NCBI GenBank assembly: GCA_012729675.1
Contig: JAAYCR010000025.1
Span: 1-64,000 of the forward strand
DNA: 64,000 nucleotides
Direction: 5' to 3'
DNA from: Phycisphaerae bacterium
GTDB taxonomy: Bacteria; Planctomycetota; Phycisphaerae; Sedimentisphaerales; Anaerohalosphaeraceae
Under the pieces are notes generated by a model. That model did no database searches. It saw only the letters and a list, made by a program, of their open reading frames with translations, and was not told the origin of the DNA. Shown here in pieces: positions 1 to 64,000 of the stretch. How positions within the stretch are numbered: position 1 is the stretch's first letter; each line of letters begins with the position of its first letter. The position numbers and the translations under genes were made by a program.

Positions 1-95
1 GCATCGTCTGGGACGATCTGACACAACACTTAAAGAAGCTGTCCAGTGGAACACAAATTGTCAAAGAGCTTGGGCGACTACTGATCGCCGCATAA
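1..95 (+). CDS. C-terminal end of an unidentified protein (5' end outside window)
   Basis: An open frame runs from the window edge to a TAA at 93-95 and encodes about 30 residues containing IVWDDLTQHLKKL and ending GRLLIAA. It overlaps the 3' end of the convergent methyltransferase gene by 18 bases. The neighbour suggests a restriction-modification partner such as an endonuclease, but the visible residues do not identify a family. The fragment is short enough that it could be a chance open frame. Confidence 0.4.
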   Translation, partial: IVWDDLTQHLKKLSSGTQIVKELGRLLIAA

Positions 96-1277
96 ATCTA
101 TGTTTAAAAAATCAGTCAACTTGAGTACATAATACGTTTGATCTGTAGGAGGAGAACTAAGTCTCAGTGTGGCTCCGTCATTAAGTTTTGTCACTTCGCT
201 CCTTTTACCATTTGCGTTGACCTGAATTTGCGGCGGATATTTCTTTGTTGCTGTGCCGAACCAAGTTTTCGTCATACCGATAATCTCAAACTGATCGGGA
301 TTATATTTGTCCAAAAAAGTAATCGGCACGCCCATAACGCCGTCGTAGTCGCTCGGGATTGCGTCAGTAAACGGCACCTCTATGGCATTATAATTGTCGT
401 AATTGTCATATTTTCTTTTGCCTTTAACCTCTTTATGTTTGCTGTACTTCAAATTTTCTTTCATCGTCATAAGCGGCAATGGCTGGTGACGCCTTCCGTG
501 GTCGAGATTGGTGAACCAACGAACGCCTTTTATGCGCAAGAATTTCCTTCCTTCATTGTCCACCCTCCATCCGGCCGCAGCAATTGGGTAGCTATCCGGT
601 ACTTCAAATTCACGATCACCGCTGGAGATGCTTGGCCCAAACCACATTTTGTTTTCCATTATTATTGGAAAAACTTCTTTGTAGGTAATCGCGTTCATAT
701 TGCCGATAATGACAAATTTTTTGTTGAAGTCAAAAAGTTGATTAATGTATTCGCGAAACAGACTGAACGGCGGATTTGTTACGATGATATCTGATTGTTT
801 AAGAAGGGCTATACATTCAGCGCTGCGAAAGTCGCCGTCGCCTTCAAGCGGCGACCATTCGTTGTGTTTGTTTGCCTTTAACTGTTTCGCAACATCCTTT
901 AAGTTGAACTCACCGTCACTGTCTATGTCATGCACGTTGTTGATGATGAACTTGTTAGCGGTAACCTTGGGGCGACCTTTTGGCTTTGCGGGTTTATCAT
1001 TTTCGCAAAACAATTCCAACTGTGTATTGGCTATGGGTGAGGGTTTGTAGCTGGTGGTGATAAGCTGTTTCAAACCGAGTTTTTTGAAATTGAGCACGAA
1101 ATAGCGAAAGAAATTGCTCTCGTATGGATCGTCGCAGTTGCAGTACACCACCTTGCCGCGGAAAACATCGGGGTCGTAGTCCAGGTACGCTTCAATCTCT
1201 TTCTGAATATCACCGAACTGGGTATAAAACTCGTCGTTCTTTGCCCTCTTGGCGCTCGTAAGATTCTTGTTTGCCAT
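78..1277 (-). CDS. EcoRI-type adenine-specific DNA methyltransferase
   Basis: This 399-residue protein should transfer a methyl group from S-adenosylmethionine to adenine N6 in a specific DNA site. The amino-methyltransferase motif NPPF is at about residues 168-171, followed by FVIIGNMNAI; the N-terminal block SAKRAKNDEFYTQ is typical of the EcoRI methylase family, and the length fits. An in-frame ATG lies 14 codons upstream (1319), but the ATG at 1277 is preceded by AGGAAAG at good spacing and starts the conserved region, so I chose it. The gene is clearly AT-richer than the rest of the window, which suggests horizontal transfer. No cognate endonuclease is identifiable here; it may be the convergent gene that leaves the window at the left edge, or the enzyme may be an orphan. 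Confidence 0.88.
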   Translation of the reverse strand: MANKNLTSAKRAKNDEFYTQFGDIQKEIEAYLDYDPDVFRGKVVYCNCDDPYESNFFRYFVLNFKKLGLKQLITTSYKPSPIANTQLELFCENDKPAKPKGRPKVTANKFIINNVHDIDSDGEFNLKDVAKQLKANKHNEWSPLEGDGDFRSAECIALLKQSDIIVTNPPFSLFREYINQLFDFNKKFVIIGNMNAITYKEVFPIIMENKMWFGPSISSGDREFEVPDSYPIAAAGWRVDNEGRKFLRIKGVRWFTNLDHGRRHQPLPLMTMKENLKYSKHKEVKGKRKYDNYDNYNAIEVPFTDAIPSDYDGVMGVPITFLDKYNPDQFEIIGMTKTWFGTATKKYPPQIQVNANGKRSEVTKLNDGATLRLSSPPTDQTYYVLKLTDFLNIDLCGDQ

Positions 1278-1999
1278 GTTCTTTCCTGTTACATCGTTAT
1301 CATTCTCATGCCCCAACAATGATTGGACAGGCCGTAACCGCGTTAGTTAGTGTCTGAAAAAATTTGGCGTGTGATGATGGAATGCGCAAAAAAAGAGGGC
1401 ACCGCTACATCGTGCCCTACCAGGGACCGCCAGATCCCACAGGAAACACGCAAGCAGTGCCCCGTTTGGGGCACTGACTCCTTTGCGCGTTTTCCTGTTT
1501 TCAAAACTGGCGGTTTTGGTAGGAACGCCAAAAGTTCAGTGAACTTTCAAGTTATATTTTTATTGTCTTACTGTTTTTTCCGTTATGCTCTCTAAAAATT
1601 CTTATCAATTGATCCACAATCCGCGTCCATCCGCGAAATCCGTGGTTAAAATCCAGACCCTTTTTACCCGATAGCCCGCCATTAATCAACCCCCCCGCCA
1701 AAATTCTCAACCATTTTCACCTTGGATCACACATTTTTTATATTCTCTCCTCAATCTATCCTGTTATCCCGTCTAAAAAACCCGTTAATCTCTGTCTAAC
1801 CGTACTTTTCCTTGGAACAGGCATCGGTTAACGCTATACTGCCCACTGCCGGGGCGGTCGGCGGTTGAAACTGACCTGTCATTGCATATAGTAATTCGAT
1901 AAATTGAAGTGTTGAGGATAATACATCCGGCGAAGTTGCTTGTCGTCCCTTGAGGACGGAGTGGATTGACGAAAGACCCAATGGGGCAAGGTTGTATCG
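1278..1999. other. Gene-free gap with inverted repeats and a phrase-like repeat
   Basis: No convincing gene is seen in these 720 bases; short frames on both strands lack ribosome-binding sites and recognisable sequence. The gap holds a 108-base imperfect inverted repeat (1416-1523), a short palindrome AAAGTTCA-G-TGAACTTT (1531-1547), and a phrase near 1620-1652 (TCCGCGAAATCCGTGGTT) of the word-like type found in other gaps of this window. The base composition shifts from AT-rich next to the methyltransferase to GC-rich near 2000. Confidence 0.6.
1416..1523. repeat. 108-base imperfect inverted repeat (long hairpin)
   Basis: The left arm begins CCTACCA and continues ACCGCCAG, CAGGAAA, CGCAA and CAGTGCCCC. 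The reverse complement of the right arm reads the same blocks in the same order with small spacing differences. The centre is a perfect 9-bp stem, CAGTGCCCC (1455-1463) against GGGGCACTG (1468-1476), with loop GTTT. This could be a miniature mobile element, a structured RNA or a terminator; no T-run follows it. Confidence 0.75.
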
Positions 2000-2968
2000 A
2001 TGGTGATATTGGCGGGTATTGATGAGGCGGGGTATGGGCCGCTGCTGGGGCCGCTGGTGGTGTCGGCGGCGGCACTGGAGCTGCCGGAGGAGGTGCTGCG
2101 CTCGGATTTGTGGCAGCTATTGGGCAAGGCCGTGGCGAAGGAGAAAAAGCATCTGAAAGGTCGCCTGTTGATTACCGACAGTAAAAAGGCCTATACGCCG
2201 GCCGTCGGGGTCGGGCATCTGCGGCGAACGGTCTTGGCGGCGCTGGCGACGGCCGACCCGGCGGCGGCGCATCCGCAGACCGCGGCCGAACTGCTGGGGC
2301 GGCTGTCTCCGGCGGTAGTCGAGCGACTGACGGAGTACCCGTGGCATCGCAATGTCGATGACCTGCCGCTGGGCGAGAATCCGCAGGCGGTCGATGTGAC
2401 AGCGGCGATGCTGCGGCGAAGTCTGGACGAGCACAGGATGCGGCTGGTGTCGCTTTCGGCGCGGTGTCTGGATGTGGGGTTTTACAACCGTCGCGTGGAG
2501 GCGGTACGGAACAAGGCGAGGGTGCTGTTCGGGGAGTTGTGCGGGCTGATCGATGAGATCGTGCGCAGCGGCCAGGCCAAGGCGTTTCAGTTCATCATCG
2601 ACCGGCAAGGGGGGCGCGTCAATTATCATCAGAAATTGCTGCGGATGTTCCCGGATGCCGAGCTGACCATCATCCGGCAGGACGAGAAGATGAGTTCGTA
2701 TGAGATGGGGCTGGGCGGCAAATCCGTTCGCATTCACTTTGCGGCCGGTGCGGACGGGCGTTTCTTGCCGGTCTGTCTGGCCTCGATGGTCAGCAAATAC
2801 ATCCGCGAGGTGCTGATGGAGTCCCAGAATGCGTTTTTCGGCCGGATGTGCCAAACGCTGCGGCCGACTGCCGGGTATTGGCAGGACGGACAGCGATTTG
2901 TCAGGGATCTGGCAGAACAGTTGCCGGATTTTGTCTATGACCCGAAAAAGTTTATCCGCGTACAATAA
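2000..2968 (+). CDS. RNase HII-like protein (long variant)
   Basis: The N-terminus GIDEAGYGPLLGPLV (residues 6-20) matches the active-site motif of type 2 RNase H, which removes ribonucleotides from DNA and RNA primers. Asp8 and Glu9 are the first acidic pair, and TDSKK (59-63) corresponds to the second conserved Asp. IIDRQGG (around Asp201) and LASMVSKYIRE (260-270) resemble later conserved blocks. At 322 residues it is about 100 longer than ordinary RNase HII, with the extra length between the first and third motifs, and Tyr12 replaces the usual Arg of the DEAGRG motif. It may therefore be a divergent paralogue with altered substrate choice. An AAGG lies upstream of the ATG; GTG one codon later is an alternative start. 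Confidence 0.72.
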   Translation: MVILAGIDEAGYGPLLGPLVVSAAALELPEEVLRSDLWQLLGKAVAKEKKHLKGRLLITDSKKAYTPAVGVGHLRRTVLAALATADPAAAHPQTAAELLGRLSPAVVERLTEYPWHRNVDDLPLGENPQAVDVTAAMLRRSLDEHRMRLVSLSARCLDVGFYNRRVEAVRNKARVLFGELCGLIDEIVRSGQAKAFQFIIDRQGGRVNYHQKLLRMFPDAELTIIRQDEKMSSYEMGLGGKSVRIHFAAGADGRFLPVCLASMVSKYIREVLMESQNAFFGRMCQTLRPTAGYWQDGQRFVRDLAEQLPDFVYDPKKFIRVQ

Positions 2969-3122
2969 ATATTTCTCATTTCTGGCGACACCAAGGAAGT
3001 TTTTTTCGGACGTGGAAGACTTTTTTGCCGATTCGTTCGGTTTTTGTCAGGTTCCGAGTCGCCAATTGCCGATAGTAGAGGAGAAAACAAGACGGATCGT
3101 TTGAGACTATGGATGGCCAATT

Positions 3123-3665
3123 ATGGATACTGGAAATTCAAGATTTAAAGCTACGCCTTTGTGTCAGTTCGGGCCAGGCGGCGACTTTGTGCAAAGCTGG
3201 CACGGCTCGGCCGTGAGTGAATCGGATTCAACGTCCGGTTCGCCGCTGAGTCGCGTGCTGACAACGATTGCCGAGTTGCTGGGGGTAACGATTCAGCCGG
3301 AGATATTGTCCGAAATCGCCTGCGTGCTGCCGCAGGACGCAGCCGCCCCCCCCGCCGCAACGGATGCCGCTTCGGTACAGTGTAAAAAGGAGACCACTCA
3401 AGATGCCGACCCAAACCGAAACCAACGCCATCACGCCGCGTCAACTGGATGTGCTGATGCGGATCGAGGCCTTTCAAACCAGCCGCTGTTATTCGGCGAC
3501 GATTGGGGAATTGGCCGAGACGTTAAACGTAAGTCGAGCCACGGTGTTCGAACACGTCGCGGCGCTGCGCGAAAAAAACCTCATCACGCAGTCGAACGGC
3601 AAGGCACGCTGTTTGCAATTAACGGCACGGGGAAACCGGTTCATCGAAAAGGCTCGGCGGCTTGA
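3123..3665 (+). CDS. Possible hypothetical protein upstream of and overlapping lexA
   Basis: A 180-codon frame opens at 3123. Its first 90 codons or so look like coding sequence (third positions become GC-rich; peptide VLTTIAELLGVTIQPEILSE), but from 3403 it overlaps lexA in another frame for over 260 bases, where its sequence reads like out-of-frame translation. A run of eight C at about 3346-3353 lies just before. One extra C would end the frame at a TAA (3382-3384) immediately before the lexA ribosome-binding site; one fewer would join it to the lexA frame. The likeliest reading is a small gene of roughly 87 codons with a frameshift, or no gene at all. No homologue is recognised. Confidence 0.28.
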   Translation: MDTGNSRFKATPLCQFGPGGDFVQSWHGSAVSESDSTSGSPLSRVLTTIAELLGVTIQPEILSEIACVLPQDAAAPPAATDAASVQCKKETTQDADPNRNQRHHAASTGCADADRGLSNQPLLFGDDWGIGRDVKRKSSHGVRTRRGAARKKPHHAVERQGTLFAINGTGKPVHRKGSAA

Positions 3666-4098
3666 GTCGAAATCGACCGAGCCGGACGCGCCGACGACCT
3701 TTGCGACCGATGACGGTTGGATGCTGGCCGGGCGGGTGTGCGCCGGTTACGGCATTGAGGCCGTAGAAACGCCGCAGACCTTTTCGATGGCGGCGATCTT
3801 CGGCCAGGGCATGGGGCTGTTCGTGCTTGAGGTCGTCGGCAGCAGTATGAAGGACGCCGGGATATTCGACGGAGATTATATTATCTGTCGCCCTGCGGCG
3901 ACGGCCGAAAACGGCCAGATTGTCGTTGCGCTGTTGGAAGGACGGATGGCCACGTTGAAACGCTTCTATAAAGACAGCAAAGCGATCCGCTTGCAGCCGG
4001 CCAATGACGCCTTTGAGCCGATGTTGGCGCGGGACTGTACGATTCAGGCGGTGGTGACGGGAGTAATTCGAAAGTTCCAACGCGATAGAGGCTTCTGA
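3403..4098 (+). CDS. lexA: LexA repressor (SOS response)
   Basis: The 231-residue protein has an N-terminal winged helix (about residues 10-75, including TIGELAETLNVSRATVFEHV) and a C-terminal S24 peptidase domain. RecA-stimulated self-cleavage would occur at Ala114-Gly115 (VCAGYG), using Ser148 in VVGSSMKDAGI and Lys186 in ATLKRF. It should repress DNA-repair genes until DNA damage. The ATG at 3403 has AAGGAG twelve bases upstream; an upstream ATG at 3364 in the same frame lacks a site. The stop codon overlaps the next start (TGATG at 4096-4100), so the ABC ATPase gene is translationally coupled, an unusual partner for lexA. A second S24 regulator lies at 25.4 kb. Confidence 0.88.
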   Translation: MPTQTETNAITPRQLDVLMRIEAFQTSRCYSATIGELAETLNVSRATVFEHVAALREKNLITQSNGKARCLQLTARGNRFIEKARRLESKSTEPDAPTTFATDDGWMLAGRVCAGYGIEAVETPQTFSMAAIFGQGMGLFVLEVVGSSMKDAGIFDGDYIICRPAATAENGQIVVALLEGRMATLKRFYKDSKAIRLQPANDAFEPMLARDCTIQAVVTGVIRKFQRDRGF

Positions 4099-4934
4099 TG
4101 GCACGAAAAACGGCACAGCCCGAAGACGGCATTCTGGTCACGCGAAATCTGGTCAAACGATTCGGCCAAGCGATGGTGCTGGATAACATCTCGCTGGCGA
4201 TTGAGGAAGGCAAGACGACCGTAATCATCGGCCCCAGCGGCTGCGGCAAGACTGTCTTTATGAAGCACTTGATTGTGCTGGAACGTCCATCTGCAGGCGA
4301 GGTGTTTTTTCACGGCAAACGGATCGACCATCTGCACGAACGCGACCTGGCCAAAATCCGGATGCAGTTCGGGTTTTGCTTTCAGATGAGCGCGCTGTTT
4401 GACAGCCTGACAGTCTATGAGAACATTGTGTTTCCGGTGCGTCAGCATTATAAGGCGGTCGATGAAAAGGCGCTGGATGAGTTGGTCAAGCAGAAACTGG
4501 CGATGGTGGGGATGGACGGCTACCAGCAGCACTACCCGGCCGAACTGTCCGGCGGCCAGAAAAAACGCGTTGCACTGGCCCGCGGCATCGCGCTGAACCC
4601 GGAGGTGATTCTCTACGACGAGCCGACGACGGGACTGGACCCGATTACCTCGGACGTGATTAACGAACTAATCCTCAAGCTCCAGCGGGAATTGAAAATC
4701 ACCAGCGTCGTCGTCACACACGATATGAACAGCGCCTACAAGATCGGCGACCGCATCATTATGTTCCACAAGGGCAAGATCATCGCCGACGGCGACGCCG
4801 AGCATATCCGCAACCACCCGCACGACGTGGTGCAGCAGTTTATTCAGGGCAAGGTGGGCGAAGCGGAGCTGGCGGCACTCCGGCTGGGCGGAACGCGGTT
4901 TGAGACGCAGTTTATGCCGGAAGACTTTCGTTAA
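4098..4934 (+). CDS. mlaF: MlaF-like ABC transporter ATP-binding protein
   Basis: This 278-residue ATPase has Walker A GPSGCGKT (45-52), Q-loop Gln96 in FCFQMSALFDSLTVYEN, signature LSGGQKKR (150-157), Walker B ILYDEPTTGLDP (171-182) and switch His208 (VVTHDM). The block around FQMSALFDSLTV is typical of MlaF/Ttg2A, the ATPase that drives phospholipid movement between inner and outer membrane with the permease MlaE. No mlaE or substrate-binding MlaD gene is next to it, so the partners must lie elsewhere. It starts inside the lexA stop codon. The next gene is convergent and only 17 bases away. Confidence 0.85.
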   Translation: MARKTAQPEDGILVTRNLVKRFGQAMVLDNISLAIEEGKTTVIIGPSGCGKTVFMKHLIVLERPSAGEVFFHGKRIDHLHERDLAKIRMQFGFCFQMSALFDSLTVYENIVFPVRQHYKAVDEKALDELVKQKLAMVGMDGYQQHYPAELSGGQKKRVALARGIALNPEVILYDEPTTGLDPITSDVINELILKLQRELKITSVVVTHDMNSAYKIGDRIIMFHKGKIIADGDAEHIRNHPHDVVQQFIQGKVGEAELAALRLGGTRFETQFMPEDFR

Positions 4935-4951
4935 ACCGGCGGCCTCCGCGG

Positions 4952-6193
4952 TCATTTCCCATCGGGCGCCGACGGGGTGTATGAGCCGAGGAGCATGGCC
5001 ATCCAGCGGGTTTCTTTGTTGGTTTGGAGGGCGATCTTGACCGTCATCGTCAGCGGCACGGACAGCAGCATCCCCATCGGGCCGAGCACCCACCCCCAGA
5101 AGATCAAGGAGACGAACACCACCAGCGGCGACAGTCCCAGACGCTGGCCCATCAGGCGAGGCTCAAGAAAGTTGCCGATGGAGACATTGATGACCATGTA
5201 CCCCAGAAACGTAAGCCCTGCCACAGACGGGCTGTGCTGGACAAGCGCCAGGATGATAGCAGGCACCGCGGCGATTATCGAGCCGACGTTCGGCACAAAA
5301 TTCAGCAAAAACGCGATCAGCCCCCACACGACCGGATAGCTGACATTCAAAATCATCAGCATGTTCATCACCAGCACGCCGGTCAGCAGGCTCACGGCCG
5401 TCTTAAGCGCAAGATAACGCTTGACGTTGTTGGCGATCTGGCAGAGGTTTTCGAACGCCTCTTGGGAGTTGATCGCCTCTCGAATCTTCGACGGCAGCGC
5501 GGAAGCCTCCATCAGAATAAACACCATCAGCAGGTAGATCAAAAAGCCGTTCTTGAGCAGCTTGAGCAACTGATCCAGCAGGTCGCGCATCACGTTGACC
5601 GCGGCAGGGACGTTAGAGCGAAGAAAATTTTTGATCGGTTCCTGCGGGGCCGTTCTCGGAAGGGGGGGGGGCGGTGCAGGGGCCGGCACCGGTTCCGAAG
5701 ACGCCTCGTCCTCTTCCTCGTCAGGCTCTTTTTCTTCGAACCAACTGAACACCCCTTGTTCATCGATCCATGTAATCAACCGGGTGCTGTGTTCGTCGAG
5801 GCGGGTGGCGTATTCGGGCAGTCTTCCAGTAAAATCGGTGATGGACGTAGCCAGAACGGTTCCAATCAGCAACCCGATGGCGAGAATGACCAGCGAAATA
5901 ATGAGAATGGCCAAAAAGGAGGGGATTCCGCGTTTTTTCATCCAGAACAGGGTAGGCGTACTGATAATGGCCAAAAATACTGCCAGCAGCAACGGAATGA
6001 CGATGTTGGATGCGGCCTTGATGCCCGCGATAACCACGACAAATGCCGCCGCGGAGATGAGGAATCGGCCGGAATGCGGGAGCATGCTCTCGCCAGGCGG
6101 CGCCAGCTGCTCACCGCTTTCAGGCGGATCCTGTTTGGGTGGTTGCCCGGTCATCTTTTCCGTTCGGGTTTTACGCTTGTTCTTCTTTTGCAC
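4952..6193 (-). CDS. AI-2E family (PerM-like) membrane transporter
   Basis: The 413-residue protein has the usual layout of this family: an N-terminal pair of membrane helices (about 45-90), a further hydrophobic segment after FLAILII, a charged extracytoplasmic stretch, then C-terminal helices with YPVVWGLIAFLLNFVPNVGSI-type sequence and a final LGPMGMLLSVPLT segment. Members export autoinducer-2 or other small solutes or ions. The central loop is low in complexity (acidic EEKEPDEEEDE, then PAPAPPPPLPR), and its proline run is encoded by a tract of ten identical bases (G on the plus strand near 5661-5670). The start is GTG at 6193; ATG at 6154 is an alternative with poor spacing to its purine-rich site. 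Confidence 0.82.
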   Translation of the reverse strand: MQKKNKRKTRTEKMTGQPPKQDPPESGEQLAPPGESMLPHSGRFLISAAAFVVVIAGIKAASNIVIPLLLAVFLAIISTPTLFWMKKRGIPSFLAILIISLVILAIGLLIGTVLATSITDFTGRLPEYATRLDEHSTRLITWIDEQGVFSWFEEKEPDEEEDEASSEPVPAPAPPPPLPRTAPQEPIKNFLRSNVPAAVNVMRDLLDQLLKLLKNGFLIYLLMVFILMEASALPSKIREAINSQEAFENLCQIANNVKRYLALKTAVSLLTGVLVMNMLMILNVSYPVVWGLIAFLLNFVPNVGSIIAAVPAIILALVQHSPSVAGLTFLGYMVINVSIGNFLEPRLMGQRLGLSPLVVFVSLIFWGWVLGPMGMLLSVPLTMTVKIALQTNKETRWMAMLLGSYTPSAPDGK

Positions 6194-6264
6194 AATGGCC
6201 GTATCTTACCCACCCAAAAGCCGCCGGTCAACTGAAATCCGGCGGATTGACCCAGCACACGAGA

Positions 6265-8658
6265 TCATTGCGGCAGAACAGACGTACTTGCCAGCGACAC
6301 CAGCAGTTCATAGGGGATTTGCCGGATCGCTTCCAGTTCATTCAACGCCCGTTCCGCCGCCTGCCGGACCGCTGCATCGGTATCCTGCGCCAGGGTCTTT
6401 AACAAAGCCACCCGTTCGGGGGCAGGGGTTTCGCGAAGATAATGAATACCGAGAATCTTTAGATCGGCGTCGTTCTGCTCGGCAAAATAGGCCGCAACGT
6501 CCTCGCGATCACGCTGGGAAACATACTGGTCTATGATCGACCGGATCCGGTCCAATCTGTTCTGTTTCTCTTTCGGCTCCGATGACAGGAACGCCGTCGT
6601 CGCCGTATCGTCACCTAAACAGATCAGGTAGTTTTCAAACTCCTCAATAAACCACTCCTGTTCGTAGCGAATCTGATCGTTCCGTTTGTTCAGATCGTTA
6701 AGGATATACCGAGCCAGGGGAAGTAATCTCTGACGGGGAATTTCCCGGAGGATGCCGATCAATTGGCTGGGATAGTCGATTTGATCAAGATTGATTTTTT
6801 CCCAGCAGTCGATATACATTTGATCCGTCGCAAGGTCGCCCATACGAGCCAGATACTGAAACCGTTTTTGCAATTTGCTCTCCTCTCTGGAAGGAAAAGA
6901 ACTGTCGATGGCTGCGGATAATTCCGGCCAGTATTGAACAGCCAAACTTTTTTGCCCCCGTTCAAGATCGGAAAATACAAACTCCGGCGGAGATTTTTCA
7001 TGATTGTGCATACTGGTCGTCATAAGCTTTGCCATCTGAAGTGTAATATCCGAATGTTTTTGCCGAAACTCTTTTCCGGCGGGCGTATCCAACTGCACCA
7101 GATGGTATATCCACTTGTTCACATACTGGCCTTCGGTGTACTCTCGGTCCTCATAATCAAGCCCCATGCCTTTAAGCCGTGGTTCCCGGTGAAACTGCCG
7201 CAGCAGGTACTCTTCCAAAAGACTGCCGCCGAGACTTGCGGCGGCCCCAACATCGCCGCGATAAGCGATATAAAGCGGCGCAATTTCCGTTTCAATCAGA
7301 TTATCCCGGTGGGGCTGTTCGGCGTCCAGCTTCTTATCCCATAAATGCAGCGCATGGCGAATCACCGAAACCGAAGCAGGCACCGGTTTATAAAACTCAT
7401 TTTTAGGATCGTGGTTGTAGGTCCAGTACTCATCGTATTCATGGCTCCCACTCTTTGAACTATACAGACTGCGTCCGCTCTTAAGCGCCTTGCTGTAATC
7501 CGCCACCAGCCGGTTCACGTCCAGCATATCGAAAATCAACCCCATCTCCCAGCCCTCAACGCCGCCGGCGTCGTATCGCATCGCGGCATCCGCTTCGTTA
7601 CAAATTCGCTCAAAAACAGCTTGGGCCGTTTGCCGGTCAACGGCGGTAAAACCGTATTTCAAGCGAGCCGCGGCATCCATCACCTTCACAAAACCAGGCT
7701 CGTCTTTGGCCAGTCGGCGCAATGTCCATAAATCGCCTTCATCGAACGTTGAATAGGCCTGCCACCATTCGGAATCAACGGTGTAATTGCTTAATCGTGC
7801 TTTCTGGAGCAGCGATTCAAAGCGTCTGTTATCTTCTTGTATCAGCTTCTCACGATCGGGAAAATAACCCCCAAAACTGTATTCATACTGCCGGTACCAC
7901 CTGCCGCCGCCGCCACCGCCGCCGCCGAGTCTACTTTCAGCCCATTGGTCATTGAATTTAATCTTGGCATAGTATTGCTGGTTGTCTGCTACATACGAAT
8001 GACGCGAACCGCCAAGGTTTTTCGTTTCCCAAAAGGTAAATTGAAACCAGGGTTCGGCAGGCTGTCGGCTGTTTTCATCCTTATACCCTTCCGGCGGTTC
8101 GGCCATAAACGGTACTTTTTCCCTGAATTCGTCCCACGTGATCGTCAGCGGCATTTTGCCCAGATAGACATTGTTAATCCAGAGTTCTTCGCCGCCGGCG
8201 AATTTACCGCTCATCCGAAACGTATGTTCCACCTTGGGCGCAAACATCGCTTCCGGCAATACCCTTTCCATTAGACCGCTATCCGGGATAAATCCATACC
8301 CCGCCATCACAATCGCGGCCAGGACGATCCCGAAGCTTGCTCGCCAATAGGTTATCGCCACACAACCGAGTAATAACAGTAAGGCTGTCACCGCAACGAT
8401 TATCTGGACGCGCGCAAGTCCATGCGGAAGCAGAGACAGATTCTGCGGTATGCCATAGGTGGTGGCCGCGGTGAAGAGATAGAACGCCCCCGCGATACAC
8501 AGCAGGACAATGCATTCGGCGATGCGGCTGATGCGGCTGCCGGCCGGCGCCGTCGCGGCGACGAAGTTTTTGTGTCTTGAGCGTGTAAACCCCAGCACGC
8601 GCAAACCGACAAGCACAACAACCGGAAGACCGATCAAAAGGATAAAAATATGCATCAT
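6265..8658 (-). CDS. Membrane-anchored HEAT-repeat protein of an ABC transporter operon
   Basis: The 797-residue protein begins with four hydrophobic helices in the first 150 residues (for example IFILLIGLPVVVLVGL and VQIIVAVTALLLLLG). A large soluble region follows, containing a run of eight glycines encoded by GCC-type triplets (plus strand about 7902-7927). The C-terminus has helical repeats typical of HEAT modules (ERVALLKTLAQDTDAAVRQAAERALNEL-like pattern). The ATG at 8658 has GGAGGT at ideal spacing and overlaps the stop of the upstream permease gene (ATGA), so it is the fourth gene of the GntR/ABC operon. It is probably an accessory or substrate-sensing subunit; no enzymatic motif is recognised. 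Confidence 0.75.
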   Translation of the reverse strand: MMHIFILLIGLPVVVLVGLRVLGFTRSRHKNFVAATAPAGSRISRIAECIVLLCIAGAFYLFTAATTYGIPQNLSLLPHGLARVQIIVAVTALLLLLGCVAITYWRASFGIVLAAIVMAGYGFIPDSGLMERVLPEAMFAPKVEHTFRMSGKFAGGEELWINNVYLGKMPLTITWDEFREKVPFMAEPPEGYKDENSRQPAEPWFQFTFWETKNLGGSRHSYVADNQQYYAKIKFNDQWAESRLGGGGGGGGRWYRQYEYSFGGYFPDREKLIQEDNRRFESLLQKARLSNYTVDSEWWQAYSTFDEGDLWTLRRLAKDEPGFVKVMDAAARLKYGFTAVDRQTAQAVFERICNEADAAMRYDAGGVEGWEMGLIFDMLDVNRLVADYSKALKSGRSLYSSKSGSHEYDEYWTYNHDPKNEFYKPVPASVSVIRHALHLWDKKLDAEQPHRDNLIETEIAPLYIAYRGDVGAAASLGGSLLEEYLLRQFHREPRLKGMGLDYEDREYTEGQYVNKWIYHLVQLDTPAGKEFRQKHSDITLQMAKLMTTSMHNHEKSPPEFVFSDLERGQKSLAVQYWPELSAAIDSSFPSREESKLQKRFQYLARMGDLATDQMYIDCWEKINLDQIDYPSQLIGILREIPRQRLLPLARYILNDLNKRNDQIRYEQEWFIEEFENYLICLGDDTATTAFLSSEPKEKQNRLDRIRSIIDQYVSQRDREDVAAYFAEQNDADLKILGIHYLRETPAPERVALLKTLAQDTDAAVRQAAERALNELEAIRQIPYELLVSLASTSVLPQ

Positions 8659-9305
8659 TTTTGCACCTCCAGTGTTCGATGAAGCAAGAATCCCGAAATT
8701 GTATAGGTCGCGATCATCACGGCCGCCAGCAGCCCGTACACCATCACAGACCATGGGGCGTGATTTCCGAAAGGCACCAGGGCCGAGGGCGTGAAGAACA
8801 GCCCGACGGACAGCAGCATCCCGCTGCCGGATGACCGGGTCGGTTGTGCCTTGCGTATCCAGACATAATGAAACATCGGCAGCAAAATCGCATACCCGAA
8901 CAGCCAGAACCACACGGCGGACATTTCCCTTGCGGCCATGATCGGCAGATACGGATTGCGAAACCAATCCTGCAACGCGCTTCGGCCGCCCAGCCCGATC
9001 AGCAAGGCCGCCGGGAGCCACGCCACGAAGACGGACACGACGCTTGCCAGCATTTTATGCAGCCACAGCACGTCGCGTGAAAACCCGCGCGTATAGATAA
9101 ACGCAAACGACCGGCTCCGCACACGCCCCAGAATGAATGTGATGGCGACAGAGTGAATCAAAATGAACACCGCCGCCCAGGCATTGTTCCAGAGAAAGTA
9201 CTTCGGGTACAGCAGGACAAATAAAATCGATACGCTCATCGCCGCCGCATTGACCGGCCAAAGACATCGCAGAAAAAATACAAGCAATGACGATTTCATC
9301 TTCAT
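8655..9305 (-). CDS. ABC transporter membrane subunit (putative)
   Basis: This 216-residue protein has about six hydrophobic helices (starting SLLVFFLRCLWPVNAAAM and SVSILFVLLYPKYFLW) and no signal peptidase site. It lies between an ABC ATPase and a membrane HEAT-repeat protein with four-base stop/start overlaps on both sides, the arrangement expected for the permease of a two-component ABC exporter. The sequence RGFSRDVLWLHKML just after the second helix could be the coupling helix that touches the ATPase. I do not recognise a named family. Confidence 0.7.
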   Translation of the reverse strand: MKMKSSLLVFFLRCLWPVNAAAMSVSILFVLLYPKYFLWNNAWAAVFILIHSVAITFILGRVRSRSFAFIYTRGFSRDVLWLHKMLASVVSVFVAWLPAALLIGLGGRSALQDWFRNPYLPIMAAREMSAVWFWLFGYAILLPMFHYVWIRKAQPTRSSGSGMLLSVGLFFTPSALVPFGNHAPWSVMVYGLLAAVMIATYTISGFLLHRTLEVQK

Positions 9306-10198
9306 TTTTGAATCTCCCTGTGAGCTTGACTGTGATTATATTCGGCCACGGACAGATAAAACGCCTCCAGATTGACCGGACGAACCGTAATCGCCGCCGC
9401 CAGCGACGCCGTATCCATCTTGTCCGCCTTCATCCAGAACCGCGTCCCGCCGGAGACGGCCTGCGAACCGAGCGTTTCGGCCGACAACGCAAAATCCGGC
9501 ACCCGTTCGGTTTCGGGAACAAAAAGCTCGCGCACCTGTTCCCGGATGTCTTCGAGGTCCTCATGCACAAGCACTTTTCCGCGTTTGAGGATGATCACTT
9601 CATCGGCGACGGTCTCGATGTCATTAATGATATGGGTCGCCACCACCGCAAGCGAATCACAGTCCGACACATGCCGCCGCAGATGTTCGTACAGCTTGAT
9701 ACGACTGGCCGGGTCCAACCCCTCGGCCGGTTCATCCATAAAAATGACGTCGGATTCAGACCCCAGGATCATCGCCGCGCGAATCCACTTTTTTTGACCT
9801 TTACTGAATTCGCCGAAGGGTTTACGGGGATCCAGCTTCTGAATCGCCAGAAAATCACCCGCCCTTTTGGAGTTGAATGGGCTAAGCTGCGACTGGAGTT
9901 GGAAAAGCTGCCGGGCGTTGTACCCGCCGGGCGGTTCTTCGCCATCGCCCATGTAAGCGATCCTGCCGGTAATCGCCTGCGGCAGTCTGCGTGAAGGATG
10001 CCCAAGAATATGAGACCCGCCGGCAGTCGGTTCCAACTGACCGATCAGCAGATGCAGCAGCGTGGATTTCCCTGCACCGTTGGGCCCAAGCAGTGCGATC
10101 ACCCGGCCGCGTTCCAAGGTTAGGTTCACATCCGACAACGCTCGAAATCTCCCGTAATCCCGGCTAAGATGTGTTGCGGTTACAATTGCGTCACTCAT
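9302..10198 (-). CDS. ABC transporter ATP-binding protein
   Basis: The 298-residue ATPase carries Walker A GPNGAGKS (about 37-44), a signature region FSKGQKKWIRAAMIL in which the canonical LSGGQ is replaced by FSKGQ, Walker B VIFMDEPAEGLDP and switch His in VVATHI. The divergent signature and a C-terminal extension of about 80 residues resemble YtrB/EcsA-type exporters. The ATG at 10198 lies inside the last codons of the GntR gene (ATGAGTGA) with GGAG eleven bases upstream, so translation is coupled. It should power the membrane subunit encoded next. The cargo is unknown; YtrA-controlled transporters often respond to cell-envelope stress or antibiotics. Confidence 0.88.
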   Translation of the reverse strand: MSDAIVTATHLSRDYGRFRALSDVNLTLERGRVIALLGPNGAGKSTLLHLLIGQLEPTAGGSHILGHPSRRLPQAITGRIAYMGDGEEPPGGYNARQLFQLQSQLSPFNSKRAGDFLAIQKLDPRKPFGEFSKGQKKWIRAAMILGSESDVIFMDEPAEGLDPASRIKLYEHLRRHVSDCDSLAVVATHIINDIETVADEVIILKRGKVLVHEDLEDIREQVRELFVPETERVPDFALSAETLGSQAVSGGTRFWMKADKMDTASLAAAITVRPVNLEAFYLSVAEYNHSQAHREIQK

Positions 10199-10583
10199 TG
10201 GATTTCTCCTGAATACCGTCTTCCACCTGTTTAATGATGTGCATAATCTCTTCTTTGGACGCACCGATCCGACGCCCTTCGGAAAAGATGCGTTTGGCCA
10301 TCTCCTCGATCTGGGCCTGTCGAAGATCAGCCGGCGATACGGCCTGATTCTCCGTCACAAATACGCCCTGCCCCTGCTGCATCACCGCCAGCCCCTCGGC
10401 GCGAAGCTGCTCATAGGCCTTAACGACCGTGCGGGTATTAATGGACAGCTCTGCGGCCAGTTCGCGAATGCTGGGAAGCTTTTGTCCGGGCTGAAGCTGG
10501 CCGGCAGCGATCCGGTACTTGACCTGCTCGACGATCTGCCGGTAAAACGCCTCGCCTGACTGATTGTCCAATCTAAAATACAT
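10191..10583 (-). CDS. YtrA-type GntR family transcriptional regulator
   Basis: The 130-residue length and the winged helix with GQKLPSIRELAAELSINTRTVVKAYEQL are typical of the YtrA subfamily, small GntR regulators with only a short C-terminal dimerisation tail. It is the first gene of the operon, and a perfect 10-bp inverted repeat lies 18 bases upstream of its start, so it very probably represses its own operon. GAGG precedes the ATG at 10583. The start of the ATPase gene overlaps its stop. Confidence 0.9.
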   Translation of the reverse strand: MYFRLDNQSGEAFYRQIVEQVKYRIAAGQLQPGQKLPSIRELAAELSINTRTVVKAYEQLRAEGLAVMQQGQGVFVTENQAVSPADLRQAQIEEMAKRIFSEGRRIGASKEEIMHIIKQVEDGIQEKSNE

Positions 10584-10600
10584 CGCACATCCTCTGTTTC

Positions 10601-10627
10601 AACTGTTGTAGTTAATATACAACAGTT
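10601..10627. promoter_or_regulatory. Palindromic operator for the YtrA-type regulator
   Basis: Perfect arms AACTGTTGTA (10601-10610) and TACAACAGTT (10618-10627) are separated by seven bases. The TGTTGTA/TACAACA core is the kind of site bound by YtrA-type GntR proteins. It sits between the gap and the regulator start, in position to cover the operon promoter. Confidence 0.8.
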
Positions 10628-10792
10628 CGGGAAATATGTCAACCCCTAAAATATTATTTTTGAAAATAATTTTTAAATTTTCGACAACTCCGGCCGCAAA
10701 TCAACACAAGGCATATAATGCCTTTTTAAGGTAGATCACATCCGACTATTCCAATTAATGCGGCCCGGAATAGATAAACCAAATGATTGTGT

Positions 10793-10821
10793 TTGCCAAA
10801 CACAAAACTTCTTGATATAAT
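10793..10821 (+). promoter_or_regulatory. Near-consensus sigma-70 promoter of locus A with overlapping palindrome
   Basis: The -35 box TTGCCA (10793-10798) and the -10 box TATAAT (10816-10821) are 17 bases apart. The -35 box lies inside the perfect palindrome GTGTTTG-C-CAAACAC (10789-10803), a candidate operator. The same arrangement, with strong similarity through the spacer, occurs at 38533-38561. Confidence 0.75.
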
Positions 10822-11047
10822 ACCCCTCAGTCGGGCGCACCGCCCGAATGGAGGAAAATATGAACAGAAAATCCCGACCCAACTCAAAACTAAGAACCAA
10901 ATACTACGAACAATGAACTACGAACTAAGAACTAAGAACTACGAACTAAGAACTATTTCTGCCCTCAGTGCCCTCTGTGTCCTCGGTGGTAAAATAAGCA
11001 AAATTCGACCTTCTGACTCCTGTCTCTTGACTTCTGACTCCAGAAAA

Positions 11048-11089
11048 ATGAACAAACAAACCCAATGTTCTATTTTGCAAAAACCATAA
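11048..11089 (+). CDS. Possible 13-codon micropeptide of locus A
   Basis: The frame encodes MNKQTQCSILQKP and ends in TAA. Locus B (38678-38719) has a frame of the same length, MNKQTQFSDLHIL, with the same flanking bases on both sides. The first six residues and the length are shared, but the rest differs and no strong ribosome-binding site precedes either copy. It may be a fragment of a once longer reading frame rather than a translated peptide. Confidence 0.25.
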   Translation: MNKQTQCSILQKP

Positions 11090-11434
11090 AGTATTATTCC
11101 TCAACTGTTTACTGATAACTGCTCACTGATAACTGAATAAAAACAAACCCAAACAAAGCCAAAATACCCAAAGCCTCAACCTCGATAGGAGTGCTTCGGA
11201 CGAATACTGGCGAAATGGACAAGGGCGGACATCCTGATTGGCCGCCATCCTTCCGGATGCCCTCTCGCAGACGGACTTTCTGTTGAAACTCCGGACATTT
11301 TCCAAACTTCCCCGGCAACAATCGCCGATAACCGAAGTATAGATTGAATATTATTACCAAAGTCAGTAAAATACTATCAAGATTCAAATGGATTTATATT
11401 ACTGTATTGGTTTTTTATCTTGAAAGGGCACTTT

Positions 11435-12511
11435 ATGATCTTATTGTATTTTATGCGTTTTTTATTCTTCGTAACCGCCACATCGTTTCTCTTTATGAGT
11501 TACTATGAAACCGCCCGCAACACAGAGGATATCTTTGTCTTTATCATGGGTATAGCGCTAACGGTGTTGGCAATCGTGGTTGAGTGGCTCACGCCGAAAA
11601 AATCGCTGGCGTCGCTGGCGGGCGTCTTTTTCGGCCTTTTGGTCGGCATGTTCGTCAGTTGGGCGATTGCCCGCGTGATTGAGATGATCAATGTCATCTA
11701 TTTCGAGCTGCAACCGAAAACGCTCAATTTGGTCATCTGGTTCGTCGGAGCGTGTATCTGTTACTTGTGCATCAGCATTGTCCTTCGAACCAAAGACGAT
11801 TTCCGCACGATTATCCCGTATATCGAGTTTTCTCGCCAGACCAAGGGACTGCGCCCGCTGGTGCTGGACACCTCGGTCATCATCGATGGCCGCATCGCCG
11901 ACATCGCCCAGACCAAGCTCTTTGACGCCCCGCTCATCGTGCCGCGATTTGTCCTCAATGAGCTGCAGCTTGTGGCCGATTCCGGCGACAAGATCAAACG
12001 CAACCGCGGACGTCGTGGGCTGGATATGCTCAATAAACTCCAAAACAGTCCGAACATCGAGGTCAAAATCGACGACACCCCCCCGCCCGGCGTCGAACCG
12101 AACACCGAGGTGGACCAGAAGCTCGTAGCGTTTTCCAAAAACTGCGACGGAAGACTCGTCACCAACGACTTCAACCTCAACAAAGTCGCCTCCCTGCGCG
12201 GCGTCGATGTCATTAACATCAACGAACTGGCCAACGCCCTCAAGACCATTACACTGCCCGGCGAGGCCATGCAGGTCAAAATTCTGCGTCCCGGTGAGGA
12301 AGCCACGCAGGGCGTCGGCTATCTCGAAGACGGCACAATGGTCGTCGTCGAAAACGCCAGCAGCCGGATCGGCCAGCAGGTTACGTTTGTCGTCACCAGC
12401 GCCCTGCAAACCTCCGCCGGCCGTATGATCTTCGGCAAATGCGAGAACGGCTCGACCGCCGGTGGACCGGGCAGCCGCAACAATACCAATCGACAACAAC
12501 CGACGCGATAG
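11435..12511 (+). CDS. Membrane-anchored PIN/TRAM domain protein (YacL-like)
   Basis: The 358-residue protein has about four N-terminal membrane helices (residues 1-118), a PIN nuclease fold starting at LVLDTSVIIDGR (143-153) with further acidic residues in NELQLVAD and RLVTNDFNLNKVA, and a C-terminal TRAM-like RNA-binding segment. The same order is found in YacL-type proteins, putative membrane-bound RNases. The frame could begin at a TTG (11420), but AAAGGG at the right distance before ATG 11435 makes that the start. The next gene starts nine bases after its TAG stop, so the two are probably co-transcribed. Confidence 0.85.
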   Translation: MILLYFMRFLFFVTATSFLFMSYYETARNTEDIFVFIMGIALTVLAIVVEWLTPKKSLASLAGVFFGLLVGMFVSWAIARVIEMINVIYFELQPKTLNLVIWFVGACICYLCISIVLRTKDDFRTIIPYIEFSRQTKGLRPLVLDTSVIIDGRIADIAQTKLFDAPLIVPRFVLNELQLVADSGDKIKRNRGRRGLDMLNKLQNSPNIEVKIDDTPPPGVEPNTEVDQKLVAFSKNCDGRLVTNDFNLNKVASLRGVDVININELANALKTITLPGEAMQVKILRPGEEATQGVGYLEDGTMVVVENASSRIGQQVTFVVTSALQTSAGRMIFGKCENGSTAGGPGSRNNTNRQQPTR

Positions 12512-12519
12512 GGGGCGTG

Positions 12520-13653
12520 ATGTTTGACGCCTGCCCCGACCGCACCGACACCGACAGTCTCAAGTGGTCACGCTACCGCGGCAGAGACGTTTTGCCGATG
12601 TGGGTGGCCGATATGGATTGCGTCTGCGCCGAACCGATCCTTGACGCCCTCCGCCGGCGCGTCGAGCATGGCGTGTTCGGCTATGCCGTCGCGCGTCCTG
12701 CCGACACGGATGCCGTCATCGACTGGCTGCAAAACCGCCACAACTGGGCGATTCGCCGCGAATGGCTCGTCTGGCTGCCCGGCCTCGTCCCGGCCCTCAA
12801 TGTCGCCTGCCGTGCGTTCGCCGACCCGGCTCAGGACGTCGCAACCTTTACGCCGATTTATCCGCCCTTTCTGTCGGCCCCGGCGTTCTCGCAGCGCCGC
12901 CTGTTGACCTGTCCGCTGACACGTCACAGCGGGCACTATACCTTCGACTTGGACGCGCTGGCCAAAACCGTAACCCCGCAGACTCGCCTGCTGCTCTTAT
13001 GTTCGCCGCACAATCCTGTCGGACGACTCTGGACGCAGGACGAACTGCTCGCCGTCGCCGACTTCTGCCTGCAGCGCAACATCGTCCTCTGCTCCGACGA
13101 AATCCACTGCGATTTGGTGCTCAATGAAAACCGTCGCCATATCCCCACAGCTACCCTATCGCCGGAAATTGCCGACAATACCATTACGCTGATGTCCCCG
13201 GCCAAGACGTTCAATCTGCCGGGCCTCAACTGCGGCTTTACCGTGATCGCAAACGAACACCTTCGCCGCCGGTTTGTTCACGCCGCCCGCGGCATCCTGC
13301 CGCACGTCAACGCAATGGGCTATACCGCCTGCCGCGCCGCGTTCAGCGAATGCGGCCCATGGCAGCAGGAACTCATCGCTCATCTTCGCGCCAACCGGGA
13401 TTTTTTATGCGTCCGCATCAACGCCCTGCCCGGCCTCTCCGTCTCGCCCGCCGAGGCGACCTATCTGGCTTGGATTGATGCGAGCGGCCTGAATACCGAG
13501 TCCCCCGCCCAATGGTTCGAACAAGCCGGCGTCGGCGTTTCGGACGGCAAGGACTTTAACGGCCACGGCTTTGTGCGATTAAACTTCGGCTGCTCCCGCG
13601 AGCAGGTGAAAGAAGCCGTGCGGCGTATCCAAACCGCCATCAACACACGATGA
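12520..13653 (+). CDS. MalY/PatB-type PLP-dependent aminotransferase (probable cystathionine beta-lyase)
   Basis: The 377-residue protein belongs to the class I/II aminotransferase fold, subgroup MalY/PatB, which cleaves cystathionine or cysteine-like C-S bonds with pyridoxal phosphate. The N-terminal DSLKWSRYRGRDVLPMWVADMD is characteristic when read in pieces (the WVADMD motif is diagnostic). CSPHNPVGRLW and SDEIHCDLV contribute cofactor contacts, and the Schiff-base lysine is in MSPAKTFNLPGL. The ATG at 12520 follows a G-rich site overlapping the end of the PIN gene region. It is probably in an operon with the PIN/TRAM gene. The exact substrate is not decided by sequence. Confidence 0.88.
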   Translation: MFDACPDRTDTDSLKWSRYRGRDVLPMWVADMDCVCAEPILDALRRRVEHGVFGYAVARPADTDAVIDWLQNRHNWAIRREWLVWLPGLVPALNVACRAFADPAQDVATFTPIYPPFLSAPAFSQRRLLTCPLTRHSGHYTFDLDALAKTVTPQTRLLLLCSPHNPVGRLWTQDELLAVADFCLQRNIVLCSDEIHCDLVLNENRRHIPTATLSPEIADNTITLMSPAKTFNLPGLNCGFTVIANEHLRRRFVHAARGILPHVNAMGYTACRAAFSECGPWQQELIAHLRANRDFLCVRINALPGLSVSPAEATYLAWIDASGLNTESPAQWFEQAGVGVSDGKDFNGHGFVRLNFGCSREQVKEAVRRIQTAINTR

Positions 13654-13665
13654 ACATCCGATCCG

Positions 13666-16548
13666 TTACCGTCTGGCGTTGATCACAGAAATAGGGTGCA
13701 GCACAACCGCATCGCACAGCGTCTCGATCTGCATCTTGCAGGCGGCGCATTCGGTCAGGATGATGTCCGGCTGATAGGCCTCAATCGCCGCCTTCAAGTC
13801 GCCGCTAATGGATTTGGACAGCACGCGGTTCTTGGCCTGCATTCCCGCCGTACCCGCCAGTCCGCAGCAGCCACTGTCCAGGTCGTAAACCTCCAGCCCG
13901 CACAGGTCATTGAGCAGGCGGATCGTCAGGCCGCAATCCCGCATCGGCCGCAGATGGCACGGGGTGTGATAAGCGATTCGCTGGCCTGCAAACGCCTGAC
14001 CGTTTGTCTTGAGTCTGTCCCGCACGTCGGGATGTGCCTGCATCAGCTCATTGAGGTACCCCATCAACTCGACCGTCTGTTCCGACACGAGGCCGGCCAC
14101 CTCGGAATCGTCGATCAGATGCAGTTCGCTGCCCATACACAGCGCCGCGCTCGGCTCCGAGCAGACCACCCGATAGCCCTTGGCCGCATACGGGCCGAGC
14201 TGCGACAGGTTGTATGCCATATCCTTCCGCGTCCGCTTAATATCCCCATACACAAACGCCGGCATCGGGGCGGGGCGCTGTTGGGGCACGACGACCTCTA
14301 CGCCTGCCTGCCGAAGCACGTCCAGTACCGCCCGCCCCAGCGCATGGTCGTTGTAATTGGCAAAGCTATCGACAAAATACACCGCCCGGTCAACCGGCGA
14401 TGCGATGGGCGTGGCTTCTGCCGGCAGCACCCGTGCCTTGCGTACAAACGACCCCCGCTCGAAATGCGGCAGCCGCCGGTTGCGATCCAGCCCGATAGTC
14501 TTTTCCAGCAGCCAGCGCGTGATGGACAGCTCCATCACCCAATTGCTCAGCGGCGCAAACGTACTGGCCACAATACTCAGCCAGTGATTGTGAATCAGCG
14601 TAAACTCCGCGGCGGTAAAGCCCGTATGTTTGGCCAACTGCGCCCGCGCCTCGATGACCAGCTTGGACACATCCACCCCCGCCGGGCACTCGACCGAACA
14701 CATCTTGCAGTTGACGCACAGCGCCAATTGCTCCTTTAATTTTGAATCTTCCAGCGGCTGTCCCGCCTTCTCAGCCGCCATCCACGCGCCGATCAGATTT
14801 GCCTTGGCTCGTGACGTGGCCAACTCCTCGCCGGTGCCGCGAAAGACCGGGCACATCCGCGCCCCCGGCCCCGTCGCCAGGCACACGCCGCAGCCGTTGC
14901 ACTGCTCGACCTCCAGCCGGTACTCATCCGGCGCAAAATGCAGCTCCGTCGCAAACGGCGCCGCGGCCATCATCCCCTCAATCCGCAGATGTTTCGTCAT
15001 CACATCTGGGTCATCGTTGACAATCTTGCCGGGATTCAATATCCCCGCCGGGTCGAACAATTGCTTGACCCCCTTGAGCAACTCGTTATAGGCATCGCCG
15101 TATTGCCGCCGCACATACGCCGCCCGCAGCAGGCCATCGCCGTGTTCGCCGCTGATGGTTCCGCCCAGCGACCACGCCAGCGTAAAGACCTCGTCGGCAA
15201 TCTTCCGCATCGCCGCCACATCCTCGGCCTTTCGCAAATCCAGATACGGCCGGATATGCAGTTCGCCGTCACCGGCGTGGCCGTAATAGGCCATAGGGAA
15301 ATCATATTTAAGACTGATCAGCTCCAGCCCGGCGATATAGGCATCCAGCCGACGATGATCGACCGAGACATCCTCCACAAACGCCAGCGGGTGTGCCTCG
15401 CGTTTATCGCGATTGAGCAGCGGGACGGCGTCCTTACGCGACTTCCACAGCCGTGTCTGCCGCGGGGCGTCATAATACTCGCTCGCCCGCGTCGCCAAAT
15501 CCCCCACCGCCCTGGTCGTGGCCGCGATCTTGTCCCGCACGGCCGTCTCATCCGCCCCCGAATGCTCCACCAAAAGCGTCGCCGCACACGCCACCGGCAG
15601 GATATCCCGATACTGCGGCAGCGCCTGATGCGCCATCATCGCCAGCCGCTGATCCATCAATTCACACGCATCCGCCCCGCACCGAACAATCACCGGCACC
15701 GCGTTCGCCATCGCCTCAAACGTCGCAAACTCAAACTGCAACAGCCCCCGTACAGCCGCAACCGGAACCGTCCGCAGTGTGATCTCGGTAAACACCCCCA
15801 GCGTCCCTTCCGACCCCGTCAGCAGCCGCGCCATATTCACCGCGCCGTTCTCTACCGTGCTGTTGAGTGTATAGGCACACCGATTCCGCTTGGTCGCCGG
15901 CTGTGATTTTCTTATCAATTCCTCATTCGGTTCCAAGAGTTCCCGACACCCCTCAACGATCCGGCGTCCTTCGCCTTCCGGACAATCGGCCGGCCGCATC
16001 CCGTTCGTGAATGAACAGACCGTCCCATCCGCCAGCACCGTCCGCAGCGTTTCGACGTGTTCGCTGATATAGCCGTATTGCAGCGAATGCGCCCCCGTCG
16101 CATTGTTGGCCACCACCCCGCCGACCACCGCCCGATTGCCGCTGGACGGATCCGGCCCGATCTTTCGCCCCCATTTTGCCAAATGTCGATTTAAATCATC
16201 CAGCACCACCCCCGGCTGAACCCGCACCCACGCCCCATCCTCGGCCGTCTCCAAAATCCGCGTCATATACCGCCGCACATCCAGCACGATGCCGCTGGTC
16301 AGCGATTCGCCCGCCACGCCGCTGCCCGCCCCCCGCGCGGCGACCGGAATGCCGTGTTCCGCCGCATATCGCACCGCCGAGACCACATCCGCCTCATCCC
16401 GCGGCATCACCACACACTGCGGCACAATCCGATAAATACTCGCATCCACACTGTACGCAATGCGGCTGAACACATCCACCCGCACATCGCCCGACACCGC
16501 CTGCGCCAGTTCCGCCCCCATCACTTCAGCCGTCTTATTCGTCGCCAA
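13666..16548 (-). CDS. FAD-linked oxidase / Fe-S oxidoreductase fusion (D-lactate or glycolate dehydrogenase type)
   Basis: This 960-residue protein fuses a flavin domain like GlcD/D-lactate dehydrogenase with an Fe-S and CCG-domain half like GlcF. The N-terminal half binds FAD (AARGAGSGVAGESLTSG at about 95-111) and contains the C-terminal oxidase fold (HAGDGELHIRPYLDL). Two ferredoxin-type cysteine clusters follow, CNGCGVCLATGP with a distant CP, and CVNCKMCSVECP. The C-terminal CCG regions include CHLRPMRDCG and SGCCGLAGTAG. It should oxidise a 2-hydroxy acid and pass electrons towards the quinone pool. The start is TTG at 16548, with ATG at 16521 as an alternative; neither has a strong site. 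Confidence 0.88.
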   Translation of the reverse strand: MATNKTAEVMGAELAQAVSGDVRVDVFSRIAYSVDASIYRIVPQCVVMPRDEADVVSAVRYAAEHGIPVAARGAGSGVAGESLTSGIVLDVRRYMTRILETAEDGAWVRVQPGVVLDDLNRHLAKWGRKIGPDPSSGNRAVVGGVVANNATGAHSLQYGYISEHVETLRTVLADGTVCSFTNGMRPADCPEGEGRRIVEGCRELLEPNEELIRKSQPATKRNRCAYTLNSTVENGAVNMARLLTGSEGTLGVFTEITLRTVPVAAVRGLLQFEFATFEAMANAVPVIVRCGADACELMDQRLAMMAHQALPQYRDILPVACAATLLVEHSGADETAVRDKIAATTRAVGDLATRASEYYDAPRQTRLWKSRKDAVPLLNRDKREAHPLAFVEDVSVDHRRLDAYIAGLELISLKYDFPMAYYGHAGDGELHIRPYLDLRKAEDVAAMRKIADEVFTLAWSLGGTISGEHGDGLLRAAYVRRQYGDAYNELLKGVKQLFDPAGILNPGKIVNDDPDVMTKHLRIEGMMAAAPFATELHFAPDEYRLEVEQCNGCGVCLATGPGARMCPVFRGTGEELATSRAKANLIGAWMAAEKAGQPLEDSKLKEQLALCVNCKMCSVECPAGVDVSKLVIEARAQLAKHTGFTAAEFTLIHNHWLSIVASTFAPLSNWVMELSITRWLLEKTIGLDRNRRLPHFERGSFVRKARVLPAEATPIASPVDRAVYFVDSFANYNDHALGRAVLDVLRQAGVEVVVPQQRPAPMPAFVYGDIKRTRKDMAYNLSQLGPYAAKGYRVVCSEPSAALCMGSELHLIDDSEVAGLVSEQTVELMGYLNELMQAHPDVRDRLKTNGQAFAGQRIAYHTPCHLRPMRDCGLTIRLLNDLCGLEVYDLDSGCCGLAGTAGMQAKNRVLSKSISGDLKAAIEAYQPDIILTECAACKMQIETLCDAVVLHPISVINARR

Positions 16549-16774
16549 TCCCGCATTCCCGGATAAAACTCAGTTAAAACAAATACATAAAGCATCATTA
16601 TACCCCCAATCCCCCCCAAACATCCAGCCATTAATCTCTAAAGCTTCCACAAGGCTCGTCTCATCGGCTTGGGGCGGCGCACATCAGTAACGATCTGTCT
16701 GTCTTGGCCGCAAACCGACATTCAGAAAACATCGATGAAATTTAAATATCGGGCAGTGTCGCGGGACAATCTGA

Positions 16775-16858
16775 AATATTTATCATAAGTATTGCTAATT
16801 AAAGAATAACAATAATTGATAAAATATTGTTGACTTAATGGGTTTTGGGGCGTAAGAT
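16775..16858 (+). promoter_or_regulatory. Sigma-70 promoter with an AT-rich dyad upstream
   Basis: TTGACT (16830-16835) and TAAGAT (16853-16858) are 17 bases apart. Immediately upstream, AATATTTATCA (16775-16785) pairs with TGATAAAATATT (16817-16828), and TATTG/CAATA is nested inside, an activator- or repressor-type site. It probably once drove gltD and now reads through the remnant into nadE. Confidence 0.6.
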
Positions 16859-16944
16859 AGAGTTTTGGAATGGGTAAGTGAAGTCATGGTATCTTATTGG
16901 AAAGCAACGAATGTCATTAATGCCGAAAGATCAGGGGGCGGACG

Positions 16945-17121
16945 ATGTCACGGGCGACGGGGCGGGGGTTTGAGAATATCGTCTTTGCGATGGAGTTTCT
17001 CAAGCGGCAGAACCAGTTGGTCTGCGGCGAATTGAGGGATACGACGCCGGGCTTGAATGCGCACGGCAAACACGTTATAGTGGTTGGCGGCGGCAATCGA
17101 CAAATTGCTTTCAGCATATAA
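16945..17121 (+). pseudogene. gltD: Remnant of glutamate synthase small subunit (gltD)
   Basis: The 58-codon frame contains FENIVFAMEFLKRQNQ, then a variable stretch, then LNAHGKHVIVVGGG. In GltD, the pattern FAMEFL followed about 20-25 residues later by GKxVVVIGGGDTG surrounds the NADPH-binding fold. Similarity stops immediately after VVGGG, where the sequence becomes unrelated and ends at TAA (17119-17121), followed by an AAGAACTAAGAACTA word repeat. Everything before about residue 10 and the C-terminal half of the normal 450-500-residue protein are missing. The frame is continuous with nadE except for the stop. Confidence 0.75.
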
Positions 17122-17142
17122 AACCAAGAACTAAGAACTATT

Positions 17143-18777
17143 TTGCGTTTTGCACTGGCACAACTGAATGTAACGGTCGGCGATCTTGCGGGCAATCGAC
17201 GCAAGATGGAAGATAGTCTGCGGGCAGCGACGGAAAAAGGAGCCGATTTACTGGTCTTTTCCGAGCTGGCGCTGAGCGGCTATCCGCCGGAAGATTTGCT
17301 GCTGCGTCCGCGGTTTTTGCGCGATTGCCAGGCGTCGCTTCATACGCTGGCCAAACAAACCGGCTCGATGACGATGGTGGCCGGCTTTCCGGACGGGATG
17401 CCAGATAAATGTTATAACGCTGCGGCAGTCTGTCGGAATGGAAAGGTCGTGTCGGTCTATCACAAAGGGCTGTTGCCCAACTACGGCGTATTTGATGAGA
17501 AACGTTATTTTGTCCCCGGCGCATCGCCGGTGTTTCTGGAGATCGCAGGCGTTCGAGCTGCACTGACAATCTGTGAGGATGTGTGGGATATTGAATGGCT
17601 GGATTCATTTCTTAACGGCGATTCACAGAAGCCGGAGTTGATTTTGAACATTTCCGCCTCGCCGTTTCACGTCGGCAAGATTCATCAGCGAAAAGAAACG
17701 CTGGCGCGCTGCGCGATGCATTTCGGCTGTCCCGTCGCCTACTGCAATCAGGTGGGCGGGCAGGATGAATTGGTCTTTACCGGGCGGAGTATGGTGCTGG
17801 ATGCCGCGGGCAAGGTGTGCGCCGAGGCGGCGGAATTTGAAGAGGACTTGTTGATCGTCGATGGTGCAAAAACGGACAACGGCGTAGTGCTGACGCTTCC
17901 GTTTTCGGCGTATGTCGAACGGCACTATGATCCGCTCGAGGAAGTGTATCACGCGCTGGTGCTGGGCACGCGCGACTATGTGCATAAAAGCGGCTTTTCC
18001 AAGGTCGTCATCGGCCTCAGCGGCGGGATCGACTCGGCACTGGTCGCAGCGATGGCGGTTGAGGCGCTGGGGGCGGACAATGTCGTCGGCGTAACGATGC
18101 CGTCGCGGTTTAACAGCGCTGAGACGCAGGCCGACGCCAAACGGCTGGCGGACAATCTGGGAATCACCTTTTATGCCCTGCCCATCGGCGCGATGCTGGA
18201 GCCGTTCAGCAAAACGCTGACTGGGGTGCCGGGCTGGGATGAAAAGGGGCTGGCCTACGAAAATCTCCAGGCGCGCATCCGCGGGACGCTGCTGATGAGC
18301 CTGTCCAATCAGTTCGGCTGGATGGTGCTGACCACCGGAAACAAGAGCGAAACGGCGGTGGGCTACTCGACCCTCTACGGCGACACCGCCGGCGGGTTTG
18401 CGGTCATTAAAGACGTACCCAAGACGATGGTTTATCGGCTCTGCGACTACATCAACGCCCGGTTTGGCCGTGAGGTAATTCCGCAGACGACGATCACACG
18501 GATTCCCTCGGCGGAGCTGCGCGACAACCAGAAGGACAGCGACTCATTGCCCGACTATCCCGTGCTGGACGCACTGCTCAAAGACTACATCGAGCACGAT
18601 CAATCGCCGATGGAATTGATTGAAAGCGGCTATGACCAAGCCCTTGTCAAACGTGTGGTGCGGATGATCGACCGTAGCGAGTACAAGCGCCGCCAGTCGC
18701 CGCCGGGTATCAAAATCACCCCCAAGGCCTTCGGCAAAGATCGCCGTATGCCGATCACCAATCGTTACATTCCCTGA
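17143..18777 (+). CDS. nadE: Glutamine-dependent NAD+ synthetase
   Basis: The 544-residue enzyme makes NAD+ from nicotinate adenine dinucleotide, ATP and glutamine. The N-terminal nitrilase-type amidase domain has Glu41 (FSELALSGYPPEDLL), a lysine in VYHKGLLPNYGVFDEKRYF and the nucleophile Cys in LTICEDVWD. The C-terminal synthetase domain has the P-loop IGLSGGIDSAL at about residue 290 and GNKSETAVGYSTLYGD. An in-frame TAA at 17119 and the conserved N-terminus force the start to TTG 17143. No Shine-Dalgarno site precedes it; the preceding bases are the repeat AAGAACTAAGAACTA. It is convergent with the next gene, one base apart. Confidence 0.93.
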   Translation: MRFALAQLNVTVGDLAGNRRKMEDSLRAATEKGADLLVFSELALSGYPPEDLLLRPRFLRDCQASLHTLAKQTGSMTMVAGFPDGMPDKCYNAAAVCRNGKVVSVYHKGLLPNYGVFDEKRYFVPGASPVFLEIAGVRAALTICEDVWDIEWLDSFLNGDSQKPELILNISASPFHVGKIHQRKETLARCAMHFGCPVAYCNQVGGQDELVFTGRSMVLDAAGKVCAEAAEFEEDLLIVDGAKTDNGVVLTLPFSAYVERHYDPLEEVYHALVLGTRDYVHKSGFSKVVIGLSGGIDSALVAAMAVEALGADNVVGVTMPSRFNSAETQADAKRLADNLGITFYALPIGAMLEPFSKTLTGVPGWDEKGLAYENLQARIRGTLLMSLSNQFGWMVLTTGNKSETAVGYSTLYGDTAGGFAVIKDVPKTMVYRLCDYINARFGREVIPQTTITRIPSAELRDNQKDSDSLPDYPVLDALLKDYIEHDQSPMELIESGYDQALVKRVVRMIDRSEYKRRQSPPGIKITPKAFGKDRRMPITNRYIP

Positions 18778-18778
18778 T

Positions 18779-19318
18779 TCATCGGATCAGTTTGCTGAGG
18801 GCCTTGAAGTGCGGATGCTCAGCGGTCCGCAGCAGCTCGAACAACAGCATTTCGGTCGAGCTGATGACCGCCCCGGTCGCGGCCATGCGGGACAGGCCGA
18901 TTTGCTTGTTTTCGTCGGTGCGGGAGGCGACCGCGTCGGCAATGACGTGGACGTACAGACCTTTCTGCAGCAGTTCCATGGCCGTCTGAAAGACGCAGAC
19001 GTGGGTTTCGATGCCGCACAGGATGGCGGTTTCGATGTTAAGCCGTTCGATTTTTTCCGAAAACGCCGCCGCGCCGCCGCAACTGAACGACATCTTGTCT
19101 ATCGGCTCAATGTCCGCCAGATGCTCCCGCAGCGGCGCCACGGTCAACCCCAGGGCCTTGGGATTTTGCTGACACCAGAAGATCGGGATGGATAACGTAC
19201 GCGCGATTTGAAGCAGAACCGCACTGTTGGCGATCATCCGCTCGGCTTGATACATCACCGAGGACAGTTTTTCCTGTACATCGATGACGATCAGGCATGA
19301 CTTTTCAGCATTCAGCAT
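18779..19318 (-). CDS. Isochorismatase-like cysteine hydrolase (YcaC type)
   Basis: This 179-residue hydrolase has the triad expected of the family: Asp in LIVIDVQEKL (about residue 13), Lys in IDKMSFSC, and the nucleophilic Cys in CGIETHVCVFQTA. Such enzymes hydrolyse small amides or imides; no siderophore genes are nearby, so true isochorismatase activity is unlikely. ATG at 19318 follows AAGGAAG at good spacing; the eight codons upstream lack a site. It stands alone on its strand, convergent with nadE. Confidence 0.85.
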   Translation of the reverse strand: MLNAEKSCLIVIDVQEKLSSVMYQAERMIANSAVLLQIARTLSIPIFWCQQNPKALGLTVAPLREHLADIEPIDKMSFSCGGAAAFSEKIERLNIETAILCGIETHVCVFQTAMELLQKGLYVHVIADAVASRTDENKQIGLSRMAATGAVISSTEMLLFELLRTAEHPHFKALSKLIR

Positions 19319-19415
19319 TCCCAACTTCCTTTGCGTTCTCACGTTTCGGCTTACAAATTATGGCAACCTAAAAATAGTACACGGACATGATCTGGGTGAT
19401 ACAGTCCCTTGAGCT

Positions 19416-19512
19416 ATGGAGACGATTCTCCATCGGTCTGCTGCGCAGAGCCGATGCCACCCTATCAAAACAACATCTAACATTTAACATTTGACATTTA
19501 ACATTTGACATA
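19416..19512. repeat. Two adjacent hairpins and a tandem word repeat
   Basis: ATGGAGA (19416-19422) pairs with TCTCCAT (19427-19433). Next to it ATCGGTCTGC (19432-19441) pairs with GCAGAGCCGAT (to 19455) with one bulge. At about 19476-19512 the unit AACATTTGACATTT is repeated in tandem. They lie just downstream of the anti-sigma gene and could terminate its transcript, though no T-run is obvious. Confidence 0.6.
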
Positions 19513-19517
19513 ATCCC

Positions 19518-20507
19518 CTATTCCGCCTGCCGCAACTCGATTGTCAATCGGACGGTCGGCGCGTTATCGGTCGGCTGCTGGGGCGTCTCCTGTTCGGGCC
19601 AAGCCAAAAACGGCTGTGGAATCACAAGGTCCTCCGGGATCAGCGGCAGCGGGGCTTGGTCAGTCTCCTGTCGCAGCGGGGCATTGCCGGAGGCATACTG
19701 CCGCGCAGCCGAGAGCATCGGCGTTTTGTCTGTGTACAGCACCAGCCGCTGGATCTGGTCGGGCAGGATATGCGGAATCGTTGTCGTTCGTTCAGCCGCA
19801 TCGGTGTCGCGGAGCGTCAGCCGACTGTCGGTAAGCTGCGCCCACAGCGGCGACAGCGACGCGATAAAGTCCGCCATTCGCTCGGGGGCACATTCTATTT
19901 CAAATCGAATCACGTCCGGGGTTTGATGCCGAATTGTTCGATTTTCCATCGCCTTGACAAAGATTTGTTTTTTTATTAACTGGTCGGCCGGCAATGGACG
20001 CTGCGTTGTCAGCGTCAGTATTCCGTCAAACGGCAGTGCGGCCGCAAATGTCGTGATTTCCGGCGGGAGGGGTGTCTGGAACAGATCGCCTTCGAGCAAG
20101 CCTTGTGCAGTCGTCGGTCCTGTCGGCGTATCGGAAGCCGGCGTAACAATATGATACACCACAATCCCCAAAAGCCCCAGCGGCAATAACAGCATCGCCG
20201 CGGCCGCGACAAACCGCCGTCGGAGCAGCGCTGCACGGCTCCATAAACTTTGCGTTTGCGGGGAGTTTTCCAAAATCAGCTTGCGTTCCAGTTGTGCCCG
20301 GACATCTTCGGCCAGCGACGGCGGGGCCGTCTCAACCGGCAGCGCACACAGCAACTCGCGCTGCCGCCGAAGGGCGGCAAGCTGTTCGACCATCTGCGGA
20401 TCATTCTGCAGGAGCCGCTTCAATTCCGTCTCCTGACGCTGCGTCAGCTCACCGTCCAGCGACGCGCTGAACAGCTCTTCAATCTCGGTTTTCGGATGTT
20501 CGTTCAT
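19518..20507 (-). CDS. Anti-sigma factor (single-pass membrane protein)
   Basis: The 329-residue protein has an N-terminal helical region resembling anti-sigma domains (IEELFSASLDGELTQRQETE), a single membrane helix at about residues 98-120 (FVAAAAMLLLPLGLLGIVVY) and a large extracytoplasmic domain. The zinc-binding HxxxCxxC motif of many anti-sigma factors is absent. Its ATG overlaps the stop of the ECF sigma gene by four bases, so they form a coupled regulator pair. It presumably holds the sigma factor inactive until an envelope signal is sensed by the outer domain. Confidence 0.82.
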   Translation of the reverse strand: MNEHPKTEIEELFSASLDGELTQRQETELKRLLQNDPQMVEQLAALRRQRELLCALPVETAPPSLAEDVRAQLERKLILENSPQTQSLWSRAALLRRRFVAAAAMLLLPLGLLGIVVYHIVTPASDTPTGPTTAQGLLEGDLFQTPLPPEITTFAAALPFDGILTLTTQRPLPADQLIKKQIFVKAMENRTIRHQTPDVIRFEIECAPERMADFIASLSPLWAQLTDSRLTLRDTDAAERTTTIPHILPDQIQRLVLYTDKTPMLSAARQYASGNAPLRQETDQAPLPLIPEDLVIPQPFLAWPEQETPQQPTDNAPTVRLTIELRQAE

Positions 20508-21076
20508 GTCAACACCGTTTCCAGAATCTCTCGCAGCATCGCCCGCGCCCGGCTGAGACGGCTTTTGACCGTTCCCATCTCAAGCCCCAGCGTCTCGGCG
20601 ATCTGACTGTACGACATTTGTTCAATATCCCGAAGCACGATCACGACCCGGTGGTCATCGTCCAAGCGACCGATGGCCTCAGACAGCAAGGCGATGACCT
20701 CTTTTTGCTGGGCCAGTCGAACCGGGTCGCTGCTTGCCATATCCGCCGGATTCGGCAACTCGCCGTCCAGCGACTGGCTGACCACCTTAAACCGCCGACG
20801 GCAGAAGTTAATCGTCTCGTTGACTGCGATGCGGAAGAGCCACGTATAGAAGGAGCTTTTTCCGCGAAAATCAGCGATGTGCTCTAATACTTTGACAAAA
20901 GTGTCCTGCGTAAGTTCCGCGGCATCGTCAGAATTATTGCAGATTTTTAGAATAGTGTTATATATCCTGTCTTGATATTTAACAATAAGGCGGCTCATTG
21001 CCTCCGAATTCCCCCGCTGGCATTGCCGGACAAGGGTTTCATCGTCAAGCCGAAGATGTTTGGATTTCCAGTTCAC
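20504..21076 (-). CDS. ECF-type RNA polymerase sigma factor
   Basis: This 190-residue protein has region 2 (AMSRLIVKYQDRIYNTILKI, then AAELTQDTFVKVLEHI and SSFYTWLFRIAVNETINFCRRR) and region 4 (HRVVIVLRDIEQMSYSQIAE with GTVKSRLSRAR), the RpoE/SigW layout. It should direct polymerase to its own set of stress promoters. The start is GTG at 21076. It lies 25 bases after a lipoprotein gene and overlaps the anti-sigma gene. Confidence 0.92.
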   Translation of the reverse strand: MNWKSKHLRLDDETLVRQCQRGNSEAMSRLIVKYQDRIYNTILKICNNSDDAAELTQDTFVKVLEHIADFRGKSSFYTWLFRIAVNETINFCRRRFKVVSQSLDGELPNPADMASSDPVRLAQQKEVIALLSEAIGRLDDDHRVVIVLRDIEQMSYSQIAETLGLEMGTVKSRLSRARAMLREILETVLT

Positions 21077-21101
21077 ACAAGCCCCGATTCAAAGCGGATC
21101 T

Positions 21102-21563
21102 TCAGGAATGCTTCAGGTTTAGTTTGATCATATCGTTTAGACGCGTTCTTTCGCCGATGGCGGTCACTTCCAGCAAATAGGTCTTGCCCGCGGCCGGTCG
21201 CGGCTCCACCGGCAACACAAACTCATACGCCCCCAAATGCCCCCGCCAATAGCGATTCGTTACGCCAGCCGGCCCGATCTCGATATCGGGCCACAGCACA
21301 AGCCGTCTGCCGCGGGGATTGGCGTCATACGGCACAAACTCATACAGCTCAAAACGAAATCGGGTGGCCTCAATGTCCTCGCTAACCTGGACATACACCT
21401 GCACCTGAACGCCGTCGCCTGTCGTATTCAGTTCAAGTTCGGTCAGCCCCAAGAGCCGCAGACCGTCCGCCTCCTTCGCCGGCATGGTCATATTATTCCA
21501 TGGCCGCCCGCAGCCGGCCGTCATCGCAGCCATCCCTAATACTACGCTCATTGCACGCCACAC
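21102..21563 (-). CDS. Hypothetical lipoprotein
   Basis: The 153-residue protein begins with a short hydrophobic segment and a lipobox-like MTAGCG, so it is probably acylated at Cys18 and attached to a membrane. The rest is rich in beta-type sequence (ELELNTTGDGVQVQVYVQVS), suggesting a small beta-sandwich. It starts at GTG two bases after the ribBA stop, using GGAGG inside the last ribBA codons. It lies between ribBA and the sigma gene on the same strand. No family is recognised. Confidence 0.7.
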   Translation of the reverse strand: MWRAMSVVLGMAAMTAGCGRPWNNMTMPAKEADGLRLLGLTELELNTTGDGVQVQVYVQVSEDIEATRFRFELYEFVPYDANPRGRRLVLWPDIEIGPAGVTNRYWRGHLGAYEFVLPVEPRPAAGKTYLLEVTAIGERTRLNDMIKLNLKHS

Positions 21564-21566
21564 GGT

Positions 21567-22805
21567 TTATAAATCCTCCTCGAGCATGTGTCCAAACCGA
21601 TCTTTTTTGGTCTTGAGATATTTTCGGTTATGCTCGAGCGGCTTGGCCCACAACGAAAGCTGCTCGACAATCTCAATGCCATAGACCTGGAGCCGCGATA
21701 TTTTTTTGGGATTGTTTGTCAAAATCCGCACGCGGCTCAATCCGAGGTCGCGGCAGATCTGCGCTCCGATGCCATAATCGCGTTTGTCGGCCTTGAATCC
21801 AAGTTCAATGTTGGCATCGACCGTATCGCGTCCCTGCTCCTGCAGCTTGTAGGCCCGCAGTTTGTTGGCCAGTCCGATGCCGCGGCCTTCCTGCCGCAGG
21901 TAGATCAGCGCGCCTTTGCCTTCTTTTTCGATCATCTTCATGGCCGTGATCAGTTGATAGCCGCACTCGCATCGCTGCGAATGAAACAGATCGCCGGTCA
22001 TGCACTCCGAATGCACGCGGATGAGCACCGGCTCGGTATGTTCAATCGGCTTGCCATTGGCGTCCAGTTCGCCAACCCCGCCTTTGCAGATCGCCAAATG
22101 CGGTTCGGTTGAGCCGGGGCTTTCGTAGCCGATCAATTTGAACTCGCCATAGTCGGTCGGGAGTTGGATTTCCTGGATTCGCAAAATCTGCAGCTCACGC
22201 TGTAGGCGATATTCGACCAATTTGGCAATCGAGGTAATCTTCAGGTCAAATTTTTGGCAGTATTTCAGCAGTTCCGGCACGCGTGCCATCGTACCGTCGT
22301 CGTTCATAATCTCGCAGATGACGCCCGCCGGTTTCAGTCCCGCCAGCCGCATCAGGTCAACCGCACCCTCGGTCTGGCCGGCTCGCACCAGCACGCCGCC
22401 GTCCCGCGCCCGCAGCGGGAAGATATGCCCCGGCCGTGCCAAATCCGCCGGCCGGCAGTCCTCATCGACCGCCACACGAATGGTATGTGCCCGGTCGGCG
22501 GCGCAGATGCCCGTCGTGATGCCCTCGCGTGCGTCAATCGTAATCGTAAACGCCGTCCCCAGCCGTGCGGTGTTGTTCAGCGTCTGCGGGTACAGCCCCA
22601 GACGGTCGCAGCGCTCTTCGGTCAACGGCAGACAGATCATCCCCCGCCCGTGCGTGGCCATGAAGTTGATGATCTCCGGCGTTACCAATTCCGCCGCCGC
22701 AACCAGGTCGCCCTCATTTTCACGATCTTCCTCATCGACAAGGACGATCATCTTGCCTTTCCGCAAATCCTCAAGGACTTCCGGTATTTCACTAAACTTG
22801 GTCAT
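21567..22805 (-). CDS. ribBA: Bifunctional 3,4-dihydroxy-2-butanone-4-phosphate synthase / GTP cyclohydrolase II
   Basis: The 412-residue enzyme supplies both starting compounds for riboflavin. The N-terminal RibB half has [19 protein letters not shown] and [12 protein letters not shown]; the C-terminal RibA half has the zinc cysteines in [17 protein letters not shown] and [21 protein letters not shown] 22805 begins the conserved protein ([15 protein letters not shown]); longer in-frame readings upstream have no family similarity and no site. No FMN riboswitch is seen upstream. The lipoprotein, sigma and anti-sigma genes follow on the same strand. Confidence 0.95.
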
Positions 22806-22959
22806 ACGCTGTAATTTCTCACTGTCAGGACATTTATTGACGGATTCAAAAACCTCAATATACCGAATTCCCCGCCAATTGTAAACAAGCGTTGCCGTCA
22901 AGGCTGAAAAACCGGTCTTTCACCATAGCCCCCGCACCACGACCGGCCAGAGCCTCAGG

Positions 22960-24111
22960 ATGCCGGACATTTCGTGGCCGATAAGGATGAACAATACCCT
23001 ACAAATCTGGAAGAAGGTTGAGGCCTATCCCGCCCATAGGGGCTTGATATGGACACTGCCGGTCAGAAAACAGGTTAAAACAAACCCCAGCACAAGCAGC
23101 CCTGCGGACGGCGGGTTTGAGATACCCGATGTCAGTTGGGAAAGCCTGGTGCAGGTTCATACGGATCAAGTTCTGGAGGGAAACCGGTCGTCTGGCGATT
23201 CCTCTGACGACCCAACGGGCCGGAAAAAGAAGTCCTCCAAGCCACAGAGACGCAGTACGACCGATCCGGACGCGACAATGACAACATCCAGCCATTCTTT
23301 TCACATGGAGCCTTCTTATAAACAGCATGGGGCCGTGGATGACCAGTGCGGGATTATCGTGGATATCGATGTAACGACCGGGCAGGTCAATGAGGGCAAA
23401 CAGCTGGCCGATCAGTTGGAACGCATAGAAGCCAATCTCGGCCAAAAACCCGAAACGGCAACCGCAGACAAAGGCTATGCACATGGGGCCAATTATGAGC
23501 ATTTGGAACAGGAGCAGATTGAGGCGATTATTCCGCCGCAGACATCAAAAACCAAATCATCCTGCATTCCCTCCTGCCGCTTTAAATAGGATGCCAAACA
23601 TCGAGTTGTCACGTGTCTGGCCAAACGGAAATTGACCTATTGTTGTTCCAGTGAAAAAAGCGATATCCATCGATCTGATGCCAAAGACTATCAACACTGT
23701 CCTCTGCGGTCCCGTTGTTTCAGCAGGAATGCCAAGTACCGAATCATTCTGATTGGTCCGGGTTATGAATCCCTGCTGCGGGCACGACGGATTCACCTGC
23801 GCGATGACCGCCGCCGCAAAACCTTGTACACAAGACATCGCTGGCGAGTGGAAGGTGTGCACGGTGAAGCCAAGACACAACACGGATTACGGCGTGCTGC
23901 GCGACGCGGGTTGTGGAATGTGGCGATTCAGGCCTACTTGACCGCCGTGGTGATGAATCTCAAGCGGCTGGCGGCCGTTTTATTGTGTTTTTTGCGGTTT
24001 ACAGGCCGACATTTTGCGGCAAAACGATTGTTGGGAAGGCACAGTGACCCCGGAAAAGAAAAAATAAGAAAACAGAGAAAATTCTATGGAAACAGGCGGC
24101 ATGAAAAATAA
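22960..24111 (+). pseudogene. IS1182-like transposase, truncated and interrupted by TAG
   Basis: From about 23250 the translation matches the DDE transposase of IS1182: STTDPDATM, YKQHGAVDDQCGIIVDIDVT and TATADKGYAHGANYEHLE. An in-frame TAG at 23587-23589 follows CRFK; the reading continues in the same frame as DAKHRVVTCLAKRKLTY, then CPLRSRC and RHRWRVEGVHGEAKTQHGL. The TAG probably replaced a Tyr codon (FKYD is usual here). The catalytic N-terminal region is absent and the first 90 codons are unrelated, so the element cannot move itself. Confidence 0.82.
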
Positions 24112-24143
24112 TCGCTTAATCAATCGACTTTTTCAACAGCCCC
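22960..24143 (+). mobile_element. Decayed IS1182-like insertion sequence, left end missing
   Basis: The element contains the transposase remnant and, on its right, a terminal sequence whose reverse complement reads GGGGCTGTTGAAAAA (ending near 24143), typical of IS terminal repeats. No matching left copy is found upstream, so the left end and the transposase N-terminus are deleted. The left boundary given is therefore only where the frame opens. Confidence 0.65.
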
Positions 24144-24285
24144 ACAGTCACCCATTATGAGATCAGTGAAACATCGCAAAGGCAATGCCGAAGGTGGGTT
24201 GGGGGACTTCGATTTCCTATTTCCTGTTTCTATTTCAAATTTCCTGTTGAGGGGGCGAAAATTGGGACTGTCTTGGAGGTTGGAC
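24112..24285. other. Short gap with phrase-like repeat before aroF
   Basis: Between the IS end and the aroF promoter lies a purine/pyrimidine word stretch, TTCCTATTTCCTGTTTC with TTTCAAATTTCCTG (about 24208-24247), of the same style as the repeats in other gaps. No gene is seen. Confidence 0.5.
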
Positions 24286-24314
24286 TGGACAAACGGGGGT
24301 GACTTTGGTATAAT
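24286..24314 (+). promoter_or_regulatory. Promoter of the DAHP synthase gene
   Basis: TGGACA (24286-24291) and a perfect TATAAT (24309-24314) are separated by 17 bases, 57 bases before the aroF start. Confidence 0.65.
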
Positions 24315-24370
24315 TCAACGCTTGTCGGTACGTTGGTTTTTTTTAAGTGTTTAATTTGTTAGGATTTACG

Positions 24371-25390
24371 ATGATTGTGGTAATGAAGCCGGGTGCGGCG
24401 GCTGAGGATATCAAGCATGTGGTGGATCTGGTCCATGAGTTCGGGCTAAAGGACCACGTGATCTACGGAACGGATCGGACGGTGATCGCATGCGTCGGCG
24501 ATAAGCGGACGGTGGAAAAAGACGCCATCGAAAATGCGCCGATGGTCGAAAAGGTGGTGCCGATTTTGGCGCCGTACAAGATGGCCTCGCTGGAGGTGAA
24601 ACGCGAGAAGACGAAGATCTGTATTGGGCCGGAGCGGTTTCCGCTGGGCGGGGTCAAGATCGGGGTCATCGCCGGGCCGTGCGCGGTGGAAAGCCGCGAG
24701 CAGATACTGACGACGGCGCGGGCGATCAAGGCCGCCGGGGGCGTCGGGCTGCGCGGGGGGGCGTTTAAGCCGCGAACCAGCCCGTATACCTATCAGGGCA
24801 TGGGCAAGGCGGGGTTGGAACTGCTGGCCGAGGCACGAGCAGAGACGGGACTGGCGATTGTGACCGAAGCGGTCGCGGTCGAGCAGGTGGAGGTCTGTGC
24901 CGAGTATGCGGACGTGATACAGATTGGGGCGCGGAATATGCAGCATTATCCCCTGCTGGAGGCGGCGGGCAAGGCGGGCAAGCCCGTCCTGCTGAAGCGC
25001 GGGATGAGCGCGACGCTGGAGGAGTTTCTGCTGGCGGCCGAGTATATCATCAACGCGGGCAATCCGAATGTGATTTTGTGCGAGCGGGGCATCCGGACGT
25101 TTGAGACGTACGTGCGAAATACGCTGCCGCTGGCGATTATCCCGGCCCTGCGCGAGCGGACGCATCTGCCGATTGTGATTGATCCGTCGCACGGGACGGG
25201 CCATGCGCACATGGTGCCGTCGATGTCGCTGGCGGCGGTGGCGACCGGGGCTGACGGGGTGATCCTAGAATGTCATCCGGACCCGGAACGGGCGACGTCG
25301 GACGGGGCGCAGTCGATCACGCCGCAGACGCTGAATGAGTTGATGGGACGGCTTAAGCGGGTGGCCGAGGCGGTGGATCGGGAATTGTGA
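24371..25390 (+). CDS. aroF: 3-deoxy-7-phosphoheptulonate (DAHP) synthase, type I-beta with regulatory N-domain
   Basis: This 339-residue enzyme condenses phosphoenolpyruvate and erythrose-4-phosphate in the first step of aromatic amino-acid synthesis. Residues 1-70 form the ferredoxin-like regulatory domain of the Thermotoga-type enzyme ([17 protein letters not shown]), which senses Tyr or Phe. The barrel contains [41 protein letters not shown] and [12 protein letters not shown] 24371 follows AGGA and starts the conserved N-domain; eight codons upstream in frame are not conserved. Confidence 0.94.
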
Positions 25391-25407
25391 AAAGTCCAAA
25401 TTTCAGC

Positions 25408-25435
25408 TTGTGTTTGTTGGATAAACAACTATAAT
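25408..25435 (+). promoter_or_regulatory. Promoter giving a probably leaderless transcript
   Basis: TTGTGT (25408-25413) and TATAAT (25430-25435) are 16 bases apart. The expected transcription start falls on or next to the ATG at 25443, so there is no room for a ribosome-binding site. TTGTT (25414-25418) and AACAA (25424-25428) form a small dyad in the spacer, a possible autoregulatory site. Confidence 0.6.
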
Positions 25436-25442
25436 CAGACCT

Positions 25443-26219
25443 ATGTCATTAGGAAAAACAATTCGACAACGGCGAAGGCAGCAGGGGCTGACCTTGGACG
25501 AAGTTGCCGCAAAGACGGGCTTTTCGAAGCCGTATCTTTCGACGATAGAGACCGGAAAAGTTAATAATCCGCCCAGCGACAACCTGCTGCGGCGGCTTGA
25601 GAAGCTGCTCAAGTTTGCGCCCTCGGAGCTGCGCCGACTGGCTCACATGGAGCGGATGCCGGCGGATATTCGCCGCGACTATGAAAAGGTCAGTGCCGAA
25701 AACGTTCGGTATAAGGAAATTATCCAGAACATTATGCATCGCAACATCAAGGTGACCAACGTCGGGCAGGTGCTGGCCGAACATCACCTGGATGTTGACC
25801 AGAAACCTTCGTCCAAGCGGGACACACGATGGATTCCGGTCATTAACAAGGTGGCCGCGGGCTATCCAGCGGATTTTGACGACCTCGGCTATCCGGCGGG
25901 CTTTGCCGACGACTATATCTTGTGTCCGGATATTCACGACCCGAACGCGTTTGCCGTGCGGGTGTTCGGTGATTCGATGGAGCCGAAGTTCAGCGCGGGG
26001 GATATTGTGGTGTTTTCGCCGAGTGTTGAGGCGCAGAGCGGGGACGACTGTTTTGTGCGGTTTAAGTCGCCGCATGAGACGACCTTCAAGCGGGTGTTCT
26101 TCGAGAAGGACGGACGTGTTCGCCTCCAGCCCCGCAACGAACAGTACCCGCCCTCGGTCGTCAGCGGCAAACGCATCAACGGCATTTACCGCGCCGCCAT
26201 TCATTTCCGCACCCTGTAA
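25443..26219 (+). CDS. XRE-family regulator with S24 self-cleaving domain
   Basis: The 258-residue protein has an N-terminal helix-turn-helix (KTIRQRRRQQGLTLDEVAAKTGFSKPYLSTIE read in pieces, residues 5-37) and a C-terminal LexA/CI-like S24 peptidase. A cleavage site is visible as Ala-Gly in NKVAAGYPADF, with the Ser in FGDSMEPKFSAGD and the Lys in TTFKRVFF. Such proteins repress genes until RecA-induced or other self-cleavage. No prophage surrounds it, so it is probably a cellular stress regulator. The coding region is preceded by a promoter so close that the mRNA should be leaderless. Confidence 0.87.
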   Translation: MSLGKTIRQRRRQQGLTLDEVAAKTGFSKPYLSTIETGKVNNPPSDNLLRRLEKLLKFAPSELRRLAHMERMPADIRRDYEKVSAENVRYKEIIQNIMHRNIKVTNVGQVLAEHHLDVDQKPSSKRDTRWIPVINKVAAGYPADFDDLGYPAGFADDYILCPDIHDPNAFAVRVFGDSMEPKFSAGDIVVFSPSVEAQSGDDCFVRFKSPHETTFKRVFFEKDGRVRLQPRNEQYPPSVVSGKRINGIYRAAIHFRTL

Positions 26220-26271
26220 CGCCGGAGGGGTGGCCGTATCTTGGACGGTTCGGCTTTTTGTGGAAGGTGCG

Positions 26272-26442
26272 CTACTTTTGCAGGCGACTTAGCAGGAGAT
26301 CGTTCTTGATGGACAGTGCAAACCCTCCCAACCCCAGAAAGACCGCACCGATCAAGGGCTAAGACAACGCGATCAGAATCGGCCCGCACAACAGCATAAA
26401 CGGCATCGCAAAACCCAGCAAAAGACCAAACGTTTGCATCAT
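26272..26442 (-). pseudogene. Small hydrophobic membrane protein interrupted by in-frame TAG
   Basis: From ATG 26442 (a second ATG follows at 26439), with GGAG three bases upstream, the frame reads MMQTFGLLLGFAMPFMLL to codon 27. It meets TAG (26359-26361) and continues in the same frame as PLIGAVFLGLGGFALSIKN, ending at TAG 26272-26274. Both halves are hydrophobic and form a natural two-helix protein of 56 residues if the TAG were a sense codon. The good ribosome-binding site indicates a formerly real gene. No family is recognised. The alternative is a short 27-residue peptide. Confidence 0.5.
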
Positions 26443-26666
26443 CGTCTCCAAGAAAACAGTTTAATGGTTATCATTAAAACAATCATTTCTTGTGTAAATT
26501 GTCTTCTTTTGTGTGCATTTCACCCAGTCCTCTCTCAGATGAAACGTGGTTGGCCTCCACTACGGCATAGAATATCACCGCTGTCCACGAAAATTCTGTC
26601 TGTTGGAAATAGGTGATTAAAGGGCAACAAAATTGTCGTTTTTGTGTTTTTTTTGTGGGTTCATGC

Positions 26667-26735
26667 TTGACTTCTTTTGCGGAAAGGGGTATTGTGTTAT
26701 TTTCCCGACTGTGTGGGTCGGGTAGAGAGTCTCTA
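26667..26735 (+). promoter_or_regulatory. rpsB promoter and leader hairpins
   Basis: TTGACT (26667-26672) and TATTGT (26690-26695) are 17 bases apart. In the leader, CCCGAC (26704-26709) pairs with GTCGGG (26717-26722), and TAGAGA-G-TCTCTA (26723-26735) is a perfect palindrome. Leader structures upstream of rpsB bind S2 in other bacteria; whether these do is unknown. Confidence 0.6.
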
Positions 26736-26778
26736 TATATGAACAGTCATACAGTATTTGTAATGGAGGTAAGTTTCT

Positions 26779-27651
26779 GTGAATAAGGAACTTGCTCGCG
26801 ATTTAATCAGTGCGGGCGTACATTTTGGACATGCGGCCAGCCGCTGGAACCCGAAGATGGAACCTTACATTTTCGGCAAGCGGGGCATGATCCACATCAT
26901 CAACGTGAAGGAAACCTTAAGGGGGCTGCTGATTTCCAAAAAGCTCCTTGCCACGATGGTTTCCTCCGGAAAAGACGTGGTTTTTGTGGGAACCAAGCGT
27001 CAGGCCCAAAAAGCGGTGCAACAGGCCGCGACCGCCTGCGGGATGCACTATGTGTCCGAGCGGTGGCTGGGCGGCACGCTGACGAACTTCAGAACGATCC
27101 GCACGCGGCTTACCCGGCTTGATGAGCTTGAGGCGATGGAAAGCAGCGGCCGGCTTGAATCGGAAAGCAAAAAGCAGGGCGCCCGTCTCAAACGCGAACT
27201 GACCAAGGTTCGCACCAATCTGGACGGCGTGCGGCGGATGAATCGGCTGCCCGGCGTGGTGGTTGTGGTGGACGCTAAAAAAGAATATATCGCCTTACGC
27301 GAAGCCCGGAAGCTGGGCATCATAACGGTGGCGATTATGGATACGGATTCCGATCCCGATACGGTGGATGTCGCCATCCCGGCCAACGACGACTCGATCA
27401 AGGCGATTGAGATTTTGCTTAACGAACTGGCTTCGGCGGTTGCCGAAGGCAAGACGATGGTCAGATCCGAAGAGGCCTCGGCCGCCGGCGCTCGTCCGGT
27501 ACGGACACGCTCGCGTCGCCGCGTGCTGGCCACAGCCGAAGGCCAGACGGTCGAAGATGACGCTGAGGGCGACAGGGGTGTCGAAGATGTTCCCGCCGAT
27601 GTACCGGCGGTGAAGTCAGAGGCCGCTCAACCCGAAAATGCGATTCAGTAA
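26779..27651 (+). CDS. rpsB: 30S ribosomal protein S2
   Basis: The 290-residue protein matches S2 throughout: LISAGVHFGHAASRWNPKMEPYIFG (in pieces), GTKRQAQKAV, WLGGTLTNF, LPGVVVVVDAKKE and AIPANDDSIKAIEILLN. It is longer than the usual 230-260 residues because of a C-terminal tail that starts basic (RPVRTRSRRRV) and ends acidic (EDDAEGDRGVEDVP). The start is GTG 26779, eight bases after GGAGGT. It heads the rpsB-tsf-pyrH-frr cluster, the common bacterial order. Confidence 0.97.
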   Translation: MNKELARDLISAGVHFGHAASRWNPKMEPYIFGKRGMIHIINVKETLRGLLISKKLLATMVSSGKDVVFVGTKRQAQKAVQQAATACGMHYVSERWLGGTLTNFRTIRTRLTRLDELEAMESSGRLESESKKQGARLKRELTKVRTNLDGVRRMNRLPGVVVVVDAKKEYIALREARKLGIITVAIMDTDSDPDTVDVAIPANDDSIKAIEILLNELASAVAEGKTMVRSEEASAAGARPVRTRSRRRVLATAEGQTVEDDAEGDRGVEDVPADVPAVKSEAAQPENAIQ

Positions 27652-27673
27652 CACCGCAGATACGGTATTTTTT

Positions 27674-27742
27674 CAAAGTCTCTTTGCAGGGTGCTGTGGC
27701 CGTCGAATAACAACGAGGGCGCTATTCTGCAGAGAGATTTTG
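27674..27742 (+). promoter_or_regulatory. Structured element between rpsB and tsf
   Basis: CAAAGTCTCTTTGCAG (27674-27689) and CTGCAGAGAGATTTTG (27727-27742) form a continuous 16-bp RNA stem with two G-U pairs. Inside, GCCGTCG and CGAGGGC (about 27699-27719) can form a second stem with one mismatch. A T-rich stretch follows. In other bacteria this gap attenuates tsf relative to rpsB, so an attenuator or protein-binding element is plausible. Confidence 0.65.
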
Positions 27743-27795
27743 TTTGTTGACAGACAAAAATCATAACGAAACGATAGATACGGGAGTTGATACAG

Positions 27796-28656
27796 ATGGC
27801 GGAAATTACAGCGGCGGCGGTTGCAAAACTGCGTAAGATGAGCGGTCAGGGAATGATGGACTGCAAGAAAGCCCTTGGCGAAACGGGCGGCGATCTGGAT
27901 AAAGCGATGGAACTGCTTCGCAAAAAGGGACTGGCGACGCTGGCCAAACGGGCCGAGCGCGCCACCAGCGAAGGCCGTGTGGTGTACAAAATCAGCGATG
28001 ACGGCAAGACGGCGGTCATTACGTCGTTGTGCTGCGAGACGGATTTTGTCGCCAAGAACGACGATTTTATCGCGGCCGCCGAGTTGCTGGCCGAGTGCGG
28101 CTTCAAGGCAACGGCCGACAGCGGCCCAGAGGCGCTGGCCACCGTTGAGGTCGGCGGGCGGACGTTTTCGGACATTTTGACCGACACCGTCAGCAAGACC
28201 GGCGAAAAAGTCGAAGTCGGCCATTTTGCCCGCTATACCTGCGGCGCAGCGGGCGTCTTCGGCAGCTATGTTCATTTTAACAGCAAGGTCGGTGCACTGC
28301 TGGAGATTGAGGCTGACAGCGATGCCGTGGCCCAAGCCATCAAGCAGACTGCCGATGAGATCGCGATGCACATTACTGCGATCAATCCGCTGGGATTGGA
28401 CAAGGACGGCATCGACCCGATGGTGATCGAAAAGGAACGGGCGATTGCCGCCGAACAGGTCAAAGATAAGCCCGCCAACATCGTCGATAAGATTGTGGAT
28501 GGAAAAATCGGCAAATTCCTCAAGGACAACTGTCTGGTTGAGCAGCCGTTCGTCAAAGATGACAGTGTGACGGTCGGCAAGGCCCTGGCCAACGCGGCCA
28601 AAGCCGCCGGCGGACAGGCCAAAATTAAACGCTTTGTCAGAGTTGATATTGGTTAA
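27796..28656 (+). CDS. tsf: Translation elongation factor Ts
   Basis: The 286-residue factor exchanges GDP for GTP on EF-Tu. The N-terminal UBA-like domain (AAAVAKLRKMSGQGMMDCKKAL in pieces) and the conserved ETDFVAKND motif are present, with the dimerisation region around HFARYTCGAAGVFGSYVH and QPFVKDDSVTVGKAL. ATG 27796 follows GGGAG at nine bases; a TTG three codons upstream is less likely. A strong terminator follows, so pyrH and frr have their own transcript at least in part. Confidence 0.97.
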   Translation: MAEITAAAVAKLRKMSGQGMMDCKKALGETGGDLDKAMELLRKKGLATLAKRAERATSEGRVVYKISDDGKTAVITSLCCETDFVAKNDDFIAAAELLAECGFKATADSGPEALATVEVGGRTFSDILTDTVSKTGEKVEVGHFARYTCGAAGVFGSYVHFNSKVGALLEIEADSDAVAQAIKQTADEIAMHITAINPLGLDKDGIDPMVIEKERAIAAEQVKDKPANIVDKIVDGKIGKFLKDNCLVEQPFVKDDSVTVGKALANAAKAAGGQAKIKRFVRVDIG

Positions 28657-28673
28657 GCCTGTGATATAATAGA

Positions 28674-28708
28674 GGGCATCGGCGACAAAAGTTTCCGATG
28701 CCCTTTTT
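28674..28708 (+). terminator. Rho-independent terminator after tsf
   Basis: A perfect 9-bp stem GGGCATCGG (28674-28682) / CCGATGCCC (28695-28703) is followed directly by five T. It closes the rpsB-tsf transcript. Confidence 0.88.
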
Positions 28709-28802
28709 AAATATCAAAAAGCAAAAAGTAAAAATATAAAATGCGGAATCCGCTGGGGCGGATGCGTATTCAAATGATAGGCTAAGTTCACGCGGGTCGG
28801 TC
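28709..28802 (+). other. Word repeat and hairpin upstream of pyrH
   Basis: AAATATCAAAAAGCAAAAAG and similar A-rich words (28709-28741) belong to the phrase-like repeat class of this window. ATCCGC (28747-28752) pairs with GCGGAT (28757-28762) across TGGG. No clear promoter for pyrH is seen here. Confidence 0.45.
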
Positions 28803-29525
28803 ATGGCAGAGAATAAATACAATCGGATTTTGCTGAAGTTGTCGGGCGAGAGTTTCTGCAAGCCCGGCGGTTTCGGCATCGAAGGCGATGCCATTGAACC
28901 GGTGGCCGAGCGCATCGCTCGGCTGTGCAAGTTGGGACCGCAGGTGGCCATTGTGGTCGGGGGCGGCAATTTTATGCGAGGGGCGGCCTTTTCCCAAAGG
29001 AGTCATATCTCGCGCACCACCGCGGACTATATGGGGATGCTGGCGACGGTGATGAACGCCGTTGCGCTGCAGGAAACACTCGAAAAAGTCGGACAGCCCA
29101 CTCGCGTCCTCAGCGCCATCGAAGTGGCGGCCATCTGTGAGCCGTTTGTCCGTCGCCGTGCCATCCGCCACCTGGAAAAAGGGCGCGTCACGATCCTGGC
29201 CGGCGGAACAGGCAACCCCTTCTTTTCGACCGATACCTGCGCGGCCCTGCGGGCCTCGGAGATCGGGGCCGAACTGATGATCAAGGCGACCAAAGTCGAT
29301 GGGGTTTACACCGACGACCCGGTAAAGAATCCAAAGGCGACGCTGATTTCGCACATCAGCTACCAGGAAGTCCTCAGTCAAAATCTCAAGGTGATGGACC
29401 CGGCGGCGGTGAGCCTGTGTCGGGAAAATCATATTCCGATTGTGGTGCTGAACATTTTCAAAGACGGTGTTATTACCCGTGTTCTGCAAGGCGAACACGT
29501 GGGAACTGTGATCAGTGAGCGATAG
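28803..29525 (+). CDS. pyrH: UMP kinase
   Basis: This 240-residue amino-acid-kinase-fold enzyme phosphorylates UMP to UDP with ATP. Characteristic blocks are RILLKLSGESF, VVGGGNFMRG, TADYMGMLATVMNA, LAGGTGNPFFSTDT and KATKVDGVYTDDP. The stop is TAG at 29523-29525, and frr begins 21 bases later after AGGAG. Confidence 0.96.
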   Translation: MAENKYNRILLKLSGESFCKPGGFGIEGDAIEPVAERIARLCKLGPQVAIVVGGGNFMRGAAFSQRSHISRTTADYMGMLATVMNAVALQETLEKVGQPTRVLSAIEVAAICEPFVRRRAIRHLEKGRVTILAGGTGNPFFSTDTCAALRASEIGAELMIKATKVDGVYTDDPVKNPKATLISHISYQEVLSQNLKVMDPAAVSLCRENHIPIVVLNIFKDGVITRVLQGEHVGTVISER

Positions 29526-29545
29526 TTTTCAGGAGAACACAAACG

Positions 29546-30106
29546 ATGCCGACACGCAAGATAGTGGATGAACATTCAAAGACTATGGATAAGACGGTGG
29601 AGTTTCTGCGCAGCGAACTCAAGTCGGTCCGCACGGGCCGGGCGGCGCCGGGACTGGTCGAACATCTGATGGTGAATTATTACGGCACGCCCACCCCGCT
29701 CAAATCGCTGGCCACCATTGCCGCCCCGGAGCCGGCGTCGCTGCTCATCAAGCCGTTTGACATCGGCTGCCTGAAGGACATTGAACGGGCGATCAAAAGC
29801 AGCGAGTTGAGCTTGGCGCCGATCATGGACGGCAAGATGATTCGCCTGAACCTTCCGCCGCTCAGCGAAGAACGCCGCAAACAGATCGTCGGGCAGGTCA
29901 AGCAGTTGGGCGAAAAAACCAAAGTCAGCGTACGCAATATTCGCCGCGACACGATCAAACAGCTTGAAGACGCTGAAAAAGCCAAAACCATCACCGAAGA
30001 CCACCGCGACAAGGCCAAGGACGAGATCGAAAAGCTGACCAAAAAGCACGTCGATGCCATCGATGAGGTGATCAAGCTTAAATCCGAAGAGATTATGTCC
30101 ACATAG
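29546..30106 (+). CDS. frr: Ribosome recycling factor
   Basis: The 186-residue protein splits post-termination ribosomes together with EF-G. The conserved N-terminus SELKSVRTGRAAPGLVEHLMV, the block YGTPTPLKSLATIAAPEPASL, and LNLPPLSEERRKQIVGQVKQLGE near the hinge are all present. The C-terminal helix is lysine-rich. It follows pyrH closely (same transcript). Confidence 0.96.
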   Translation: MPTRKIVDEHSKTMDKTVEFLRSELKSVRTGRAAPGLVEHLMVNYYGTPTPLKSLATIAAPEPASLLIKPFDIGCLKDIERAIKSSELSLAPIMDGKMIRLNLPPLSEERRKQIVGQVKQLGEKTKVSVRNIRRDTIKQLEDAEKAKTITEDHRDKAKDEIEKLTKKHVDAIDEVIKLKSEEIMST

Positions 30107-30194
30107 ACTGAGCTTTTTTATTTTGTTTCGTACTTCGAGCATCGTTTTTCGTATTTACGAGATGTGGGGGAACAACTCTTCATCAGAGGTCTTT

Positions 30195-32873
30195 ATGGAT
30201 ACGGAGAAGAAAAACGCGGGTCGGCCAAGCGCCGACGTTAAAAAACGAAGTCCGTTCAAAATTTTCGCGGTGGCGGTGCTGGCCGTTTTTCTGGTGCTTC
30301 TCTTGACGATTCTGGCCGTCCCGACGCTATTGTCGTCGTCAGGAGGGAACCGTTTTCTGCTGGGCAAGATCAATCGTTCCGTCGAGGGGCAGGTGGGGAT
30401 GGAGACATTTTCGGTCGGGTGGTTCAGCGGCGTGAAACTGACCAATCTGACCTTCGACAGTGACGACGGCGCCACACAGATCAAGGTCGGCCGCATCGAA
30501 ACCAAGCCCCGATACACGGCATTGCTCGGCAAACGCGTCGATCTGGGCAAGACAGTGATTGACCATCCGGAGGTGCATCTGAAGATTGCACCCACGCCGC
30601 CATCCGTTCCGTCCACCCAAACCGGTGCCCCGAAAGAGACGCCCGATCCCGACGTGCCGTTTGTCCTGCCGGTGCACCTGATCGATCTGGAACTGCTGGC
30701 CGGGGATGTCACGATTGAGCTGACCGAAGCCGATGCCTCAACCCAGCGCGTCACCTTCAAGAATATCGCATCCACCGTTGCCCTCAACGAGACGGGGCAG
30801 ACCTCACGGATGGCGCTGTCAATGGATGTAGCCAACGGGCATGAGGCCGGGACGGTGCGCGCCGAAGGCGAAGTCACCCCGCCGAAAAAAGGCTGGACGC
30901 TGGAGGATACCGACGGGACGTTTACGGTCTCGATTGCCAAGCTGGAACTGGAAAGTCTGCGACCGCTGCTGGCGCTGGCCGGGCTGGATGTGCAGACCGG
31001 CGGCGTGCTCAACGGGGACGCCAATGTCGAGATACGCAAGGGCAACATCGATACGTTGTCGGCGGACGCCACCGTGGAAAACTTTTCGCAGGGTGTGGGC
31101 GAACAGAAAATGGTATTTGACGAACCCGTCCGGCTGACAGCCAAGGGCGGATTCAGTGACAACGCCCTGCGCATCGATGCGCTTGACGTCAAGACGCCGT
31201 TTTGCACCGCGACCCTCAGCGGCGAAATGGAGATGGTGGATTATGCGGTCAAGGCCGACTTGGCACAGACTCAGGACTTTTTGAAGCAGTTTACGGAGCT
31301 TGGCGGCTACGGCCTGGCCGGTGTGCTGGATATGACGGGGCGGCTGGACCTGACGGAGGGTAAGATCGCCTCGACCGGCATAGGCACAGTCAAAAATTTG
31401 CTGCTGACCAAAAATGGAAAGACGGCTCAGCAGACGGATGTGACGCTGGACTATGATATGGCCATGGACAACGCTCAAAATGTACTGACGGTCGCCGCAG
31501 CGACGCTGACGATGGCGCCGGGCACGGTCAAGGTCAGCAATTTGACCCTGCCAACAGGCGACGCGGCCGGCCCGATCACGCTGGCGGCACAAGCGAATCT
31601 GGACATTGCCAAGGCATGGCCATACGCACAGGTTCTGACCAACGCGCCAGAAGATATCACATTGGCCGGGGCGCTCGCTTCCGCGGTGACGGTGCAGACG
31701 CAAGGCGACATTGTGCAGGTCAAGACCAACAACGCGGCGACGATTCGCAATCTCCGCGTGGCCAAGCCCGACACCGAGCCGTTTGTACAGGATTTGGTCA
31801 ACCTGACTGCCGACATCACGCTGGATACGGCGCGGCAATCTATCGGCGTTAAGGCCTTCGATATGCAGGGGGCCAAAGGCGAAACGCTCATCAAAATCAC
31901 CAAAGGCGAGATCGAACAGTCCAGTGCCGAGGGCGTCAATACACTGGACGCTGAGTTTGAAGCCGAGTACGATCTTCAGACGGTCTCGATGCTCGCCGCG
32001 CCCTATCTGCCGAATGGCTTAAGAGTGCAGGGGACGCGAAAAGATCGATTTGTGCTCTCGTCGCGCTGGCCGGAGAACGAACCGGACAAAATGTTGGCCA
32101 ATCTCAATGGAAAAGGCGGCTTCGGATTCAATCGAGCGGAGTATTACGGCCTGATTTTCGGCCCGACGGAGCTGGCTATCGATATTCAGCAGGGCATTGC
32201 GGCGGTGGTCATTCCCGATGCCAATGTCAACAGCGGCAAGCTGCGGTTTGCCGGAACACTGAATTTGACTGAGGAACCAATGTTTCTTCGGCTCAACGAG
32301 CCGATGGCGTTGCTGGAAAATGTCAACATCAACGATGTGATCACCGCTCAGCTTCTGACGTATGTCAATCCGGTGTTTGCCGGAGCGGTACAGACCAGCG
32401 GAGTGGCCAATTTTACCTGCCGCAGACTGGTTTTGCCGCTGTCCGGCGACCATCTGGACAAAATGGATATTGACGGAACGGTCGGTATTGCGAATATCCG
32501 GCTTCAGGCAGGTGAATTACTGGGCCAAATTCTGACCCTGCTGGATCAGCGGCCGGCAGTCGCGATGACGCTGAGACCAACGAATATTCTGATGCAGCAA
32601 GGGACGGTTCGTTATCAGGATATGCAGATCGATTTGAGCGACTATCCGCTAAATTTCACCGGGTCACTGGGACTGGATAAACAGCTGGCGATGACTCTCA
32701 AACTGCCGCTAGGAACGGATTTTCGCCCCGTTCGTCTGGCAAATGCCGGAGCCGACCGCCTTGAAGTCCCCCTCGGAGGCACGGTCGATAAGCCGTCGAT
32801 TGACGTTGCGCGATTGATCGAACGGCAGGGTCAGCGGCTGATCGAAGATCAACTGCGGCGGCTGTTTAGATAA
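30195..32873 (+). CDS. AsmA-like envelope protein
   Basis: The 892-residue protein has a basic N-terminus and one membrane helix (about residues 25-47, IFAVAVLAVFLVLLLTILAV). A long beta-rich region follows, starting LLGKINRSVEGQVGMETFSVGWFSGVKLTNLTF (in pieces), the AsmA/DUF748 N-terminal pattern. The C-terminal end (FTGSLGLDKQLAMTLKLPLG) also fits this family. Such proteins bridge the periplasm and are linked to phospholipid transport or outer-membrane assembly. ATG 30195 follows AGAGG; upstream in-frame ATGs at 30123 and 30162 lack conservation. Confidence 0.78.
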   Translation: MDTEKKNAGRPSADVKKRSPFKIFAVAVLAVFLVLLLTILAVPTLLSSSGGNRFLLGKINRSVEGQVGMETFSVGWFSGVKLTNLTFDSDDGATQIKVGRIETKPRYTALLGKRVDLGKTVIDHPEVHLKIAPTPPSVPSTQTGAPKETPDPDVPFVLPVHLIDLELLAGDVTIELTEADASTQRVTFKNIASTVALNETGQTSRMALSMDVANGHEAGTVRAEGEVTPPKKGWTLEDTDGTFTVSIAKLELESLRPLLALAGLDVQTGGVLNGDANVEIRKGNIDTLSADATVENFSQGVGEQKMVFDEPVRLTAKGGFSDNALRIDALDVKTPFCTATLSGEMEMVDYAVKADLAQTQDFLKQFTELGGYGLAGVLDMTGRLDLTEGKIASTGIGTVKNLLLTKNGKTAQQTDVTLDYDMAMDNAQNVLTVAAATLTMAPGTVKVSNLTLPTGDAAGPITLAAQANLDIAKAWPYAQVLTNAPEDITLAGALASAVTVQTQGDIVQVKTNNAATIRNLRVAKPDTEPFVQDLVNLTADITLDTARQSIGVKAFDMQGAKGETLIKITKGEIEQSSAEGVNTLDAEFEAEYDLQTVSMLAAPYLPNGLRVQGTRKDRFVLSSRWPENEPDKMLANLNGKGGFGFNRAEYYGLIFGPTELAIDIQQGIAAVVIPDANVNSGKLRFAGTLNLTEEPMFLRLNEPMALLENVNINDVITAQLLTYVNPVFAGAVQTSGVANFTCRRLVLPLSGDHLDKMDIDGTVGIANIRLQAGELLGQILTLLDQRPAVAMTLRPTNILMQQGTVRYQDMQIDLSDYPLNFTGSLGLDKQLAMTLKLPLGTDFRPVRLANAGADRLEVPLGGTVDKPSIDVARLIERQGQRLIEDQLRRLFR

Positions 32874-32956
32874 CCGGATATCCTGTGATTCAGGAATTAA
32901 CTACCGGGGAAGCCGAGAATGCTGAAAAAAAGATGAAGAAATGAGCCGGACGGTGG

Positions 32957-33052
32957 GTGAAGATAATTATCGATGAACTTAAGGCAGCAAAAGATAGTGA
33001 CGATGTTTACTATGCCCAGTTCTTTAACTTTTTGAAAGTGATCGGCCATTAA
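32957..33052 (+). CDS. Possible 31-residue small protein or gene remnant
   Basis: A GTG-started frame encodes MKIIIDELKAAKDSDDVYYA and then QFFNFLKVIGH before TAA. The peptide looks natural for a folded helix, but the ribosome-binding site is weak. Just upstream, another short frame (about 32885-32944) reads IQELTTGEAENAEKKMKK. Both may be pieces of decayed genes between the AsmA-like and BrkB-like genes. Confidence 0.22.
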   Translation: MKIIIDELKAAKDSDDVYYAQFFNFLKVIGH

Positions 33053-33094
33053 GTGTGCCTGTTGATTAATTTGCTCGTTCAGGAGTGATTCGCA

Positions 33095-34606
33095 ATGCTG
33101 GCAAAATTCAAAAATTTTCTGTCAAGACCCACCGATGAACTGGGGCGATGGAGTCGGTTTTTCATCTTTCAGATTCGCATGTGGCGACAGTGTTTTCGGC
33201 TGTTGGAGGCAAACCGGGCCTTTACACAGGCCGCGGCGCTGGCCTATCACACCATCTTCGGCATCGTGCCCCTGGCGATTGTGATGCTGATGGTCTTTCA
33301 GATGTTTCCGGCCTATCGCGACCTGGGCGACCAGATGCGCGATTTTGCGTATGACTATCTGAATCTCAGCGCGATGGAATATCCCATCGGAGTTGATGAT
33401 TCCGGAGAACCACAAACCATCATTATCACCGCAAAGATCAATGAAGTGGTTGAAGATTATCTGTCGCGGGTCAGCACGGGCGCCATTACCATCGTCGGCG
33501 TGGTGCTGGTGATCTGGGCGGCGACGGGGATGCTGATGACGATTGAGCGGACGTTCAACCGCATCTGGCACGTGAACGTGGGCCGCAGTTTTCTCCAGCG
33601 GATCGTCTATTACTCCTGGATATTGGTTTTCGGACCGATTCTGCTGGCCTTGGGGATATTTATCAGCACCAATTATCTGATCAAAAGCGATCAGCAGGTA
33701 AGCGTACAGCAACGTACATCTTTTGAGGTTACGTGGGATGGTGATAATGTCACTCATGGTGATAATAGGGAAATGATTATCGGCGAAAAATCAGATATAG
33801 AAACGGGCATTAAGGCGAGCTTACTGAAGTTTATTCGGTGGGTGTTTCCGTATATCGTGTCGATGGGTATTTTGTTCTTTTTATACTCGATGATGCCGAA
33901 TACCAAAGTCAACGCGCTGCCGGCGCTGTGGGGGGCGGCCGTGGCAACGCTGCTGTGGGCGGCGATCAAATTCGGGTTCGGACTGTATCTAAGTAAAGTC
34001 GTGATGTATCAGGCCGTCTACGGCATCCTCGGCATCATTCCGCTGACGGTGTTCTGGATTTATGTGATGTGGTTAATCGTGATCTTCGGCCTGCAATTGA
34101 CGTATGCCATGCAGAACCTCAAAAGCCTCGATGCGGACGAACTGTCGCGCCTGCGGCGAAGTGGCGAGTGCTTTCTGGCCAACGACCAGACCATCATCCG
34201 CATTATGGAATACATTCTCAATGCCTTTGAGCAAAGGAACGAGCAGCCGGTGACCGTTGAGGCCGTCGCGTCCCGGTTGGATATCCCCCCCGATTTTGCC
34301 GAGCGGGTGCTGAATCGGATGGTCAAGGCGGGCATTCTGTTCCATACCAATGAGCCGGTCAGCGGCTATGTGCCCTCCACGGATGGAACGCATATCTCAC
34401 TGGCGGACATCTACGACGCCGTCGCGCAGGTCAGCTTTGCCCAGCCGCTGAAGTGGGAAAGCCCGAAAGCCGGAAAAGTCTTCAGTCAGGTCCGCGAACT
34501 GCTGGACAAATATACGCTCAAGGACGTGCTGGACCCGTGGCACAAAAACATTCCGGTGCGGACAGAAGACAGAGGACAGCAAAAGTCAGAGGACATCTCC
34601 GTATAG
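33095..34606 (+). CDS. YihY/BrkB family membrane protein with C-terminal winged helix
   Basis: This 503-residue protein has the family motif TQAAALAYHTIFGIVPLAIV early on, about six membrane helices, and the conserved block ALPALWGAAVATLLWAAIKFGFGLY (in pieces). After residue 350 comes a soluble region with a winged-helix-like pattern (AVASRLDIPPDFAERVLNRMVKAGIL). Members were once called ribonuclease BN but are now regarded as membrane proteins of unknown transport role. The last 15 or so residues (TEDRGQQKSEDISV) are encoded by word-repeat DNA (34561-34594), so the original end was probably near DPWHKNIPV. AGGAG precedes ATG 33095. Confidence 0.88.
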   Translation: MLAKFKNFLSRPTDELGRWSRFFIFQIRMWRQCFRLLEANRAFTQAAALAYHTIFGIVPLAIVMLMVFQMFPAYRDLGDQMRDFAYDYLNLSAMEYPIGVDDSGEPQTIIITAKINEVVEDYLSRVSTGAITIVGVVLVIWAATGMLMTIERTFNRIWHVNVGRSFLQRIVYYSWILVFGPILLALGIFISTNYLIKSDQQVSVQQRTSFEVTWDGDNVTHGDNREMIIGEKSDIETGIKASLLKFIRWVFPYIVSMGILFFLYSMMPNTKVNALPALWGAAVATLLWAAIKFGFGLYLSKVVMYQAVYGILGIIPLTVFWIYVMWLIVIFGLQLTYAMQNLKSLDADELSRLRRSGECFLANDQTIIRIMEYILNAFEQRNEQPVTVEAVASRLDIPPDFAERVLNRMVKAGILFHTNEPVSGYVPSTDGTHISLADIYDAVAQVSFAQPLKWESPKAGKVFSQVRELLDKYTLKDVLDPWHKNIPVRTEDRGQQKSEDISV

Positions 34607-34762
34607 TATCGGTGACAAGGGCCGCTTTTCCAGTAAGAACGTATACTATCTTTCACACTTTGAGAAGTAGACAATAAGAGTCCTTTCTTCGACGACGGAT
34701 CAACCGACCTCAAACCGCTCGTGGTCGAAGAGGTGAATGAGCATTATACAGAAAGGCGATGT

Positions 34763-35059
34763 GTGTTAATCGGTACGCTGACGATTCAAATCAATCTGCA
34801 CGCCATTGCCTCGCTCAAGGACAAACGCAAGATCGTCAAAAGCGTCCTTGAACGCCTCCACAGCCGTTTTCACTGCGCTGCGGCGGAAATCGACGCCCAA
34901 GACAGCAAGCTGATCGCGCGCATCGGTGTCGCCGTTGTATCCAACGAGGGAAGTCACCTGAATCGCCAGCTTGACCTGATCGCCGAGTTTGTCCGGCAGG
35001 ACGCTCGATTCTTCGTCGGACGTATCCAGCGCGAAATTTTTTCCGCAGACGCCCCGTAG
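34763..35059 (+). CDS. DUF503 family protein (YlxP-like)
   Basis: The 98-residue protein matches DUF503: LTIQINLHAIASLKDKRKIV at the start, then LERLHSRFHCAAAEIDAQDS and GVAVVSNEGSHLNRQLDLI. In other bacteria this gene sits with rbfA and infB and is suspected to help ribosome maturation, but here it stands alone. GTG 34763 begins the conserved part after AAAGG; the upstream frame from 34721 lacks similarity. It is convergent with trxA, three bases apart. Confidence 0.83.
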   Translation: MLIGTLTIQINLHAIASLKDKRKIVKSVLERLHSRFHCAAAEIDAQDSKLIARIGVAVVSNEGSHLNRQLDLIAEFVRQDARFFVGRIQREIFSADAP

Positions 35060-35062
35060 AAC

Positions 35063-35392
35063 TCACAGAAGCTCGTCAATCGCTCCCGTCAAATCCTTCT
35101 TGCTGGTCAGCCCCACCCATTTTTTCTCGATTTGCCCCGCCTTAAACAATATCAGCGTCGGAATCGCATTGATCCCGTAATTGATGGCCGCATCCCGATG
35201 CTCATCGGTATTGATCTTACAAATCGTCGCCTTATCCGCATATTCTCCCGCGATTTCCTCAACTACCGGAGCGATCATCTTGCAAGGCCCGCACCACGGC
35301 GCCCAAAAATCCACCAAAACAGGCACATCGCCCTGAATCGTTTCCTCAAACGTCGCATCCGTCAACTCAATCACATTGCCAGCCATCATCAA
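35063..35392 (-). CDS. trxA: Thioredoxin
   Basis: The 109-residue protein has the redox motif WAPWCGPCKMIAPVVEEIA and the cis-Pro loop NAIPTLILFKAG, with normal thioredoxin length. It should reduce cytoplasmic disulfides; there is no signal peptide. Two adjacent ATG codons (35392 and 35389) follow AAAGGG, and the second has better spacing. It lies 70 bases after scpA on the same strand. Confidence 0.95.
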   Translation of the reverse strand: MMMAGNVIELTDATFEETIQGDVPVLVDFWAPWCGPCKMIAPVVEEIAGEYADKATICKINTDEHRDAAINYGINAIPTLILFKAGQIEKKWVGLTSKKDLTGAIDELL

Positions 35393-35461
35393 TCCCTTTC
35401 TGTCTGGGGGTTATCGCGTCACATTCACACACGCCCATTCTATAAAGACCCCATCCACGTG

Positions 35462-36571
35462 TCAAATCTCATTTTCTTTCACGGTTTCGATCTTCGACCG
35501 AGCCGCGTCATCCGCCGACGCCGGCCCGATGTCCACAATCGGAATACGCGGCTTGTCCGGCTTGTGCCCGTCGGCCTTTTCCACTGCGCTGTTGCCCGCT
35601 TCGACCGAGAGAGGCCGGGTATCGGCACTGCCGCCTGTATCAATTATCTCAACCTCTTTTATCTCCGACAACTCTCTTCGCATGTCATCATCCAGATCAT
35701 CCTCATCGTCATCCGGCGATAAAGCGTAGGTCTCCTCTTCAAGCGTTTGCATTTCTTGAGCCTCAACCGCCGCATCGTCTTCACCATCTTCTTCTGGATG
35801 ATCGGCATAAATCGCCTTCTGCACCGCTTCTTCCGCCGGTTCGTTGGTCAGCGCCTTGAGCAAAATCGGCCCGTTCGCCTCCGGCTGCTCCGCCCAGATC
35901 AGCCGATTGCGAATCAGCTCCAGTATCCCCATAAACAGCCCGATCATCCCCAGCCGATCCTTGCGCCCCTCAAAAATCCGCTCCAGCGTCATCCCCCCCT
36001 CCACCTGCAGCCGATGCAGCACCTCAATCTGATACAAATCAATCGGCGTATCGTCCTTGATATGACCATACCCCGCGTGCTGCCCGGTCGCCTTCATAAT
36101 CCCGTCAAACGCCTCAAGCAGCGTCCAGATGCTCACTTGGTCCAGATCCACCTCCGGCTCCTGCGTGGGCTTAAGCCGCTCCAGAATCGTCGCCGGCCGC
36201 GTGTAGCGCTGCTGCCGCACCTGCGCCGAATCCCCCAGCAAATTCGCCGCATCCTTAAACCGCTTATACTCCAGAAGCTGACGCACCAACTCCGCCCGCG
36301 GGTCTTCAATCTGCCCCTCTTCCGTCTGCCCCGCATCCGCGCTCGGCAGCAGCATCGCCGACTTAATCTCCATCAGCGTCGCCGCCATCACCAGAAAATC
36401 CCCCGCCAGATCGATATCCAGCCCCTTGAGCAACTCGATATACTCAATATACTGCGCCGTCACCCGCGCAATCGGAATATCATAAATATCAACCTCTTCT
36501 TTGCGCACCAAATACAGCAGCAGGTCCAGCGGCCCGGCAAACACATCCAGATTGACGCGATACTCACTCAT
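35462..36571 (-). CDS. scpA: Segregation and condensation protein A
   Basis: The N-terminal 250 residues match ScpA, the kleisin that closes the SMC ring in chromosome condensation: FAGPLDLLLYLVRKEEVDIYDIPI, LAGDFLVMAATLMEIKS and a C-terminal winged-helix part (FMGILELIRNRLIW). The protein has 369 residues, about 120 more than usual. The extra tail is strongly acidic (SPDDDEDDLDDDM) and probably disordered. The start overlaps the stop of the upstream small gene (ATGA). No scpB is in the window. Confidence 0.92.
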   Translation of the reverse strand: MSEYRVNLDVFAGPLDLLLYLVRKEEVDIYDIPIARVTAQYIEYIELLKGLDIDLAGDFLVMAATLMEIKSAMLLPSADAGQTEEGQIEDPRAELVRQLLEYKRFKDAANLLGDSAQVRQQRYTRPATILERLKPTQEPEVDLDQVSIWTLLEAFDGIMKATGQHAGYGHIKDDTPIDLYQIEVLHRLQVEGGMTLERIFEGRKDRLGMIGLFMGILELIRNRLIWAEQPEANGPILLKALTNEPAEEAVQKAIYADHPEEDGEDDAAVEAQEMQTLEEETYALSPDDDEDDLDDDMRRELSEIKEVEIIDTGGSADTRPLSVEAGNSAVEKADGHKPDKPRIPIVDIGPASADDAARSKIETVKENEI

Positions 36572-36882
36572 CCCACATCCTCTTCCTCGTCAAGCTCATC
36601 AAAGTCCTCATCATCATCATCCTCATCAAACTCCTCGTCAAAATCCTCATCTCCTTCATCCAGTGGCGTCATCTCATTTAAAATCTCCACCGCCCGCTCG
36701 GCGTCCCGCTCAAACACCTGTAACTCAACATGGATCACGTTCAAATACGGTATAACCGATATCAAGTCCCCCCCCGCCAGCGAACAGGCAATCCCCTCTT
36801 GTTCCAGCGCCAGCTTTGCCAGCTTGGCGTCCATTTCATTTTCAAATTCCCCAACCGTTACCAGCCGTTCATTGTCACGCAT
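36568..36882 (-). CDS. DUF2007-like small protein with acidic tail
   Basis: This 104-residue protein begins VTVGEFENEMDAKLAKLALEQEGI, the pattern of DUF2007 domains (small ferredoxin-like modules thought to sense or signal), followed by IHVELQVFERDAERAVEIL. The tail is a run of Asp and Glu, like that of the adjacent ScpA. ATG 36882 follows AAGGTG and overlaps the trpS stop by eight bases; its own stop overlaps scpA. Function unknown. Confidence 0.75.
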   Translation of the reverse strand: MRDNERLVTVGEFENEMDAKLAKLALEQEGIACSLAGGDLISVIPYLNVIHVELQVFERDAERAVEILNEMTPLDEGDEDFDEEFDEDDDDEDFDELDEEEDVG

Positions 36883-37852
36883 TTCGCACCTTGCCCAATC
36901 CGACCGCATCCCGCACACGGTTCATCGTTGTTCTTGCCACGTCGCGCGCCCGCCGCGCGCCATCCCGCAGCACATCCTCAACAAAATCGCGATCCCGCTC
37001 CAACTCCTCGCGCCGCTGCCGATACGGCCTGAAATACTCACACAAAAGCTCCACAACCCGCTTTTTCACCGTGCCGTATCCGACGCCCCCGGCCAGGTAC
37101 TTCGCCTCCCACTCGGCAATCTCTTCGGCCTCCGCCGCCAGCCGCAGCAGCGCAAAGATCGAACACGTCTGCGGGTCTTTCGGCTCTTCCACCGGCGTCG
37201 AATCCGTCACAATCCGCATCACCTTCTTCTTGATGTTCGACTCCGGCTCAAAAATCTCAATCGTATTATTATAGCTCTTGCTCATCTTGCGCCCGTCCAG
37301 CCCCGGCACGACCGCCACCGACTTCAAAATCTGCTCCTCCGGCACAACGAACGTCTCGCCGTACTGAGCGTTGAACTTCAGCGCGATATCCCGCGTCACC
37401 TCAATATGTTGCTTCTGGTCGGCCCCCACCGGCACCAGGTTGCTGTCAAACATCAAAATATCCGCCGCCTGCAACACCGGATACGCAAACAGCCCGTGGT
37501 TGGGACTTAGCCCCTGCGCCACCTTGTCCTTATAGCTCGTACACCGCTGCAGCAACCCCAGCGGCGTGATACACGACAGAATCCACGCCAGCTCTGTCAC
37601 CTCCGGCACATCCGACTGCCGCCAGAACACCGTCTTCTTCGGGTCCAGCCCCAGCGCCAGATAATCCATCGCCACCTCAAACGTCCGCGTCGCCAACTCC
37701 GCCGGCGCCGGGTTGCTCGTCATCGCATGATAATCCGCAATAAAATAAAATCCGTCATGGTCGGCCTGCAACGCCAAATGCTGACGCATCGCGCCGAAAA
37801 AATTCCCGATATGCAGCTTACCCGACGGCTGAATTCCTGATAATATACGCAA
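36875..37852 (-). CDS. trpS: Tryptophanyl-tRNA synthetase
   Basis: The 325-residue class I synthetase charges tRNA-Trp. The HIGH-type motif is PSGKLHIGNFFGA, the KMSKS motif is in GRKMSKSYNN, and LQAADILMFDSNLVPVGADQ is the usual binding block. The frame opens at GTG 37876, but TTG 37852 has GGAGG five bases upstream and gives the standard N-terminus RILSGIQPSG, so it is the likely start. The downstream genes overlap, making a trpS-DUF2007-scpA-trxA unit. Confidence 0.95.
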   Translation of the reverse strand: MRILSGIQPSGKLHIGNFFGAMRQHLALQADHDGFYFIADYHAMTSNPAPAELATRTFEVAMDYLALGLDPKKTVFWRQSDVPEVTELAWILSCITPLGLLQRCTSYKDKVAQGLSPNHGLFAYPVLQAADILMFDSNLVPVGADQKQHIEVTRDIALKFNAQYGETFVVPEEQILKSVAVVPGLDGRKMSKSYNNTIEIFEPESNIKKKVMRIVTDSTPVEEPKDPQTCSIFALLRLAAEAEEIAEWEAKYLAGGVGYGTVKKRVVELLCEYFRPYRQRREELERDRDFVEDVLRDGARRARDVARTTMNRVRDAVGLGKVRNA

Positions 37853-38532
37853 ATCTGCCTCCACAATAAAGTCCACAATTACAATCCATAAACTTTACCA
37901 CCCCCCGCCCCCAAAGTCAACCCACTACACCCCAGTTCGTAGTTCAAGCTTCAGTTTGTCTTTCGAGTCCGTTGGGACACCCAATCCGTAGGGGCGAACC
38001 TATGTGTTCGCCCATTAAAACAAGAAAATTCCGCCCTAATAGAAAATCGGAAATAGGAAATGACGTCGTCCCCCGTCCCCTCGTCAACCAAACAGCCTGC
38101 CGCAGCAGGCGCCATATTGTAGCCTCGGCCGTCAGGCCGTGGAACCTAAAGCCGCCCCCTATTCCCACTTCCCCGGCCGCGGTGCGGGCGGGAAAGTGGG
38201 AAAAAACGCCATCGCCCACACACCACAGGCTAACGCCGCGTGGCTACATCATTCCGCCCTTCGGGCTAAAGCTGTAAAACATTATTTTACCACGAAAGCA
38301 CGAAGAGCCTTGGCGCGGCAGGACCGCAACCAAAATTCTAAACACCAAATCCTAAACAAATTCAAATTGAAAACTCGAAATCAAAACATATTTTAAACCT
38401 ATTATACACAATATGTTATGGTTTCGGTTGTTGAAAAACGCGCAAACATTCACGAAATTGATGGATTGTAGTACGATGTTTCTTCGTGATAAAAAACAAT
38501 AATCCGTGTCAATCTGTGGTTTCAAAAAAAGT

Positions 38533-38561
38533 TTGACAAACACAAAACTTTCCACTAAAAT
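38533..38561 (+). promoter_or_regulatory. Near-consensus sigma-70 promoter of locus B
   Basis: TTGACA (38533-38538) and TAAAAT (38556-38561) are 17 bases apart, with GTTTG-A-CAAAC overlapping the -35 box. The spacer AACACAAAACTT and the bases after the -10 box (ACCCCTC) are shared with locus A. Downstream, AAGGAG precedes ATG AAT AAA TGA, only three codons. Confidence 0.72.
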
Positions 38562-38677
38562 ACCCCTCGCAGCCAGACCATCGTGCCGCAAACCGAAGGA
38601 GCAAAAAATGAATAAATGATTTCGATATTCTGAGTTCTGTGTTCTGGCGGCTGGAAGCTGGAAGCAAGAAGCTGAAA

Positions 38678-38719
38678 ATGAACAAACAAACCCAATTTTC
38701 TGATTTGCATATCCTATAA
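38678..38719 (+). CDS. Possible 13-codon micropeptide of locus B
   Basis: The frame encodes MNKQTQFSDLHIL then TAA, the same length and position as the frame at 11048-11089. It may be translated, or may be a fossil of a longer repeat-derived frame; no strong ribosome-binding site is seen. Confidence 0.25.
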   Translation: MNKQTQFSDLHIL

Positions 38720-38953
38720 AGCATTATCCCAAAACGGTTTACTGATAACTGACAACTGTTGACCGGAAAAACGAACCCAATTCAAACCCAATTCCCAAAA
38801 TCATCGGATAGGCTCAATCTGAATCAAAAACGCGGTGTAGTATCGAAAATTAAAAAAAAGGTTGCAAAAACACGTCTGAGCGATTAAAAAAGCCATCTTA
38901 TTAATGGAACGTGTTTAAATGACAATTGGTTTAACTGCTTTTAGGAGGTATTC

Positions 38954-39127
38954 ATGCAGGCTTACGAAGAACTGAAGACTCTCGTCGCGGAGATCGAATC
39001 GGATATAGAAAAGGCACAGGGCGGCAACAAGGCCGCAGGCACACGCGTCCGCAAGCAGATGCAGATGATCAAACAAGCGGCTCAGAATGTTCGCAATAAT
39101 ATCCTTGAGATACGCTCAACCGACTAA
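38954..39127 (+). CDS. Hc1-like (histone H1-type) small DNA-binding protein
   Basis: The 57-residue protein reads MQAYEELKTLVAEIESDIEK, then GGNKAAGTRVRKQMQMIKQA and AQNVRNNILEIRS. The block NKAAGTRVRK is the hallmark of the short chlamydial/planctomycete Hc1-type histone-like family, where it forms a helical hairpin that binds DNA; the long Lys-rich tail of chlamydial Hc1 is absent. AGGAGG at ideal spacing precedes the ATG. It is probably a nucleoid protein. A large repeat cluster lies upstream and fabZ follows 73 bases later. Confidence 0.85.
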   Translation: MQAYEELKTLVAEIESDIEKAQGGNKAAGTRVRKQMQMIKQAAQNVRNNILEIRSTD

Positions 39128-39200
39128 AACCACAACCGATAGACCGGAATCGTAAAGTATTTTGTTTTAAGTACTTAGAGATCCCGAATACGAGGTTTAC

Positions 39201-39674
39201 ATGCCCCCGACCCGACTGTTTGACATGTCGGAGCTGGATTTGAATAAGGTGGAATATGATCGCTCGGCGATTGCCGAGGTCAATCCTCAGTCTTATGAAA
39301 TGTCCCAGCTTGACGCTATTGTCTGGCACGATTTGTCGAAAATGCTGTGTCTTGGCTATAAAGATGTTACGGACAAAGAATTCTGGGTACGCGGCCATAT
39401 CCCCGGCCGCCCCATTATGCCGGGCGTGATTATGGTCGAGGCCGCCGCCCAATTGTGCAGCTTTTTTATGAAGCGGATTTACGGCCTTGAGGACTTTATC
39501 GGCTTTGCCGGCATCGGTGAGACCAAGTTTCGCGAGACCGTCGTCCCGGGGGATCGCCTGTGGCTTTTGGGACACATCCACAAGGTACGCAGTCGCCAGT
39601 TCTCGGCCAAGGTACAGGGCATTGTCAACGACAAAATGGCCTTTGACACGGTCATCAGCGGCATGAGGGTCTGA
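39201..39674 (+). CDS. fabZ: 3-hydroxyacyl-[acyl-carrier-protein] dehydratase FabZ-type
   Basis: This 157-residue hotdog-fold protein contains RGHIPGRPIMPGVIMVEAAAQL, the FabZ active-site block (read here as RGHIPGRPIMPG plus VIMVEAAAQL) with catalytic His and Glu. It dehydrates 3-hydroxyacyl-ACP in fatty-acid or lipid A-related synthesis. The N-terminus is slightly extended (MPPTRLFDMSELDLNKVEYD). Its stop overlaps the next start (TGATG at 39672-39676), coupling it to the UvrC-like gene. Confidence 0.88.
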   Translation: MPPTRLFDMSELDLNKVEYDRSAIAEVNPQSYEMSQLDAIVWHDLSKMLCLGYKDVTDKEFWVRGHIPGRPIMPGVIMVEAAAQLCSFFMKRIYGLEDFIGFAGIGETKFRETVVPGDRLWLLGHIHKVRSRQFSAKVQGIVNDKMAFDTVISGMRV

Positions 39675-40882
39675 TGGCCGTCGCGTGGGAATCGCTGTTT
39701 GACGGTTCTCTGACGCTTTCGGACACACAAACCGAATCCAACGCCCTTGCCGACCTGCCCGCTCGCCGGGGCGTGTTGCTGTTTACCGATGAGGCGAATC
39801 ATCCGATCCAACTCATCCAGACGGCCAATCTGCGCGGGCTAAGCCGGTCGCGCCTGGCCGCGCCGGAAGCCGACGCGCCGCGCCGCAAGGCCGACTTGGG
39901 AGCAATTACCCGTCATATTTTCTATGCGTGCTGCGACAGCGATCTGGAGCGGCATTTCCTCTACCAGCGGCTGACGCATGCCGTGTTCGGGAAGGCGTGG
40001 AAAACCTGGCTCGCCCTGCCGCGACGCGAGTATGCGGCCATCGACACCGCACGGGCGTTTGCCTGTTTTGCCGTCACCAGCGCCGTCGAGGCCGACCCAC
40101 AGACCGCATTATACGGCCCGTTTCCGAACCGCCGTGCGGCGGCGCAATTTTGCGACATCCTGAACACCGCCTTTGAGCTGTGCCGCAATCCCGCCCTGCT
40201 GGATAGCGGCACCCCGCAAAGCTGCCCCTATCGCCAGATGCAGTCCTGCCACGGCCTGTGCTGTCAGGAACTCGGCCCGGACGAATATGCTGAGTTGGTC
40301 AAAAACGCGATGACCTGCGCGGCGGGGCATTTTGCCCAGGCCGTTCGTGAAAAAGAATCGCAGATGAAACAGGCCGCCGCATCGCTGAACTTTGAGCGGG
40401 CAAACCTGCTCAAAAAACAGGCCGGGCGACTCAAGGAACTGCTGAACGAAGATTTCGCGTGGACGGGGCGGTTGGAGGACTTGAAGATTCTGTTTGTCGA
40501 TGACGGCCCGAAACGTATCCCGGAGGGGTCAAAAAAGAAGATTCGCCACTATCAGCTTTGGCGGCTGGATGTTGATGGGGCGTATCCGATGGGTTTATTC
40601 ACGAAAGAAGACACCGCCGCCCTCCGATCGCTTCTGGACGCGGCCGCCCTGCCGCCGGTCGAACCGCCCTACCCGTATGCCCTCAGCCGACAGGAACACC
40701 TTGCCGCCATCGGCTATTTCCTCTACCGCAAAACCCGCCCCGGCCACTGGTACAACATTGCCCAATTCCTTCCGTCCGCCGAAACAATCATGGACGATCT
40801 GGCCTCAGCAAAAACACCGGACAAAAATTCATCCTCGGACGACGCCGCCGACGATCAGGGCTTCTGTGTGGATTCGAGGTAA
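39674..40882 (+). CDS. UvrC-like protein with degenerate GIY-YIG domain
   Basis: The 402-residue protein resembles the N-terminal two thirds of UvrC. The first domain reads RGVLLFTDEANHPIQLIQTA where UvrC has a GVY...YVGKA pattern, so the catalytic tyrosines and glycine are lost. Next is GPFPNRRAAAQF with Cys170, Cys184, Cys192 and Cys196, the spacing of the UvrC Fe-S cysteines. A UVR motif follows (AAASLNFERANLLKKQAGRL, about 234-253). The RNase H-like and helix-hairpin-helix domains are absent; the C-terminal region (HWYNIAQFLPS) is unfamiliar. It may bind UvrB or damaged DNA without cutting. It overlaps the convergent hflC gene by 28 bases. Confidence 0.75.
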   Translation: MAVAWESLFDGSLTLSDTQTESNALADLPARRGVLLFTDEANHPIQLIQTANLRGLSRSRLAAPEADAPRRKADLGAITRHIFYACCDSDLERHFLYQRLTHAVFGKAWKTWLALPRREYAAIDTARAFACFAVTSAVEADPQTALYGPFPNRRAAAQFCDILNTAFELCRNPALLDSGTPQSCPYRQMQSCHGLCCQELGPDEYAELVKNAMTCAAGHFAQAVREKESQMKQAAASLNFERANLLKKQAGRLKELLNEDFAWTGRLEDLKILFVDDGPKRIPEGSKKKIRHYQLWRLDVDGAYPMGLFTKEDTAALRSLLDAAALPPVEPPYPYALSRQEHLAAIGYFLYRKTRPGHWYNIAQFLPSAETIMDDLASAKTPDKNSSSDDAADDQGFCVDSR

Positions 40883-41802
40883 TGGAAAAACTCTGCGTCG
40901 GCGCCGATCATCAGGGTTGTATTTTTGCCCAGCGCCCGGTAGCTCTCCAGCGTACGCAAGAATGAAAAGAACTCCGGATCGATGCTGTACGCCTCGCCAT
41001 AGATCCGCGTCGCTTCGGCGTCGGCGTTGCCGCGAATCTCCTCGGCCTGCCGCTCGGCATCGGAGCGAATCTCGCGAAGTTTGCGTTCCATGCCCCCCAA
41101 AATCTCCTGACTGCGCCCTTCGCCTTCCGACCGAAACCGGGCCGCAATGCTCTGCCGCTCGGTAATCATCCGTCGTTCCACCTCCCGACGCACCGACTCA
41201 ATATAGTTGATGCGTTTGATACGAACATCGACCAGTTCAATGCCCATCTCCGGCATCAGCCGCGAAGCGGCGGCGAGCATCTGCTGTTCGAGTCGCTCGC
41301 GTCCCAGCTTCGGGGTTTCCAGCGCGACATCCTCGCGAAGCATCGCCTCTTCATCAATTTCGCTGATGTCCACGTCCCAGTCATGTGAGCGTACGATTTC
41401 TTCCAGATCGGCGCCGGAGACGATGTCACGCACGACCGAATCGATGATGTCATCCAGCCGCGTGCGTGCGCCGCGCTCGTCACGGACGGAACGCAAAAAT
41501 TGCAGCGGATCGATAATCCGCCACCGCGCCGTCGTATCAACCATGATGAATTCACGGCCCAGCGTGGGGATCTGGCTGACCTCGCCGTCCCAAGCCAGAA
41601 GCCGCTTGTCAAACCGCCGGACTTCCTGGATAAACGGAAGCTTTAAATGCAGTCCGGGCTTGGTGACCACCCCGCCGACCGGCTCGCCGAACTGAACGAT
41701 GATACCCTGCTCGGCCTGATCGATGATAAATACCGCGCTGCTGAGGATCACCACAGCGGCGAGAATGCCAAAAATTAGAATCGGAACTGCCGCATGTCTC
41801 AT
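40855..41802 (-). CDS. hflC: HflC-like membrane protease modulator (SPFH family)
   Basis: The 315-residue protein has one N-terminal membrane helix (ILIFGILAAVVILSSAVFII) and an SPFH/band 7 domain (EQGIIVQFGEPVGGVVTKPGLHLKLPF in pieces). The coiled region RFRSEGEGRSQEILGGMERK and the sequence RGNADAEATRIYGEAYSIDPEFFSF near the end are typical of HflC. With HflK it forms a ring around the FtsH protease and limits its access to membrane substrates. ATGA overlap with hflK. Confidence 0.93.
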   Translation of the reverse strand: MRHAAVPILIFGILAAVVILSSAVFIIDQAEQGIIVQFGEPVGGVVTKPGLHLKLPFIQEVRRFDKRLLAWDGEVSQIPTLGREFIMVDTTARWRIIDPLQFLRSVRDERGARTRLDDIIDSVVRDIVSGADLEEIVRSHDWDVDISEIDEEAMLREDVALETPKLGRERLEQQMLAAASRLMPEMGIELVDVRIKRINYIESVRREVERRMITERQSIAARFRSEGEGRSQEILGGMERKLREIRSDAERQAEEIRGNADAEATRIYGEAYSIDPEFFSFLRTLESYRALGKNTTLMIGADAEFFHYLESTQKP

Positions 41803-42809
41803 GGTTTCATCTCCTCGGGCGCCTGCCCATCTCGAAGGTGCAGCAAGGGCAACGGCGCATTGTGGCCCTCCTGAAGGATCAGCACGGAGCCGATATTCGG
41901 CAGCACGCCGGAAAGCGTTTCCAGATACATTCGCCGCCGCGTCACGCCCGGCGCGACCAGGTACTGCTCAAGGATCGCCTTATAGCGTGCCGTTTCGCCC
42001 TCGGCCTGATTTTTCCGCTCAGCGGCATACCCTTCGGCCTCGGCGATAATACGAAGGGCCTGCCCCTCCGCTCGCGGAACCGCCTCATTGTGCTGTTTCA
42101 TCGCCTCGTTGATCATCCGCTCCCGCTCCTGCCGGGACTCGTTGACCTCGTTAAAGGCCGGCTGCACAGCCGTGGGCGGCACGACATTCTGCAACTCCAC
42201 GGTGATGATGTGGATGCCTGTCTCGTACAACTGCATCGCCGCCTGAATCTCTTCGCGCGTCGTGTTGGCAATTTTGACGCGCGCGACGGTCAGAATCTCG
42301 CTGCCCAGATGATTGCCGACGACCCGCCGCATCACGGATTCGGAGATATCCCGAAGCGTCCGCGTCGGCTCCCGCATACTGTACAGAAACTTGATGGGAT
42401 CGGCGATGCGATACTGGACGACCCACTCGACATCGATGATGTTGAGGTCGCCGGATAGCATCAGCGATTCATCGGGAAAGTTCTTGCTGACATACCGCGT
42501 CGGCGTGCCCGTCTCGGCGGTGCGGAAGCCGAATTCTTCTTTGAGTACCCGCTCGGTGGCGACACGCTGGATGTCGTCGATCCCGAACGGCAGCTTGAAA
42601 TGCAGGCCGGGGTCGCTGGTCTTGATCACCGCGCCGAAACGCTTGACCACCGCCTGTTCTTCCGGCTGAACCGTATAGACCATCGTGAGCGCAACCACAA
42701 CGACAAGCGCCAAGACGGCGCCCGTTATAATGATGCGTCCCGAATGGCGGAACTGTGCCAGCAACGCGGAAATATCAATTTGTTGATAGGGGTCTCTTGG
42801 ATTTCGCAT
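41799..42809 (-). CDS. hflK: HflK-like membrane protease modulator (SPFH family)
   Basis: The 336-residue partner of HflC has a membrane helix (GAVLALVVVVALTMVYTV) and a band 7 domain (EEQAVVKRFGAVIKTSDPGLHFKLPF in pieces), then VELQNVVPPTAVQPAFNEVN, a block specific to HflK. The glycine/proline-rich cytoplasmic N-terminus of the E. coli protein is missing. It heads a two-gene unit; a small hairpin lies just upstream. Confidence 0.93.
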   Translation of the reverse strand: MRNPRDPYQQIDISALLAQFRHSGRIIITGAVLALVVVVALTMVYTVQPEEQAVVKRFGAVIKTSDPGLHFKLPFGIDDIQRVATERVLKEEFGFRTAETGTPTRYVSKNFPDESLMLSGDLNIIDVEWVVQYRIADPIKFLYSMREPTRTLRDISESVMRRVVGNHLGSEILTVARVKIANTTREEIQAAMQLYETGIHIITVELQNVVPPTAVQPAFNEVNESRQERERMINEAMKQHNEAVPRAEGQALRIIAEAEGYAAERKNQAEGETARYKAILEQYLVAPGVTRRRMYLETLSGVLPNIGSVLILQEGHNAPLPLLHLRDGQAPEEMKP

Positions 42810-42826
42810 AACACCACCCTACGCGG

Positions 42827-42843
42827 ACAGGCGTTGCCTGTCA
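42827..42843. promoter_or_regulatory. Hairpin upstream of hflK
   Basis: GACAGGC (42827-42833) and GCCTGTC (42837-42843) form a perfect 7-bp stem with a GTT loop, 18 bases before the hflK start codon. It could be an operator or the end of the preceding transcript; no T-run follows. Confidence 0.45.
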
Positions 42844-42942
42844 AGCACATTTCGTCAACCTGTCGAAATTCACAGCATTTGATGCCGTCAATGCCAGCCG
42901 TGGGCGGTGTTGGCCGCAACGGACGTGGAAGAACAATGCCAC

Positions 42943-43773
42943 CTACCGGGCGGACAGTTCGTCAATAAACTGTTTGGCTTCGGTCAGGCCCATGCCGAAG
43001 TGTTGGCGGACGAGGTGGACGGCAGAGGCAGTATCGCCTTTTTCAACCAGGGCGACAATCCGGCCTTCCATCTCTTGTTTGTCTTTTAGTGGCTTGGTGA
43101 AATCGTCGGATTCTCGCTTCTCGGCCACAACAGCGATGCGGTGGATTTTCAACTCGCCAAGAGCAGTCTTCTGTCCGGGACGAATATCGGTGACACACAT
43201 CCTCAGTGTCTTATCGTCTTTAAGTTGAACGGGGTAATGAGCGCTTTGAGATTTAATGCGACTCGCGGTAGAATCCTTTTTACTTCGCTCTAACTGAAGG
43301 GCTTCAGACAATTCCACGCCGAATGGATGATGCGCGACAATTTCAATATGCCGGGAATACTTCGTTGTACTTCTTCCTTTTTGGCCCGGAACTTTTTCCA
43401 CCCGACGAATCAAACCGGCGCTTTCAATCTCATCATACCGAAACTCGACAATCTGCAAATCCTCAGCCGGAAAATGGCTATTCAAATAGGAACGGTATTT
43501 GATCCAGAGCCTGTCCGGGCCGAGGGCAAAAAGCCAATTGGTCGGCTGAAACGCGCGCCGGAGCATGGAGGTTGTCAGCAAAACAGCCAATACCCCGCCA
43601 AGCCCCACTGCCAACAACGCGACCAAAGGCACTTTCTCCGAGGTATAGCCCTTGATCATCGCTGCGGCGACTCCCAAAACTGCAATCAATACAACCGCCG
43701 CCCCAAACCAACTGTGGCGAAAGAACATTGCCTGCTGACGGGTCGGCGCCTGATGCAAGGACAAGAGCTTCAC
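42943..43773 (-). CDS. Two-helix membrane protein with L7/L12-like C-terminus
   Basis: The 276-residue protein has two adjacent membrane helices (about residues 20-70) and a cytoplasmic region of about 200 residues. The last 30 residues, AVHLVRQHFGMGLTEAKQFI plus DELSAR, resemble the C-terminal domain of ribosomal protein L7/L12 (LVREHTGLGLKEAKxxVD), which contacts translation GTPases. The start is GTG 43773, after GGAG, 17 bases behind the kinase gene. No named family is recognised; it is probably co-transcribed with the kinase and symporter. Confidence 0.68.
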   Translation of the reverse strand: MKLLSLHQAPTRQQAMFFRHSWFGAAVVLIAVLGVAAAMIKGYTSEKVPLVALLAVGLGGVLAVLLTTSMLRRAFQPTNWLFALGPDRLWIKYRSYLNSHFPAEDLQIVEFRYDEIESAGLIRRVEKVPGQKGRSTTKYSRHIEIVAHHPFGVELSEALQLERSKKDSTASRIKSQSAHYPVQLKDDKTLRMCVTDIRPGQKTALGELKIHRIAVVAEKRESDDFTKPLKDKQEMEGRIVALVEKGDTASAVHLVRQHFGMGLTEAKQFIDELSAR

Positions 43774-43790
43774 GGCAAGTTCGCTCCGAA

Positions 43791-45032
43791 TTAGAAGACA
43801 TTTTCAAAGAGATTGATGCCATCGACGACTTTACAGGTGTGCACGGCGTATTTGTCTGCGAATGCCGGGCGGCTTCGCGGATAGCCCGTATCGACAGCCT
43901 GTTTGACCGCGTCGGCATTGTCGGCCAAAACCAAGGCCCCTGCCGCCCCTTTGTCCCCGCCGCCAAGCATCCGTTCGCCGAGTACGCCGGGCACGGTGCG
44001 GACGATGTCGCACATGGTTTCCAATTCCGGGCCGGAGATGGCATAGTCGTCGCGAAGGCCGATGCCGTCCTGCCGAAAGATGCGGCCGACCGTCTCGATG
44101 TCGCCGGCCTTCCAAGCGTCCATCATCTGATAAAACCGCTTCTGGGCGTTGTAGATGTAATCCATCCGGGCGACCAAGTGCGGAGCATCCTTGACGAATT
44201 TCGCGTTGATGTTGTCGAACAGTATTGGGTCGCGGACGTCGGCCAGACAGGAAATATCAAAGCCCGCGTGCTGGGCCTTTATGACCAACTCCTCGCACTC
44301 GGCGCGACGGACTTTGTAGGTCGATTTTTCCAGTCCCGGCCGCACCGTACCGGTATCCATCACGACGATGCGAAAATCCTTTGCGCCCGCACCCAGCGGA
44401 ACATAGTCAATCGACCGGTCGGCGGGCTTGTAGTGCGTACCCATCCCCGCCTTGGCAAAGGCGATCATAATCTGGTCGAGCTTGCCGCAGGGCGAGCCGA
44501 TGTAGTCGTTTTCGACCATCTGGGCCAGATCGACGACCTGCATCATATCCGGCGCGGCGATGCCGTTGGCGTCAAGGACGGACAGAATCAGGTTCAGCGA
44601 CAGCGATGCGCTGCGGCTCATCCCCCCGCCGGGAATGTTGCCGATTAGGACAGCGTCGATGCCCTGCGTCAGCGTCAAGCCCTCGCGGCGAAGGATATAC
44701 TCGACGCCGAGGGGAAACCGCGCCCACGTGTCGGCCACTTCGACGGACTTGGGCGCAGGCACATGGCCGAGTTCAAACTCGACAACGCCGTCGCCGGTGA
44801 AGTTGCCGCTGAACAGCCGCATTTTCGACGTACCGTTGGGCTTGTAGGCCATCCAGATAAACCGGTCGGTGCCGACGCCGAACAGCTCGGTGCCGTTGTA
44901 GTCGCCGTGTTCGACGCCAAGGCAAAACCGCGACGACGAGCGGCGGACCTTGGCCCCGGCAACATCGATCTTCGCCTCGGCGGCCAGTTTCTTTAACGCA
45001 TCAAACGCCTGCTGATCGGTTGTAATGTTCAC
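43791..45032 (-). CDS. GHMP kinase, galactokinase-like
   Basis: This 413-residue sugar kinase has a galactokinase-type N-terminal motif (CLGVEHGDYNGTELFG, where galactokinases have GEHTDYN), an ATP-binding loop IGNIPGGGMSRSASLSLNL (an altered PxGxGLSSSA) and a third motif LGGGDKGAAGALVL. It probably phosphorylates galactose or a related sugar at C1. The altered loop makes the sugar uncertain. It follows the Na+/solute symporter by 37 bases, suggesting uptake and activation of the same sugar. Confidence 0.82.
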   Translation of the reverse strand: MNITTDQQAFDALKKLAAEAKIDVAGAKVRRSSSRFCLGVEHGDYNGTELFGVGTDRFIWMAYKPNGTSKMRLFSGNFTGDGVVEFELGHVPAPKSVEVADTWARFPLGVEYILRREGLTLTQGIDAVLIGNIPGGGMSRSASLSLNLILSVLDANGIAAPDMMQVVDLAQMVENDYIGSPCGKLDQIMIAFAKAGMGTHYKPADRSIDYVPLGAGAKDFRIVVMDTGTVRPGLEKSTYKVRRAECEELVIKAQHAGFDISCLADVRDPILFDNINAKFVKDAPHLVARMDYIYNAQKRFYQMMDAWKAGDIETVGRIFRQDGIGLRDDYAISGPELETMCDIVRTVPGVLGERMLGGGDKGAAGALVLADNADAVKQAVDTGYPRSRPAFADKYAVHTCKVVDGINLFENVF

Positions 45033-45069
45033 TTGTATCTCCTGCAGTTGACGTAAACCTGTATCTGGG

Positions 45070-47043
45070 TTAGAAGAAAATGATATAAAGAATAACCGTC
45101 AAAGCGACGACCACCAGGCCGAACATCTTAGTGCCCTTGGAAGATGTCATATCCATCTTCTCATTGACCGGCAGAACGACCGGGGTTTTGAGCGGGTTGA
45201 GCATCGTCATCACGGCCAGCACAATCATTATAATAATCAGGCAAAGGGCCATCCGATTCAGGAACGACCACGCGGCCACCGTCTGAAGAAGTTCAATGTT
45301 CTTTAGCCCCGGAATCATTGGGCTGAACTTGAACAGACCATAGAGGACGGGGTTGAGCAGCAGCCCGACCGTACCGACCGACCGTGGAGCCTTGTGGATC
45401 AGCAGGCCAAAGATAAAGACCGACAGGATACCCGGCGAAATGAAGCCCTGGAATTCCTGAATGAATGTGAAGATGCCGCCGAAAACGGGGCTGCCCAGGT
45501 GCGGGGCGATGGACAGTGCAATCAGCACGAACAGCACGACAAACGCACGACCGGACATAATCAGCTCGGCCTGTGAGGACTTGCCGCCGCGGAGCTTGTT
45601 ATAAATGTCCATCGTGGCGATGGTCGAGGCGGAGTTGAGCATCGAGGCCAGCGAACTGACGACAGCGCCGAAGATGGCCGCCAGCACAAAACCCAGCAGG
45701 CCATTGCCGACCGGGAGCAGTTTGCGAAGCAGGACCGGAAAGGCCGAGTCGTAATCATAACCGACCAGCCGGGACTGCACGACGATGCGTTCTTTTTTGG
45801 GCAATGTTTGGTTGTGCGCTTCAATCTTTCCGAGAATGTCATTGTTGGCCGCCAGCGTGCCTTCGGTCATGTCCGGCACGACGCCGATAGCGGCGGCATT
45901 GAATGCCACCAGATTGCGGGCAAGATCCTCGTTGAACTCAACAAACGCATCGTCGAAGCGGAAGGCAACGCCGGCCGTTTGCGGAGCGTCCATTGTTTCT
46001 TCATAGACCGCGATGACTTTGGCGTTATTGCGAATGGCCTCGTTCCGCAATTCCTGACTGAACAGATTGTACGCCAGCATCCCGGGAATGACGACGACAA
46101 ACGGGATCACCAGCTTGAGCAGCGCGGCGAATACAACCCCTTTCTGGCCTTCGGAAAGGGATTTTGAACCCAATGTGCGCTGCGTGATGTACTGGTTAAG
46201 CCCCCAATAGAAGAAGTTGGGAATCCACAAGCCCAGGATCAGGGCCGTCCAGGGGATTTCGGGGTCATTGGCCGGACGGAACATGTGAATCTTGCCTTCC
46301 GGCAGCGCCCCGCCGTTAAGCATCTTAAACCGTTCAATGGCGCCGGCCGCCGAAAGCTGTTCGGCATCAATAGAGTTCGAAGACCCCAGCAGGGATTGGG
46401 GTTCGGCCGAACCGAGTGCCTGGATGGCCAGATAAGCAATGACGCCGCCGCCGACGATCAGCGCTGCACCCTGGATCAGGTCGGCCCAGGCGCAGGCCTT
46501 CAGGCCGCCGGCGAAAACATAAACGGCCGCCAGCACGCCGATAATCCAGCAGCCGACGGTGATACTGCCCAAGTCAAATCCCAGCAGGGTCTGGCCCTGG
46601 AAGAAGACGCAGATCACCTTGGCCCCGGAATAGATGACTGAGGCGGTCGGCACGCCGACCAGAATAATCAGGGTGCTGACGGCCATCACCGTTCGGGCAA
46701 AGGTGTTGTATCGATATTCAAGAAACTCGGGGATGGTATAGATGCCGCTCTTGAGAAATTTAGGGAGAAAGACAAATGCCACAAAAACCAGTGTAATCGC
46801 GGCAAGCCATTCGTAGCTTGCGATCGCCATACCCAGCCAGTCCGCCGCCTTGCCACTCATCCCGACGAACTGCTCGGTCGAGATATTGGCCGCAATCAGC
46901 GAAAACCCGATCAGCCACCAACTCAGCCCGCGTCCGGCCAGAAAGTAATCTTCCCCGGATTTTTCGTTGCGGCTTTTAATCAGGCCCAGACTGATCACGC
47001 AGACCACAAAGAGAACAAATACTATAATGTCCAAAATTCCCAT
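45070..47043 (-). CDS. Sodium/solute symporter (SSS family, SGLT-like)
   Basis: The 657-residue protein has about 14 membrane helices and SSS family blocks: DYFLAGRGLSWWLIGFSLIAANISTEQFVG (in pieces), YTIPEFLEYRYN, AGGLKACAWADLIQG and NQYITQRTLGSKSLSEGQKG. It should import a sugar or similar solute with Na+. A long soluble insertion (about residues 345-420) lies between helices. It heads the symporter-kinase-membrane protein unit; a TTGAAT/GATAAT promoter pair with 16-base spacing can be read upstream on this strand (around 47114-47141). Confidence 0.92.
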   Translation of the reverse strand: MGILDIIVFVLFVVCVISLGLIKSRNEKSGEDYFLAGRGLSWWLIGFSLIAANISTEQFVGMSGKAADWLGMAIASYEWLAAITLVFVAFVFLPKFLKSGIYTIPEFLEYRYNTFARTVMAVSTLIILVGVPTASVIYSGAKVICVFFQGQTLLGFDLGSITVGCWIIGVLAAVYVFAGGLKACAWADLIQGAALIVGGGVIAYLAIQALGSAEPQSLLGSSNSIDAEQLSAAGAIERFKMLNGGALPEGKIHMFRPANDPEIPWTALILGLWIPNFFYWGLNQYITQRTLGSKSLSEGQKGVVFAALLKLVIPFVVVIPGMLAYNLFSQELRNEAIRNNAKVIAVYEETMDAPQTAGVAFRFDDAFVEFNEDLARNLVAFNAAAIGVVPDMTEGTLAANNDILGKIEAHNQTLPKKERIVVQSRLVGYDYDSAFPVLLRKLLPVGNGLLGFVLAAIFGAVVSSLASMLNSASTIATMDIYNKLRGGKSSQAELIMSGRAFVVLFVLIALSIAPHLGSPVFGGIFTFIQEFQGFISPGILSVFIFGLLIHKAPRSVGTVGLLLNPVLYGLFKFSPMIPGLKNIELLQTVAAWSFLNRMALCLIIIMIVLAVMTMLNPLKTPVVLPVNEKMDMTSSKGTKMFGLVVVALTVILYIIFF

Positions 47044-47247
47044 AATCTTTCTCCTAATAAAGTCAAAAACCTGTCATCTTTATGTGTCATTGATAAAGGG
47101 GTTATTATCCGGATATTGACTAATAATTCAACAAGAAACATCGAAATCAACAAGGAATTTCTGTGTTTATTTGTCCCGTATCCAGAGAATTGTCTTTCCA
47201 GAATGGCTTGGATGAGATAGATTATAGAGGAAACAAACAGGAATTCT

Positions 47248-48015
47248 ATGGAACAGAACACCACAAACGAGGTTGGGCTTTCGATTGTCATTCCAGCCTT
47301 TGAAGAGTCGCGGAAAGTCTGTGGGGATATTGCAGCCGCGTCGGCGTTTCTGACGGAATTTCCGGGCGGCGGCGAGATTCTTCTGGTGGACGATGGCAGC
47401 CGCGACAAAACGGCCAGCGTCGCAGAGGAATGCGCCCGCCATGCGGAGGTGCCGACGGAGGTGATCCGGCTGGGACGTAACCGCGGCAAAGGATGTGCCG
47501 TGCGAACCGGCATCCTCCGCAGCCGCGGCAGGTACGTCATGTTTGCCGACAGCGGCTGCTGCGTGCCGTATGACGAGACCCTCACCGGCATCCGGATGAT
47601 CCAACGGGGCGAATGCGTCATCGCTCACGGCTCGCGCAAAATGGACGTCAGCCATATCCATCGGCCGCAGTCCTGGTATCGCCGGCTGTGTTCCCGCCTG
47701 TTCCATTGGCTGGTCATCCACGACATCAAACGACTGGCCAACCTCACCGACACCCAGTGCGGATTTAAGATTTATGACGGCGCGATCGCGCGGTGCCTGT
47801 ATCCGATCTGTACGATTGACGGCTTCATGTTCGACATCGAGATCATCCTTCTGGCGATGAAATACGGCTATACGATCCGCGAGTTTCCGGTGGATTGGTC
47901 CTGGGACCCGGACAGCCGACTGCGACCCGCCCACGAAGCGTATAAAGTCCTGCGAGACCTGATCTGGCTCAAACGTCAGTACGGAGAGGTTCTCAAGTCG
48001 CCGTCCAAGTCATAG
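47248..48015 (+). CDS. Family 2 glycosyltransferase (dolichyl-phosphate glucosyltransferase-like)
   Basis: The 255-residue GT-A enzyme has LSIVIPAFEESRKV at the start, the metal-binding/nucleotide region ILLVDDGSRDKTASV, LGRNRGKGCAVRTGIL and a DSG in VMFADSGCCVPYDE. The Cys-rich TDTQCGFKIYDGA motif matches ALG5-type enzymes that load glucose onto polyprenyl phosphate. Lacking membrane helices, it would act at the inner face of the membrane and could feed the GT39-type transferase encoded by the next, convergent gene. AGGA precedes ATG 47248. Confidence 0.88.
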   Translation: MEQNTTNEVGLSIVIPAFEESRKVCGDIAAASAFLTEFPGGGEILLVDDGSRDKTASVAEECARHAEVPTEVIRLGRNRGKGCAVRTGILRSRGRYVMFADSGCCVPYDETLTGIRMIQRGECVIAHGSRKMDVSHIHRPQSWYRRLCSRLFHWLVIHDIKRLANLTDTQCGFKIYDGAIARCLYPICTIDGFMFDIEIILLAMKYGYTIREFPVDWSWDPDSRLRPAHEAYKVLRDLIWLKRQYGEVLKSPSKS

Positions 48016-48030
48016 AGGCGCGGCAATGCG

Positions 48031-50565
48031 TTATGGGGTTGGCCAGTCGCCCAAGCGAAGCAATGGGGCGGCCGCATCGGCAAAAACCAGCAGGAGGCTT
48101 GCTTCGGGACGAGTCTGGGAAAACGTCTCCACCGCCTCAATCGGCATAACCATCAACGCCGTGGTGAGGGCATCGGCCATGGCGCCCGGGGCGGTCGTCA
48201 GCAGCCAAACGGCACGTCTGTCAACGACGGGATGGCCGGTCGTCGGATTGATGATATGGCTGCCGCGGTCGAGTCCAGAACAGCTTAAGGTCTGATGGGC
48301 CAATTCGAGGCGGGCGAGTCTTTCGGCCGGATTGTAGGGGTTGCTCAACACGACCGGCCAGCCGTCTCTTTCCACCGGCGCTCCCATCGCCAGCACCGTG
48401 CTGGTGCCGCCGTGAACAAGGGCGCGGTCGATGCCCCACTCACGCAGGATATCCGCCATCCGGTCGAGGGCATAGCCCTTGGCCACGCCGCTCAGATCAA
48501 GCCCGATATTGTCGCGCAGCACGGTAACACTCATCGCATCAGGAGTGAGCGTATAGGCCCGGCCTTTTCGCGTCTGCTGCAACGCCGCTATCGCCTCCGG
48601 GGTGGGCTGACCGGTTTTCCAGAGTCGCACCAGCGGGCCGACCGTGACATCAAACGCCCCACCGGTCAGATCATACGCCTCTTCTGCGGCAATCAGACAG
48701 GCCATCGTGTCCGGCGAAACAACAATCATATCGCCCGCCGCCGCCGCGTTAATGCGCCCGATGTCGCTGTTGTCAATAAAACGGCTCAATTCCTGTTCGA
48801 GACGGTCGGCCTCATGAAACGCGGTGCGCGCCGCACGACCGGCATACGAGCCGTTGTCGTGCTGAATCCACATCTCAAAAACCGTGTTCATCGCCTGATG
48901 GCTGAATTTGACCAGGTTTTTGATCTCTCTTCGGCTGGGTTCGATCTGCACGGCGTGCACCTCATCAGATTTCAACGCGGCGGGGTCGGGGACAGGTTCG
49001 GCCTGTCCGAACGCTTTTTCCCAGAGGGTTCGGGTCAGAACGCCCCTCCATTCGACAGAGGGACGCAGCTCGATGGGGTCGTCAAACAGAGGAACATAAA
49101 GCTGCCGCTGCCCCGGCGGCGGGTAATCATAGAGCTTGCGCAGTATCTGCGGTTTTGATTCTGCATGACACAGCACCAGGTCCGGGTTGGGCTGCCGTCC
49201 ATCGACGGCGGCGGTATAAGCGACCTGCGAAAAGTCTCGCAGATACCACGGCAGCGGCCAGTAGTCGTGGCCGGGCGCGACGACCTGGATGTACATATTT
49301 TTGCCGTCCGGATGGGCGGCGGCCGCCTGACGGACAACCCGATCGATCTCAAACACATCCGGGCCGGTATGCGCATACGCCCACGGATTCCCCGGATGGG
49401 CGGCATATCGGCCATTCAGCAAAACCGACTGAACCAGCGGACTGGCGATACCAAACAAGATAAACACGGATATCATCACCCTTCTCGACCACGAGCCCAT
49501 ATCCCACGTCAACAGACGGTCGCCAGCCAGCCCGGCCAACAAGACCATCCCGTATAGAAAATTCAGCGTACACCAAGGGGTTTTGTAGGGAATCGCCGAA
49601 TAAATCACGGTCATAATCAACGTAAAAAACGCTAAAAAGACGCAGAAGAAACGGCGGTGCGACAGGGTTTCGTGCCGGCGGAAGGCGAAAAAGAAGCCGA
49701 ACAGCGCACCGGCGACGATAACATCCTCATTCCAAACAATCGGCTGGACAAACTCGATCCAGACCAGTAAATCCAGATACCAATACCACGGGTGGGCGTG
49801 GATGCTGTGCTGGCCGGCGCGACCGAACCAATAGGTATAGGTCAGCACCGAGTCCAGAATGCCGTCGGGATTCTGTCCAAAGGACGAGAAAAACAATGCG
49901 CTGGTCACAATGGCCGCCAGCAAGCCCAGCAGACCATTGCGGTTATACAGGGTAAACCGTGTCGGGCTTTCCGCCACGACAAGCGACAACAGCAGCGCCA
50001 GCAGAACCGCCGCAAAGGTAAAGGCACAGGTCTCCTTGGTCGCATGCATCAAGCCGGCGCATACCCCGGCCATCAGAATCCACCCTCGCCCTTCTGTACG
50101 CAGATACCGCCACAAGCCGCCCAGAAATCCGGCCGTAAATAAGACCAGCAGCATCTCTTGAATATAGTACCGGCTGAAATAGACAAACGCCGGCGACAGA
50201 GCCAGCAATACCGTCGAAAAGACCGCCGCGCGCAAACCGATCCCGTCAAAAAACAGCAGAGGCGTCAGCAGCAGAAGCGTCCCGATCAGCGCCGGCACAA
50301 GCCGCAGTGTCGTCTCGTCGATTTGTGTATAATGGGACTGGCCGCGAAGCTTGGCGACCAGCAGCGTCAGGTAGTTCAGTGTCGGACCGTGATATTCATC
50401 GGGATCGTAGGCGTAAAACCCTTCGTCCATCAACGTCCCGAATTTCGCGGCGTGAACCGCTTCGTCGGTGTGCATCGGGCGGGCTTCCAGTCCATAAACC
50501 CTGAACCAAAACCCGAACCCGATTACCACACCAAACAGTAAACATCCTATACGTGTCAACCACAT
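48031..50565 (-). CDS. Fusion: GT39-like membrane glycosyltransferase (Agl23-type) + ApbE FMN transferase
   Basis: This 844-residue protein joins two known families in one uninterrupted frame. Residues 1-540 form a multi-helix GT-C type transferase (MHTDEAVHAAKFGTLMDEGF and DPDEYHGPTLNYLTLL near the start; TIGR03663-like). From about 555 the sequence is ApbE (FSHQAMNTVFEMW, LTGGAFDVTVGPLVRLW, GLDLSGVAKGYALDRMADIL, HGGTSTVLAMG), which attaches FMN to Ser/Thr of electron-transfer proteins. Start ATG 50565 (TTG two codons earlier). It is the last gene of the 64-48 kb unit, seven bases after a lipoprotein gene. Confidence 0.88.
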   Translation of the reverse strand: MWLTRIGCLLFGVVIGFGFWFRVYGLEARPMHTDEAVHAAKFGTLMDEGFYAYDPDEYHGPTLNYLTLLVAKLRGQSHYTQIDETTLRLVPALIGTLLLLTPLLFFDGIGLRAAVFSTVLLALSPAFVYFSRYYIQEMLLVLFTAGFLGGLWRYLRTEGRGWILMAGVCAGLMHATKETCAFTFAAVLLALLLSLVVAESPTRFTLYNRNGLLGLLAAIVTSALFFSSFGQNPDGILDSVLTYTYWFGRAGQHSIHAHPWYWYLDLLVWIEFVQPIVWNEDVIVAGALFGFFFAFRRHETLSHRRFFCVFLAFFTLIMTVIYSAIPYKTPWCTLNFLYGMVLLAGLAGDRLLTWDMGSWSRRVMISVFILFGIASPLVQSVLLNGRYAAHPGNPWAYAHTGPDVFEIDRVVRQAAAAHPDGKNMYIQVVAPGHDYWPLPWYLRDFSQVAYTAAVDGRQPNPDLVLCHAESKPQILRKLYDYPPPGQRQLYVPLFDDPIELRPSVEWRGVLTRTLWEKAFGQAEPVPDPAALKSDEVHAVQIEPSRREIKNLVKFSHQAMNTVFEMWIQHDNGSYAGRAARTAFHEADRLEQELSRFIDNSDIGRINAAAAGDMIVVSPDTMACLIAAEEAYDLTGGAFDVTVGPLVRLWKTGQPTPEAIAALQQTRKGRAYTLTPDAMSVTVLRDNIGLDLSGVAKGYALDRMADILREWGIDRALVHGGTSTVLAMGAPVERDGWPVVLSNPYNPAERLARLELAHQTLSCSGLDRGSHIINPTTGHPVVDRRAVWLLTTAPGAMADALTTALMVMPIEAVETFSQTRPEASLLLVFADAAAPLLRLGDWPTP

Positions 50566-50571
50566 AGGCAA

Positions 50572-51336
50572 TTACTTGCCATAGACTTCCACTTCAACGT
50601 AGTGATTGTAGTCGTTCTGGTTGTTGCCCTGGCTCCAGAGCCGTACATACCGACCGCGTACGCCGCCGCAGTCGATCAGCTTGCCTTCTGAGGTCTCGAC
50701 ATAATTCTGGTCCGTCCCGACACCCTGGCCGAGCGAGTTGTCGTGGTCGTTATTGAAAACGGTCACTGCGTCGATAAACTCCGGATCGCTCGATACCTGC
50801 ACCACGATGTCCAAATAGACACGAGCCGTACTGTGGAAATGCCACGCGACAATCGCATAAATATCGCGTTCTTCTTCCAGGTCGATCATAACCCATTGTA
50901 CAAACGGCCCCAGTTCGACGACACTGGCGTCGGTGCCTTCTTTATCGCCATCGACAATCATATCCAGTTCGCCCATGAACGGAAACGGTTCGGAACTGGT
51001 GACAGGCCGATTCAGGGCGACATTGGTAACGCCTTCGGGCGCCAAAAACGGCGGCCGTGTTCGGCCCAGCGGCGCTTGAAGATTGGGAACATCAATATTT
51101 TCCGGCGTCCCAAGAAACATCGGTCGGGGCAGCGTCAGCGGGATGGGAACAAGGTCCGTATCCGCCTCCCCGACGGAAGCCGCTGGGGCCGCTTCATCCG
51201 TCTCAATAGTTGCCCCTTGGGCTACACGGGGGGGCGTGGGAGCCTGGGTTTCTGTCTGCGGATCCGTTTTCTTTTCGCACCCGGCCAATGCCAGACCCAT
51301 AAGCACAATAAGGATGCTGTATAGCACTTTCTTCAT
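50572..51336 (-). CDS. Lipoprotein with discoidin (F5/8 type C)-like domain
   Basis: The 254-residue protein has a signal sequence with lipobox LALAGCEKK, a Thr/Pro/Ala-rich linker, and from about residue 100 a discoidin-like beta sandwich (VALNRPVTSSEPF, IVDGDKEGTDASVVELGPFVQWVMIDL in pieces). Such domains bind carbohydrate. ATG 51336 follows GGAG; upstream in-frame codons are not a signal peptide. It lies between the permease and the GT39-ApbE genes. Confidence 0.8.
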   Translation of the reverse strand: MKKVLYSILIVLMGLALAGCEKKTDPQTETQAPTPPRVAQGATIETDEAAPAASVGEADTDLVPIPLTLPRPMFLGTPENIDVPNLQAPLGRTRPPFLAPEGVTNVALNRPVTSSEPFPFMGELDMIVDGDKEGTDASVVELGPFVQWVMIDLEEERDIYAIVAWHFHSTARVYLDIVVQVSSDPEFIDAVTVFNNDHDNSLGQGVGTDQNYVETSEGKLIDCGGVRGRYVRLWSQGNNQNDYNHYVEVEVYGK

Positions 51337-51436
51337 TTCGAGTGTCTCCGTAACAAATTTCGTTTTAAAGTTATACACATTCCCCGTCAATGGGAATCAA
51401 TGCCAAAACTTCCTACGATGTTAAATACCGAAAAGT

Positions 51437-52810
51437 TTATTTTTTCTCAAGCTCGACCTTCGGAGGCTCAAGCCCCATCTCGGCAGCGATCAAATAAACG
51501 GAAAAGCCGACAATAAAGGACATTAACGTCTCAAGACCGTAAGCAAACCCGATTCCCGGCAGTGCCCCAAGGATGCCGACCAGAAAACCGACACCCCATG
51601 CGATATAGCCAGCCAAGTTGATGCCTTTCCGCGGACCGCTCCAGCCGCCGCTGCGAATATAATCGGCGGTCATTGCACCGATGATCGGCCCGAACGAGGC
51701 GCCGATGAGACCGAAAAATCCAGCCAGATTATTAGCCACTCCCGTAGCGGCAAGAATCACGCCGACAATGCCTGCGGCCATGGTCATCCCGACACGCGGC
51801 AGTTTGGGGAACATCGTCGAAAACGAATTGGCCGCCAGAAACGCACAAAAACCCGTCGGACAAATGCAGGCAATCACAAAGACCCAGAACATAATCTTCG
51901 ACAATCCCCCGACCTCACCGATGGAACCGCTGAACGCGGCAATAATATCGAGATTGCCGGTTACCATACCGCTGGACACCGCCAAAGCAGGATTATTGCC
52001 CATCCCCCCGGCAATCGTAAACAGTGCAAACGTACCGGCCACCAGTGCCGCGACGGTAATCCCGAAGAAACCGCCCAAGACAACATCTTTCGGCGAACGG
52101 CTGTTCATCGTAAAGTCCGCTCCGGCAGCTCCGGCAGACGCAAAGAATCCCGCGGCCGCCTGCAGGGCGGCAAACGCTCCCAATCCCAGCACCGGTATAA
52201 TCGACGCGGAACGGGCAATCTCGCCGGCCGTTTCAAATTTGCCGATGCCGCCCATATTGGCAAACCCGGCAATCACAATGGCGACCAGCGGAAAAATGGG
52301 AATCCAGCTTGACATCCAGCCGAGCCAACTGATGCCGACGGCGCCGACAAACGCAAACGCCAGCCCCCATACCGCACACACCAGCCAGAAAAACCCCGTG
52401 TTCGGCCCTGCCTCGCTTCCAATCGCGTCCATAAAGAACGACGCCGCCGAGACGGTAAACACCGCGTGCCAGCCAATTTGCAAAAAACCCATTAAAAGGC
52501 CGGGCATTAAGATGCCGCCCTGAGTGCCGAACGTCGATGCGCCGACGACATACAGCGGCATACCCGTCTTGAATCCGAGCAGTCCCGGAACATAGTAAAG
52601 CATAAAACAGAACAACGCCCCGATCAGCAGGCCGATAAAGCCAGCCCATACACTGCCGAACTGCAAGGCCCCGGCCATCCCGGCCATAAACGGCACGGAT
52701 ATAAAGATACCCGCATACGACGGTGCGATGTTTTTGTACCACGGCGCGCGATTTTCCATCGGGTTCGGTTTGGCCGCGGTCAGATAGTTCGGTAAGTTTT
52801 CGGTTGCCAT
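51437..52810 (-). CDS. Cytosine/purine permease-like transporter (NCS1/CodB family)
   Basis: This 457-residue protein has about 12 membrane helices and NCS1 features: YAGIFISVPFMAGMAGAL, then LYYVPGLLGFKTGMPLYVVGASTFGTQGG (in pieces) and AGADFTMNSRSPKDVVLGG. The nearest known members carry cytosine or other nucleobases with Na+ or H+, so it may import a nitrogenous substrate. ATG 52810 follows AGGAGGT; 41 codons upstream in frame are not conserved. It sits between the cytochrome b-like gene and the lipoprotein gene. Confidence 0.85.
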   Translation of the reverse strand: MATENLPNYLTAAKPNPMENRAPWYKNIAPSYAGIFISVPFMAGMAGALQFGSVWAGFIGLLIGALFCFMLYYVPGLLGFKTGMPLYVVGASTFGTQGGILMPGLLMGFLQIGWHAVFTVSAASFFMDAIGSEAGPNTGFFWLVCAVWGLAFAFVGAVGISWLGWMSSWIPIFPLVAIVIAGFANMGGIGKFETAGEIARSASIIPVLGLGAFAALQAAAGFFASAGAAGADFTMNSRSPKDVVLGGFFGITVAALVAGTFALFTIAGGMGNNPALAVSSGMVTGNLDIIAAFSGSIGEVGGLSKIMFWVFVIACICPTGFCAFLAANSFSTMFPKLPRVGMTMAAGIVGVILAATGVANNLAGFFGLIGASFGPIIGAMTADYIRSGGWSGPRKGINLAGYIAWGVGFLVGILGALPGIGFAYGLETLMSFIVGFSVYLIAAEMGLEPPKVELEKK

Positions 52811-52836
52811 TGTGTACCTCCTAAAAAAGTGGTGTG

Positions 52837-53493
52837 TTAGATTTCCATATCTTTTCTGATTCCGCTGCGAATCAGAACATACAACGTGAAAAGCACAACC
52901 AGTGCAAAGACCAACGCGCTCCAGCGATGCCATTCAAACAGCCATTCCTGCCCGTACGTGCCGAACAACGGGGTCATACTGACGACCATCGTCAGTGCAA
53001 CCGGCAACGACAGCGCCGCGGCCAGCCAAAAGCCGACTTTGGCGGCGGCCGAACAATCCGTCAGCCAACAGCCCTGCCGGGCCTTGCGATGGGTCCATAG
53101 CTCGGCCAGATGGTCGGCGTCCTGCTTGACAAAACGATACCGCTGGGCGCCGGTAATGACAACGACGGCGGCGCTGGCGATCAACACCGGTGCAAATGTC
53201 GCGTGCAGCATCAGCCAGTACCCCTCCAGACGTCCCCACAACAGCGGCGGCAGAAAACCGGTCAACAGCAATACGACAAAACTGAGAAGTCCCAAAAGAA
53301 ACGCCAGCTTGCGCAGCCGGCTGCCCCAGTTGAGTGTTTGTTCCAGAAACAGCAGTGTAAACAGATGCACTTTTTTACGGATCAGCGTCCCGATTGAAAA
53401 CCGCTTTTCACTGCCGCACGGAAAGAGCAGATGATGCAGCACAATGCCGCCGAAGACTGCCAGAAAAGCAATAAGCGATACGACTCTAAACAT
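52837..53493 (-). CDS. Membrane cytochrome b-like protein
   Basis: The 218-residue protein has four to five membrane helices with well-placed histidines (IVLHHLLFP, KKVHLFTLLFLEQTL, LMLHATFAPVL, FEWHRWSALVFAL), as in b-type cytochromes that bind two hemes. The ATG at 53493 overlaps the stop of the multiheme cytochrome gene (TAATG) and has AGGAGG upstream. I infer a quinone-reactive membrane partner for the cytochrome c. The exact family (b561-like) is not certain. Confidence 0.75.
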   Translation of the reverse strand: MFRVVSLIAFLAVFGGIVLHHLLFPCGSEKRFSIGTLIRKKVHLFTLLFLEQTLNWGSRLRKLAFLLGLLSFVVLLLTGFLPPLLWGRLEGYWLMLHATFAPVLIASAAVVVITGAQRYRFVKQDADHLAELWTHRKARQGCWLTDCSAAAKVGFWLAAALSLPVALTMVVSMTPLFGTYGQEWLFEWHRWSALVFALVVLFTLYVLIRSGIRKDMEI

Positions 53494-55325
53494 TATTGGG
53501 CCTCCTGTGCGCAGGCCCGCGAGATGACGACCAGGGCCTTGAGTCCATAAATCAGCAGCACCAACCCGATCAGACCGCACGCGGCAAAGGCGACGACCTT
53601 GAGCATCGGACGAAACACAAACGACGCATTGAACGCCCACATATAAAATCGGTCGATGCCTTGCAGTTCGACCATTTGAACAAACTGCTTGTCCCCCTGA
53701 ATGGGCGTATCCATCTCGACGCCGGCAAAGAAGAACGGCGAATCCGTGGTATGACAATCCGCACAGCTGCGCACACCCAGCGACTGGGCCGCTGGCCGCA
53801 CATCATGCGCCAACGGCCAGGCATACGGCGCCGCCGCGGGATGATCGCCGACCACAAGATCGCCCGTATCGGTCTGTTGATACAGCTTGCCGCCGGAAAT
53901 ATAGACAACCGTGCCGTCGCCCTGTCGCCCTGCCGCAAGCAAGCCAAGGACATCAGCGACCTGTTCTTCAGTCAGCGGTCGCCAGTCGTCCTCTCGCTCG
54001 ACCTCGACGGCAAGGATACTGCTCGCCGTCGCCAACACATCCGCAGGCGGTATCGGGGTCACGTCGTCGCCGTCCAGAATGGCCCAGAACGCCGGCCAAA
54101 CCAGATAGTGCGGGCCAATCTTGTCGTCGTCGCCCTTTAGCAGAACAGGAGCATACACATGCGGCAGCCGCAGGTCCACCTTGTGCAGACCGTGCAGGCC
54201 GAGCTTGTGAATCCGGGCGGTGCGCCAGCGGCCGACAGACTCCTCCGGCCACGTTCCGGAATGACAGGCGGTACAGTTCATTTTATCAAAATGGATCTGC
54301 GGGATGCCGGCATGGCGCGGAACAGGAGCGCCGAGCCGTCCGCCCTGCGGGGTCGGCTCATCCGCGACGCCGAGATGACACCCCTTACAGGACAGCGACG
54401 CAAAGCGGCCGTCGGCCGTTTCCTCGCCGCGTAAAAGCTTATGATCGACCCCGTTGCGATGGCAATCGGTACAGCCGATTCCCGCCGCCGAATGCACATC
54501 GAGATCGCGCGTCCATTCAAGCGATTCATCGACACGCAAATCCTGATAGGAATGACAAAAGTAGCACTGGCGATCTTGGGGCTTTCCGGCAATGTCAAAA
54601 AAGACCATCTGATCCTTGTCAAAGACGCCGTCGGCATAGGTTATCTCAATGCCGCCTTCGTCAAATTCCGGATCGAAAAAGCTCGACAACGCCGAAGCCG
54701 TTCCCGTCACGACGGCCTTGCCGCTGGCCGCCGCCGCCGCCCACCGGTAATTCTGCCGGGCCACCTGAAGCGCCGCCAGCGACGCATCGTACTTCGGGTC
54801 GGCGCTATGGCACGCCAGACAATTGATCTCGTATTGGCCGCTGATGTTCTGACGGAGTGTATGTTCCGGTTCGGTCGGATCCATCGCGGAATAGCTGCCG
54901 CCGGGATGATGACTGCCAAAGCGTATGACAAAATCCCACGCCGTCAGTCCAACCTGTTCGGGCGTGAACGTACCCATCCAGCCGCGACCGGAAACCGGCA
55001 GTTGCGTGCGGGTGCGTGCGTCGCTGAACATCCACGGTTGACCGGGCCGACCGGCGGGCACGTGCGGGTCGTGTCCGCTGAAATGCCACCCTTGGCTAAT
55101 CTTACCATAATCGTGGCACTCGCCGCAAGTCTGCTGGGTTGAAAACGGTTTCGGAGCGACATCCGTCGAACGGATGCGCCGGCCGTCTTCATCCAGCAGT
55201 TCCACCAGATGCACCGGCATACTGCGATTGCCGTCATTGCCATCGCCGAGGAGCTTTTCCTCCTGCGCCCGAACCACGGTCGACGCCGGCAACAGCAGGA
55301 CCATCACCATAAGTAATCGATTCAA
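53493..55325 (-). CDS. Heptaheme c-type cytochrome, membrane-anchored
   Basis: The 610-residue protein has a signal peptide (residues 1-20, MVMVLLLPASTVVRAQ) and seven CxxCH heme sites: CGECH, CLACH, CYFCH, CTDCH, CKGCH, CTACH and CADCH. A C-terminal membrane helix (VVAFAACGLIGLVLLIYGLKAL) anchors it. Extra histidines (FSGHDPH, RFGSHHPGG, HKLGLHGLHKV) could be distal ligands. It is exported and probably carries electrons between envelope enzymes and the membrane b-type partner encoded just downstream. No exact named family is recognised. Confidence 0.9.
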   Translation of the reverse strand: MNRLLMVMVLLLPASTVVRAQEEKLLGDGNDGNRSMPVHLVELLDEDGRRIRSTDVAPKPFSTQQTCGECHDYGKISQGWHFSGHDPHVPAGRPGQPWMFSDARTRTQLPVSGRGWMGTFTPEQVGLTAWDFVIRFGSHHPGGSYSAMDPTEPEHTLRQNISGQYEINCLACHSADPKYDASLAALQVARQNYRWAAAAASGKAVVTGTASALSSFFDPEFDEGGIEITYADGVFDKDQMVFFDIAGKPQDRQCYFCHSYQDLRVDESLEWTRDLDVHSAAGIGCTDCHRNGVDHKLLRGEETADGRFASLSCKGCHLGVADEPTPQGGRLGAPVPRHAGIPQIHFDKMNCTACHSGTWPEESVGRWRTARIHKLGLHGLHKVDLRLPHVYAPVLLKGDDDKIGPHYLVWPAFWAILDGDDVTPIPPADVLATASSILAVEVEREDDWRPLTEEQVADVLGLLAAGRQGDGTVVYISGGKLYQQTDTGDLVVGDHPAAAPYAWPLAHDVRPAAQSLGVRSCADCHTTDSPFFFAGVEMDTPIQGDKQFVQMVELQGIDRFYMWAFNASFVFRPMLKVVAFAACGLIGLVLLIYGLKALVVISRACAQEAQ

Positions 55326-55351
55326 CGCAGACTCTCCATCCTTGGATAAGC

Positions 55352-56707
55352 TTAGATTGTGAATTCGTCCGGATTAAACTCCAACCAACTTCCTTTTTCG
55401 ACGGCTTCGTTGACCTTCAGTACCGTCACCGCCGTTTCGAAGCCGACTTCGGCCGGGCAAGTTAGTTTGGCCTTGCCGCGAATTGCATCAAAGAAATTGA
55501 CCAGATGCGGTTGATGGTAGGCCTCGCTCATCGTAATGGGAATAGTGTATTCGGACGGGCTGACCGAAGTGCGAAGATCCAGCACTGCGTCTTCGTCAGG
55601 CTCTTCGGCGATCACACCGGCGGTTTTGAGCAGATAGCCCTTGTCAACCCACGGCTGCCATTTGTCTTCTTCGACCCAGCTTTCGCGATAGGCACTGCCG
55701 CGGTTGGCCGCTTCAGAGATGACCAGTGTGCCTTGGTCGCCCATAAACGATTCATAGTAGCCGTTGGCGCTGTTGGTGGTCAGGGTCTGATAGAACGCCC
55801 GGACAAGCCCGGCCTTGGTTTCATATTCATAAATGGCCATCACATTGTCATACCATTCGTGGTTGGTCCAGTAGTCGATACCGCCGCTGGCCATCACACT
55901 CTTGGGATTCGCGTCAAGGAACCAACTGTAGATGTCGATCTGATGACTGCCCAAATCGACAATCGGGCCTCCGCCGAGACCCTTGAACCAGCGCCAGTTC
56001 CGGAATTGATGCATATCTTTATAGCCGTATTTGTTCAGCGTCGCCTCATCGATCTCAGCGCCCGCTGCCCACCCGAGGTCTTCGCAGGCCGCCCGACTGC
56101 GGTTCCACTGGCCGTTGATCGTGGTAATCCGACCCAGCAGCTTGGCTTCCTGAATATATTTTTCGTAGGAATACTGATAGCGCGGGTTGCTGCGACGCTG
56201 GTGGCCGATCTGCAGCAATTTGCCGCTCTTGCGGGCAGCCTCGACCATCCGGCGGGCGCCTTCAATCGTATTGCTCATCTCTTTTTCGCAATAGACATGA
56301 CACCCCTTTTCCAGTGCGGCAATGGTATGCTCGGCATGCCAGAAGTCCGGCGAGGCGACAATCACCGCGTCCAGATTCTCTTCTTTGTCCAGCATCTCTT
56401 TGTAATCGACGTAGGGCGTCCCCTTATGGCCGTGCGCGCGATAGGCGTCAAAGCCGCGCGACACGCGCGTCAGGTTGAGCTTTTCCCAGATATCACAAAC
56501 CGCAACAAAGCGAACGCCCGACTGCGCCCCCATCCTCAGAATCACATTCGACAGAATCTGCCCCTGTGCGCCGGCCCCGATCAGTGCGACATTGATCGTG
56601 TCCCGATTGCCGGAGGTCTGCCCCATCGCATGATTGGCCACAAATAAACCGGCTCCGATGGCGGCGGTAGATTGCATAAACTCACGACGATTTAAATCAA
56701 TTTTCAT
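55352..56707 (-). CDS. Tat-exported Gfo/Idh/MocA oxidoreductase
   Basis: The 451-residue protein begins with a twin-arginine signal (NRREFMQSTAAIGAGLFVANHAMGQ in pieces). A Rossmann fold follows (VALIGAGAQGQILSN) with the family catalytic region YCEKEMSNTIEGARRMVEAA (CEKE in place of CEKP) and GGGPIVDLGSHQIDIYSWF. It should oxidise a sugar hydroxyl with tightly bound NAD(P). ATG 56707 starts the Tat signal; the frame upstream is unrelated. Neighbours are the TIM/DUF1080 fusion gene (upstream) and the heptaheme cytochrome gene (downstream). Confidence 0.87.
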   Translation of the reverse strand: MKIDLNRREFMQSTAAIGAGLFVANHAMGQTSGNRDTINVALIGAGAQGQILSNVILRMGAQSGVRFVAVCDIWEKLNLTRVSRGFDAYRAHGHKGTPYVDYKEMLDKEENLDAVIVASPDFWHAEHTIAALEKGCHVYCEKEMSNTIEGARRMVEAARKSGKLLQIGHQRRSNPRYQYSYEKYIQEAKLLGRITTINGQWNRSRAACEDLGWAAGAEIDEATLNKYGYKDMHQFRNWRWFKGLGGGPIVDLGSHQIDIYSWFLDANPKSVMASGGIDYWTNHEWYDNVMAIYEYETKAGLVRAFYQTLTTNSANGYYESFMGDQGTLVISEAANRGSAYRESWVEEDKWQPWVDKGYLLKTAGVIAEEPDEDAVLDLRTSVSPSEYTIPITMSEAYHQPHLVNFFDAIRGKAKLTCPAEVGFETAVTVLKVNEAVEKGSWLEFNPDEFTI

Positions 56708-56729
56708 TGTTACTAATGCCTTTCCATTA

Positions 56730-58145
56730 TCACTCTTTAACTCTGATATTCCGATACCAAACCTTGGTGCCGTCGCGATGATCTTGAAAGCCGATAAACC
56801 CTTTGCGCGGCAAATCTTTATAGGCAACCGTAAATTTATTGCCTGAACCATCAGGATTTCGACCGGCCTCTGTCCACTCATCCAAAATGATAGCAATAAT
56901 CGGCTCATTATTCAAGACAATTTCGACCGCGGGACCGTTTGCCCGAATCGTCATCCGATTCCACTGGCCCGCCGGCCGCATCGCATTGACACGCGGCGCC
57001 TGGATATCAAAAATCGCCCCGCCGATATGCGGGGACACCGCTTCACCGTAAGAACCGTCGATTTGCACCTCGATCCAGGGAATCCACTCCCGGTCGCCGG
57101 CGCGAAGAAAGACGCCGCTATTGGTGCCCTCCTCAACGTTAAATTCAAAATCAAGAACATAGTCGCCGTATACAGCCTGCGTCCAGATGTCGCCGCCGCC
57201 TTTCAGCTCAAGTACGCCGTCCTGATACACCCAACTGTCTTTCTCGAAAACAGCGTTTGACAAATCATCTTTAAGCAGCGGCTTCCAGCCCGACGGCTTC
57301 AACGCCGACGCAACCTGATTAAAGTAAGCGACGCTCTGCCGAATCAGCGGCACATTGTTATCCCAACTGTGCTCGTATTCAGCGGCAAACGGCCCCTGAT
57401 AGCCCTGTCTATGCAGTTCTTCCAGAATACCTTTGATGCGATCCTGTCCCGTTCCCCAGACGACATCGTGTCCTTTGTCAACATCGAACTCTTTGATATG
57501 AACATCGTGAATACGCCCTTCGAACAGCTTCAGGCACGCGACCGGATCCAACTCGCTGCGTACCCAGTGGCCGACATCGGCACAGACGCCGATCCACGCG
57601 CTGCGGCCTTCCATCGCCGCCCGCACAATCTGCGGATCCCAATAGTGTGTCGGCTTCGGGTGGTTGTGAATAGCCAGCTTGATCTTGAACTCCTGGCACA
57701 ACGTATCAATCATCGCAAGCCGTTCAACCGGCGGCTCTGACACAATCACACGAACGCCCATTTCCTGGGCAAACGTAAACAGCCGGCGCGCCTGAGCTTC
57801 CGCGTTCGGAATATCAACGACGCCAAAGGCAATCATCGACACATTGGCCTCGGTCAGCTTGTCCTTGATCTGCCGCCGAATTTCGGGGGACAGATCGGCG
57901 TTCATCTGTGCGTTGATCTCCGGCGAGACACGCTGGCCGGGATAGGCCTGAATCCAGCCCAGCCCCAACTGGCGAACCTTGTCCACCGCCTCAAAAAAGG
58001 TAAAGCGGTTAAACGACCACGCCTGCACGCCCAACTGCCAGCCGTCATAAACGTCCGTTTTCGGATGCGGCGGTTGAGCGGAAATGGCGACCCCGGCCGT
58101 GATACACAGCATCCCAAGTCCCGTAAGACAGATTTGTTTCAGCAT
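56730..58145 (-). CDS. Exported sugar isomerase/epimerase-DUF1080 fusion
   Basis: The 471-residue protein has a signal peptide (residues 1-23), a xylose-isomerase-like TIM barrel (about 30-275: LGLGWIQAYPGQRVSPE, KLAIHNHPKPTHYWDP, VCADVGHW, AAEYEHSWDNN) and a DUF1080 domain (about 280-471: LELKGGGDIWTQAVYGDYVLDFEF in pieces, TNSGVFLRAGD, GFIGFQDHR). DUF1080 proteins include 3-keto-disaccharide hydrolases. With Gfo/Idh neighbours on both sides this fits oxidation of a glycoside at C3, cleavage and isomerisation of the keto sugar outside the cytoplasm. Confidence 0.86.
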   Translation of the reverse strand: MLKQICLTGLGMLCITAGVAISAQPPHPKTDVYDGWQLGVQAWSFNRFTFFEAVDKVRQLGLGWIQAYPGQRVSPEINAQMNADLSPEIRRQIKDKLTEANVSMIAFGVVDIPNAEAQARRLFTFAQEMGVRVIVSEPPVERLAMIDTLCQEFKIKLAIHNHPKPTHYWDPQIVRAAMEGRSAWIGVCADVGHWVRSELDPVACLKLFEGRIHDVHIKEFDVDKGHDVVWGTGQDRIKGILEELHRQGYQGPFAAEYEHSWDNNVPLIRQSVAYFNQVASALKPSGWKPLLKDDLSNAVFEKDSWVYQDGVLELKGGGDIWTQAVYGDYVLDFEFNVEEGTNSGVFLRAGDREWIPWIEVQIDGSYGEAVSPHIGGAIFDIQAPRVNAMRPAGQWNRMTIRANGPAVEIVLNNEPIIAIILDEWTEAGRNPDGSGNKFTVAYKDLPRKGFIGFQDHRDGTKVWYRNIRVKE

Positions 58146-58163
58146 ATCCGACTCCCGTTTGCG

Positions 58164-59534
58164 TTACAGTGTCCAGCCTTCACGGTACGGCGGGTTGACG
58201 TATCGGTTCAGTTCCGGAATGTTGGTCACTTCCATCTTGTCGCCGTCCCACACGATCTTCTCGCCCGGACGGAACAGGCACAAATTGCCCATCAGCACCA
58301 TTTCCGTGAACGGACCGGAATAATCAAACGGCGCGGACGGTTCACCGTTGCCTTTGCAGGCGTCAACCCAGTTCATTTCATGGCTGACGCTGATACGCGG
58401 AAGCGTCGGTTCGGGACGCCGATACTCGCGCATCCGCGAATAAGGAACCAACTCCGGCCGCTGGCCGTAGCAGCCGCACATCAGCTTGCCTTTGTCACCG
58501 ACAAATAGCACACCGCCGTCGCTGTCGCCCATGCGACGGTTGCCTTCCAACTCTGCCGGCCGTTCCGGCATAAGACCGCCGTCGTACCAGTGTACCTTGA
58601 CCGCCGGCATACCCTCACGCTCCGGGTATTCCAAGTGGATCACCGAGCCGAGCGGATAGGTTTCATCCACGCCGATTTTTCGCCACTTTTCCACAACATT
58701 GCCGGCGTAACTGCCCTGCGCACTGATGGGATATTTGAGCTTCAGCGCCCAGAAGATCGGGTCCATGATATGACAGGCCATATCGCCCAGCGCGCCGGTG
58801 CCGAAATCGACCCACGCCCGCCAATCCCACGGATGATAAGCACTATGATACGGACGAAACGGCGCCGGCCCGATGAATAAATCCCAGTCCAGAGACTCCG
58901 GAACCGGCATGGTTTCTTTCGGTCGGTTCATACCCTGCGGCCAGACCGGCCGATTCGTCCAGGAGTGTACCTCACGCACCTGGCCGATAGCGCCGTCCCA
59001 AATCCACTCGCAGATAGTGCGAATGCCCTCGCCGCTGTGCCCCTGATTGCCCATCTGAGTCACGACGTTATAGCGCCGAGCCGCTTCGGTGAGCATACGA
59101 GCTTCGTACACCGTCTTGGTCAACGGCTTTTGCACATAGACGTGCTTGCCGCGCCGCATACATTCCATCGCGATCACGGCGTGCGTGTGATCGGGCGTGG
59201 CAATAACCACTGCGTCGATCTCTCGGCCCATCGCGTCAAGCATCTTCCGATAGTCTTTAAACCGTTTGGCGTTGGGATACCGGCTAAACACCCCGCCGGC
59301 ATAGCTCCAGTCCACATCGCACAGCGCGACAATATTGTCGGATTCCATTTTCTCAAGGTTGCTTTTGCCCATACCGCCGACGCCGACGCCGGCAATATTG
59401 AGTTTATTATTCGCCGAAACGGAGCCATCGGCACCGAAGACCCGTTCGGGAATAAAGCTAAACAGTGCCGCGCCCGTCGCGGCCGAACCGAGAAAGCCGC
59501 GACGGGTCATTGCAGGGGTTCGTTTTGATTTCAT
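58164..59534 (-). CDS. Tat-exported Gfo/Idh/MocA oxidoreductase (second copy)
   Basis: The 456-residue protein begins with a Tat signal (MTRRGFLGSAATGAALFSF). The Rossmann start is NIAGVGVGGMGKSNL, followed by VIATPDHTHAVIAMECMRRG and the catalytic YVQKPLTKTVYEARML (QKPL). The second domain includes WVDFGTGALGDMACHIMDPI. It differs clearly from the copy at 55352-56707 and probably acts on another sugar or step. GGGGA lies before the ATG. The stop is 19 bases before the next gene. Confidence 0.89.
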   Translation of the reverse strand: MKSKRTPAMTRRGFLGSAATGAALFSFIPERVFGADGSVSANNKLNIAGVGVGGMGKSNLEKMESDNIVALCDVDWSYAGGVFSRYPNAKRFKDYRKMLDAMGREIDAVVIATPDHTHAVIAMECMRRGKHVYVQKPLTKTVYEARMLTEAARRYNVVTQMGNQGHSGEGIRTICEWIWDGAIGQVREVHSWTNRPVWPQGMNRPKETMPVPESLDWDLFIGPAPFRPYHSAYHPWDWRAWVDFGTGALGDMACHIMDPIFWALKLKYPISAQGSYAGNVVEKWRKIGVDETYPLGSVIHLEYPEREGMPAVKVHWYDGGLMPERPAELEGNRRMGDSDGGVLFVGDKGKLMCGCYGQRPELVPYSRMREYRRPEPTLPRISVSHEMNWVDACKGNGEPSAPFDYSGPFTEMVLMGNLCLFRPGEKIVWDGDKMEVTNIPELNRYVNPPYREGWTL

Positions 59535-59573
59535 ATATGGATCCCCATATTAATTGTCATAATCAAAACAATG

Positions 59574-62500
59574 TTATTTGACACTGAGACCGCGCATCGG
59601 CGAGCCGTCGGTGTTGGTTACACGCACACAAAAACCCCAATCCGAGGCACCTTGCGTGATTTTCAACATAAGCTCGTTCTCACCCTGACGAAGCTGAACA
59701 TCCACTTTATCTTCGCCTTGGGTAACCCCGCGCGTCACATTGTTACGGTGAACGACTTGGCCGTTGAGCCATACCTTCACCCCGTCATCGCTGCCAATCT
59801 CAAGGATGGCCTTGATCTCTTGCGGCGAAACCAGAACCGCACGGGCGTACGCGACACGGTCCGAACCATCCATCACACTGGCCAAATCCATCAGCCAGAA
59901 ATTCGACCGACCGCCCGAGGTGGTCATCGGCGTCCATTGTGCCTGTGCCGGATTCGTTTCCGGTAAAAATGCAAAATCAAAAAGCTCTTCCGCACTCTTA
60001 TTAACCTGCATGTAAGGTCCGCTGATCTGCCAACTGAGAATATGTCCGATTCGGCTCTCGGCCTGCGTGACAAGTCTCCGAATCTGCTGTCTGAGTGTAT
60101 TGTTGCTCGTCTGCTCGGAGATCGCCTGCAAGGCCGCAATCGCCGCATCCGGATTACGTTCGATCAGCCGCGTACTGATACCCACTACCGCCGCCTCGGC
60201 CTCGGCCCTGAGTTCGGCGTTATCCATCATTTTTTGAGCCTGTCGCAGAGCGCTCTCGGAGCTAAGTTCACCCAAAGCCGCCAGGATCGACCGCTGTTCC
60301 TGTAACCGGTCGGTCATGGTCAAGGCCTCGGTCAGTGCATTAACAATCTCCGATTCGGTCTTGCCCTTACCACTGGCCAACAAGCGAATGTATGTCCGGA
60401 ACGCAAGGACCTTATCCGTGCTGTCGGGGCCGGTCGTGGCTAGCGTGTGAATTTCATCAAAAAAGTCCATCCCCGGCCAATCCAGCATGGCTCGAAAGGC
60501 CGCGTCGCTGACGCTGCTGTCAGACGACGCCCGCAGGCGGCGAATGGTACCGACGGCCTGAGGATCGCCCAATCGACCGAGTACCCGCACGATCGACACC
60601 TTGGCAGCCGAAGACTCGGCTCTTTCTATGCCTGTCAGCAGCACAGTGGCCCGCCGGTTCAAGTCCGGAATTTGTTCGACGGCCGCAAGTGCGACGGCCT
60701 CAGCGGTCGTCCCGGGTTGATTCACCAGAAGATTGACCGCTGCGGGGATGTCGTCTTGAGTTACCGACGATTGAAGCGACCGGACAGCCTCTTGTGCCAC
60801 ACGACCGCTCGGATGCTGCGCCATTTCAAACAACAGTGCATTGGCCGTTGTAATACCGCGTGCCGGGATCGCGCGAAGCAATTCGACGGCCACCAGTTCG
60901 GTGTCCGCCTGACCGACCGTTTGACGAATGCCTCGTATAATCGCATCGGCCACATCGTCCCCCTGAATCTGATTCAGGGTCTCGCGCGCCGCATCCCGTT
61001 CGTTTCGATCCGACGTCGTCGCCGCCGCAGCTTTAGCCAAAGGCACCACACTGGAGCCATTGCCCAGCACGCCGATCGCCCGCAAGCCGGCGATACGAAC
61101 ACTCGCATTCGGACTGCTCATCGCACTCTCGGCGGCTTGACGTCCGGATGGATGTCCGTTAACCGTCAGTGCCGCCAGCAGGGAAACACGCGCCGCATCG
61201 GAAAGCCCGGACATCGACGAAACAACCGCCTCGATCACTGCCGGCTCCCGGACCTGGGCGACCAGACGAATCGCACAAGCCTGCACCACGGCGTCATCGC
61301 TCTTGACCGCCGCAGGCAGCAACTGGCCGAATCGCGTGCGACCGGCCTGTGAAATACCCGTCAGTGCCGCAACACGAATCAGAGACGGATTATCCGCCTT
61401 ATATAGTTCTTCATAAAGAATCATCGCCTGGGCGGTATTGCCGTCAGCCAACAAATTGTCCGCACATACAACCAGAGCTTCTAGCCGATACGGCTGAAGA
61501 TCCGTTGCAAACGATGCCCTCAATTCCCGCAGTGCCGTCCCGGCCTGCGGCGTCCCGATCGCACCCAACGCTTGCACCGCCGCTTTGGCGGCAGGCTTGT
61601 CCGACGCCGCCGCGATACGACCCAGCGGGGCGACCGCATCCTTGCTGCGTCGCCTACCCAGCGACGAGATAAGCCCGATTTTTGAGTTCGTTTCCGACGC
61701 CTGATTGAGCTTTCTGAGCAGCGCCGTATCGACCGCAGCGTCCGGAATCCGCTCAAGGGCATAACGCGCCATATGTTCGGTGTCAAGGGTATCCAACAGT
61801 GCCGTCAGCGCAGGCACGGACACGCCCGTCCCGATCACGCTTAACTCACGACAGACAAAATCCTGCACCGCTCGATTGGACTCGGCGGACAACAAGGGCA
61901 GCAGCAAACGCTCAATCGCCAGCAGATTTGCGGGCGACTCATAGTTCTGCTGGATGATGCTCTGCAGCTCAATCAAGTCCACGCGACTCCTGCCCCAGTC
62001 GTAAGTTTTGATCTTTTCGATCAACGCTTTAACCGGTTCGGTGTCCATCGCAGCCGCCGGATCACCAAGCGGTGTATCGTCCACTTTCAGATCGCCCAGC
62101 GCATACTGAATCCCCGCCAAATAATGCCACAATATCGGCGTCGTCCAAGTGATGTGATGCGTATGGCCCAGTGAACAGTAAAAAATCCGGCCTTTGCCGT
62201 AGGGCTTGATCCAACTGATGCCGGTATCCTCATCCTCCGGCACGACGCCGCGGACGTTCCGCGTCGCCGGATCGCTCATATCCAGACTCATCAGCACACG
62301 CTGTCGCTCGCGCGAATAAAACGGCAAATTCGTACGGTAAATCTCGTCGTTAACCCGAAACCCCTTGCCCTCGAACGAGGCCATCAGCGGATGATCCGGC
62401 TCGTCCAGTTTGATCGCCCACTCGCCCCGGTCGGCATTCCAGGGATGCCCCTGAAAAACCCCGCCCATCATATGCGACGCTTCGGGCCAGTCGGGAAAGT

Positions 62501-62924
62501 TATCCGTCGCCGCGTGGATCCCGACAATCCCTTTGCCCCCGTTGACAAACGCCATCAGCGCCTCGCGCTGGGCGGGATTGAACCTCAAACCGACCGTATT
62601 ATTAAAGCAGATCGCGTCAAACCGCGCCAGCGACTCGGTCGAAAACACCGCCTTATCCTCGCTGTGTTCGATCGTAAAGGCGCCGGTTTTTTCGGCCATA
62701 ATCTCCAGGGCCTTGGCCCAATACGGAATCGACGTGTGGTTGAACCCTTCTGTGAGATTAAACACCAGCATGTGACGCGGCTGTTCGGGTTTAACGACGG
62801 GTTTATCCGGCATCGCCTGACGCATCTTCTCGATCTCCTGGTCCGACACCGCAAACAGCAATCCCGCTGGCACAAGCAGCGCCGACAGGACGACGATTAG
62901 TGCAACCTTGACTTTCTGACTCAT
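59574..62924 (-). CDS. Exported ThuA-HEAT-repeat protein
   Basis: The 1116-residue protein has a signal or membrane anchor (ALIVVLSALLVPAGLLFAV), a ThuA (trehalose-utilisation-like) domain at about 50-285 (HMLVFNLTEGFNHTSIPYW, GGKGIVGIHAATDNFPDWPE, SLGHTHHITWTTPI), a long helical HEAT-repeat region to about 930, and a C-terminal beta domain with DDGVKVWLNGQVVHRNN and GENELMLKITQ. This last block is common at the end of large planctomycete exported proteins and may bind sugars. ThuA proteins bind or modify oligosaccharides. ATG 62924 follows GAGGT; an ATG four codons earlier is possible. Confidence 0.83.
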   Translation of the reverse strand: MSQKVKVALIVVLSALLVPAGLLFAVSDQEIEKMRQAMPDKPVVKPEQPRHMLVFNLTEGFNHTSIPYWAKALEIMAEKTGAFTIEHSEDKAVFSTESLARFDAICFNNTVGLRFNPAQREALMAFVNGGKGIVGIHAATDNFPDWPEASHMMGGVFQGHPWNADRGEWAIKLDEPDHPLMASFEGKGFRVNDEIYRTNLPFYSRERQRVLMSLDMSDPATRNVRGVVPEDEDTGISWIKPYGKGRIFYCSLGHTHHITWTTPILWHYLAGIQYALGDLKVDDTPLGDPAAAMDTEPVKALIEKIKTYDWGRSRVDLIELQSIIQQNYESPANLLAIERLLLPLLSAESNRAVQDFVCRELSVIGTGVSVPALTALLDTLDTEHMARYALERIPDAAVDTALLRKLNQASETNSKIGLISSLGRRRSKDAVAPLGRIAAASDKPAAKAAVQALGAIGTPQAGTALRELRASFATDLQPYRLEALVVCADNLLADGNTAQAMILYEELYKADNPSLIRVAALTGISQAGRTRFGQLLPAAVKSDDAVVQACAIRLVAQVREPAVIEAVVSSMSGLSDAARVSLLAALTVNGHPSGRQAAESAMSSPNASVRIAGLRAIGVLGNGSSVVPLAKAAAATTSDRNERDAARETLNQIQGDDVADAIIRGIRQTVGQADTELVAVELLRAIPARGITTANALLFEMAQHPSGRVAQEAVRSLQSSVTQDDIPAAVNLLVNQPGTTAEAVALAAVEQIPDLNRRATVLLTGIERAESSAAKVSIVRVLGRLGDPQAVGTIRRLRASSDSSVSDAAFRAMLDWPGMDFFDEIHTLATTGPDSTDKVLAFRTYIRLLASGKGKTESEIVNALTEALTMTDRLQEQRSILAALGELSSESALRQAQKMMDNAELRAEAEAAVVGISTRLIERNPDAAIAALQAISEQTSNNTLRQQIRRLVTQAESRIGHILSWQISGPYMQVNKSAEELFDFAFLPETNPAQAQWTPMTTSGGRSNFWLMDLASVMDGSDRVAYARAVLVSPQEIKAILEIGSDDGVKVWLNGQVVHRNNVTRGVTQGEDKVDVQLRQGENELMLKITQGASDWGFCVRVTNTDGSPMRGLSVK

Positions 62925-62957
62925 ATCTGACCTCATTTCGTAAAAAGTAGTTATGTA

Positions 62958-64000
62958 CTATAGGTGCCATGGACTGCGGTACGACCGCAACAGATAACGA
63001 TCGGCCTGTGCATCGTCAACGAACCGTTCGGTCGTCGGATTCCAGCGAAGCTTTCTGCCCACTAACATCGCGATTTCGCCCAGCAAACCGACCGAAATCG
63101 ACCGATGCGCAACTTCAGCGGGCGCTACGGTATCCTGCCGTGTTCGGACACAATCAATGAGATTCCGGAAATGATGTGTGCTTCGATAAAGCCGGGTTTC
63201 GTCGGGACCGATAAGTTCCTCCAAAATGCTTGGATTGGAAGCTCTTAATCTGCCTCGCGTGACATGGATCCAGCCATTTTGACCGTACCAGCAAACCCCC
63301 ATCCCGTACTGCAGTTTGGACGAATTGGCCACGCGTATCTTCACCCCATTGGCATACGTGCACGTAAAATCATACGCATAGGGAGCGTTCCAGATGCCTT
63401 CGCGGGGATATTCGCCGACGCCTTCAATCTCGACCGGACCTTCATAATCCATCCCCAGCCCCCAGTGGGCGATATCCACATGATGCCCTGCCCAGTCCGT
63501 CAGTTGGCCCCCGGAGTAATCCAGAATCCAGCGCCAGTCCCAATGACAATTGCCGCCTCCGAAATCCTGATACGGCCGCCACGGAGCCGGTCCGAGCCAC
63601 ATATCCCAATTCAGGGTCTCCGGAACCTGAAGCAGACGAGTCATACCCCGCTGGCTGCCGTTGGGCAAACCGACTTCGACATAATCGACCTTGCCGATGC
63701 GCCCGTTGATGACCAATTCGGCGGCGCGATGAAAATCGCGCTCGGAACGCTGCCAGGAACCGGTCTGCCAAATGATGCCGTACCGTTTTACCGCTTCGCA
63801 TATCCGGCGCCCTTCGCCGATAGTACGGGCCAGCGGCTTTTCGCTGAACATATCAATCCCCTTGCGCGCACAGTCCGTCGCAATCAACGCATGCCAGTGA
63901 TCCGGCGTCGCTTGGCTGACAATATCCACCTGCACATTGTCAAGCATTTCACGGTAATCCTGAAACATGCGGCAATCTTGGTTGCGATAATGATTGTCCA
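62958..64000 (-). CDS. Gfo/Idh/MocA oxidoreductase, N-terminus outside window
   Basis: The visible 347 or so residues lack the start of the Rossmann fold. Present are IVSQATPDHWHALIATDCAR, the catalytic-region FSEKPLARTIGEGRRICEAV, GGQLTDWAGHHVDIAHWGL and the C-terminal domain. The frame is open up to the window edge (DNHYRNQDCR before MFQDYREML), so the ATG at 63968 is internal. It is the third dehydrogenase of this cluster and the most upstream gene visible. Confidence 0.88.
   Translation of the reverse strand, partial: DNHYRNQDCRMFQDYREMLDNVQVDIVSQATPDHWHALIATDCARKGIDMFSEKPLARTIGEGRRICEAVKRYGIIWQTGSWQRSERDFHRAAELVINGRIGKVDYVEVGLPNGSQRGMTRLLQVPETLNWDMWLGPAPWRPYQDFGGGNCHWDWRWILDYSGGQLTDWAGHHVDIAHWGLGMDYEGPVEIEGVGEYPREGIWNAPYAYDFTCTYANGVKIRVANSSKLQYGMGVCWYGQNGWIHVTRGRLRASNPSILEELIGPDETRLYRSTHHFRNLIDCVRTRQDTVAPAEVAHRSISVGLLGEIAMLVGRKLRWNPTTERFVDDAQADRYLLRSYRSPWHL

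Follow-up and report, generated by a model that had tools for sequence, protein, structure and literature searches.

An Agl23-type glycosyltransferase fused to an ApbE flavin transferase within a conserved redox operon

Why should an enzyme that would handle lipid-linked sugars share one polypeptide with an enzyme that attaches flavin, and what might such a protein modify? The question is raised by a gene at 48031-50565 in a 64,000-nucleotide stretch of contig JAAYCR010000025.1 from a Phycisphaerae bacterium (assembly GCA_012729675.1), hereafter the window; the host genome comprises 2,799,707 bases in 96 contigs and is 99.92% complete. A sequence-only reading had proposed that one uninterrupted frame encodes an Agl23-type transferase together with a complete ApbE domain, and both parts of that proposal are borne out. 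The frame has 844 codons and lies on the minus strand, a point left unstated in that reading; it runs from an ATG at 50565, with an alternative TTG upstream at 50571, to a stop at 48031-48033, and the plus-strand reading of the same interval is broken by stops. Residues 11-448 (49222-50535, minus strand) match the Agl23 family TIGR03663 at 178.8 bits, over a curated cut-off of 126.25, and residues 559-819 (48109-48891, minus strand) match the ApbE family PF02424 at 174.4 bits, against a cut-off of 25.6, over positions 1-258 of the 266 in the profile. The Agl23 domain carries the motifs RPMHxDE and WPxPWYLR, the first of which lies in the first large loop and is invariant, apart from x, in 13 of 13 fused proteins. 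Between 48900 and 48990, where a missed stop had been suspected, the assembled sequence of this frame has no stop codon. Neither the Agl23 part nor the ApbE part is a new family; what is new to us is their union, together with a shortened active-site loop in ApbE, an absent export signal and the orphan status of an enzyme with no matched acceptor.

An AlphaFold2 model of the fusion, predicted from 90 of the 146 available alignment rows, has a mean pLDDT of 92.4, with the linker at residues 528-546 below 50. Both the model and family hydropathy indicate 11 membrane helices, and the short loops that carry positive charge face the same side as the N terminus. The GT-C part aligns with AglB (3waj, Z 30.7) and with ArnT (5f15, Z 29.6 over model residues 5-521), and the ApbE part aligns with 4ifw (Z 34.5 over 293 residues) within an overall range for known ApbEs of Z 31-34.5. 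As in other GT-C enzymes, the first large loop of the fold holds an Asp-Glu motif, and the helix count and the positive charges suggest that this motif is external. In the predicted structure, the soluble C-terminal domain of the GT-C part superposes on that of ArnT and is followed by a flexible linker and an apparently intact ApbE fold. The C-terminal domain of ArnT is periplasmic; given this superposition, the ApbE domain of the fusion should lie outside the membrane.

Directly upstream of the fusion, on the minus strand, is a gene for an F5/8 type C lipoprotein (50572-51390; the ORF opens at a TTG, and the likely start is the Met of MKKVLYS at about 51336). Further along the same strand are a transporter (51437-52810; Pfam gave no match at 0.01, and 22 of the best 80 of 565 loci have a homologue), a b561-like membrane cytochrome b assigned by family match (52837-53484), a multiheme cytochrome c with seven CxxCH motifs (53493-55325), a Gfo/Idh/MocA oxidoreductase with a twin-arginine-type signal read from its sequence (55352-56707), a protein with family matches to a TIM barrel plus a 3-keto-disaccharide hydrolase domain (56730-58145), and another Gfo oxidoreductase with a twin-arginine-type signal (58164-59534), whose nearest family is the glycoside 3-dehydrogenases (603.8 bits, under the cut-off of 750). 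A GT2 enzyme of the polyprenyl-phosphate-sugar synthase type (47248-48015) is encoded on the plus strand, divergent from the fusion. Protein clustering of the window with 37 related loci, and of 80 named loci (the best 80 of 565), recovered the same gene set, consisting of Gfo, the heptaheme cytochrome c, the b561-like cytochrome, the transporter, the F5/8C lipoprotein, Agl23, ApbE and, on the opposite strand, GT2. The lipoprotein accompanies 71 of these best 80 of 565 loci, Gfo 49, the heptaheme cytochrome 44, the b-type cytochrome 43 and GT2 36. Among the 28 longer members of the heptaheme family, 25 have seven CxxCH motifs and 3 have six. The b-type cytochrome family matches Ni_hydr_CYTB in 25 of 32 members, Ferric_reduct in 5 and DUF4405 in 2; by these counts a DUF4405 or ferric-reductase identity is weaker than b561, and Foldseek returned nothing for this cytochrome at E 0.001 or better (the top match, at 0.069, was formate dehydrogenase N gamma). 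Bins with ApbE at the locus, among the best 80 of 565, are titled Planctomycetota (and Phycisphaerae), Verrucomicrobiota, KSB1, Neomarinimicrobiota, Bryobacterales, Melioribacteraceae, Bacteroidetes, Deferribacteres and, doubtfully, Actinomycetota, all of these names being titles of metagenome-bin records that may be wrong. A conserved Agl23-ApbE gene pair and operon spans several phyla, and the fusion is one of its forms. Gene order varies in places: several Verrucomicrobiota loci have a Gfo gene directly after ApbE, and in genome G038 (L085) ApbE is flanked by the Gfo and heptaheme cytochrome genes and is not adjacent to Agl23.

Tentatively, and with slightly less than even confidence, we regard the protein as an envelope-modifying enzyme of two domains, which arose when two translationally coupled genes in this conserved operon became fused. 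The GT2 next door would make a polyprenyl-phosphate sugar in the cytoplasm, and at the outer face the Agl23 part would pass that sugar to an exported partner, or assist in its flipping, with the F5/8C lipoprotein as the likeliest recipient. The ApbE part would take FMN from FAD and attach it to one of the module's components, where the flavin could mediate between the exported Gfo dehydrogenases, with their two-electron chemistry, and the heptaheme and b-type cytochromes, to which electrons would pass singly. The picture with the best support is of an envelope enzyme that adds both sugar and flavin to parts of an exported electron-transfer module for sugar oxidation; the donor sugar, the acceptor, the direction of electron flow and the side on which ApbE lies are what we infer. 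Across several phyla, a single operon, and at times a single polypeptide, brings together membrane sugar transfer and flavin attachment. Counting against this reading, at least 5 of the best 80 of 565 loci have Agl23 but lack ApbE in the flank examined.

The joining of a glycosyltransferase to ApbE had been called unusual, and it is indeed a genuine and uncommon fusion. An Agl23 match is present in 43 of 59 related genomes; the 16 without one include the congener G002, which is 88% complete. The two genes are fused in 15 of the 59 (G000, G001, G003, G014, G015, G018, G022, G023, G025, G027 and G029-G033, with the fusions of G015 and G029 cut by contig ends) and separate on the same contig in 27, being adjacent in 24 and 0.8 to 3.9 kb apart in the other three; the Agl23 locus of G011 is cut and was scored as neither. 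Frames with this pair of domains are found again in two congeners (68-69% identity) and in other genera (39-51%), which excludes a chance open frame. Separate genes in close relatives had been named as the sign of an error, and such genes exist, yet with fusions in 15 genomes, congeners included, both states are natural. In the set from named genomes, the best 80 of 565 confirmed relatives, we count 9 fused loci, 65 split loci and 6 whose examined flank has no ApbE; the share with ApbE (74 of the best 80 of 565) is inflated because the ranking used a two-domain query, so that the 59-genome survey, with which some of the 80 share genomes, gives the fairer count. The nearest named relative of the window's genome in the best 80 of 565 is the Phycisphaerae bin L111. 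A search for viral relatives found none.

The ApbEs of this operon form an odd subfamily. A Ser-His-Asp triad, with a Ser-His spacing of 16 by residue numbers, is described for Vibrio and Listeria ApbEs in PMC12052999. Among the operon ApbEs, Ser is present in 75 of 75, His in 71 and Asp in 73; the fusion has the whole triad (Ser763, His770 and Asp798) as well as the metal-site Thr802. In L114, L115, L142 and L150, part of them fused and part split, Asp replaces the catalytic His (DMIHP/DMIRP), and activity may be lost or altered; these 4 of 75 count against the envelope-enzyme reading. The Ser-His spacing is 7 in 70 of 75 operon ApbEs, 8 in 4 and 6 in 1. By comparison, the second ApbEs that relatives encode have a spacing of 16 in 22 of 22 readable cases, a common trait with no standing as a curated defining criterion, and one that the fusion, with 7, lacks. 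These controls came from 20 genomes and three congeners (L204 had no ORF and L209 a misplaced start), and they differ from the split operon ApbEs at the N terminus as well: the top 17-residue mean hydropathy of the N-terminal extension is at least 1.8 in 21 of 22 second ApbEs and below 0.9 in all 65 split copies from the best 80 of 565 loci, some of whose ORFs have start codons placed too far upstream and were scored without correction. By hydropathy, then, an export signal is present in 0 of 65 split ApbEs from the best 80 of 565, so these copies look cytosolic. That the split ApbE looks cytosolic while the fused one looks external counts against an envelope enzyme; either one of these placements is wrong or the acceptor can be approached from either face. 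Both placements would be possible if the acceptor were a Tat-exported protein, already folded, or a lipid-linked sugar, or if fusion genuinely altered the function.

A maximum-likelihood tree of 97 Agl23 parts required 4 changes between the fused and split states, compared with 13.2 for shuffled labels, so fusion recurs; the tree held 14 fused, 77 split and 6 uncounted sequences without ApbE, after removal of 17 near-identical rows from 114 and with the fragments L091-L093 left out. It places 12 fused sequences in a main clade that encloses one split clade, with two further fused lineages. The ApbE start Met and leader of the split L174 can still be seen in its fused sister L116, and in that lineage the split state probably preceded the fusion. 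A simpler history than ours would make the fusion neutral: the stop between coupled genes was lost a few times, and the halves work as they do when apart. The interchange of states on the tree fits such a history, as do the low-confidence linker and the coupling of the gene pairs, which in 18 of 65 split loci (from the best 80 of 565) show an ATGA-type gap. It also agrees with the lack of any slippery-site pattern; within the last 36 nucleotides plus stop of split Agl23, slippery heptamers occur in 10 of 65 loci with no common position, which gives no support to a programmed frameshift that would make a fusion from split genes. We nevertheless consider neutrality rather unlikely, since the two states apparently lie on opposite sides of the membrane and should not be neutral if the substrate is one-sided. 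One oddity of the tree is that L149 (titled Actinomycetota) sits beside L138 (titled Calditrichota) on very short branches, and one of the two bin labels is probably wrong.

What the ApbE part modifies bears on the envelope-enzyme reading most directly. The earlier failure to see a DxxTGAT-type acceptor nearby was reproduced: no window ORF of at least 100 amino acids matches D-x-x-[ST]-G-[AS]-[ST], and none of 10 window neighbours has an FMN_bind, DUF2271 or DUF3570 Pfam match. Across ten operon families, [ST]GA[ST] occurs in 9 of 444 sequences, against about 15.5 expected by shuffling, with no family enriched, and the strict acceptor motif occurs in 1 of 444. The motif scans of the window and the operon families thus found no canonical flavinylation site in the operon proteins, and the lack of enrichment counts against an envelope enzyme. 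Elsewhere in the genome, where the sequence-only reading had suggested looking, acceptor candidates do exist, though not with the motif it expected. Three FMN_bind proteins, nearest to NqrC, RnfG and a TPR-FMN_bind protein, carry AISGAT, AISGAT and AVTGAT; their motif reads [HV]A[IV][ST]GAT and has no Asp at its start, so an Asp-requiring scan would miss them. The genome also has two NQR2/RnfD (NqrB/RnfD) family genes, and neither DUF2271 nor DUF3570 was found in it. On contig C64 of G000 (L046:5693-8531), a TPR protein that ends in an FMN_bind domain is encoded beside a membrane iron-sulfur protein resembling NapH/NapG; the two may form a flavinylated electron-transfer unit of their own.

The only ApbE found in the 2.80 Mb assembly is the fused copy, and if it is the only one it would serve Nqr and Rnf too; the envelope enzyme may thus additionally act on NqrB/C and RnfD/G in this species. 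A stronger version of this idea holds that fusion moved a formerly cytosolic ApbE outside, where it would now flavinylate NqrB/C, RnfD/G and the TPR-FMN_bind protein, with the sugar transferase as a mere anchor. One ApbE facing several acceptors would suit it, as would the external position given to the fused ApbE by the model and the positive charges. However, a second ApbE is kept by 38 of 43 Agl23-bearing relatives, including 13 of the 15 with the fusion, and such a gene may have been missed in this genome. The radical-SAM locus that holds the second ApbE in G002 and G003 has other genes here, and the gene that adjoins it in G001 and G002 has a truncated counterpart in this genome, close to where contig C22 begins. 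About 127 bases at that end (G000 C22:1-127; L215, L216) recur exactly at the starts of C46, C76 and C11 and within C48, as if a mobile-element end breaks the assembly. Since the neighbour of the second ApbE runs into this contig-end repeat, the claim that the fusion is the sole ApbE of the genome is weakened; deletion and an assembly gap both fit. In the 59 genomes, second ApbE and FMN_bind go together (51 with both, 3 with neither, 1 and 4 discordant; Fisher p 0.004, ignoring kinship and completeness), and Agl23 shows no association with FMN_bind (Fisher p 0.29, likewise ignoring both). With G038, described below, also against it, we judge such a takeover of housekeeping flavinylation to be unlikely.

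The genome of G038, at 99% completeness, carries the operon, including an ApbE that looks intact, and has no match to a second ApbE, FMN_bind, NQR2/RnfD, DUF2271 or DUF3570. This suggests a substrate outside those four acceptor families, and the substrate of the operon ApbE is probably of a new kind; this genome makes the question directly testable. One such substrate would be a sugar, if ApbE placed FMN on a hydroxyl of the GT2-made polyprenyl-phosphate sugar and Agl23 flipped the flavin-sugar or transferred it to an external protein. We know of no ApbE that acts on a sugar, and we offer this as a proposal that is probably wrong. It would account for the co-occurrence of GT2, Agl23 and ApbE, for an operon without a peptide motif and for a Ser-His loop 9 residues shorter, and a lipid-linked substrate, reachable from either face, would reconcile a cytosolic split ApbE with an external fused one; an archaeal Agl23 moved a lipid-linked oligosaccharide in liposomes, according to PMC11182771. 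If the proposal is true, a redox cofactor tethered through a sugar would stand between the exported dehydrogenases and the cytochromes, with flavin attached independently of any peptide motif. Lastly, a sequencing or assembly error that joined two genes, as their separation in 27 relatives might suggest, is ruled out as the source of the fusion, which was assembled independently in 14 other genomes of the 59 and in 9 of the best 80 of 565 named loci, partly from the same genomes.

The envelope enzyme that we favour resembles several known systems and departs from each. With the ApbE / Ftp / FmnB flavin transferases (PF02424; 6NXI, 4IFW, 7ESA) it shares the fold, the Ser-His-Asp triad and the metal-site residues, but it is fused to a GT-C enzyme, its Ser-His spacing is 7 where theirs is 16, its split relatives have no signal or lipid anchor and its operon has no FMN_bind partner. 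Like Haloarcula hispanica Agl23 it scores over the TIGR03663 cut-off and has a GT2 encoded nearby, and Agl22 and Agl23 act in one pathway according to PMC11182771; the protein described here is bacterial, fused or coupled to ApbE and redox genes, and predicted to flip or transfer. ArnT, PMT and AglB/STT3 share the membrane fold and the Asp-Glu motif in the first large loop, and the C-terminal soluble domain aligns with that of ArnT, but identity in structural alignments is 8-16% and the ApbE domain is extra. ApbE is also found within multidomain proteins when fused to its own substrate, as in ApbE-DUF2271 and a trypanosomatid fumarate reductase (described in PMC8238504 and PMC12052999); there the partner is the flavin acceptor, whereas here it is a glycosyltransferase without an acceptor motif. 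Compared with the extracytosolic flavinylation clusters defined in PMC8238504, the window cluster has no FMN_bind, DUF2271 or DUF3570 acceptor, the split ApbEs have no signal peptide or lipid site (by hydropathy, 0 of 65, from the best 80 of 565) and the fused copy is carried by membrane helices. That large 2021 survey excluded any ApbE gene lacking a signal peptide or lipid site, a filter that would leave out the operon class by design and explain its absence there. Titles and abstract openings of the open PMC literature yielded no Agl23-ApbE or other glycosyltransferase-ApbE fusion; no word beginning 'glycosyl' occurs in the main text of PMC8238504, PMC11334425 or PMC12052999, and Agl23 does not occur in that of PMC8993221. 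Within the window, the region 55352-62936, with its two Gfo genes, the TIM barrel/3-keto-disaccharide hydrolase and a ThuA-HEAT repeat protein, likely encodes an extracytoplasmic 3-keto-glycoside pathway.
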